Assembly: GCA_020721645.1 (NCBI GenBank)
Contig: DYMH01000021.1
Span: forward strand, 1-36,648
DNA: 36,648 bases
Direction of reading: 5' to 3'
Source of the DNA: Draconibacterium orientale
GTDB lineage: Bacteria; Bacteroidota; Bacteroidia; Bacteroidales; JAADGE01
Position numbers and translations under genes: made by a program. Under the pieces are notes generated by a model, which saw only the letters and a list, made by a program, of their open reading frames with translations, was not told where the DNA came from and did no database searches. This document shows positions 1 to 36,648 of this stretch, piece after piece. Position 1 is the stretch's first letter. Every line of letters begins with the position of its first letter.

Positions 1-2
1 AT

Positions 3-317
3 ATTTTGATGGAAAATATCGAAATTCCAAATTTATATTACACACACAAACGAAAAGTTTTTTTTCGAGACGGACAGTGGCTGGCAGTTGATGACTGCAT
101 GCAATTGAAAGACAGCGAAGTGATTGTAGAAAAAGACGTTCGATGCCGCACCATTGGTGATATTACGTGCACCGGAGTTACGCTTTCGAAAGCCGATAAC
201 TTATTAGATATTATCGACGAAATTGCCGCTTCTCGTATCACCGAACGCGGCGGACGTGCCGACGACAAACGCTCCGAAGCCGCTATGGAAGACAGAAAAA
301 AAGAAGGATATTTTTAA
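3..317 (+). CDS. cysD: Sulfate adenylyltransferase subunit 2, C-terminal part (partial)
   Basis: This is the C-terminal third of CysD, the ATP-sulfurylase subunit that forms APS from ATP and sulfate with the GTPase CysN. The reading frame is open to the left window edge, so the gene starts outside; an in-frame TTG and ATG at 6 and 9 are internal codons, not the start. Visible family hallmarks are the NLYYTHKR segment, FFRDGQW, the conserved RTIGD followed by TG, and the typical end SERITERGG-like stretch with RADD, then SEAAMEDRKKEGYF. The N-terminal PP-loop ATP-binding domain is not in the window. It is followed after 90 bp by cysN on the same strand, the standard pairing. Confidence 0.93.
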   Translation: MLMENIEIPNLYYTHKRKVFFRDGQWLAVDDCMQLKDSEVIVEKDVRCRTIGDITCTGVTLSKADNLLDIIDEIAASRITERGGRADDKRSEAAMEDRKKEGYF

Positions 318-376
318 TAATGATTAATGGTTAATTATGAATGGTTAATGGCAGTAAAAATTACCAAATTCTTAAT

Positions 377-404
377 AATTAACAATTAACAATTAACAAT
401 TAAC
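377..404 (+). repeat. Tandem heptamer AATTAAC x4 upstream of cysN
   Basis: Four perfect head-to-tail copies of AATTAAC fill most of the cysD-cysN spacer and end 3 bp before the GTG start of cysN. The first part of the spacer (320-355) holds looser related units such as TTAATGG. Heptamer tandem repeats of other sequence occur elsewhere in the window (30455-30482). Copy number could vary by slippage and change the distance to the cysN start; that is inference. Confidence 0.85.
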
Positions 405-407
405 AAA

Positions 408-1676
408 GTGGAAACAACAAAAGGATATTTAGATATGCAGCTGCTTCGGTTTACAACAGCCGGAAGCGTTGACGACGGAAAAAGCACACTCATCGGGCGT
501 TTGCTTTACGACAGTAAGTCGATTTTTGAAGACCAAATGGAAGCAATCGAGCTGAGCAGCAAGAAAAAAGGCGAAGAACACGTCAATTTAGCTTTACTCA
601 CCGACGGATTGCGTGCCGAACGAGAACAAGGAATCACGATTGACGTTGCCTACCGATATTTTGCCACGCCGAAGCGAAAATTCATTATTGCCGACACGCC
701 CGGTCATATTCAATATACAAGAAATATGGTAACCGGCGCATCGACCGCAAATTTGGCGTTGATTTTGATTGATGCCCGGCACGGCGTTATCGAGCAAACC
801 CTGCGACATGCTTACATCGCATCTCTTCTGAAAATTCCGCACTTAGTTGTGTGTATCAATAAAATGGACTTGGTCGATTACAGCGAAGATGTTTACAATA
901 AAATAAAAACCAGATTCTTGGAATTTGAGAAAAAATTCGATGTACAAGAAATTCTTTTCGTACCGATAAGTGCACTGAACGGCGATAATGTGGTGGAAGA
1001 ATCGAAAAACATGAATTGGTTCACAGGACCGACTTTGATGAATATTTTGGAAAATATCGACATTTCGCGCGACCAAAATTTCACCGATGCCCGATTTCCG
1101 GTTCAATACGTCATTCGCCCCATGACAGCCGAATATCACGACTATCGCGGATATGCAGGGCGTGTGGACGGCGGCGTGTTCAAAGTCGGCGACCGGGTGA
1201 AAGTTTTACCTTCGGGTTTGGAATCCGAAATCGTATCAATTGATACTTTGGGACAAAGTTTCACAGAGGCATTTCCTCCGCAATCGGTTTGTATTACAAT
1301 AAAAGACGATATAGATATCAGCAGAGGCGGAATGATTGTGAAACCCGACAATGTTCCGCAAATTTCGCAGGAAATCACAGCAATGGTCAGTTGGTTCAAC
1401 GAAAAACCATTATCAATCGGCGGAAAATACGCACTCAAACACACAACAGCCGAAATGAAATGTATTGTTTCGGAAGTCGTTTACAAAATGGACATCAGCA
1501 CTTTGGAAAATAATGAAAATGATAAAAATATCAAAATGAACGATATCGCATGTGTCAAAGTAAAAACAGCCAAACCTTTGTTTTTCGATGCGTACCGAAA
1601 AAACAGATACACCGGAAGTTTTATTTTGGTTGAAGAAGGAACCAATGAAACCGTGGGAGCGGGAATGATTGTTTGA
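408..1676 (+). CDS. cysN: Sulfate adenylyltransferase subunit 1 (GTPase)
   Basis: CysN is the regulatory GTPase subunit of ATP sulfurylase; GTP hydrolysis drives APS synthesis by CysD. The translation GTPase fold is clear: P-loop GSVDDGKST at residues 19-27, DTPGH at 96-100 (G3), NKMD at 151-154 (G4) and SALNGDN (G5), followed by the two EF-Tu-like beta-barrel domains. At 422 residues it is shorter than E. coli CysN (about 475) and carries no C-terminal APS kinase (CysC) fusion; no separate cysC is seen here. The start is a GTG at 408; an ATG at 435 (MQLLRFTTAG) is possible, but the earlier start fits the N-terminal extension usual in CysN. It is cotranscribed in all likelihood with cysD and the permease downstream. 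Confidence 0.96.
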   Translation: METTKGYLDMQLLRFTTAGSVDDGKSTLIGRLLYDSKSIFEDQMEAIELSSKKKGEEHVNLALLTDGLRAEREQGITIDVAYRYFATPKRKFIIADTPGHIQYTRNMVTGASTANLALILIDARHGVIEQTLRHAYIASLLKIPHLVVCINKMDLVDYSEDVYNKIKTRFLEFEKKFDVQEILFVPISALNGDNVVEESKNMNWFTGPTLMNILENIDISRDQNFTDARFPVQYVIRPMTAEYHDYRGYAGRVDGGVFKVGDRVKVLPSGLESEIVSIDTLGQSFTEAFPPQSVCITIKDDIDISRGGMIVKPDNVPQISQEITAMVSWFNEKPLSIGGKYALKHTTAEMKCIVSEVVYKMDISTLENNENDKNIKMNDIACVKVKTAKPLFFDAYRKNRYTGSFILVEEGTNETVGAGMIV

Positions 1677-1742
1677 TGTGATAATGAGATTTTTTTATAA
1701 CTTAGAAGAAAAATAAACAATAAACAATTATCTCTTAATTAA

Positions 1743-3521
1743 TTGCTTACATTCAATGCAATATTAGTTTTAGCCGCCCTGCTTTTCATTGTAATATCAC
1801 TTTACAAAGAAATAGTAGCTCCTGCCATGACATTTATTATTGCAGTGGGTGTTCTCGGCGTTGCACAAGTGTTGAAACCGAGCGAGATACTCAGCGGATT
1901 TGCCAACGAACAAATCGCCGTGATTTTAATGCTGTTATTATTGGGTGATATTTATCGCCGTTCTTCGGTTTTGGATATCCTTTTCGACCGTGTTTTTAAA
2001 TCAGCGAAAACCACGCGAGGCTTCACAACGCGAATGATGCTTATAGTTGCACCGATTTCGTCGTTTATGAACAATACGCCGCTTGTGGCATTGATGATGC
2101 CTTACACTTTAAATTGGTCTAAACGCAGAAAACAAGCCGTGTCTAAGTTAATGATGCCGCTGTCGTTTGCATCAATATTGGGCGGCTGTGCAACACTTAT
2201 CGGAACATCTACTAATCTGGTTGTCAATAGTTTAGTAACCGACCAGCACATTGTTCCGAATCTGCCGCCTTTGGGTATTTTCGAGTTTACACCCGTTGGA
2301 GCAGCAATGATGATTATTGGTGGTTTTTACATGGTGTTTATCGGACACAAAATTCTCCCAACCACTTCCGGAACCTTAGAAAAATTCACTGAAAACAACA
2401 GAAGTTATGTCGTAGAAGCACGAATCATAGCCGGAAGCGAGCTTATTGGTAAAACAATTGAAGAATCCGGCTTGAAAAAAGAACAAGGAATAAAGATCCT
2501 CGAAATATATCGGTCTGATATTAATTTAATTGATAATATAGAAGAAATCAGAATACAAGAGGGTGACATTTTTTTGTTTGCCGGAAATACGCATTCCATA
2601 GCCGATTTGGTCGAATCAAAAACCGGTATCGTGATTCCGTCTATTGGCATGTTTTCAAAGAAAAAAAACACCGAACTTGTAGAAATCGTTGTATCGCACA
2701 ATTCTTCGATGTTAAATAAAACCATTCGCGAAGAAAATTTCAGAGCCAAATACGATGCCACGGTGATTGCCGTACACCGAAACGGCGAAATTCTTTCCGG
2801 AAAAACGGGCGACGTGCTCATCAAATCCGGCGATGCAATTTTATTGCTTGCGGGCAGTTCGTTCGAAAATCGGATTAATACTGTTGCCGATTTTTATCTG
2901 ATTTCACAAGTCAAAGAAATCAGCCGTCTTGGTGTTCAGAAAACAACCTATTTGGTTATCGGAACACTCTTAACAGTCATTCTTTCGGCAATAGGAATCA
3001 TTCAACTGTTCAATGGTTTATTGTTTTTGATAACAAGTTTGTTGCTGTTAAAAATTACAAACCCGAAAGAATTAGTCAAAGGCTTGGATTACGAATTATT
3101 TCTCATCATCGCCCTCTCTTTGGCACTCGGCACGGCAATGATGAAAACAGGTTTGGCTGAATTTATCGCCTCTAATATCTTGGAATTTTTAATGCCTTTG
3201 GGCAAAATCGGTTTGCTTGCCGGAATTTATTTCATTACCGCAATCATGGCGGCTTTCATAACCAATAAAGCCGCAGTTGCCGTAATTTTTCCCATTTCAC
3301 TCAGTTTGGCACTCAAACTCAATGTCGATACCACGCCGTTTATTTTGGTCGTTGCCTACGCTGCCGCCGCAAATTTTATGACACCAATTGGCTATCAAAC
3401 CAATTTAATGGTTTACGGACCCGGCGGATACAAATTTAAAGATTTCTTGAAAGTAGGAACGCCTTTAACGTTGATATACATGATTGTAACAGTGATTATT
3501 TTGAGTTTAATCTATTTTTAG
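1743..3521 (+). CDS. SLC13/DASS-family permease with two RCK_C (TrkA-C) domains, probable sulfate transporter
   Basis: A 592-residue inner-membrane transporter. Hydrophobic segments occupy about residues 1-205 and 400-592, and between them lie two cytoplasmic RCK_C domains (about 222-295 and 305-385, each with the GDxxLxxG-type turn). The family signature near the C terminus, AANFMTPIGYQTNLMVYG, and NNTPLVALMMP and TLIGTSTNLVVN in the N-terminal half are typical of the divalent anion:Na+ symporter fold. The substrate is inferred as sulfate because the gene lies between cysN and cysQ; related proteins carry other anions. The predicted start is TTG at 1743, since the nearby ATG codons are out of frame. 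The C-terminal half may be fused regulation by nucleotide or metabolite binding, as in other RCK_C-bearing SLC13 proteins. Confidence 0.85.
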   Translation: MLTFNAILVLAALLFIVISLYKEIVAPAMTFIIAVGVLGVAQVLKPSEILSGFANEQIAVILMLLLLGDIYRRSSVLDILFDRVFKSAKTTRGFTTRMMLIVAPISSFMNNTPLVALMMPYTLNWSKRRKQAVSKLMMPLSFASILGGCATLIGTSTNLVVNSLVTDQHIVPNLPPLGIFEFTPVGAAMMIIGGFYMVFIGHKILPTTSGTLEKFTENNRSYVVEARIIAGSELIGKTIEESGLKKEQGIKILEIYRSDINLIDNIEEIRIQEGDIFLFAGNTHSIADLVESKTGIVIPSIGMFSKKKNTELVEIVVSHNSSMLNKTIREENFRAKYDATVIAVHRNGEILSGKTGDVLIKSGDAILLLAGSSFENRINTVADFYLISQVKEISRLGVQKTTYLVIGTLLTVILSAIGIIQLFNGLLFLITSLLLLKITNPKELVKGLDYELFLIIALSLALGTAMMKTGLAEFIASNILEFLMPLGKIGLLAGIYFITAIMAAFITNKAAVAVIFPISLSLALKLNVDTTPFILVVAYAAAANFMTPIGYQTNLMVYGPGGYKFKDFLKVGTPLTLIYMIVTVIILSLIYF

Positions 3522-3594
3522 ATTCGGGATAAACACAAAAAATGAGATTTTTAATGAAAGAGTCTGGTATAAAAAGCCCAAATTTTGGAATCAG

Positions 3595-3675
3595 AGTCGC
3601 AAAGCGGTTATCTAATAAACTGTTTTACAATATTTTGATGACAAATAATTTTGCATATATAACCGCTATGCGACT
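3595..3675. repeat. 17-bp inverted repeat with 47-bp loop before cysQ
   Basis: Arms 3595-3611 (AGTCGCAAAGCGGTTAT) and 3659-3675 are reverse complements with one mismatch, separated by an A/T-rich 47-bp loop. A short T run follows the second arm, so it could end the cysN-permease transcript, but the long loop is unusual for an intrinsic terminator and a small palindromic repeat element is equally possible. Confidence 0.6.
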
Positions 3676-3715
3676 TTTTAAACTGAACACATGAATTATT
3701 TTACATTGAGTAATA

Positions 3716-4546
3716 ATGGTTGAATTGATGAAAACAGAAAATTTATTAAATTTTGCAATACAAGCCTCCGTTGAAGCGGGATTTGAAATAATGAAAGTTT
3801 TTAAATCCAACGATTTTCAAATTGAACATAAACTCGATTCTTCCCCCGTAACTATTGCCGATAAAAACGCACACCAAATTATTGTTGATATTCTTGAAAA
3901 CACAAAATTACCCGTTTTAAGCGAAGAAGGACGAAATATACATCACGAAGAAAGAATAAATTGGGAACGCTATTGGCTGGTCGATCCGTTGGACGGAACC
4001 AAGGAATTTGTGAAACGAAATACCGATTTTACGGTAAATATCGCTTTAATCGAAAAAAATAAACCTATTCTTGGGGTGATTTATATTCCGGTAACAAAAG
4101 AACTGTTTTACGGCGAAAAAGAAATGGGTTCTTTTAAATATCAAGTCGAAAATGAAAATTCGGATTTTCAGTTCGAAAATATCTTTCACAAATTGCAAAA
4201 ACTCGATGCAACTTGTAGAAACGAAAATCTGACAATTGTCGGCAGCCGTTCGCACGTAAATGCAGAAACTGTCGCTTATTTTGAAACATTGAAAACAAAA
4301 TATCCTAATACCGAAATATCATCGCGCGGAAGTTCGCTGAAATTTTGTATCTTAGCAGAAGGAAAAGCACATTTGGCACCGCGAATCGGTCCGACTTATG
4401 AGTGGGACACCGCTGCCGGACACGCAATTTTGAACGCCGCCGGTGGTTACGTGTATCAATGGGGAAGCGACACAGAGCTTATTTACAATAAGGAAAATTT
4501 ACTCAACCCAAATTTTTTGGCAAAAACAGCAAACAGTATATCGTAA
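3716..4546 (+). CDS. cysQ: 3'(2'),5'-bisphosphate nucleotidase CysQ
   Basis: CysQ hydrolyses 3'-phosphoadenosine 5'-phosphate (PAP), or PAPS, to keep sulfate assimilation free of product inhibition. It belongs to the inositol-monophosphatase superfamily: the metal-binding EEG is at residues 70-72, DPLDGT at 90-95 and WDTAAGHAIL with the last metal ligand D231 near the C terminus. The length of 276 is slightly above E. coli CysQ (246). Two starts are in frame: ATG 3716 and ATG 3728 (MKTENLLNFA); the second gives an N terminus closer to the family. The presence of CysQ implies a PAPS branch, although no APS kinase or PAPS reductase is inside the window. The gene sits 195 bp behind the permease, across an inverted repeat, so may have its own promoter; a TAnnTTTG match lies at 3646-3653 without a good upstream element. 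Confidence 0.93.
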   Translation: MVELMKTENLLNFAIQASVEAGFEIMKVFKSNDFQIEHKLDSSPVTIADKNAHQIIVDILENTKLPVLSEEGRNIHHEERINWERYWLVDPLDGTKEFVKRNTDFTVNIALIEKNKPILGVIYIPVTKELFYGEKEMGSFKYQVENENSDFQFENIFHKLQKLDATCRNENLTIVGSRSHVNAETVAYFETLKTKYPNTEISSRGSSLKFCILAEGKAHLAPRIGPTYEWDTAAGHAILNAAGGYVYQWGSDTELIYNKENLLNPNFLAKTANSIS

Positions 4547-4604
4547 ATATTACGCAATAATGTTTACTTTTTCACTTTTAGTTTTTAGATTTTAGTTTAA
4601 AAAA

Positions 4605-5918
4605 ATGACAACAAAATTCCAATTAGTTTGCAGAAAATGCAAGCACAGAATCGACAGTTTTGAAGAATGGTTTTCGCACAACCAAAAATGCCCAAAATGC
4701 GGCAATAACATTGTGGATACTGAATATTCGACCGATAAAAACAAAATCCTCGAACTGATTTCAAAAGATGCTAAACCCGAAAGTTTGTTCCACTATTTCG
4801 ATTTTCTTCCTTTGAACGATAAAGCAAACATCGTAACCGATGGCGAAGGCATTGCACCCATTGAACGGTGGAAGTTTTTGGAAGATTTTGCCAAACGAAA
4901 ATACAATCTTTCGCTTCAAATCTATATCAACAGAAACGATAAAAGTTTTGCTACCGGAACCTTCAAAGACAAAGGCGGTGCACTGGCAGCAAGTGTTTTG
5001 AAAGAAGCCGGAATAAAAGAATACGTTGTTGCAAGCACCGGAAACACCGCAACGGCTTTCGCACATTATTTGGCAAAAGCCGGAATTTCGTGCTCCGTTT
5101 TCGTTCCGCACGATGCTTTGCCCGACAGCGTTGCTCATATCTCCACCTATGGACAAAAACTGTTCCGTGTAAAAGGCGATTATGCTTACACCAAAAAAGT
5201 AGCTGCCGAGTATGCTAAAAAATATAAAATCCAAATGACAGGCGGAAACCTCGACCCGCTTCGTTTGGAAGCTAAAAAAACACTTCTCTACGAAATATTA
5301 CGAATAATCGGTCGTGTGCCCGATGTTTATATTCAAGCACTGAGCGGAGGAACCGGACCGTTTGCCATGGAAAAAGCAATGAAAGATATTGCCGGAACCG
5401 GACTGGTCGAAAAGCTACCGAGATTCCTGCTATCGCAAGGAGACAGATGTGCTCCGCAGGCTCACGCTTGGGAAAAAGCAAAAAAAGATAAATTCCCTCA
5501 ACACTGGGAAACCGTTTATCCGATTTACGAAAACCCTGTTACTTTAATACCGACCATTGCAACCGGACACCCCGGATTGTATCCGCTAATGGGACCCTTG
5601 GTTCAGAAAACCGGCGGCGAAATTTTCCAAATTCGCGAAGAATCGGCTGTTGATATTGCCCGATTGGTTGCCTACGAACGAGTGATAAAAATCGGTCCGG
5701 CTTCGGCTGCCGGAATTGCCGGCTTGTTCGAGTCGCTTAAAAGAGGATACTTTAAAGACGGCGAATCTGTCCTGATAAACATGGGAGAAGGAGCCGGCAG
5801 AGCTCTCAGTTTTATGCAGGAAACCGCATACACGGTTCAGGATATACATTCTGTCGATGATTGTTTGAGATTCGACCGCGATGCTTTGAAAGCAAAAGTT
5901 TGGGAGCCGTTTGAATAA
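4605..5918 (+). CDS. PLP-dependent threonine synthase-fold enzyme; candidate cysteate synthase
   Basis: A 437-residue fold-type II PLP enzyme. The N terminus carries a zinc-ribbon-like pair, C9-x2-C12 and C29-x2-C32. The PLP lysine is K121 in TGTFKDKGG; STGNTATA (144-151) and SGGTGP are the cofactor and phosphate-binding loops, and NMGEGAGRAL lies near the end. This is the threonine-synthase family, but the gene sits at the end of a cysD-cysN-permease-cysQ cluster and not with homoserine kinase or aspartate-pathway genes. Methanosarcina cysteate synthase, which joins O-phosphoserine and sulfite to give cysteate, evolved from this same family and has a similar Cys-rich N terminus; many Bacteroidota need cysteate for sulfonolipids (capnine). 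Threonine synthase remains the default; cysteate synthase is inferred from context and from resemblance remembered, not computed. Start ATG 4605 places the zinc ribbon at the very N terminus. Confidence 0.8.
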   Translation: MTTKFQLVCRKCKHRIDSFEEWFSHNQKCPKCGNNIVDTEYSTDKNKILELISKDAKPESLFHYFDFLPLNDKANIVTDGEGIAPIERWKFLEDFAKRKYNLSLQIYINRNDKSFATGTFKDKGGALAASVLKEAGIKEYVVASTGNTATAFAHYLAKAGISCSVFVPHDALPDSVAHISTYGQKLFRVKGDYAYTKKVAAEYAKKYKIQMTGGNLDPLRLEAKKTLLYEILRIIGRVPDVYIQALSGGTGPFAMEKAMKDIAGTGLVEKLPRFLLSQGDRCAPQAHAWEKAKKDKFPQHWETVYPIYENPVTLIPTIATGHPGLYPLMGPLVQKTGGEIFQIREESAVDIARLVAYERVIKIGPASAAGIAGLFESLKRGYFKDGESVLINMGEGAGRALSFMQETAYTVQDIHSVDDCLRFDRDALKAKVWEPFE

Positions 5919-6068
5919 ATGGAATTTTGCATTGAGATAATTGAAATTGAATAGGAAAACAGTTGTTAGTTTTTAAGTTCGGTAAAGATTTGAGCCGGTT
6001 TTACCATAGAAATGAATTTGATATTGTTCGGCAAAATGAATTTTTTTCTTTGCTTCGGCTTTATTTTT

Positions 6069-6076
6069 TACTTTTG
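6069..6076 (+). promoter_or_regulatory. Possible -7 element for the DUF2723 gene
   Basis: TACTTTTG matches the Bacteroidota -7 consensus TAnnTTTG, 29 bp before the ATG at 6105. The nearest TTTG upstream (6049-6052) is only 16 bp away rather than the usual 19-21, so the match is partial. Confidence 0.4.
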
Positions 6077-6104
6077 CAATCAATCCTAAAAAATTAAATT
6101 GAAC

Positions 6105-9100
6105 ATGCCGAAAACATTCAAATTCTATAACAACCTTATTGGCTGGCTTGCATTTGCTATTGCATTGATAACATACACACTTACCGTAGAACCCACTGTA
6201 AGTTTTTGGGATTGCGGCGAATTTATTGCCACATCGTATAAACTCGAAGTCGGGCATCCACCCGGAGCACCGTTTTTTATGCTGCTTGCACGTTTTTTTG
6301 CAATATTTACATCGAACACCGCTCATGTTGCCTTGGCAATTAATATGATGTCGGTTTTTGCAAGTGCTTTCACAATTTTGTTCCTGTTTTGGACTATCAC
6401 CAATTTAGCCCGTAAAATAGTTTCAAAAAACGAAGTAAACGTAAATCAACAAATAGCTATACTTTCCGCAGGTTTTATCGGAGCAATGGCGTATGCTTTT
6501 TCAGATACCTTTTGGTTTTCGGCAGTAGAAGCCGAAGTTTATGCAAGTTCGTCTTTATTTACGGCTGTCGTTTTTTGGGCAATACTCAAATGGGAAAACG
6601 TTGCCGACGAACCGTACTCCAATCGCTGGCTGATATTTATTGCCTATATGATGGGATTGTCTATCGGCGTGCATTTGCTCAATCTGCTGACCATTCCCGC
6701 CATCGTTTTTGTATATTATTTTAGAAAATACAAAGTTTCGGGCAAAGGAATCTTCTTCACTTCAATCATATCAATCTTCATTTTAGCATTCATTATGTAC
6801 GGCATCATTCCCGGTGCCGTGCAACTGGCAGCTCAATTTGAATTGATGTTCGTCAACGGATTCGGAATGCCTTTTCATTCCGGTTTGATATTTTACCTCG
6901 CCGCTCTCACGGCTTTGTTGATATTGGGAATTTATTATTCACATAAAAAATTAAAACCCGTTCTCAACACTTTCTTTCTCGGTGTCAGTGTTATTCTGTT
7001 GGGATATTCAACCTTTGCAGTTATTGTTTTGCGAGCTTCGGCAAATACGCCGATGAACGAAAATCAACCTGACAATACATTTGCACTGCTTTCGTATCTG
7101 AATCGCGAACAGTACGGCGACCGTCCGCTTTTTTACGGACCATATTATACGGCAGATTATTTGCGAGATGAAGAAGGAAACGTGGTTTCGGAACCACAAT
7201 ACACTTACATCAAATACAAGGATAAATATCTGGAAATCAACAAAACAAACCCAAAATACGATTACGACCCAAAACAAAAAACGCTTTTTCCGCGTATGTT
7301 CAGCCGCGACGAAGGGCATGTTTCGGCATATCAAAATTGGGGCGGAGTCTCAGCCGGCGAAAATCCAAATTTCCTGAACAATATCAGTTTCTTCTTCAAA
7401 TATCAACTCGGACAGATGTATTTCCGATATTTGATGTGGAATTTCGCAGGGCGACAAAACGATTTGCAAGGACACGGCAGCTTTCTGAAAGGTAATTGGA
7501 TTTCGGGCATTCCGTTTCTCGACATGGCAATGGTCGGTCCGCAAAGCGATTTGCCCGATTCAATGAAAAATGATAAAACTCGGAACGTTTATTATTTTCT
7601 GCCTTTTCTGTTGGGTTTCTTAGGATTTTTCTATTCTCTCAAAAACAGCGAACAACGTTTTTCGGTCGTTGCTTTGCTTTTCTTTTTTACGGGAATTGCA
7701 ATTGTCATCTATTTGAATCAAACCCCCTATCAGCCTCGCGAACGAGATTATGCCTACGCCGGTTCGTTTTATGCTTTTGCGATATGGATAGGGCTGGGCG
7801 TTCTGTCAATCTACAAATTCCTCGAACGCAAAATCCCGGCTAAAATCGCCCTTGTTGCAGCCCTTGTCCTTACAATTCCGATTCCGACTTTGATGGCAAC
7901 TCAAAATTGGGACGACCACGACCGTTCGGGACGCTACACAGCACGCGATTTTGCCGCCAATTACTTAAATTCCTGCGAAAAAAATGCTATACTTTTTACT
8001 TTTGGCGATAATGATACCTTTCCGCTTTGGTATGCCCAAGAAGTGGAAGGAATCCGTACCGATGTGCGTGTTGTTAATTTGAGCTTGCTCGGTACCGATT
8101 GGTATATCAACCAAATGCGACGAAAGGCTTACGAATCGGAACCTTTGGCTTTCAACTTCAAACCCGAACAATATCGACAGGGAAAGCGTGATGCCGTATA
8201 TCTTACCGATGACGGAATTTCGTTTGCCGATGATAAATACAACGACAACCAAACCAAATACAAGGCTCAATTCGATTCGCTTTACTCGCAATTGATTTCG
8301 GTTCTGAGAAACTCAAAATATTCGGTCGATGCAAAGACTGAATTTGAGCAAATAGAATCGAGGGCACAACAGCTCAGTCCGGAACAAATTGATGATTTGA
8401 TTCAAAAAATATCAGACAAAAAAATCATCGCCAAATACAATTTCGATTCCGAATCCATTGCCCACCTCAAAGCGGCTTCCGATAAATTTATCGTATCTGT
8501 TTCCAAAGGATATTTGCCTTTGCCCATTGCCATGGATTTTGCGGCAAGTGAAGAAGATTATGCCAAAATAGGAGCAGGCACCCAAGATGAAATGAGTTAT
8601 GTGCCTTCAAAAAATTTAAGTTTGAAGGTGAATCGTGAGAATGTATTGGCAAGCGGCGTTTTTTCGGATAATGAAAAAAGCCGATTTGTGAATAAATTAC
8701 GGTGGACAATTCGCAAGGGATATCTTCTGAAAAACGATTGGGCGGTACTCGAAATTCTTGCACGCAACGATTGGAAACGCCCTGTATATTTTGCAACAAG
8801 CGTCAATAACGACGATTACATGGGGCTTCAAAACTATTTTCGGCTCGAAGGTTTTGCATATCGTTTGGTTCCATTTAAAACCGAAGAGAAAGAAGTTACA
8901 GGTTCAATCAATTCCGATGTTTTGTTCGATAATTTGATGAATAAATTCCATTGGGGACGAATGCAGGAGCCCGATGTGTTGATTGAAAATAATAATTTGC
9001 GGGTTATCGGCGTGATGGATATTCGCACTATATTTGCTCGTTGTGCCGAACAGCTTATCACGGAAAAGAAAAACGACAAAGCCATTGCCGTTCTCGACCG

Positions 9101-9353
9101 ATGTGTCGAAATAATGCCCGACCGACAAGTGCCTTACGATTTTACAATACTGCCCGTTATTGAGGCATATTATAAAGCAAACGCTGCCGAAAAAGCCAAC
9201 GAATTGGCAGGGATTGCCGCAAAACGAAACACCGAAATTGTCAATTATTTTAAAACCGTTCACCCCGATATTTTAAAATTTGATACCCGCGAACGTGATT
9301 ATGCCGGTGCAGTGTTGAAAGACTTGGAACGAATGGCAAATCAATATAAATAA
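6105..9353 (+). CDS. DUF2723 multi-pass membrane protein (putative glycosyl/mannosyltransferase-like)
   Basis: A very large membrane protein (1082 residues from ATG 6105; a TTG at 6099 is also in frame). The N-terminal region carries the DUF2723 hallmark: a first transmembrane segment, then FWDCGEFI and the GHPPGAPFFML motif at about 35-62, followed by about ten more hydrophobic segments to roughly residue 600. The acidic residue after the first helix and the topology resemble protein O-mannosyltransferase-type (GT-C) enzymes, and DUF2723 is annotated as such by similarity; the substrate is unknown. The second half is soluble and mostly extracytoplasmic, with a TPR-like stretch near the end (AIAVLDRCVEIMP). 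DUF2723 proteins are widespread in Bacteroidota and often linked to surface glycan or protein glycosylation. A TACTTTTG -7 element lies at 6069-6076, 29 bp before the ATG. Confidence 0.88.
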   Translation: MPKTFKFYNNLIGWLAFAIALITYTLTVEPTVSFWDCGEFIATSYKLEVGHPPGAPFFMLLARFFAIFTSNTAHVALAINMMSVFASAFTILFLFWTITNLARKIVSKNEVNVNQQIAILSAGFIGAMAYAFSDTFWFSAVEAEVYASSSLFTAVVFWAILKWENVADEPYSNRWLIFIAYMMGLSIGVHLLNLLTIPAIVFVYYFRKYKVSGKGIFFTSIISIFILAFIMYGIIPGAVQLAAQFELMFVNGFGMPFHSGLIFYLAALTALLILGIYYSHKKLKPVLNTFFLGVSVILLGYSTFAVIVLRASANTPMNENQPDNTFALLSYLNREQYGDRPLFYGPYYTADYLRDEEGNVVSEPQYTYIKYKDKYLEINKTNPKYDYDPKQKTLFPRMFSRDEGHVSAYQNWGGVSAGENPNFLNNISFFFKYQLGQMYFRYLMWNFAGRQNDLQGHGSFLKGNWISGIPFLDMAMVGPQSDLPDSMKNDKTRNVYYFLPFLLGFLGFFYSLKNSEQRFSVVALLFFFTGIAIVIYLNQTPYQPRERDYAYAGSFYAFAIWIGLGVLSIYKFLERKIPAKIALVAALVLTIPIPTLMATQNWDDHDRSGRYTARDFAANYLNSCEKNAILFTFGDNDTFPLWYAQEVEGIRTDVRVVNLSLLGTDWYINQMRRKAYESEPLAFNFKPEQYRQGKRDAVYLTDDGISFADDKYNDNQTKYKAQFDSLYSQLISVLRNSKYSVDAKTEFEQIESRAQQLSPEQIDDLIQKISDKKIIAKYNFDSESIAHLKAASDKFIVSVSKGYLPLPIAMDFAASEEDYAKIGAGTQDEMSYVPSKNLSLKVNRENVLASGVFSDNEKSRFVNKLRWTIRKGYLLKNDWAVLEILARNDWKRPVYFATSVNNDDYMGLQNYFRLEGFAYRLVPFKTEEKEVTGSINSDVLFDNLMNKFHWGRMQEPDVLIENNNLRVIGVMDIRTIFARCAEQLITEKKNDKAIAVLDRCVEIMPDRQVPYDFTILPVIEAYYKANAAEKANELAGIAAKRNTEIVNYFKTVHPDILKFDTRERDYAGAVLKDLERMANQYK

Positions 9354-9461
9354 GCGGAATTTTGGAGAGTGAAATTTTGTTCCGAAGCAAAATTGAAAAT
9401 TTCGGTCATTTTCCGGAATTTTACGCTTTGCTAATCTTCGGCGATCGGGTGTGCCGATATG

Positions 9462-9494
9462 GACAGAGTGCGACAATGTATGTCGCACTCTGTC
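9462..9494. terminator. Perfect 14-bp hairpin between convergent genes
   Basis: GACAGAGTGCGACA (9462-9475), a 5-nt loop and its exact reverse complement (9481-9494) form a strong hairpin between the end of the DUF2723 gene (+) and the stop codon of the DUF262 gene (-), which begins at the very next base. No clear T run follows on the plus strand. Position and symmetry suggest a shared transcript end. Confidence 0.7.
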
Positions 9495-11663
9495 TTATAC
9501 TTTAATTTCTTTGTAATTATCACCTACAACCTTAGTTTTCTCAAGTACATAAAGTATAGTTTTTTCCTCGTTTAAACATATTCTTTTATGGTAGCTATCC
9601 CTCAAAAGAGAGTTGTTCTTAACTAAATGGCTTCGATAGTCATTTAAAGGTGTAGATTTCAGAATTACACTTTTTAAAATTGTGATTCTATCATCACTCA
9701 AATTAAATGAATTGGAAATTAACTTATAAACTGCATTTATAAACTTATCCGATTTTTTTCTGAAAGCATCTTTCCATTCATTTTCAGTATTCAACAATGA
9801 GTATCTATGAGCCCAACCAAGTGAAGATGTCCTACCATCCCAAATTGGATAGTCATTTTGTGTCAATAAAGCTTTTCGTAATATATCATCCTTGCTTTCA
9901 AATAATAATAAAAATTTATCACAAATGCTCGTAAATTCTAGAATATTAAATTCCTCGCCAACTTTAGAAAAATCTAATAGAAATTTAATTTCACCTTTAA
10001 GAAAAATATCATCCTCTGCTTTGAATATTTGCAATTTCCAATTACTCTCAGATTGTATCAATGTTGCTTTCAATTTTTCTTCTTCGATATGTTTTGTCGC
10101 AAATCCAGATTTAAGTGTTTTACTTGAAAGAAATTCATAAATATTATCGCATCCGCTTGAAAGTTCATTGATAAGCCCAATTGCACCAATAAAAGCAGAA
10201 GCACTATCAATTGTTGCATTTTGGACGATATTTCTTACAACCCTCATCCATTCTGAAAATAATTCGGAATTGAAGGTTTCTGAATTTAGTACGTATTTTG
10301 TTTGTGCATAGAATAAAACTCTTTGTTTATATTCTGTCTTGGACGCTTTTGCAAACTCTATAAATAAGTTATTATCTATCTCTGTGTTACTGTTAATCTT
10401 TACTTTTCTATTTTCGATAAAATCCCATAGTATTAAATTGACAGGAAATAATTCATCGTTCTTATCTTTTGAGTAAACATTCAAACAGTTTTTTAAATAA
10501 TCAAAAGAGCCCTTTGTGATAAAATCATCAGGACTTACATTGGCAGGATTATTGAAAAGGGTTGTTATTCTGCGCTCTATTCTTTCTCTTTTAACAGCTT
10601 CGTCAGTAATATTCTTTTCTTTCTTTTCTTCAAGAATTTTTCTTGTATTCAATTCATTTTCTGAATTTTCGAAGATTTCAAGATTTTGAGCATAGTTACT
10701 TATTGCTATACCGGCAATAAATTTTATTATTTCGTTATCAATTATATTATCATCGCCTCTATGTTTCCAAAATAAATCAGTCCAAACAGTATCAATTCTA
10801 TGTGAAAAGGTTTTTTCTGTAAGTTCTTTCCATTTTTCTTTATTATTTTCACTTAATTCAAGCTCCTTTTCAAAGACATTCTTCTTTATGTGTTTTTCAA
10901 ATCGGGCTTTAAAGGTCTCAAAATCTGTCAATCCTTTGCCCCTCGCATTCATTTTTATATAAAGGTCGTCAGTTAAGCCTATATCATTAAGTTGCTTGAA
11001 ATGAAATGTGATTGGTGGGTTTTCTGATGTCAGTTTTTGCCAAAAAATCTTTAATTCCTCGTCATTTTTGCTTTGTAATCGTTCTTCAATTGCATCAAGC
11101 ATTACTAACATAGCCTTTATTGTAGGGTCTTTTTTCCACGATAAAAAGAACCATTTTGAATCGGATATTTTTTCACTAATCGTTTTCCCTATGCCCAAAA
11201 AATCTCCGTTAACAACAAGTTCATTACAAAACTCTCTTGAAGATATTCTTGTCTCGTAAGTAAATTTTATAAAATGCTTTTTAGTGTTCGGCAAGTCTCC
11301 CGTTTTTAAAGCAATATACCAGTGAAGTAGGAATAATGTTGTTAAACGTTGTTGACCGTCTAACGGTTGAAAAACATCTTTTTCAACATTTCCATAAACG
11401 AAATCCAATTCAAGCGTGCCTTTTTCAGATTCAACTGCTTCAATTATGCTTTTTAAGAATAAAGACCTTATTTTATTGGTTTTTTCATTTTTCCTGCCTT
11501 GTGCAAAGTCCCGCTGAATTATGGGAATCTGAATTTTAGACGTTTCGGAAAGTAATTCCCAAAACGATATGGAATTTAAGCGTTCTAACAATTCGGTTGC
11601 GAGAACTTTACCTTCAATATCTTTCATATTATTTGCGATTTTTTCGATTCTTTCAATTTTCAT
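9495..11663 (-). CDS. DUF262-domain protein, second gene of a GmrSD-like pair
   Basis: A 722-residue cytoplasmic protein (from ATG 11663) with the N-terminal DUF262 (GmrS-like, ParB/Srx-fold) domain: IPIIQRDFAQGR with Q50-R51, and DGQQR at 102-106 followed by LTTLFLLHWY. A second conserved block reads YIKMNARGKGLTDFE, which is the DUF262 region that recognises nucleotide or DNA ends. I see no DUF1524 HNH motif; the long C-terminal part is lysine-rich, alpha-helical and unrecognised. It starts 5 bp after the stop of the DUF262-DUF1524 gene; a TTG at 11672 would overlap that stop. In GmrSD and SspE-like systems DUF262 senses or hydrolyses NTP and controls DNA cleavage of modified phage DNA; here the non-nuclease partner probably regulates or targets the nuclease. 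By eye the gene is more A/T-rich than the neighbouring core genes, which suits an acquired module. Confidence 0.85.
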   Translation of the reverse strand: MKIERIEKIANNMKDIEGKVLATELLERLNSISFWELLSETSKIQIPIIQRDFAQGRKNEKTNKIRSLFLKSIIEAVESEKGTLELDFVYGNVEKDVFQPLDGQQRLTTLFLLHWYIALKTGDLPNTKKHFIKFTYETRISSREFCNELVVNGDFLGIGKTISEKISDSKWFFLSWKKDPTIKAMLVMLDAIEERLQSKNDEELKIFWQKLTSENPPITFHFKQLNDIGLTDDLYIKMNARGKGLTDFETFKARFEKHIKKNVFEKELELSENNKEKWKELTEKTFSHRIDTVWTDLFWKHRGDDNIIDNEIIKFIAGIAISNYAQNLEIFENSENELNTRKILEEKKEKNITDEAVKRERIERRITTLFNNPANVSPDDFITKGSFDYLKNCLNVYSKDKNDELFPVNLILWDFIENRKVKINSNTEIDNNLFIEFAKASKTEYKQRVLFYAQTKYVLNSETFNSELFSEWMRVVRNIVQNATIDSASAFIGAIGLINELSSGCDNIYEFLSSKTLKSGFATKHIEEEKLKATLIQSESNWKLQIFKAEDDIFLKGEIKFLLDFSKVGEEFNILEFTSICDKFLLLFESKDDILRKALLTQNDYPIWDGRTSSLGWAHRYSLLNTENEWKDAFRKKSDKFINAVYKLISNSFNLSDDRITILKSVILKSTPLNDYRSHLVKNNSLLRDSYHKRICLNEEKTILYVLEKTKVVGDNYKEIKV

Positions 11664-11668
11664 GAAAC

Positions 11669-13363
11669 TCAAGATTTAGAGTTGTACACAACACTTTTTA
11701 AGTCTTCAAAATAATCTGTTCTGTCATTTTCATTCCATATCTCTATGTCTTTCAGATTTTTTGAATAATATTTCATAAATACATTTCTGGTACAAGTAGG
11801 GATAAATGTTCCGTTCTTTTCATTCTCAATTATTTTATTTCTTTTATTTTTGAAAGAATCATTTTTATAAGAACGGTTTGTGCCTCTATCAAGTAAACAT
11901 AGGTTGCGAATGCTATTATCATCATCACCTAAGACATATTCAATAATTGACTGAAATTCATCTTCTGCAATTTGATTAATTTCTTTTATTGCGTTCTCTA
12001 TCTGTAAATTAAGTTCCAAATTAGTATGTTGTTCTGTTTTTGCAAAGTTGTTAATTAACCAAGAATTTTGGTCTTCATATTTTACTTTAACCTTAGTTGC
12101 AATTGCATGGATATGTTCAATATCCCAACCAATCTTTTTATCTTTATATCGTACAAATGGGAAACGCGTAGTTTTTTCTTTATTATTAAGCATTGTTTGA
12201 ATGTTATGCAGTAATAAAATCTTTCTTATCAAATATGAATGCTTTCCATATTCCAATTCTTTCAGATTCTCACATTTCACTTTTTCGATAATTTTGATAT
12301 CAAGCAATTTTCTAAATTCTTGTTTTTGCTTGTTTTTGACTTCTTTTAGCAAGTCGGTTATTTCTGAATCTGCTGAAATTAAAAAGCCGATTTTATGATA
12401 TAATTCTCGCTCTGTAAACCATTCTTCAATAGTTTGAAATATTCTTTTAATTTCTTTCCAGTTTGTATCAATTTCATCTTTGCTTTTTGATTTGAATTTT
12501 TCTGAAAAGAAACGAAATGTTGAGTATTGGTCGTTACCATTTTTTATTCCATCGATATTTTTCATAATATTGAACAGGTACTCAATACGAGTTGGCAGCT
12601 CGTTCTCTGAATTATTTATAAAATACCAAAGTTCGTCATTTTGCAATGAGTATTCCATTCTGTCCCATTCAGAAGCTATTTCTAACTGTCTTAATCTTAT
12701 TTCTTCAGTATCGGAATCAGGGAAATTTGAACTATTAAGAAAAAGGGCTTTTATTAGTTCTGCGTTTGTTAATGGGATTTTTCCCATATTAATGCGGGTA
12801 AAGATTTCAATTGCATCTTTTTCAGACGAAACTTCATACCAAATTACCTTCGTGCTTTCTAAAAATGGAGTAATAAACTTTGAACTTATTGAATTATAAC
12901 CTTGATTTGCCTTTGTTTGAAACCATTCTTTAATTTTCTGATATGCTTGAAATATATGAAAGTAATCAATATTTCCAATAGATTCCTTTTCGCTCTTTAA
13001 ATCAATGCTTTGCAGAAATAGTTTACTGTTAGAATTTTCTTTATTTCTCGTTTCATACTCTATTTCAAAACTTTTCCTTTCACTTTCGATGAAACGTTCC
13101 AAGTGCTTTAAAATTAGAAATATTGTTGTCAACCTTTGTTGACCGTCTAAAACTTCATAATGATTATTGATTTTTTTCACAACTACAGGTTGCAAACAAT
13201 ACCATTCGTTATCCTTTTTTCCTGTTTTTGTAATAAAATCCCAAACATCATTTAATAAATCTTCAACCTGCCTTTTTGTCCAGCGGTAACCTCTTTGATA
13301 TGAAGGAATAAAGAATTTATTTTCTAAAAGTTCTCCGATTGTCTTTTCTGTTAAACAACTCAT
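11669..13363 (-). CDS. DUF262 and DUF1524 (HNH) protein, GmrSD-like nuclease
   Basis: A 564-residue protein with both halves of a GmrSD-type enzyme. The DUF262 domain has SYQRGYRW (Q23-R24) and DGQQR at 73-77, plus FTRINMGKIPLTNAELIKA. The C-terminal DUF1524 domain has WDIEHIHA with the nuclease dyad E416-H417, then NLCLLDRGTNRSYKNDSF, the downstream Asn/Lys part of the HNH/beta-beta-alpha-metal site. GmrSD family members cut DNA bearing modified cytosines or phosphorothioate-linked contexts; the substrate here is unknown. It is the first gene of a two-gene operon with another DUF262 protein. The ATG at 13363 lies 4 bp behind the stop codon of a decayed exonuclease gene on the same strand, so the operon once had at least three genes. 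Confidence 0.87.
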   Translation of the reverse strand: MSCLTEKTIGELLENKFFIPSYQRGYRWTKRQVEDLLNDVWDFITKTGKKDNEWYCLQPVVVKKINNHYEVLDGQQRLTTIFLILKHLERFIESERKSFEIEYETRNKENSNSKLFLQSIDLKSEKESIGNIDYFHIFQAYQKIKEWFQTKANQGYNSISSKFITPFLESTKVIWYEVSSEKDAIEIFTRINMGKIPLTNAELIKALFLNSSNFPDSDTEEIRLRQLEIASEWDRMEYSLQNDELWYFINNSENELPTRIEYLFNIMKNIDGIKNGNDQYSTFRFFSEKFKSKSKDEIDTNWKEIKRIFQTIEEWFTERELYHKIGFLISADSEITDLLKEVKNKQKQEFRKLLDIKIIEKVKCENLKELEYGKHSYLIRKILLLHNIQTMLNNKEKTTRFPFVRYKDKKIGWDIEHIHAIATKVKVKYEDQNSWLINNFAKTEQHTNLELNLQIENAIKEINQIAEDEFQSIIEYVLGDDDNSIRNLCLLDRGTNRSYKNDSFKNKRNKIIENEKNGTFIPTCTRNVFMKYYSKNLKDIEIWNENDRTDYFEDLKSVVYNSKS

Positions 13364-13367
13364 ATAT

Positions 13368-13478
13368 CTATCTCTTTTGTAAATGGATTAAAAACAATTC
13401 CGCACAAGCTTTTGCATCACTCAATGCATCGTAATGATTCAATGGTATTTTGTAAATTTTGCAAAAATAAATTTCAAG
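13368..13478 (-). pseudogene. C-terminal remnant of a DEDDh 3'-5' exonuclease (RNase T/DnaQ type)
   Basis: On the minus strand the last 36 codons of an exonuclease survive: YKIPLNHYDALSDAKACAEL, then FLIHLQKR and a TAG stop at 13370-13368. The HxAxxDA pattern (H15 and D21 of the fragment) is the third exonuclease motif of DEDDh proteins; Bacteroidota exonucleases of this kind end with NHHEALSDARACA-like sequence. Directly upstream the frame is closed by TGA at 13481-13479, and the Exo I and Exo II motifs (about 130-150 residues) are absent, so it is a stump, not a working gene. It lies immediately before the DUF262-DUF1524 start and points to an earlier exonuclease partner or to a deletion or replacement at this junction. 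Confidence 0.75.
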
Positions 13479-13635
13479 TCAGCCAGTCCGTGTCGTACTA
13501 TTATTTTTTTTCGTGTTTGTGTCTGCTGATTTCATTTTCTTGTCTTTTTGCAAACATTGCACTTATTGCCATTTTAGTTACTTTACGTTGCTTCAAATCT
13601 ATGAATTTATTCTTTGCTAACAAAATAAATCTCAA

Positions 13636-13833
13636 TCATTTCTGCTTGTCAGAATTAAATTTGTCCACAAACCTCACAAACTCAAAAAACTTCTGTTTCT
13701 CCACCAAAATCACGGTACTGCCCGGAATGCGGTTGACTTCAATCTTTTTTTCGAAAATGGAAATGAAAAAGCCGATTTGTTGGGCGGATTTGAAAACAGC
13801 TTTTACTTCGGGCATTGTTTTTGAGCAACCCAT
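13636..13833 (-). CDS. Small hypothetical protein
   Basis: A 65-residue ORF from ATG 13833 (74 from TTG 13860) reading MGCSKTMPEVKAVFKSAQQ at the N terminus, then an IGFFISIFEKK segment and VILVEKQKFFEFVRFVDKFN near the end. The codon choice is richer in G/C than the defence genes next to it and it reads like a structured small domain, with a central hydrophobic strand and a C-terminal amphipathic helix. I do not recognise the family. In the same frame, after a single TGA, 43 more open codons follow (to 13510), so a longer ancestral reading frame is possible. It could be a remnant. Confidence 0.45.
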   Translation of the reverse strand: MGCSKTMPEVKAVFKSAQQIGFFISIFEKKIEVNRIPGSTVILVEKQKFFEFVRFVDKFNSDKQK

Positions 13834-13884
13834 GAAAAAATTGTTAAATTTGCTTTTCAATTTTTATTTACACTAATTTTGCAA

Positions 13885-13892
13885 TATATTTG
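13885..13892 (+). promoter_or_regulatory. -7 element for the DUF4258-DUF2283 pair
   Basis: TATATTTG fits the Bacteroidota -7 consensus TAnnTTTG and lies 34 bp before the ATG at 13927. No TTG at the expected upstream distance, so the promoter may need an activator or be weak. Confidence 0.45.
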
Positions 13893-13926
13893 TGTAAATT
13901 AAAGTATTTTGAGCAAAAAATGACCA

Positions 13927-14175
13927 ATGAGTGAAAATGAACTAAACTTTTCAAACCATGTTTTACAAAGAATTGAAGAACGAAAACTCGAAAAACAGTG
14001 GATAACAGATGCTGTTGCAAGTGCAGACAAAACAATTATTAAATCGGACAAAGAAGTGGTTTATTTCAAAAAAATTGCTGATTGTGAAAACCGAACTTTA
14101 AAAGTAGTGGTTAATCCGATTTCCCGACTCATTGTAACAGCTCATTTTGACAGAAAAGAAACTAAAAATATCTAA
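13927..14175 (+). CDS. DUF4258 protein, putative toxin
   Basis: An 82-residue protein of the DUF4258 family: FSNHVLQRIEERKLEKQWI at the N terminus (HxxxRxxER pattern), then a strand-rich part with FKKIADCENRTLKVVVNP and the closing IVTAHFDRK. DUF4258 shares the short HxxxRxxxR-like layout of BrnT/HigB-type ribonuclease folds and is repeatedly found next to small antitoxin-like partners. Two bases separate it from the DUF2283 gene. Toxin activity is inferred from fold and arrangement only; no active residues can be asserted beyond the conserved His/Arg/Glu cluster. Confidence 0.75.
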   Translation: MSENELNFSNHVLQRIEERKLEKQWITDAVASADKTIIKSDKEVVYFKKIADCENRTLKVVVNPISRLIVTAHFDRKETKNI

Positions 14176-14177
14176 TT

Positions 14178-14411
14178 ATGAAAATCACATTCGATAAAGA
14201 TGCAGATGCTCTGTATTTCAAACTCACTGACAAAAACATTACAGAAACTGAGGAAATTGAGGAAAATATCATCGTTGATTATGATACGGACAAGAATATT
14301 GTAGGTATTGAAGTGCTCTATTTTGTAGAAAAACATAGAAAGGATTTCGTTTCGGTTTTCAAACAAGTTGTGCAATCGGTGTTAAAAATGGAAGAACTCG
14401 AACTTGTCTGA
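14178..14411 (+). CDS. DUF2283 protein, putative antitoxin partner
   Basis: A 77-residue acidic protein beginning MKITFDKDADALYFKLTD, the DUF2283 signature (D-x-D-A-L-Y), followed by ETEEIEENIIVDYDTD and IVGIEVLYF. It starts 2 bp after the DUF4258 stop, so the two are translationally linked. DUF2283-DUF4258 pairs are common in mobile and defence regions and are proposed toxin-antitoxin modules; which of the two neutralises the other is not proved by sequence. The strong negative charge fits an antitoxin for the basic DUF4258 partner. Confidence 0.78.
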   Translation: MKITFDKDADALYFKLTDKNITETEEIEENIIVDYDTDKNIVGIEVLYFVEKHRKDFVSVFKQVVQSVLKMEELELV

Positions 14412-14446
14412 ATTTTAATGCTTTTTTATGTGTATTTTGCTTTCTG

Positions 14447-14659
14447 AATGATGCCCGGTTGTTGTGCACAACACACAACACCAATTTCCTGAATTTAAAT
14501 AAGTTGCGAAAAGACCAAATTTGGTTTGTAAACAAAAAAGATGATGCTTCAACCGATTTGTATTCGCTTTATGATTTCGGAGATTTTCGCGACACGATGG
14601 ACTTGGAAAAAGCCTATCTCATGGGACGTTTCGATGCAAAATCGTTTATTGTTGATTGA
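14447..14659 (+). pseudogene. C-terminal remnant of a COG1106-type AAA ATPase (AbiL/RloA-like)
   Basis: The frame reads NDARLLCTTHNTNFLNLN, RKDQIWFVNKKDD, then STDLYSLYDFGDFRD and ends KAYLMGRFDAKSFIVD. This is the H-loop (TTHxTN) and C terminus of AAA_21/AAA_15 ATPases that occur with RloB-like partners in phage-abortive systems. Walker A, the signature and Walker B (more than 300 residues) are absent upstream, and the start-like codon is a TTG inside the former gene. No RloB-type partner is found downstream up to tcdA. It is a dead fragment of a lost defence gene. Confidence 0.75.
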
Positions 14660-14780
14660 AGCTCTTGAAGAAATAAAATTGTACAATTCTTAACGCTGCG
14701 TGCATAAAATTTCAAATTGAAAATTAAAATTGTTTTTTGAAAAATTCAGCCGGTCATTTATTTATCACATTTACTGTTTA

Positions 14781-15557
14781 TTACATATTTCGCTCAAAAA
14801 TATTTTGTAAAACCAAGCCTGCAATAGTAAAACCGAAAATCGCTGTAATGTGAGCCGTACTGCCGTTGGTTACTGCTTTTTTGAGGATTTGTTCATCGGT
14901 TTCCTGCGAATTTTCCACTGAATTTGTCGAATCATTCTGTGCCTTGTCGATTGATAGATTCGGAAGCACTTCGTTGCCGTAAACACACAAAAAATCTTTT
15001 GCGGGCAAATCGCCTCGCCGTATGCGTTTGCGAATGATGGCAGCAAACGGACAGCCGACCACGTCCCAAAAATTTGCAACTCGAATTCGTGTCGGGTCCA
15101 CCTTCAAAGCCGCACCCATCGACGAAATAAGCACGGCATCTGTTCGTGTTGCTGTGCGAATTAAATGTATTTTACTGCTCAGGCTGTCAATTGCATCAAT
15201 AATAAAATCGTAGGAATGGAGCTCGAAAAAATCGGAATTATCCTGATTATAAACCTTTTGTATCGAGGTGATTTGTGCCCGAGGATTGATTTCGAGCAAG
15301 CGTGCTTTTAACGCTTCGGTTTTAATTTGACCAAGGGTTTTGTGGGTAGCCTGCAATTGTCGGTTGATATTTGTAATGCTCACAGTATCAATATCAACAA
15401 TTGTTAGATTTATAATTCCCGAACGTATCAAACTTTCGGCACACCAACTTCCCACGCCGCCGATACCGAAAATAATAATTTTTTGTTTGCCTAAAATGTG
15501 CATTTTTTCTTTTCCCAATAAGAGTTCGGTGCGTTGAAATTGTATGGAATCTGACAT
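14781..15557 (-). CDS. tcdA: tRNA threonylcarbamoyladenosine dehydratase
   Basis: TcdA (CsdL/YgdL) is an E1-like ThiF-family enzyme that uses ATP to cyclise t6A37 of ANN-decoding tRNAs to ct6A. The length (258) equals the family norm. Visible motifs are GIGGVGSW (31-38) for ATP binding, DIDTVSITNINRQ with the conserved Asp, Asn, Arg and Gln, and DAIDSLSSKIHLI; the region around GCPFAAIIRKRIRRGDLP is diagnostic of TcdA rather than MoeB/ThiF. It starts 22 bp after the stop codon of the type IIG restriction-modification gene and runs in the same direction, so it may share that transcript. It is the only housekeeping gene within the accessory island. Confidence 0.92.
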   Translation of the reverse strand: MSDSIQFQRTELLLGKEKMHILGKQKIIIFGIGGVGSWCAESLIRSGIINLTIVDIDTVSITNINRQLQATHKTLGQIKTEALKARLLEINPRAQITSIQKVYNQDNSDFFELHSYDFIIDAIDSLSSKIHLIRTATRTDAVLISSMGAALKVDPTRIRVANFWDVVGCPFAAIIRKRIRRGDLPAKDFLCVYGNEVLPNLSIDKAQNDSTNSVENSQETDEQILKKAVTNGSTAHITAIFGFTIAGLVLQNIFERNM

Positions 15558-15579
15558 AAATTTTGATGAGTTGTTTTTG

Positions 15580-18576
15580 TTATTTTACAGATTTCATTAT
15601 CATAATTTCATCGCTCGAAAGATTGTATAAAGCATAAATCAGATTATTCAATTTTTCATTCGTCTCAATTACTATTTTGTATGCTGTATTCAAATCCTTT
15701 GCATAGGAATTAAAATATTCTTCCCATTCGTCCGATTGTTTAAGACTTAGTTTAATCTTTTGTTTTTCTAATTCTTCAATGAACGTTTTAAAATCATATT
15801 TATAAAATTCATCTAATTTTTGTGTTATTGATTTAATTTTTAAATGACTTGTTATTCTATTTACAAATTTATCTGAATTTTTAAGTTGTTGTTTTGATTT
15901 CAATATCGTATCTACACAATCAATAAATGGTTTTTGATTTTCTATTGACATGTCGATAATAGGAATTTGGTCTAAATCGACCAATTTAATTTGCGGTGTA
16001 CTGTCCAAATTTGTTACTAAATAATTTATAAAAAACCAAGTTATCAAGTCAGAATTTAAGATTGCTAAAATATATCTAAAATCGAAATTAGAGTTTAGAT
16101 TGTAAATAAAATACAAAGACTGCTCAGGGAAAACTCCATTTTCATCGTAACTTGCAATAATTGTATTTCCTGTTTTTCTGACTAATATTTTTGGTTTTGC
16201 CGAGAGTTTTGTTTTGTCTGTTGTCCTACCTGTAATGTTTTCGGGAATAAACTCAAACCAATAATTTTCTTTTATTTCATATCGTTGGATTGACGAACCT
16301 TTAAAAACCGGAATTTGTTTTGTGTTAATTTGTTCGGTTGTAATCAATTCCGATTTGCCGCCAAAGCCTGATGTAATTTGACAAACTTCTCTTAGTTTTA
16401 CGGAATTGGTAATCATTTTGTCAATTAACGACTTTGCTGTCTGACTTTTATACGCTTTAAACTGAAAATCTTGTTTTGTAAGTAATTGTTGTTTCGTGAA
16501 ATTAATAAATCCATTAAGAGGCTCGGATTTTATTGTGATGGAATAATCTTCCTCTTTCCTGTTTTGGATAACAAAAGTCATTGAATCGGTGATAATTCCG
16601 GGAAAATCCCACTTATAAATGACTTCAACTAATTTATAATTTTGTAAAACCCTTTCCCGTAAATAATTAAATGAGGCATTATAACCGAAACGGTCAGGTA
16701 CAATAAATGAGAAAAAACCGTTTTCTTTAAGCAATGACAAAGAACGAATTATAAAAATTTCAAATAAATTTGGCAAATACGTATTGCTTCCAAAATGATT
16801 TATCAACCACTTTTGAGTAATTTCATCTACCGTATTGTGTCCATGTTTTCCGATTAGTGAAACCCAAGGCGGATTACCGATTACAATATCAAAGCCACCG
16901 TTTTGCATGATTTCAGGAAATTCCAAATTCCAATCAAATGCCTTTTCTCCGGCTATTTCTTTGTTGTCAATCAACGAATTACCGCATTTGATATTCCCGC
17001 TTAAATCTGATAATTTACGTTCCTTTTTAGCTGTGTTCAGCCAAAGCGAAAGTTTTGCAATTTCCACGCTTTCTTCATTTATATCAACTCCATAAATGTT
17101 TTTTTCCAAAATCGATTTGTCAGTGTCAAAAAATCGAATGGTTTTGTTTTCCAATTCGCTTATTTTGTCGTCAATTTCTTTATGTTCCGAGATTAGATAA
17201 TGTAAAGCTTCAATCAAAAAAGCACCGCTTCCGCAGGCAGGGTCGATAATTTTTAAATTGAATAACCATTCTTTATAAGCTGATAATTTTGCAAATAAAT
17301 CCTTACCCTCTTTTGTTTGTTTATTGTTTTTTCGATGTTTTTCCGAAATTTCTAAATTCGATATTTGCAATTCATTTTTTTTGATTGAACAGTACGAACC
17401 TATTGTTTTTTCAATGATGTATTTTGTAATGTATTTTGGCGTATAAAAAACGCCGTCTTTTTTACGTTTTGTTTTGGTTTTATCAATTGTTTCGCCTTGA
17501 ATTAGGGCTGCAACTTCTTCAAATTCGTTTAACGAATGTTCAAAAATATGACCTAAAATATTTACGTCTATTTCCGAACTGAAATCATAAGCGGCTAATA
17601 TTAAGCTGTCTGTTTCTAAAAATTTATTTTCAATAATCAAATCCGGATTGTCTAAAATTTCGTCCGGAAAAAACAAACCGCCGTTGTATGCAGGCACTTC
17701 GCCCCAGTTCGGATATACATAACCATTATTTAAGTGCAAGAAAAGTGCCTGAAAACGAGTGTATAATGAAATCTGCATTCCTTCGTTTGCCATGACTTTC
17801 CATTTTTCAATAGTTCTGGCAATAGCATTTGGAGGAATTAATCCGGTATCTTCGGCAAAAAGTATAAACAAAATACGGTCGAGCAGTTTTTGCGTTTTTT
17901 TGTATAAAATTACTTTGTCGTATTGTGTGTTGTTTTTTACTAAACTACTGTAAATATTTTCTTTATATGTTTTGTAATCTTTATAGAATTTATCAGAAAT
18001 ACTTTCTTCGTGAAATTCAGTTTCTTGTTTTAATTTTAAAGGAATTTCGTTTAAAATGCTTTCGCAACTTAAAAACAAATAAAACCTCTTAAATTCATCT
18101 TTTGATAAATCGAATAAATTAAATTCTTCAAATTCGGTGGCATTGTCGATAAAAAAGCGCAAAGAATGAAAATTTGACGTAATTACATATCGACATTTCG
18201 ATTGGTTATTTTTATAGTTAAATGCTTGTTTTGTAATACTTTCTAAATTTGGTGTTTTCGTTGATTTTAACTCAATAACAGCAATTGCCACACCGTTTTT
18301 TAATATTGCACCGTCTGCTTTTTTATTATCAGTTTGATTTTTGTATTCAGTTGTTAAATTGTAATTTATATCAGGATTAATTGTATAGCCAAGAACATTG
18401 ACAAAAATTTCTCTTAAAAATCCCTCTTGATAATTTTCTTCTTTTAAATTTAAAATATTATACAACCGAAGTTTATTCCCGTAGAAATTTGTAAATCGCT
18501 CAAAAGCCTGATTTATTTTCTCATCATCAAGCGATTTTAAATACTTATTTACAACGGATTTTTGAAATATCGACAT
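15580..18576 (-). CDS. Type IIG restriction-modification enzyme (Eco57I-like, gamma N6-adenine methylase)
   Basis: A single 998-residue polypeptide with nuclease, methyltransferase and specificity parts. The N-terminal nuclease is of PD-(D/E)XK type: D88 in KKADGAIL and E102-x-K104 in AVIELKSTK. KKDGVFYTPKYITKYIIEKT (about 395) opens the methylase, with motif I DPACGSG at 445-451 and the catalytic NPPW at 568-571 (N6-adenine). The C-terminal 300 residues, with the TaqI-like segment ITSGFGGKSEL and GSSIQRYEIKENYWFEF, form the target recognition domain. All catalytic residues are present, so the enzyme should cut and modify; no separate methylase or specificity gene is seen. It has a fitting promoter 24 bp upstream of the ATG. 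Codon use is A/T-rich. Confidence 0.92.
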   Translation of the reverse strand: MSIFQKSVVNKYLKSLDDEKINQAFERFTNFYGNKLRLYNILNLKEENYQEGFLREIFVNVLGYTINPDINYNLTTEYKNQTDNKKADGAILKNGVAIAVIELKSTKTPNLESITKQAFNYKNNQSKCRYVITSNFHSLRFFIDNATEFEEFNLFDLSKDEFKRFYLFLSCESILNEIPLKLKQETEFHEESISDKFYKDYKTYKENIYSSLVKNNTQYDKVILYKKTQKLLDRILFILFAEDTGLIPPNAIARTIEKWKVMANEGMQISLYTRFQALFLHLNNGYVYPNWGEVPAYNGGLFFPDEILDNPDLIIENKFLETDSLILAAYDFSSEIDVNILGHIFEHSLNEFEEVAALIQGETIDKTKTKRKKDGVFYTPKYITKYIIEKTIGSYCSIKKNELQISNLEISEKHRKNNKQTKEGKDLFAKLSAYKEWLFNLKIIDPACGSGAFLIEALHYLISEHKEIDDKISELENKTIRFFDTDKSILEKNIYGVDINEESVEIAKLSLWLNTAKKERKLSDLSGNIKCGNSLIDNKEIAGEKAFDWNLEFPEIMQNGGFDIVIGNPPWVSLIGKHGHNTVDEITQKWLINHFGSNTYLPNLFEIFIIRSLSLLKENGFFSFIVPDRFGYNASFNYLRERVLQNYKLVEVIYKWDFPGIITDSMTFVIQNRKEEDYSITIKSEPLNGFINFTKQQLLTKQDFQFKAYKSQTAKSLIDKMITNSVKLREVCQITSGFGGKSELITTEQINTKQIPVFKGSSIQRYEIKENYWFEFIPENITGRTTDKTKLSAKPKILVRKTGNTIIASYDENGVFPEQSLYFIYNLNSNFDFRYILAILNSDLITWFFINYLVTNLDSTPQIKLVDLDQIPIIDMSIENQKPFIDCVDTILKSKQQLKNSDKFVNRITSHLKIKSITQKLDEFYKYDFKTFIEELEKQKIKLSLKQSDEWEEYFNSYAKDLNTAYKIVIETNEKLNNLIYALYNLSSDEIMIMKSVK

Positions 18577-18599
18577 AATCTACTTATTATATTCAGCCT

Positions 18600-18632
18600 C
18601 AAAATTAATCATTTCTTGTTGAGTTTTACAAT
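18600..18632 (-). promoter_or_regulatory. Bacteroidota-type promoter for the type IIG gene
   Basis: On the minus strand, ATTG (18632-18629) and TAATTTTG (18607-18600) are separated by 21 bp, close to the TTTG-N19/21-TAnnTTTG consensus. The -7 box ends 24 bp before the ATG at 18576. Confidence 0.5.
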
Positions 18633-18683
18633 TATGTTTACAAAATTGTGTTCTGTTTTTTTTTATTTTAATTCCGTATAACT

Positions 18684-18714
18684 ATTGAATATTTTTTTAA
18701 TTTTTCTATCTTTG
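18684..18714 (+). promoter_or_regulatory. Bacteroidota-type promoter for the rhomboid gene
   Basis: ATTG (18684-18687) and TATCTTTG (18707-18714) are spaced by 19 bp and sit 51 bp upstream of the ATG at 18766, a close match to the sigma-ABfr consensus. Confidence 0.6.
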
Positions 18715-18765
18715 AAAAAGAATGAATATCCGAAATTTACATTTTTTATTTAACAATATTACATT

Positions 18766-19323
18766 ATGAAGCAAAATTTACAGGTTTCACTTATCATCAT
18801 CATTCTTTTGTGGATTGAAGAAGTTGCCGATGTCTTTTTAAGTCTGAATTTAGACCGATTTGGAATAATGCCTCGATCAATCGTAGGTCTTCGCGGCGTA
18901 TTTTTCGCACCCGTTTTGCATGGAGGGTTCTATCATTTGTTCTCAAACACTATACCATTATTTGTTCTGACATTAACCATGATGACTTTTTATCGTTCCG
19001 TTTGGTTGCGAGTTACAATTTTTTCGGCACTCATCGGAGGCTTGGCAGTTTGGGCTTTTGCACGCGGGGGTTCGTTTCATATTGGTGCAAGTGGTGTGAT
19101 ATTCAGTTTGATAGGATTTTTATTAGCAAGCGGGATTTTTCGCAAAAATATAAAAGCATTTCTTATCGCATTAATCATCTTTTTTCTGTATGGCGGGGCA
19201 CTTTGGGGTGTGTTGCCGTCCAATCCCTACATTTCGTGGGAAGGGCATCTGTTTGGGGCACTTGCAGGCATTTTTTTAGCATGGATATATCGTTCGCAGG
19301 GGCAGGGGACACGAAAGTCGTAG
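18766..19323 (+). CDS. Rhomboid-family intramembrane serine protease
   Basis: A 185-residue integral membrane protein with about six hydrophobic helices, the core rhomboid length. The catalytic dyad is visible: S109 in GASGVIF (GxSG motif) and H161 in EGHLFGALAG in the last helices. HLFSNT (H57, N61) supplies the oxyanion/HxxxN motif of helix 2. Rhomboids cleave transmembrane substrates within the bilayer; the substrate here is not deducible. The gene is monocistronic by layout, with a good promoter upstream and a convergent gene downstream. Confidence 0.9.
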   Translation: MKQNLQVSLIIIILLWIEEVADVFLSLNLDRFGIMPRSIVGLRGVFFAPVLHGGFYHLFSNTIPLFVLTLTMMTFYRSVWLRVTIFSALIGGLAVWAFARGGSFHIGASGVIFSLIGFLLASGIFRKNIKAFLIALIIFFLYGGALWGVLPSNPYISWEGHLFGALAGIFLAWIYRSQGQGTRKS

Positions 19324-19384
19324 TAATATGTTACAAAAATAGAACGTCGATTTGACAGTTTTTGACTGATGAAAAATCTCAGAA

Positions 19385-20080
19385 TTAATTTTTTGAAGAT
19401 TTCAATCCTGCCCAAGCCAATATCACTCCCAAAGCGATGCCGAGTAATGCCGCAAAAAGTACCTGCATTTCGCCGGGCAATAAAAATGTGACGGTGTGTG
19501 CCGGAATCCAGAAAAAAGGAATTGTTTTTTTGAAAACAAAATTCCATTGCACGTCCCAATTTACGGATTTAAAATTTTGAGCAAAGTCTATTTTTTTGAA
19601 TATAACAGCAAAGCCTCCGCCGTTGTTGATAATGTGCGTATCAGTAATTTTGTGTAAGGTCATCATCACCGGAGCAAAAATAAGGTTCATGCTTGTGCTT
19701 ATTGTAAAAGCAATCAGCAATTTGTAGAAACTAAAATCGGCATTCATAATTTTTGGAGCATTTTTCAAGCCAAAATTCTCTAAAAATACAGGGGCACCGG
19801 TTGCAAAAATGATGAATGCCAATTTGATAGACAACCCGAGAAATCCCCAAACGAAGGCTCGCGGCAGAAGTCCGAATCCGGGTTTATTGTAAACGCCTTC
19901 ACGGATACGTAGCCCAATGGATTCGCCTGTTGTGGCTAAAACGGCAAACTTAATAAAGGCTGTGATAAAAGCGTGTTCTTTGTTAAATTCGTTATAAAAT
20001 TGATAGAGTTCGCTGCTTATAAAAAACGGAATAAACAATAGCAGGATATAGAAAGCAAAAAAGAGGTCTTCTTTTTTCAT
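19385..20080 (-). CDS. Integral membrane protein, Mpv17/PMP22-like
   Basis: A 231-residue protein with four or five hydrophobic segments. The C-terminal stretch WNFVFKKTIPFFWIPAHTVT, followed by LLPGEMQVLFAALLG, recalls the Mpv17/PMP22 signature (W, NF, vP, then a final helix), and the loop FAPVMMTLHKITD recalls the P-H pair of that family; both are from memory and only partial. Bacterial relatives are annotated in Bacteroidota and Clostridia without known role. It ends 62 bp from the convergent rhomboid gene. Confidence 0.6.
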   Translation of the reverse strand: MKKEDLFFAFYILLLFIPFFISSELYQFYNEFNKEHAFITAFIKFAVLATTGESIGLRIREGVYNKPGFGLLPRAFVWGFLGLSIKLAFIIFATGAPVFLENFGLKNAPKIMNADFSFYKLLIAFTISTSMNLIFAPVMMTLHKITDTHIINNGGGFAVIFKKIDFAQNFKSVNWDVQWNFVFKKTIPFFWIPAHTVTFLLPGEMQVLFAALLGIALGVILAWAGLKSSKN

Positions 20081-20102
20081 ACGACTTATTTTGTTACAAA
20101 TT

Positions 20103-20146
20103 ATACTCTGATTGGCTGATTATTTGATGTGTTAATGTGTTGATTG
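20103..20146 (-). repeat. 44-nt interspersed intergenic repeat, copy 1
   Basis: Read on the minus strand this element begins CAATCAACACATTAACACAT and ends CCAATCAGAGTAT. It matches the segment at 28971-29014 in 37 of 44 positions. It lies downstream of the aminotransferase gene and upstream of the Mpv17-like gene. Confidence 0.75.
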
Positions 20147-20242
20147 TGATGAAAATAAAATACTTTCACGCATCTAATAGTACACAAATAAACTGATTTT
20201 AGTATAATAATTTGATTTTTGTAATTTATTGTTATTAAAATA

Positions 20243-21718
20243 TTAAAAATCGAACCACGATTTAAAACTTTCGGGTTCGAGACGCTGAAAATTTTTGTGA
20301 AAATATTCGCCCGAAATTTTTTCGAAAACATAGTCTTCAGACCATAATTCGCGGTTTTCGATAATTTGTTTCAGAGCATCGATAATAAAAAGCAATTCTA
20401 CATCGGTCATTGTCGGGTGAACGGAAAGGCGTACCCAGCCCGGTTTTTCGGTCAGGTCGCCGCTGTTAATTTGATTGGTAATTCGGTGCGACTTGTCTTT
20501 GTCCACGCGTAACAGATAATGCCCATAAGTGCCTGCACACGAGCAACCTCCGCGAACCTGAACGCCAAAACGGTCGTTGAGCAATCGCACAACCAAATTG
20601 TGATGAATGTTTTCGATATAAAACGAGAAAACGCCGAATCGGTCTTTTCTGTTGGCAGCTAAGAGGTGGAGTTGTGGCAGTTTTTCAAATTCGCGAAAGG
20701 CAATTTTGTTCAAATACTGTTCGCGAGCCGTAATATTTTCAACTCCCATTTCTTCTTTCAGTCGAACTGCCAAAGCCGCACGTATGGCTTGCAGATAAGC
20801 CGGTGTGCCGCCATCTTCGCGGGTTTCGATGTCCGAAATGTAAGCATATTCGTTCCAGCGATTTGTCCATACAACAGTTCCGCCGCCGGGTTGGTCGGGA
20901 ACGGTGTTGTGATACAGATTTTTGTTAAAAATTAACACACCCGTACTTCCCGGTCCTCCCAACATTTTATGGGGCGAAAAGAAAATTGCATCAAGATTTT
21001 GCTGAGGATTTTCGGGGTGCATATCAATTGCAATATACGGAGCCGAAGCCGCAAAATCGACAAAAGCCCAGCCTCCATTTTTGTGCATTATTTCGGCTAA
21101 TTGGTGATAGGGCGGAATTATTCCGGTTACATTAGAACCGGCACTGAACGAGCCGATTTTTGTTTTTCGATTTTTGTATTTTTCAATTTCGGTGATTAAA
21201 GATTCACTCGAAACGCACAAAGCGTCATCGGGTTCCAAAACAACGACATCAGCCAGAGTTTCAATCCACGAGGTATGATTTGAGTGATGTTCGAGATGTG
21301 TTACGAAAACAACGGGGCGGTCATCTTCTTTCATACTCGAAAGGCAGCACAGGCGCTTGGTTTCGGGAAGTTTTAGCCCGATAATGCGTTGTAGTTTTGC
21401 CAATGCCCCCGTCATTCCGGAACCTGTTGTGAGAATTACATCATCTACGCCGGCGTTCACATGTTTTTTAATAATTTGTTGAGCCAAGTGATAGGTCTGT
21501 GTCATGGTGGTTCCCGTTTGGCTTGCTTCGGAATGTGTATTGCCAACCATGGAACCGAAGAGATTTGCCATTTTGTCTTCAATCGGACCATACAATCGCC
21601 CGCCCGCAATCCAATCGGCATAAATCATTTTCTTTTTTCCGTAGGGTGTTTCAATTAATATATCGTTGCCGATTGTATTTATTTTATATTTTTTGAAATA
21701 ATCTTCAAGAAAATTCAT
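20243..21718 (-). CDS. Class V aminotransferase-fold PLP enzyme (cysteine desulfurase-like)
   Basis: A 491-residue fold-type I PLP enzyme. The Schiff-base lysine is K251 in FFSPHKMLGGPGSTGV; SFSAGSNVTGI and AFVDFAASAPY (Asp for the pyridine nitrogen) complete the cofactor site, and HLEHHSNHTSW is the usual substrate-side stretch. Close to the C terminus lies RGGCSCAGTYGHYLL with C392 and C394, in the place of the catalytic Cys loop of SufS-type desulfurases (RxGxHCA). It is longer than SufS (about 406) because of an extended C-terminal region. No suf/isc genes are nearby, so desulfurase, selenocysteine lyase or an unrelated lyase/epimerase are all possible. Confidence 0.85.
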   Translation of the reverse strand: MNFLEDYFKKYKINTIGNDILIETPYGKKKMIYADWIAGGRLYGPIEDKMANLFGSMVGNTHSEASQTGTTMTQTYHLAQQIIKKHVNAGVDDVILTTGSGMTGALAKLQRIIGLKLPETKRLCCLSSMKEDDRPVVFVTHLEHHSNHTSWIETLADVVVLEPDDALCVSSESLITEIEKYKNRKTKIGSFSAGSNVTGIIPPYHQLAEIMHKNGGWAFVDFAASAPYIAIDMHPENPQQNLDAIFFSPHKMLGGPGSTGVLIFNKNLYHNTVPDQPGGGTVVWTNRWNEYAYISDIETREDGGTPAYLQAIRAALAVRLKEEMGVENITAREQYLNKIAFREFEKLPQLHLLAANRKDRFGVFSFYIENIHHNLVVRLLNDRFGVQVRGGCSCAGTYGHYLLRVDKDKSHRITNQINSGDLTEKPGWVRLSVHPTMTDVELLFIIDALKQIIENRELWSEDYVFEKISGEYFHKNFQRLEPESFKSWFDF

Positions 21719-21914
21719 TATTTAATGTGTTGATATTATAGACTGTGAAAACCGTTAAAATTTTTACAAAGATGACAATTTTTACCAATTATTTTCAATG
21801 ATTTTTATCGTGGTTTTAGGCAATATGAATAAGCTTGAATAAAAATCATTTGACAATCCGAGAATGAGGATTGAATAAAATGCGGTGACAAATTCTCCGC
21901 AGATAGGTTTCCTT

Positions 21915-24900
21915 TTAAAATTTCAACACTTTAAGTTCGACTCTGCGATTTTTTGCACGCCCGGCTTCCGAAGCATCATTTGAAACAGGCGAAGTTGAGG
22001 CTCTGCCGACAATTTCCAGCCGTTGCGGAGGCAGTCCGTGCGATTTCAGGTAGTTTGCAATGGCTTTTGCTCGGTCGTCGGAAAGTTTTTGAGCATTTGT
22101 TTTAATTGCTTCCACATCGTCGGCGTGTCCTGAAATTTCGACTTTTACTGTCGGATTCATAAAAAGAAGGCTCAAAATATTATCCAATTCGGCTTGGGCT
22201 GCGGTTGATAAGTCGGATTTTTCGGGATAGAAGGTCAGATTTTCGGTTCTCAGTTTTTCGTCTTGATTTATTTTTCTGAGCAAAATATCTCGGGTGATAT
22301 TGTCGAAAGTTGTTATCTGATTGATTTCCAATTTGTCGTAATATACCCAATATCCGTCTGTTTCGGCTTTGATTGTGTAGTTTTTTCCGGCAAAAAAGGT
22401 TGTGAAATAGATGCCTGTGCGTTCGCTCGAAACAGTTTCGGAAATTAAATCGTTATTTTCGGCATTGCGTATTGTTATTTTGGAGTGCAACGGAATTTGT
22501 GAAATTTCTTCGCGAACCGTTCCACGCAGATTGGTTTGGCGAATCAAAGCAACATCTTCGAGACTGATGTTGTTGTTTTCGTCCACAATAAAATCCTTAT
22601 CGTCGAATTTCACTTCGCGTTTCTTTTCATCAAATTCAAAAGTGAGTTCAAATTGCTTGTATCCGTTGAATTTAACGATGTAATATTCTTGCCGGATACT
22701 GAAATTTTCGTAAAAAGCGTTTTGTACTTTTACCGTGTAATAATCGGAAACCGGAATATAGGCTTCAAAATAGCCGTCTTTATCGGTATTGGTTGTGTAG
22801 ATTTTGTCGTTTCCTTCAATATAAATTTTGATATTGTCCAAGGGAATTTCTCCCAAAGCCGAGTATTTATCGCGATGTAAGATTATTTTTCCGAAAACTT
22901 TGTTGCGTTCCATGAACGGAATGTAAATCAGAGTATCGTTTTCGGCGGCAAACTCTTTTTTTATGGCTTCGGGCGAATAATTCCCCAATCCGCTGCCGGT
23001 GGGCAGATAGAGTATGGAATATTTTCCTTCTGGCATATTTTTGTAGGAAATGTGTCCTTCGGGATTCGACATGAGTTCGGTACTCATAAATTCGCCGTTA
23101 TAATTTGGGTTGTTTAAATCAGCTTCCGGGTCGCCGCGATTGATATTTACCAGAACATTCCCTACGCCGGGTTCGTTCGGGTCGTGAAACCGATTGCCGT
23201 TCAAATCTTTGTAAAAAATGGCATCTAAATCCATGTATTTGATGCGAGGTTGGTTGAAATCAAAGACTTTTCGTAAACCGACTTCAAAGTAAATAGAAGT
23301 ATATATACTGTTTGACTGAGAACTCGCATTTGATTGAGCTGCACTGCTTGCTCTGCTTTGAAAACTTAAGGTGTTTGTGAAATGAAATTCCCATCCTTTT
23401 TTTACAAACAAGTTAATTCGTGTATCAAAATTGACTCGCGAATTTTTAGATGTAACATTATTGGAGTATGATGCCCTAAAATTTAAATTGAGTATATTTT
23501 TGTAAAAGAAACGTTCGTATTTGAATGTCAAATAAAAGGTTTTTGAAAAGTAATTTGTATAAAAATATGAATATTGTTGAGAAATATTTGTTGGTCCGTG
23601 ATAGTAAATAAAATTTAGCCCAACATATTTTCTTCTCACGGAAATAAAGAATTCTGCAATATTATATGGCTTTTGATTTTTTATTTCAGGATTATAAACA
23701 CCATATAAAGTTTTGGAAAATTTATTGACAAAGGTCATTCCGTATCTTCCTGTTAATGTAACAGAATTGTAGGAATATTTTTCGTTTAATTTTATGCTTA
23801 ACTCAGCCTTGCCTGTATTGGTTAAAAAAATGTCGTTTGCCGAAAAACTGCTAAAACTGTTTGAAAATTCCTGATTGAATGAAGGACCGCCAAAAATAGT
23901 TATCGAGTTATCAGGAGTATATCGATAAAGAATATTTGCATGGTTATAAGTTGTGTATCGGTCATAAATATATTCGTTACCGGATAAGTAGAATGGAGAA
24001 TACTTTGTTCTTGTAAAAATAAGTGAAATATTTTTTTTCTCGGAAATAGTGTACCATAAAATACCGTTATTATAACTTCTGGATCTTAAAATTCCTTCAT
24101 ATCCGGGAGTTCCGGAAAAGTTTATTAAATTTATCTTTAACGATTGAATACTTCCGGAATAATTAAAACTGTATCCATAACCGTTGTAAGGCTTTATGGT
24201 CGAAGGTGTTTGGAAATTTGTATTACTCAACCCGAATCGTAGATCCAAACTACTTTGTTTGAATTTAAGGTTAGATGCTCCATAAATAAGTTTGGTATCC
24301 GAAAAAATATCCGGACTTTTACTATAACCGGCACCGGCTTCTATACTCAAAATAGTTGGAAATTGGTGTTTAAGCGAGCCGCCGACATTATAAATATTTG
24401 ACAATTGATTTAAGGTAACAGCTAAACTTAAAATATCTCGTTTTGTAATTTTAATGGCAGAACTTAAACCTCTGCCGTACATGTTTAAATCGAAATTTTT
24501 GACGATATCTCCAAATTCAAGTTCTAATCGGGGATTTTTGTAAGATACGAGGAATCGACTGTTTTGCCAGATATTGTTTTTAGCAGTTGAGCGATTCAAA
24601 TTTTCAAAAGTGTACGCAACAGATTGCTTATTTTTAAAAAGTAGTTTTCCATAGATGTGAGCTACATACTGAGCTTTGTATACTGAAAAAATATTTAACG
24701 CTGTCAATTCTACAACCAGAGGGTAATCTGTTTCCGGAATATAATTTGTAAATTGCCAATCCACATACTTAAACCAGGCTATTTTAGAAATTACGGTATC
24801 CTCTCCGCTGACAGAAATGTTCATCTTGTGAAGAGCATACGTTTTAGACTCATCATCAGTATTTAGATGTACAGTATATTGCACGGTGGTGTCTTTATTA

Positions 24901-25502
24901 GAGCGAACAGAAAAATTATCAATATGAAAACTTTCACTACCGGAGCCAACTGAGATTGTGTTACCCGGTTCGAGTTTTACATTAACAATTTCATCAATAT
25001 TCCCTTTGTTTGATATTTTTAAATTGTACGGTGCGGTTAATGTTTTATGGTCGAAATAATTGCTTCTTGATATTGGTGAAACACTTAATCCGGTTTTTAT
25101 TGGAATGTTGATAAAACTGTATTCTGTTTTAAAAATTGTTCCCAATTTATCCGAAACCACTGCAACAACAACATATCCAACGCCGCCGGTTGCATCTTTT
25201 GCTGCTGTTACATGGACAGGTAAATTAATTTTATCATGCGGCGGAATGATTATTGTTTCACTTGTTGGACCTATAAAAATCCATGAACGAGGGACATTAT
25301 AATTTATATTAAATTCTATTTCTTTTGATGATTTATTTTGAATAACAAGGACATTAAAATACACCTTGCCCGATTCAATTTCAATCTTCGGTTTCAAAAA
25401 ACGAATATTCATATCTTCTTCCGAAATCAGACATTGAGCTCCCAGTCTGCTGAAAAACAGTGCAAAAACAATAGAAATTATATATTTGTTGTATTTGTTC
25501 AC
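21915..25502 (-). CDS. Large outer-membrane protein: Ig-like domains, putative beta-barrel, SdrD/regulatory-like domains, OmpA domain (usher-like candidate)
   Basis: A 1195-residue exported protein. The signal peptide is about residues 1-22 (before Q23). Two beta-sandwich (COG1470/NEW3-like) domains follow (about 25-130, 135-245). Residues about 255-750 are rich in alternating aromatic strands, look like a 20-plus-strand outer-membrane barrel. At 756 begins an SdrD/carboxypeptidase-regulatory-like domain (FYKDLNGNRFHDPNEPGVG), then two more such modules (about 870-950, 985-1070) and an OmpA peptidoglycan-binding domain from about 1089 (NAQKLSDDRAKAIANYL, GRAKNRRVEL). The start is GTG 25502, 13 bp behind the preceding small secreted gene. 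The combination of a large barrel flanked by Ig-like domains, next to small secreted paralogues and a chaperone-like gene, suggests an usher-like assembly platform anchored to the wall; this is inference. Confidence 0.8.
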   Translation of the reverse strand: MNKYNKYIISIVFALFFSRLGAQCLISEEDMNIRFLKPKIEIESGKVYFNVLVIQNKSSKEIEFNINYNVPRSWIFIGPTSETIIIPPHDKINLPVHVTAAKDATGGVGYVVVAVVSDKLGTIFKTEYSFINIPIKTGLSVSPISRSNYFDHKTLTAPYNLKISNKGNIDEIVNVKLEPGNTISVGSGSESFHIDNFSVRSNKDTTVQYTVHLNTDDESKTYALHKMNISVSGEDTVISKIAWFKYVDWQFTNYIPETDYPLVVELTALNIFSVYKAQYVAHIYGKLLFKNKQSVAYTFENLNRSTAKNNIWQNSRFLVSYKNPRLELEFGDIVKNFDLNMYGRGLSSAIKITKRDILSLAVTLNQLSNIYNVGGSLKHQFPTILSIEAGAGYSKSPDIFSDTKLIYGASNLKFKQSSLDLRFGLSNTNFQTPSTIKPYNGYGYSFNYSGSIQSLKINLINFSGTPGYEGILRSRSYNNGILWYTISEKKNISLIFTRTKYSPFYLSGNEYIYDRYTTYNHANILYRYTPDNSITIFGGPSFNQEFSNSFSSFSANDIFLTNTGKAELSIKLNEKYSYNSVTLTGRYGMTFVNKFSKTLYGVYNPEIKNQKPYNIAEFFISVRRKYVGLNFIYYHGPTNISQQYSYFYTNYFSKTFYLTFKYERFFYKNILNLNFRASYSNNVTSKNSRVNFDTRINLFVKKGWEFHFTNTLSFQSRASSAAQSNASSQSNSIYTSIYFEVGLRKVFDFNQPRIKYMDLDAIFYKDLNGNRFHDPNEPGVGNVLVNINRGDPEADLNNPNYNGEFMSTELMSNPEGHISYKNMPEGKYSILYLPTGSGLGNYSPEAIKKEFAAENDTLIYIPFMERNKVFGKIILHRDKYSALGEIPLDNIKIYIEGNDKIYTTNTDKDGYFEAYIPVSDYYTVKVQNAFYENFSIRQEYYIVKFNGYKQFELTFEFDEKKREVKFDDKDFIVDENNNISLEDVALIRQTNLRGTVREEISQIPLHSKITIRNAENNDLISETVSSERTGIYFTTFFAGKNYTIKAETDGYWVYYDKLEINQITTFDNITRDILLRKINQDEKLRTENLTFYPEKSDLSTAAQAELDNILSLLFMNPTVKVEISGHADDVEAIKTNAQKLSDDRAKAIANYLKSHGLPPQRLEIVGRASTSPVSNDASEAGRAKNRRVELKVLKF

Positions 25503-25515
25503 GAAACAGTTTTTG

Positions 25516-26034
25516 TCAGGGCTGAGGTTGTAAGGTTAAGTATATGTAAACAAAATAAAAATCGGGAATGCCTCCCAAAACACTGTTATTAGGGACTGTG
25601 ATGCTTTGTCCGCAGTAGTATGTTAATTTAACAGTTGTGTAGGTTGTTGGTGCTGTATTGACACCGTTTATTACTAAATGTTGGTCGGAATTTGTTAATG
25701 CTATTGGCAGAGCTGCATCTGCTAATCCAATAATTGTTGTTGCTTCCATTTCTATTGTATTCAAATCAAGTGTAAATGGAGTTTGCACACCGTCTAATTG
25801 CAGCTCGCTTGCTCTAACATCTAAAATCCACTTTGCAGGAATTGCCGAAGGATCTTCAAACGACACACGAACCTCTGTCCAATCTGCTAATTTGATGCCG
25901 TTGGTATATTTGTCGAGTGAATTAAAATTAAAATAAATCGACCCGCCGGTTTCTATTGTTAAGCGTGAAGTTATTTGGGAAAAAATGTGATTAGATAAGC
26001 AAAAACAAACAAACAACAACAAATATTTTTTCAT
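25516..26034 (-). CDS. Small secreted beta-rich protein B (possible fimbrial-type subunit)
   Basis: A 172-residue protein with a clear signal peptide (residues 1-19, up to IFSQ). The mature part contains ETGGSIYFNFNSLDKYTNGI followed by WTEVRVSFEDPSAIPAKWIL. The block GG-x-I-x-F-x2-N-x-x-D-x-YTNGI recurs in the protein encoded upstream (26127-26714), so the two are paralogues. Neither carries a recognised domain; the beta-strand pattern and length fit a secreted subunit. It lies 13 bp before the GTG of the 1195-residue barrel protein and behind a terminator hairpin. No sorting signal (Por) or lipoprotein Cys is visible. Confidence 0.75.
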   Translation of the reverse strand: MKKYLLLFVCFCLSNHIFSQITSRLTIETGGSIYFNFNSLDKYTNGIKLADWTEVRVSFEDPSAIPAKWILDVRASELQLDGVQTPFTLDLNTIEMEATTIIGLADAALPIALTNSDQHLVINGVNTAPTTYTTVKLTYYCGQSITVPNNSVLGGIPDFYFVYIYLTLQPQP

Positions 26035-26073
26035 AATTGAACACTGTTTAACAAGACCTTCTGTCGGTAACCT

Positions 26074-26109
26074 AAAAAACCCGGTTTCACGGCATGTGTC
26101 CGGGTTTTT
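26074..26109. terminator. Intrinsic terminator between the two small secreted genes
   Basis: AAAAACCCGG (26075-26084) and CCGGGTTTTT (26100-26109) make a 10-bp stem with a 15-nt loop and a T run in both directions. It lies right after the stop of gene A and before gene B on the minus strand, so part of the transcripts should end here and only readthrough would supply B and the barrel protein. Confidence 0.82.
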
Positions 26110-26126
26110 AAACTATTTTGCTTCTA

Positions 26127-26714
26127 TTATTGGGCTTCAAGAACAAGCAGAGCATTTACAACGTATCTGTCAGCATCTATACTTTGTACCAAAAGAGAGG
26201 TCGCATTCATTGTGCCGGCACTTGTTCCAAGTTCCCAGTTGATGATAAAACTATTTTGAACGGGATCTCCGGCAGCTGCCCCCGCGATACCGGCAATTAT
26301 GGTTGTAACTGTTATATCAAGTCCGTCTTGTGCCGCTATTGGAAAGTTCCAATTGGTTCCAACTGCACCAGCTCCATTGTCAGTGATTATATAACCTACG
26401 TTATTCGAAGGCATTGTGCCTCCCAAATCGGTTCCTGACATATTATCACTTTCGGAATACATAATAACATTGAAGTCTTCTGATGAGGCAACAGTAAAAT
26501 AAGTATCATACAGTGCGGTATTCGCAATACCATTGGTGTATTGGTCTATCGTATTTACAACAAACTCAATATTTCCGCCGCTGACAATATTCAAACGAAG
26601 AATTGAATTTAATGTTACACCAATAGGAATAACTCCGAAATCTTTAACCGGTTGCGAAAATGCCATACTTGCCGAAAGCAAAACAGCAAAAAGAAAAGTT
26701 GAAATCTTTTTCAT
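26127..26714 (-). CDS. Small secreted beta-rich protein A (possible major subunit)
   Basis: A 195-residue exported protein; the signal peptide runs to about residue 20 (SMAFSQ). The mature chain has FGVIPIGVTLNSILRLNIVSG, then GGNIEFVVNTIDQYTNGI, and closes with a strand-rich, Gly/Ala/Asn-rich tail (IIAGIAGAAAGDP) ending in VVNALLVLEAQ. It shares the GG-x-I-x-F-x2-N-x-x-x-YTNGI block with protein B. I recognise no named family; the first part is reminiscent of DUF4402/CsuA-type fimbrial subunits only in general style. It has the best promoter of the locus and its own terminator, so it should be expressed most strongly. Confidence 0.75.
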   Translation of the reverse strand: MKKISTFLFAVLLSASMAFSQPVKDFGVIPIGVTLNSILRLNIVSGGNIEFVVNTIDQYTNGIANTALYDTYFTVASSEDFNVIMYSESDNMSGTDLGGTMPSNNVGYIITDNGAGAVGTNWNFPIAAQDGLDITVTTIIAGIAGAAAGDPVQNSFIINWELGTSAGTMNATSLLVQSIDADRYVVNALLVLEAQ

Positions 26715-26771
26715 AATTTTTAAGTTTTGGTATTAGTAAATAGTTGAATTATTTGTTTATTCTTAATTGTT

Positions 26772-26803
26772 CAAATATAGTAAAAAAAAGTATTTAATTC
26801 AAA
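26772..26803 (-). promoter_or_regulatory. Strong Bacteroidota-type promoter for the secreted-protein operon
   Basis: On the minus strand TTTG (26803-26800) and TATATTTG (26779-26772) are spaced by 20 bp, an excellent consensus match, 57 bp upstream of the ATG at 26714. The -33 box overlaps the stop codon of the TPR/SpoIIE gene. Confidence 0.75.
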
Positions 26804-28685
26804 TTTTTGTGGGGAACAGTCGAAAACCGATGACCAAAACATCGTCGATTTGTTCGCGATTGCCTTTCCACTCGCGGAATGTTTTTTTTACTGCTTCGCG
26901 CTGCTCTTCCATTGGCAGATGGTGAATTTGCTGAAAAAGTTCGCGCAATCGGCTGTACAAAAACTTTTTGCCTGTTTCTTCACCCACTTGGTCGGCTAAT
27001 CCATCGGAAAAAATATAAAATTCGGTTTTTGTGTCTATCGGGATAATGTGATGACGGAAACTCATGTTCTCGGTTTTCTCGAAATATGTGCCGCCAATGG
27101 GCTTTACATCGCCTTTTACGTAGGTCAGCTTGTCGTTTTTAATATAAATAACCGGATTTTTCGCACCCGCATATTCGAGTATATTTTTTTCTTTTTCGTA
27201 CGAACACAAAGCCATATCCATTCCGTCCTGATTCGAGGTGGTTTTTTGACGAAGTGTTCGTCTTATTCCGTCATGCAACTCGTTGAGTATTTCGTTCGGG
27301 TGTTTTGCTTTTTGTTGAGCAATGATATTTTCGAGCATATTGTAGCTTATCATCGAAAGCAATGCACCCGGAACGCCGTGCCCCGTGCAATCGACTGCCG
27401 AAATGTAAAATTTCTTACGCGGCACGCCCGAACCGTTGATGATATTGCTTTCGGTGAACCAAAAAAAATCGCCGCTCACCTGGTCGCGGGGCTCGAAATA
27501 AATGAAAGATTCTTCCAAAAAATTAGCTAAATTTTCTTGTTTGGGCAAAAGCACTTTCTGAATATTTTTTGCATAATTGATATTCATAGCCAAATTTTGA
27601 CTTTGTTCTTCAATCATTTTAAACGCATCTGTGAGTTCGGAATTTTTTGCGTCAACGTTTTTTTTTTGTATGGCAATTTCTTCATTACTGAGTTTTAATT
27701 CGATGTTGTGCTTTCGTCCTCTTCGATTTAATATCCACAAAATCAAAACGATAACAGAAACCAAAGCCAATAAACCGATAATCGAATAAATGATTAAACC
27801 GCGTGATTTTTGTTGGGCTTCCTGTTCTTTAATCACACTTTTTTGCAACTCACTTTCCTTGATAAGAAGCTCGGACTGTGTTTTTTCTGTTTTAAGGCTG
27901 ATACTTGCCATTTGCAATGAGTCTTCGCGGCGTTTTACGATTTGTCGCAGGGAATCTTCTGCTACTTGGCGATTCTTTTTTATTAATTCCAATTCCAATT
28001 GCCGTGCCTTATTTTCGGATTCACGCTTGTTAATTTCAACTATTGTTTTAATTTTATCCTCTTCTTCTTTTTCTTCAATTTTTTTCTTTTGAAAATGTTG
28101 TTGATACGAAGTATATTTATTCATGTAATCCGAAGATTTTTGAACATCACCCAAGTTTTGATAATTTTCTGCCAACATGCGATAGCAAATTAATATCAAT
28201 CGCGAATTGTTAATTTCGGTGGCAATATCCAAAGCCTGAACCAATTTGATAATAGCTTCTTTATTTTGTTTTTGAACTCCCAAAACGTAAGCCACGTCTA
28301 TCAATCCCGAAGATATATCGTCTTTGACACCTAATTTCACACGAATTTTGTAACTGCTCTCGAAATAGATCATTGCTTTTTCGTAGTCTTGCATGTTACT
28401 GTAAATCAAGCCCAAATTACTGTATATTTTTTTTACGTCATCATATTTTTTTGCATCAATATTCAATGCGGCTGATTCCTGAAAATAGGGAATAGCTTTT
28501 TGAAATACATTGCGCTGCAAGCACAGCATGCCGGCTTTGTAGAAAAAATTGGCGGATTTTACCGGTTCACTCCCTTTTTTAAATTGATTTGCCTGATTCA
28601 AATATTCGTTGAGCGTTTCGATGTCTTTGGGCGAGAGTTGGGCATACGATTTCTGTTCGATAAATATCGATAAAAAAAAGAACAA
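26799..28685 (-). CDS. TPR and SpoIIE (PP2C-type) phosphatase, membrane-anchored
   Basis: A 628-residue signalling protein. After a signal-like N terminus (to SYAQ), four or five TPR units cover about residues 17-195, a coiled coil runs to about 290, a transmembrane helix (GLIIYSIIGLLALV) follows, then a second coiled coil and a SpoIIE serine phosphatase at about 380-625. Metal ligands and turns are seen in SGDFFW, VDCTGHGVPGALLSM and FSDGLADQ. TPR/7TM-SpoIIE enzymes dephosphorylate anti-anti-sigma or SiaC-type partners. The start is uncertain: the called start is TTG 28685, but in-frame residues KLIIIKFFTIS just upstream, bounded by TGA 28724-28722, would give a better signal peptide with ATT or TTA as start. 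It lies between the secreted-protein operon and the long spacer. Confidence 0.85.
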   Translation of the reverse strand: MFFFLSIFIEQKSYAQLSPKDIETLNEYLNQANQFKKGSEPVKSANFFYKAGMLCLQRNVFQKAIPYFQESAALNIDAKKYDDVKKIYSNLGLIYSNMQDYEKAMIYFESSYKIRVKLGVKDDISSGLIDVAYVLGVQKQNKEAIIKLVQALDIATEINNSRLILICYRMLAENYQNLGDVQKSSDYMNKYTSYQQHFQKKKIEEKEEEDKIKTIVEINKRESENKARQLELELIKKNRQVAEDSLRQIVKRREDSLQMASISLKTEKTQSELLIKESELQKSVIKEQEAQQKSRGLIIYSIIGLLALVSVIVLILWILNRRGRKHNIELKLSNEEIAIQKKNVDAKNSELTDAFKMIEEQSQNLAMNINYAKNIQKVLLPKQENLANFLEESFIYFEPRDQVSGDFFWFTESNIINGSGVPRKKFYISAVDCTGHGVPGALLSMISYNMLENIIAQQKAKHPNEILNELHDGIRRTLRQKTTSNQDGMDMALCSYEKEKNILEYAGAKNPVIYIKNDKLTYVKGDVKPIGGTYFEKTENMSFRHHIIPIDTKTEFYIFSDGLADQVGEETGKKFLYSRLRELFQQIHHLPMEEQREAVKKTFREWKGNREQIDDVLVIGFRLFPTKI

Positions 28686-28808
28686 TGATATGGTGAAAAA
28701 TTTAATAATAATTAATTTGTATCAAAATTTAATTAAGTAACACCTAAATTCCGTAAGTCTTTTTTTATTTAACTTCGTTGAGGGGGTTTCGCTATCGCTC
28801 AAGTGCCG

Positions 28809-28891
28809 TTCTCGCAAAGACGCTAAGTCGCAAAGAAACCTATTCACCAGATTTATTTTTAAATCTTTGTGTCTCTGCGACTTTGCGAGAA
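28809..28891. repeat. CGCAAAG-type inverted repeat
   Basis: Arms of 28 nt, 28809-28836 (TTCTCGCAAAGACGCTAAGT and on) and 28864-28891, pair at 23 of 28 positions with a 27-nt spacer. Similar "TCGCAAAGACGCAAAG" elements are scattered in many Bacteroidota and other genomes. Confidence 0.7.
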
Positions 28892-28970
28892 ACATGCGGA
28901 TTTAAGGTAACATACTAAGCACGTTCATAAGTTGCGTTTTACAAATTGTTTAACTATTTGATATTAATAA

Positions 28971-29014
28971 CAATCAGCATATCAGCACATCAAAAAATCA
29001 ACCAATCAAAGTAT
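28971..29014 (+). repeat. 44-nt interspersed intergenic repeat, copy 2
   Basis: Begins CAATCAGCATATCAGCACAT and ends ACCAATCAAAGTAT; 37 of 44 positions equal the minus-strand copy at 20103-20146. Confidence 0.75.
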
Positions 29015-29438
29015 CGTATTGAAATATATCATTTTTGCACCGCAACCTTCATTTTTTTGTATAATAATGGCGAATTTGCATTTACTCCTTACGATATGTA
29101 ACATAAAATTAATATTTTTGCATTGTTTTTTACAGATATAAATATCCTTTAACCGGTAAATTTAATAAATTCTTTTAAATTTAAACTAAAAAAATGATTT
29201 TTATCAATAGTATTTTACAAAAAATAATAATAAGTTATCTAAAAAACAATTACACTTAGCAATTTAGGACATTTAGGGTTTTAATATTTGTTGAAAAAAT
29301 ATCATTTCTCTCGAACATTTATGTATTTTTGTTTTCAAAATAAAAACACATTAATTTACGTTTTTTTTCTATGAAAAAAAAATGTTAAAAATTAGCAGTA
29401 AAGATATAATTCATACACAGTGAATCACCTTAGGATTT

Positions 29439-29593
29439 GTAACGAAATAACATGGTTATTTTTAAAAACTGATTCGCTTTGTTTTGATTGTTTTTATTCG
29501 AGGCAAAGCCTCTTTTAAAATATTCGACTAAGGCAAAGCCTTAGCCAAACGATTCAGCGAAATCATTACCAAATGAATAGCTTATTTCGTTAC
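29439..29593. repeat. MITE-like palindromic element upstream of the chaperone gene
   Basis: Perfect 12-bp terminal inverted repeats GTAACGAAATAA (29439-29450) and TTATTTCGTTAC (29582-29593) bound a 155-bp segment; weaker symmetry continues outward (TTAGGA/TCCTTAG-like). Inside are two perfect hairpins, GAGGCAAAGCCTC (29500-29512) and CTAAGGCAAAGCCTTAG (29528-29544), and nested weaker pairs (GATTCGCT-type near 29470 and 29555). It ends 21 bp before the ORF, so it would be transcribed as a structured leader if the promoter lies upstream. Confidence 0.65.
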
Positions 29594-29613
29594 AGTTCCT
29601 TAGTTTAAAAAAA

Positions 29614-30450
29614 ATGAATTTCTTTCAAAATTTTTCCCTGATGAAAAAACAAATAATCACATTACTAATTATTTTTATTGGGCATTCTACGATTTTTGCT
29701 CAAGATTTTGAAGTTGCACCCGTAAAAATGATATTTAACATCAATGCCGGCGAATCGGATACGAAAGTTTTAACGGTGAGAAACCATTCGAGTGCTCCGA
29801 CCAAATTTTCGCTTTTGCTTGCCGATTTTATTGTCGATAATCAAGGCAAAAGTCAGGAAATGCGTCGCAATTCGACCAAAAATTCGTGTACCGAATGGCT
29901 GCAGCCCGAGCAAGCGGTTTTCGATGTGAATCCGGGCGAAGCTATCGACATAAAAATTAAAATGACAGCTCCCGCCGATGATTACGTAGCTCGTTGGGCA
30001 ATGTTATATGTTCAAACTCTTCCGCCCGACAATGCTTTTGCCGCCGACAAATCGATGAAAACAGGGATTGTGCTGACGGGACGCATTGCCGTTCAAATAT
30101 TCAGAATCGCCGGTACAAGCGGTGTATTGAAAGCTTCTGTCGCAAATATCACCGAAAAAATTTCGTCCGACCAAAGTCAAAGAAAATTTACCGCCGAACT
30201 CCAAAACACAGGTACTGCAATTGCTTCGTGTAAAGTAACTTTTGTTGCCTCAAACCTCGAAACTGCCGAAGAAATAAATTTCGACCCGATAAATGTTGAA
30301 TTGCTGCCCGGAGCTTCTCGGAATATTGAATTTACACTTCCAAATACACTGCCTGCCGGCGAATATTCGTTGATTGCTCTCCTAGATTACGGAAGTAAAA
30401 CAACAATTGAAGGTGCACGATTCAACAAAAAATTGATAATTCAGAAATAG
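29614..30450 (+). CDS. Secreted PapD/COG1470-like periplasmic chaperone candidate
   Basis: A 278-residue exported protein. The best signal peptide starts at the second methionine (ATG 29641, MKKQIITLLIIFIGHSTIFA), the ATG at 29614 being an upstream alternative. The mature part has two Ig-like beta-sandwich domains (about 30-135 and 160-270): FEVAPVKMIFNINAGESDTK at the N terminus and VRNHSSAPTKFSLLLADF resemble the first domain of fimbrial chaperones and of the COG1470/DUF916 group, and LPGASRNIEFTLPNTLPAGE recalls the second. Sub-unit-binding basic residues of PapD were not located with certainty. Its neighbours (secreted subunits and large barrel at 21915-26714) support a chaperone function; a stand-alone surface protein is the alternative. 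It is followed by the MORN gene on the same strand. Confidence 0.7.
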   Translation: MNFFQNFSLMKKQIITLLIIFIGHSTIFAQDFEVAPVKMIFNINAGESDTKVLTVRNHSSAPTKFSLLLADFIVDNQGKSQEMRRNSTKNSCTEWLQPEQAVFDVNPGEAIDIKIKMTAPADDYVARWAMLYVQTLPPDNAFAADKSMKTGIVLTGRIAVQIFRIAGTSGVLKASVANITEKISSDQSQRKFTAELQNTGTAIASCKVTFVASNLETAEEINFDPINVELLPGASRNIEFTLPNTLPAGEYSLIALLDYGSKTTIEGARFNKKLIIQK

Positions 30451-30454
30451 ATAT

Positions 30455-30482
30455 AAGTATCAAGTATCAAGTATCAAGTATC
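30455..30482 (+). repeat. Tandem heptamer AAGTATC x4
   Basis: Four perfect copies of AAGTATC in the gap after the chaperone-like gene, followed (30510-30585) by a degenerate run of TTTCACATTTTC-type units up to the ATG of the MORN gene. Same period as the AATTAAC array at 377-404. Confidence 0.85.
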
Positions 30483-30586
30483 AAGATTGAAGAAAATTTC
30501 TTCAATTCCACATTTTCTAATTTCCACATTTTCAAATTTCTTCATTTCCAAATTTTCACATTTTCACATTTTCAATTTTTCAAAAT

Positions 30587-31759
30587 ATGAAATTTTTACT
30601 GATAATTTTGATGTTGAATTTTGGGGTGATTTCAGCGAAAGCTCAAATTTGGGTCGAAAAATATTATGGAGGAAGTAAATCTGAATTAAAAGAAAAATTT
30701 CAAGCTGATATTATCGGAAATGATACAGTGAAAAACGGCTTGTATTATTTTTATTATATTAACGGACAAATCTATCAAACAGGCAATTTTTCAAAAAATC
30801 AATTAACCGGAATTTGGACTTTATTTTACGAAAACGGAATAAAAAAATCGGAATTTACCTACGAAAATAATCAACGAAACGGTAGGTTTGTTAATTATTT
30901 TGAAACAGGATTGAAAAATCAGGAAGGAAACTATCGAAACAACTTATTTGACGGAGAAATATCGGAATATTATCCTAACGGAAATATCAAAATAATTGCA
31001 ACATATACAAACGGTATCTTGAACGGAGAAATGCAAAATTATTCCGAAAACGGTCTATTATCAACAAAATCGACATATAAAAACAATAAAATCAACGGCT
31101 TATGGGAGTCGTACTACCAAACCGGCGAATTGAATTACAGAGGAAAGAAAATCGATGAATTTTTCGATGATACCTTATTCGTGTATTATAAAAGTGGGAA
31201 ATTACAGCGAAAATCAGTTTATCGCAACGCAAAAGAAAACGGAAAATACACCGCTTATTACGAAAACGGTTTGAAAATGTTTGACTGGACTTATATCAAT
31301 GCAAAAATTGAAGGTCAATACATGGCTTGGCACAAAGATGGTTCGCCTGCCGAACGTGGGGTATATGCAAATAATGAACGCACAGGAAAGTGGGTCTCCT
31401 ATTATCCGGGAAAATCGGCTCTTTTTTCGTGCGGAACGTATCAAAATGGAAAATTTGAAGGCTTTTGGGAAGTTTTTTTTGAGAACGGAAATTTGAAGCA
31501 GAACGGGAATTTCAGCGATGGAAAATGTACCGGTTTTTGGAATTTTTTTTACGAAAACGGCAAATTAAAAAAATCCGGCAAATTTATTGATGATAAAGAA
31601 AACGGTATTTGGTCGTTTTTCGATGAAACGGGTTTGCCTTATGCTTATCTTTGTTATGAAAATGGAAAACCCGGCGGAATTGCGGCTCTAAAAAATTTGA
31701 ATGAGATGACATTTACTCGAAATTTATTTATAAATTTGAAAATTCAAGAACCCAACTAA
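30587..31759 (+). CDS. Secreted MORN-repeat protein
   Basis: A 390-residue protein with a signal peptide (to about residue 20, ISAKAQ) and then about a dozen consecutive MORN-type repeats of roughly 22-24 residues, each with the YxNGx-x-x-x-x-G core, such as YENGIKKSEFTYENNQRNG and YPNGNIKIIATYTNGILNG. The pattern is also found in the YwqK antitoxin-named family, but the export signal and position suggest a periplasmic or surface ligand-binding or scaffold role. Eleven base pairs separate it from the SiaB-like gene, so the two are likely cotranscribed, and it follows the chaperone candidate in the same orientation. Confidence 0.85.
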   Translation: MKFLLIILMLNFGVISAKAQIWVEKYYGGSKSELKEKFQADIIGNDTVKNGLYYFYYINGQIYQTGNFSKNQLTGIWTLFYENGIKKSEFTYENNQRNGRFVNYFETGLKNQEGNYRNNLFDGEISEYYPNGNIKIIATYTNGILNGEMQNYSENGLLSTKSTYKNNKINGLWESYYQTGELNYRGKKIDEFFDDTLFVYYKSGKLQRKSVYRNAKENGKYTAYYENGLKMFDWTYINAKIEGQYMAWHKDGSPAERGVYANNERTGKWVSYYPGKSALFSCGTYQNGKFEGFWEVFFENGNLKQNGNFSDGKCTGFWNFFYENGKLKKSGKFIDDKENGIWSFFDETGLPYAYLCYENGKPGGIAALKNLNEMTFTRNLFINLKIQEPN

Positions 31760-31770
31760 ACAATTAATCC

Positions 31771-32916
31771 TTGAAAACCACTACCGAAAATAAGGTTCAG
31801 ATGAAATTGGTCTATGATTTGGCAAAAATCGTAAAAGACGAATATTTTGAATACATCTATCGAGGAAATTTTACACCGACAATTACTGAAAATATCTTCT
31901 CGCTCACTGAATCGAAATTTTCAAAAGACGAAGAAACATTCAAAATCAGAAAAAGAATCTCCTACATCATGATAGAATGCCTTCAAAACATAACAAGGCA
32001 TCAAGATCAATCCGAAACCGACACCAATAAAGATTCCGGATTGTTTGTTTTGCAACGCACCAAATTCAAGGTTTTTGTTACAAACGGCAATGTTATCAGA
32101 ACCGAAAAAATAGCAAAACTCGAAAAACATATTCAAACCATCACGCACTTGAATGCCGATGAGCTTAAAGAATATTACCAAAAAGTATTAGCCGAAGGCG
32201 ATATTTCGGATAAAGGCGGAGCCGGTTTGGGGCTTATTTCCATGGCTCGGCGTACCGGACGACATCTTTTATACCGTTTCGTAAAAATAGACGAAACCTA
32301 TTCTTATTATTATCTTCAAAATGAAATCTCGCTCGAAAATATTAGTAATGAGCCAGACCCATCATCGGAATTGGCATCGCTGGACCGAATCTCGAAATAC
32401 CACACCATTCTCAACAAGCAAAATATTTTGTTAAATTTTAACGGAGCTTTTGCCTACGACCGCCTCGAAAGTATTTTGCCCATTGTGGAAGCACACCCGA
32501 TTGAAACCGATGAAAACAAGGTGCTTGCTTTCGACTTATCGGTTAAACTGCTGAAAAACATTATCTTTTTCGCCGATAACGCAACTGATGATAATACGGC
32601 AACAACAAATTTGGGAAACCGAGGTGTTTTTTTGCTGAGTAAGCACGACGGAACGTTGTTTTTAACTTCCGGAAATTATATTCTTAATACCAAAGCTCAA
32701 ACATTAAAAAATAAAATTGAGCTGATAAATCAAACAACTCCCGAAAGCTTGAACAAATTGTACAAATATTTATCCGAATTTTTTGAATCAAACGAAAGCA
32801 CAAAACCCGATTTGAGTCTGTTTGAAATGAAATTGAAAAGTAAAAACAATTTATTCTATTCCTTTACACCCGAAGGAAGTTTACGTTCTTTTTTTACCAT
32901 TCAAATTATTATCTGA
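31771..32916 (+). CDS. Tandem SiaB-family (DUF6272) protein kinase
   Basis: A 381-residue protein made of two SiaB-type GHKL kinase-like domains. Domain 1 (about 10-190) has the N-box glutamate and asparagine (E69 and N73 in ECLQNITRHQD) and a G-box DKGGAGLG (147-154). Domain 2 (about 205-380) aligns by pattern, but K259 replaces the catalytic Glu (KLLKN with N263) and no G-box is present, so it is likely a pseudokinase. SiaB phosphorylates the small protein SiaC in Pseudomonas. The start is TTG 31771, with ATG 31801 (MKLVYDLAKIVKDE) as alternative. The gene converges on the siaC homologue with a shared terminator. Confidence 0.83.
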   Translation: MKTTTENKVQMKLVYDLAKIVKDEYFEYIYRGNFTPTITENIFSLTESKFSKDEETFKIRKRISYIMIECLQNITRHQDQSETDTNKDSGLFVLQRTKFKVFVTNGNVIRTEKIAKLEKHIQTITHLNADELKEYYQKVLAEGDISDKGGAGLGLISMARRTGRHLLYRFVKIDETYSYYYLQNEISLENISNEPDPSSELASLDRISKYHTILNKQNILLNFNGAFAYDRLESILPIVEAHPIETDENKVLAFDLSVKLLKNIIFFADNATDDNTATTNLGNRGVFLLSKHDGTLFLTSGNYILNTKAQTLKNKIELINQTTPESLNKLYKYLSEFFESNESTKPDLSLFEMKLKSKNNLFYSFTPEGSLRSFFTIQIII

Positions 32917-32934
32917 AAAAATCCGAAGTAAGAT

Positions 32935-32972
32935 AAAAAAAGAACCCGAACATTTGTTCGGGTTCTTTTTTT
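32935..32972. terminator. Bidirectional intrinsic terminator between kinase and SiaC genes
   Basis: AAAAAAAGAACCCGAACA (32935-32952) and its reverse complement (32955-32972) form a long perfect hairpin with T runs in both directions. The SiaC stop codon begins inside the last T run, at 32971. Confidence 0.88.
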
Positions 32973-33351
32973 AGTTTTGTGCTGCCTGTAATTCAAAAGG
33001 CAGTTCAATGAGTTCCTTGATATCTTCGCCCATTTCTAAAATATCTTCATCGTCTTCATCATAAAACCATTTCACGTTTATTTTTTTACCGTTTTGAAAG
33101 AACCCGTTCAATTTAATGAGTATCTGAAAGATTTTTTTATGCGAAACACTGTTCAATACATCAAAATAGAGTTCACACGTCATCTCTCGGTCGAGTTCCG
33201 ACATGTTATTATCTATCCACGAAAGTATCGGGTCGTAGATATTTGTAACATCTTCAGAATATGAAGGTCCTTTAATAACGAACAACCCTTCCGAAATATC
33301 GATATACACGTTCGGAGTATTCTTTGTTTTTTCTATGCTTAGACTCATCAT
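32971..33351 (-). CDS. SiaC-family regulatory phosphoprotein (DUF1987)
   Basis: A 126-residue protein of the DUF1987 family: SEGLFVIKGPSYSEDVTNIY near the N terminus, LYFDVLNSVSHKKIFQIL in the middle and VKWFYDEDDEDILEMGEDI near the end. In Pseudomonas SiaC the regulatory phosphosite is T68 within an NTSSS-like segment; the aligned residue here is S68 (N67-S68), so phosphorylation could occur on serine. A -7 TATATTTG lies 30 bp upstream. It stands after the propeller/SpoIIE gene on the same strand and faces the tandem SiaB-type kinase. Role: partner-switch protein that is phosphorylated by SiaB and dephosphorylated by SpoIIE phosphatases; its output target is not in the window. Confidence 0.88.
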   Translation of the reverse strand: MMSLSIEKTKNTPNVYIDISEGLFVIKGPSYSEDVTNIYDPILSWIDNNMSELDREMTCELYFDVLNSVSHKKIFQILIKLNGFFQNGKKINVKWFYDEDDEDILEMGEDIKELIELPFELQAAQN

Positions 33352-33663
33352 AAATGCCTTCTTATTTTAACACTGAGCTACAAATATAAATTATTTTTTA
33401 TTCAACAAATAATTTATTTACAATTTTCGTTCCTAATTTATCATTTTTGATTAAATCTATGATTAAATATGCAAAATATCATTTTTAAAAAAATAACAAA
33501 ACTTTTTTTAATCAAACAGCGTTTCGGGAAATGTAACTCTAATTTGATTTCAAACGATATCGATAATTTTTGTTTACAGCTTCGCCAAGTTTTGGACTTT
33601 ACCATAAAGTTGTTGAAAACCAATTTGGCGGCTCAATCTGACGTTATTGAATGATATTAATTA
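33352..33663. other. 312-bp spacer between the propeller/SpoIIE gene and siaC
   Basis: Apart from the siaC promoter candidate I find nothing well supported. A 61-codon plus-strand ORF (33469-33654) is present but has no recognisable domain, promoter or neighbour relation. Confidence 0.6.
33381..33409 (-). promoter_or_regulatory. Promoter candidate for the SiaC gene
   Basis: On the minus strand, TATATTTG (33388-33381) is an exact -7 match, 30 bp before the ATG at 33351. The nearest TTTG (33409-33406) is 17 bp upstream, slightly short of the preferred spacing. Confidence 0.5.
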
Positions 33664-36648
33664 TTAAAATCGAATCCCTATAAAAGTAATGTCATCTCTT
33701 TGATATTCAGTTCCTTGCCATTCATCTAATGCGTTTTCCAATTTTTGTTTCTGTGTATTTAATCCCAAATTTGCAGTTTCGAGTAATATTTGCTTTAATC
33801 TGTCGGAACTAAAACGTTCGCGTTCGGCATTGTTTTGGTCGCGAAAACCATCGCTGAAAATATACAAGCTGTCTCCCTGCGTAATTTCGAGAATGTTATC
33901 GGTGTAAACATCATCATAGCGTTGCCCTGACATGCCACCGATTGATTTTCGAGTGCCTTTAATCATTATAATCTCGTGGCTCTGTTTTCGATAAATCCAA
34001 AGAGGCGATTTGGCTCCTGCAAAGACAATCTCGAATCGATTTTCGGCTAAGGTCTTTATTCGGCACAAGGCAGCGTCCATACCGTCGCTGTTAGTGCTGT
34101 GGTTTTGTTTTAGCGAACTCACAACAGCTTGGTTCATCAAACTTAATATTTCGGCGGGATTTTCGATTTTCCTTTCCCGAATCATTTCGCTGAGCAAACG
34201 CATTCCTATCATTGACATAAATGCTCCCGGAACGCCGTGCCCGGTACAATCGACAACGGCAATATACAAAATTCGTTGTCCGTCTTGGTTGAGATACGAA
34301 AAACTTTGATAAAAATCGCCGGAAACGATATCTTTGGGACGATAGATAATAAAATTTTCAAAATACTCGCTCAGGTCTTCTTCGGCAGGAAGCATTGCCG
34401 TTTGAATGGTTTTGGCATAATTAATACTACTGTTTATTTGCGAATTTTTGTATTGCAATTCTTCTTTTTGGCTGATAATTTCTTCTTCTGCTTTTTTTAT
34501 TTCAGTGATTTCGGTTTCAACGGCAATTATTTTTTTCAGTGTTCCGTCCGGAAAAACAATTGGTGTAAGGCTTGTTTGTAACCAAATTTCTTCTTGATTT
34601 TCGGGTTTAAAATACGATTCGTACGAAACCGATTTTTTATTTTCGATGCAATATGTAATCAATTGATTAATATTTGGATTGACACTTGTTTCTTGGATAT
34701 TGTTTCCGTGTTTCAACTTGAATTGTTCCAAATTCATTCCGTAAATGCGAGTGAAGGCTTGATTGACCCATTCAAAATTTCCGTCTTTGTCCACTATCAT
34801 CACCGCATTATCGGTTTCGGAAGCCACAATCGAAAGTTTTTCGAGCTCACTGTTAATGCTTTCCAATTCTTCGGCTTGGGCTTGGATTTCTTCTTTTTGC
34901 TGAACAATTTCTGCTGTTCGTTGGGTAATAATGGCTTCGAGTTTGATATTGTCGCGGCGTAATTTTCGAGAATATCCGTAAACAGCACCAAATATTAATG
35001 CAAACAAAAGAACCACGTAGAGCAGATATGCCAAAGCGGTTCGCGACCATGGGGGCGAAATTTGAAATCGAAACTCCGAAATCCCGCTTTGCATTCCGTA
35101 AATATTTACGGCTCTGACTTTGAAAATATAACTCCCTTCGTGTAAATTGGTAAAAACCGCCTTCGTTTCGCTCGATAAATCCGACCAATCGTCCGAAAAT
35201 CCGTCTAAAAAATACTGATATTTTACCGGTTCTCCGGGCTCAAAAGATGAGCCGCTGTATTCAAAAATTATTGAATTGTGTTTGTAATCAAACGTATTGG
35301 GAAAATTATCCGGTTGAAATCCGGCTGTTGAATAATAGATACTGTCTTTGTTGTTTGTTATTGTTGGAAAATTTCCCCAAAAAATTACAGAATCTTTTCC
35401 GATGCTTATTTTTCGGATATTGGTATTAAAAGTTAGTCGATAATCTTTGATTTTGAAATTATTGAAAAAATATAGTCCGCGTTTCGTACAAGCTGTTGTA
35501 AATGTATCGTTTTCAGCTATTAAAAGTTCGTTTGGCGGAATTTGATTTGTTTCCGATGTGTGTAAAGTATAATTTTTTTTCTCGGATTTTTTCAAGAAGC
35601 CGACAAATTCCATGGCATTTATCCAAATTTTATCTTTTGTTTCAATTAACTGGTTGATATTGAACATCGAATCATCGAATTTGCTGCCGAAAAGATGTAT
35701 TTTTTCAAAGCCCGAAATAGTATCCGCAGTGTATTTGGGGGTATAAACCCCCTTTTTTGTTCCGATATAGATTTCGTTTTGATATTTCAGCACAAAATTT
35801 GATTCCGTAAAGGGAAGTCCGCTCTCAACTTCGAAATGTTTAATTGTATATGTATTGATATTGTCGGAAGTGAAATGCAAAAAATATATGCCATCGTATT
35901 TTGTTGTCAGCCACACATCTCCGTTTTTAGCGACATGAATATCGCGGATTGCCGACTTGATTTTGTCCGATTTGATGTATTTCAAAATTTCCAATTTTGG
36001 TTTGTTGAAACTCGAAGTATTCATTTCGGCAATCGCAAAACCTTCGGTTAGCCCCAGATACAGATGGCTTGGATATTTTGGGGAAATGGCAAATTTATAC
36101 ATTCGGTCGGCAGGGTGGATATTAACTGCCGAAGTGTCTGTTATTTGTATTATTCCTGCTGTTCCGGTAGCTATCAGTTTGCCATGAATGTCGATAAAAT
36201 CCCAACAATAATCGGCAACGCCCTGAACCGGAAGAAATTTTCCCGAAAAATCAGTTGTTTTTTGATAAAAAATGCCTTGTATCGTACTTGCATAGCGGTA
36301 TTTACCAAAAAGTTTTGAAGAATATACATAACCTGTTAAACCGTTTTTTTCGCCAAATCGTGTTACCGGAGAACTCGTTTCAATGTAAGCGATACCATCG
36401 TTCAGGCAAGCCCAGAGATTATGATTTCGGTCGGCAAAGGCATTCCAGACTGTATTATCGCGCAATTCGCCGTCTTTGTTAATGATTGTAGAAATTTGTC
36501 CTTTCTCGTTAATAATCACAATGCCGCCCCGAACAGTTGTGAAAGCAAATTGAGTGTCGGAAATCTTGGTTCCCGAATACATTCCGTTTTGTGCTAAATA
36601 GAGTCCGTCCATAAAGTCAACGTTTTTCGGGATTTTTATCCCGAAAGC
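33664..36648 (-). CDS. Two-component-regulator propeller, Y_Y_Y, PAS and SpoIIE phosphatase sensor (partial, N terminus cut)
   Basis: The reading frame is open through the right window edge (no stop in the 12 codons before an internal ATG at 36612), so the N-terminal part, with more propeller blades and the signal peptide, is outside. In order (numbered from that ATG): two-component-regulator propeller to about 430; Y_Y_Y domain about 440-520 (FLDGFSDDWSDLS); transmembrane helix about 523-548; coiled coil; PAS domain about 600-690 (VDKDGNFEWVNQAFTRIYG); coiled coil; SpoIIE phosphatase about 740-982, with SGDFYQSF, VDCTGHGVPGAFMSM and FSDGFRDQ. It couples a periplasmic ligand signal to dephosphorylation of a partner, most likely the SiaC homologue 312 bp downstream on the same strand. 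Confidence 0.88.
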   Translation of the reverse strand, partial: AFGIKIPKNVDFMDGLYLAQNGMYSGTKISDTQFAFTTVRGGIVIINEKGQISTIINKDGELRDNTVWNAFADRNHNLWACLNDGIAYIETSSPVTRFGEKNGLTGYVYSSKLFGKYRYASTIQGIFYQKTTDFSGKFLPVQGVADYCWDFIDIHGKLIATGTAGIIQITDTSAVNIHPADRMYKFAISPKYPSHLYLGLTEGFAIAEMNTSSFNKPKLEILKYIKSDKIKSAIRDIHVAKNGDVWLTTKYDGIYFLHFTSDNINTYTIKHFEVESGLPFTESNFVLKYQNEIYIGTKKGVYTPKYTADTISGFEKIHLFGSKFDDSMFNINQLIETKDKIWINAMEFVGFLKKSEKKNYTLHTSETNQIPPNELLIAENDTFTTACTKRGLYFFNNFKIKDYRLTFNTNIRKISIGKDSVIFWGNFPTITNNKDSIYYSTAGFQPDNFPNTFDYKHNSIIFEYSGSSFEPGEPVKYQYFLDGFSDDWSDLSSETKAVFTNLHEGSYIFKVRAVNIYGMQSGISEFRFQISPPWSRTALAYLLYVVLLFALIFGAVYGYSRKLRRDNIKLEAIITQRTAEIVQQKEEIQAQAEELESINSELEKLSIVASETDNAVMIVDKDGNFEWVNQAFTRIYGMNLEQFKLKHGNNIQETSVNPNINQLITYCIENKKSVSYESYFKPENQEEIWLQTSLTPIVFPDGTLKKIIAVETEITEIKKAEEEIISQKEELQYKNSQINSSINYAKTIQTAMLPAEEDLSEYFENFIIYRPKDIVSGDFYQSFSYLNQDGQRILYIAVVDCTGHGVPGAFMSMIGMRLLSEMIRERKIENPAEILSLMNQAVVSSLKQNHSTNSDGMDAALCRIKTLAENRFEIVFAGAKSPLWIYRKQSHEIIMIKGTRKSIGGMSGQRYDDVYTDNILEITQGDSLYIFSDGFRDQNNAERERFSSDRLKQILLETANLGLNTQKQKLENALDEWQGTEYQRDDITFIGIRF

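Follow-up and report, generated by a model that had tools for sequence, protein, structure and literature searches.

A threonine-synthase-like enzyme in a Bacteroidales sulfate cluster is a probable cysteate synthase for sulfonolipids

Introduction

Sulfonolipids affect gliding, host immunity and the multicellular development of choanoflagellates, and predicting which bacteria produce them depends on knowing the cysteate synthase. The window analyzed here, a whole contig of 36,648 nucleotides (C181) from a Draconibacterium orientale assembly of 3.83 Mb that is 97% complete, raises the question of what a relative of threonine synthase does at the end of a series of sulfate assimilation genes. 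An earlier note on this DNA had described the gene as a threonine-synthase homologue lying behind cysD, cysN, a permease and cysQ, and suggested that it may encode a cysteate synthase.

Results

A conserved PALP enzyme closes the sulfate gene series

The gene, hereafter CS3, ends a run of genes on one strand in which the order given in the earlier note was found again, with cysD truncated (Table 1). Its product scored 148.7 bits against PF00291 (PALP; gathering cut-off 35) and its lysine K121, in the motif TGTFKD, was invariant across the orthologue alignment, placing it in this superfamily. The nearest solved relatives by sequence (PDB) were threonine synthases, and so the description as a threonine-synthase homologue held; in the fold ranking of the AlphaFold2 model (pLDDT 89.9) threonine synthases also came out best, followed by CapA2 of Alistipes (9k3c). 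The PDB entries 9k3c, 9k2p and 7U7H are CapA2 of Alistipes finegoldii, CapA1 of Capnocytophaga and SulA, respectively; the CapA1 and CapA2 work, with structure entries 9k2p and 9k3c, is reportedly that of Liu 2022.

Orthologues of CS3 aligned over the full length at 43-76% identity, with STGN invariant, the SGGTGP loop nearly invariant, C9 and C29 invariant, C12 and C32 nearly so, and FHYFDFLPLN (residues 62-71) kept. The conservation of the Cys pairs and of FHYFDFLPLN among orthologues this diverged indicates that CS3 is a real, selected gene. These same features had been proposed as signs of the cysteate synthase branch, and here the proposal stood only in part: both are present and conserved, but the Cys pairs were rejected as a mark of cysteate synthases, as the genome's own thrC has the same pairs and CapA2 is without them. 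FHYFDFLPL is a hallmark of the CS3 orthologue group only.

Table 1. Features of the sulfate cluster and of CS3 in the window
Feature	Position	Strand	Remarks
cysD, C-terminal third, cut by contig end	3..317	+	N-terminal third at the end of contig C77, behind cysH
cysN, sulfate adenylyltransferase GTPase subunit	408..1676	+	GTP_EFTU and GTP-eEF1A_C domains; 750 bits to syntenic-cluster cysN
Permease (CitMHS/TrkA_C), probable sulfate transporter	1743..3521	+	PF03600, PF02080, PF00939; in 13/80 related loci
cysQ, PAP phosphatase / inositol-monophosphatase family	3716..4546	+	PF00459, 164.8 bits; precedes CS3, in the same orientation, in 20/80 related loci
CS3, proposed cysteate synthase; threonine-synthase-like PALP enzyme	4605..5918	+	ORF, ATG start, 437 aa
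N-terminal Cys pairs C9/C12 and C29/C32, zinc-ribbon-like	4629..4700	+	Orthologue alignment
Lys121 codon, predicted PLP Schiff-base lysine in TGTFKD	4965..4967	+	Aligns with threonine synthase SFKD
SGGTGP, residues 247-252, predicted PLP-phosphate loop	5343..5360	+	Alignment of CS3, CapA2 and threonine synthases

CS3 falls below the curated synthase cut-offs and branches with CapA2 in a rooted tree

When scored against the NCBIfam models, CS3 matched the threonine synthase model PRK08197 best, at 166.1 bits (cut-off 303), followed by the cysteate synthase model TIGR03844 at 131.8 bits (cut-off 324.9) and the thrC model TIGR00260 at 79.4 bits (cut-off 167.1), and it had no match to the CapA1 model NF053679 (cut-off 600). 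The same sub-cut-off pattern recurred in each of the 16 sequences of the orthologue set, with TIGR03844 scores of 94-134 bits across the group. Because every score lies below its cut-off, these sequence comparisons place CS3 in a group that is named by no curated model. The comparison of TIGR03844 with threonine synthase models that the earlier note had put forward as a check accordingly went against a cysteate synthase call by model, the threonine synthase model scoring higher and itself staying below cut-off.

As a three-group tree without an outgroup could not decide the root, CysK-like outgroups were added. In the rooted tree CS3 joined CapA2 in one branch (support 99/97) that excluded two threonine synthase groups; CapA2 sits on a long branch, and a grouping of CS3 with the threonine synthases was not rejected by the AU test (p = 0.144). 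In hhalign, CS3 scored 243 against its own-type thrC and 175 against CapA2. Two motifs missing from the threonine synthases are common to CS3 and CapA2: a GTG phosphate loop that follows 'QA' (QA..GTG) and an SQ...P..AW segment.

The genome holds a sulfite source, a separate thrC and SulA

A second contig of the same genome, C77, carries cysH and, on its edge, the first third of cysD; since the window starts with the last third, the two contigs probably lie next to each other, some 290 bases apart, and cysD is split over both (locus L169 on C77; window 1-317). The C77-encoded CysH carries the APS reductase pattern CC...CxxC, and CysH from a relative exceeds the TIGR02055 cut-off. Between cysH and cysD lies a 184-aa ORF (L169:387-938, C77) with no match in the reference set used. 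Beside the sulfate cluster, window positions 9495-13363 and 15580-18576 hold a probable defence island; it combines a type IIG restriction-methylase-like protein, which scored 676 bits against a PADLOC model, with a pair of GmrSD_N (DUF262) proteins.

The genome, a metagenome bin of 97% completeness, yielded no NIR_SIR sulfite reductase in a search with a model that matches 11 of 14 control genomes. Likewise, neither a canonical CysK-family protein nor a CapA1 (NF053679) was found over cut-off in the same bin. The only CysK-like protein of the genome (L083:4128-5609, C55; 494 aa) is a PALP protein extended at its N terminus, and it fits no curated family over cut-off.

The earlier note had pointed to another threonine synthase and a sulfonolipid acyltransferase as genes to look for, and both turned up, so that neither result it had named as a refutation was obtained. 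A separate canonical thrC is located on C175 (176 bits over cut-off), where it passes TIGR00260, and C115, which is likewise not the contig of the window, encodes a SulA/CapB-type alpha-oxoamine synthase with 599 bits to SulA (7U7H). This protein scored 593 bits to cysteate-C-fatty acyltransferase and 264 to serine palmitoyltransferase (Spt), and it keeps the lysine at the position of SulA Lys281, a residue proposed as a SulA marker (PMC9304779). The cysteate-using SulA and a source of sulfite (cysH, C77) thus occur together in the genome, and in relatives SulA is also linked to CS3.

CS3 is linked to SulA and sulfate genes in relatives

Among 80 related loci, drawn from named genomes and many of them on short contigs, the neighbours of CS3 were cysQ (20), VOC (17), permease (13), cysN (13), cysD (12), SulA (11) and cysH (11). 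The intact order in relatives consists of a divergent SulA followed by VOC-cysH-cysD-cysN-permease-(SDR)-cysQ-CS3, with the SDR present in one genus. As the 3-ketocapnine reductase step needs an SDR (PMC11211663), the cluster SDR is a candidate for this enzyme, though SDRs are numerous. In other families (genomes G021, G061, G101, G127 and G139) SulA adjoins CS3 directly, 35-270 bases apart on one strand. Altogether, of the 27 genomes that carry both genes, 12 have them no more than about 9 kb apart and five no more than 300 bp apart on one strand; even at a chance rate of 2%, the binomial p for 12/27 is far below 1e-10.

The VOC gene (L169:1938-3020 on C77, L072:9424-10506, L146:8803-9987), a conserved partner of CS3, encodes a double-VOC protein (360-395 aa; glyoxalase/dioxygenase fold). 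In rumen Bacteroidales it immediately precedes CS3, and in one family it adjoins cysH and SulA. The PDB held no relative of the protein by sequence, and a fold search returned generic double-VOC enzymes only. A TPR protein, a DUF368-like protein and an AroE-like protein (Salinivirgaceae) are also common neighbours of CS3 and look unrelated. Next to SulA in genomes without CS3, no PALP partner was found.

CS3 and CapA2 exclude each other in the sampled genomes of the order

We then turned to an even sample of 149 genomes from the order, the assemblies being metagenome bins, with the caveat that the association tests ignore phylogeny. CS3 was present in 31, SulA in 108 and TIGR03844/CapA2 in 37 (36 over the TIGR03844 cut-off and one contig-cut copy). 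Not one of the 149 genomes carries both CS3 and CapA2, compared with 7.7 expected (Fisher p = 4e-5, phylogeny ignored), and the exclusion persists within SulA carriers (Fisher p = 4e-6, phylogeny ignored); family f19 has one genus with CapA2 and another with CS3. Such a pattern would be expected if one cysteate synthase had replaced the other. SulA accompanies both enzymes, being present in 27 of 31 CS3 carriers and 35 of 37 CapA2 carriers. Taken alone, the association of CS3 with SulA is weak (p = 0.04, phylogeny ignored), and the linkage of the two genes is the stronger evidence.

Four CS3 genomes are without SulA, two of them rather complete. In these two (G042, locus L078; G056, locus L079), CS3 follows cysHDN or sits within a polysaccharide-type region, and as SulA is not detectable there, the CS3 product may have another use in them. 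CapA1 was rejected at cut-off as the cysteate source of the order: 0 of 149 genomes had NF053679 over its 600-bit cut-off, and most matches look like ordinary CysK. Furthermore, 46 of the 108 genomes with SulA lack CS3, CapA2 and an over-cut-off CapA1 alike, so SulA requires neither CS3 nor CapA2 and a further cysteate source must exist in the order.

Discussion

Gene order, linkage to SulA, exclusion of CapA2 and the sulfite reductase search (none found in the bin) together argue that CS3 is a cysteate synthase which would be fed by phosphoserine and CysDN/CysH sulfite and would supply SulA for sulfonolipids, a reading to which we give a probability of roughly 84%. The suggestion of the earlier note is thereby supported, with catalysis assigned by analogy: reaction and substrates are taken from known enzymes, Methanosarcina MA3297 and the Bacteroidota types (PMC10191378). 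In the proposed pathway, the permease would take up sulfate, CysDN would convert it to APS, and CysH, as an APS reductase, would reduce APS to sulfite. CS3 would then form cysteate from phosphoserine and sulfite, SulA/CapB would turn cysteate into 3-ketocapnine, and an SDR reductase would yield capnine for sulfonolipids. All sulfite of the cluster would presumably go to cysteate.

Other roles for CS3 have to be weighed against this reading. It is quite unlikely that CS3 is an O-phosphoserine sulfhydrylase making cysteine in place of the missing CysK: its position in a sulfate assimilation cluster, a fold that also matches OASS and the failure to find a canonical CysK in the genome would all suit such an enzyme, but the cluster stops at sulfite with no sulfite reductase found, and CysK-like proteins occur in many CS3 genomes as well (e.g., G030, G061, G067, G073). 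Moreover, a sulfhydrylase leaves the SulA linkage and the CapA2 exclusion unexplained. The same two observations, SulA adjacency and CapA2 exclusion, are given no reason if CS3 is a second threonine synthase that came to lie beside sulfate genes by chance, which we regard as very unlikely even though the best curated model (PRK08197, 166 bits), the best folds and the closer hhalign score to thrC all point in that direction; CS3 falls below every threonine synthase cut-off, carries GGTGP in place of the GNAGN loop and resides in a genome that already has a canonical thrC.

Lastly, CS3 could be a cysteate synthase that serves another sulfonate, such as taurine or sulfolactate, and not sulfonolipids. 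The fairly complete genomes G042 and G056, which hold CS3 without SulA, speak for this, but SulA occurs in 27 of 31 CS3 genomes, lies within about 9 kb of CS3 in 12 and is present in the genome studied here, making this the least probable of the three.

Beyond the function of CS3 itself, we lean, with less assurance, towards the view that it adds a third cysteate synthase lineage to those of CapA1 and CapA2, and that the cluster is a dedicated sulfate-to-sulfonolipid pathway whose sulfite serves cysteate only. A search of the open literature returned no description of such a third lineage. If this view is true, sulfate would, in the absence of a sulfite reductase, be assimilated into membrane lipid and not into cysteine, and a cluster ending at sulfite for lipids would change the reading of cysDNH as 'assimilatory sulfate reduction' in metagenomes. 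As the lineage bears no cysteate synthase name, its best curated model being a 'threonine synthase' below cut-off, many Bacteroidales, including lineages of rumen and sediment, would have their capacity for sulfonolipids missed or mis-drawn.

Comparison with known systems

Of the known enzymes, class II threonine synthases (Aquifex 2zsj, Thermus 1v7c and the genome's own thrC) are closest to CS3 in PDB fold and sequence and have the SFKD/TFKD lysine, STGN and PxRxExxKT motifs in common with it. They differ in their phosphate loop and genome context and in that CS3, only 22-26% identical to them, has an extra segment at 285-305. CapA2 (9k3c), the sister branch in the tree, has in common with CS3 a PALP fold extended at both termini, the two aligning with Z 34.4 and an rmsd of 2.5 across 368 residues, and is likewise found with SulA; its phosphate loop, GSGTG, is of the GTG type, as is SGGTGP of CS3, whereas solved threonine synthases have GNAGN. 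Conversely, CS3 is about 21% identical to the solved CapA2 and keeps the Cys pairs, which CapA2 is without, and a threonine-synthase-like DPxRxExKKT where CapA2 has NVARRDGMGTT.

CapA1 (9k2p, NF053679) shares the broad PALP fold and the reaction proposed for CS3, but belongs to a CysK-like branch, with 14% identity to CS3 in the structural alignment. SulA/CapB (7U7H), which has an orthologue in the genome, is a partner enzyme and no homologue of CS3. According to a review, Alistipes and Odoribacter use an archaeal-type cysteate synthase and others use CapA (PMC10191378); at cut-off, CS3 matches neither of these types.
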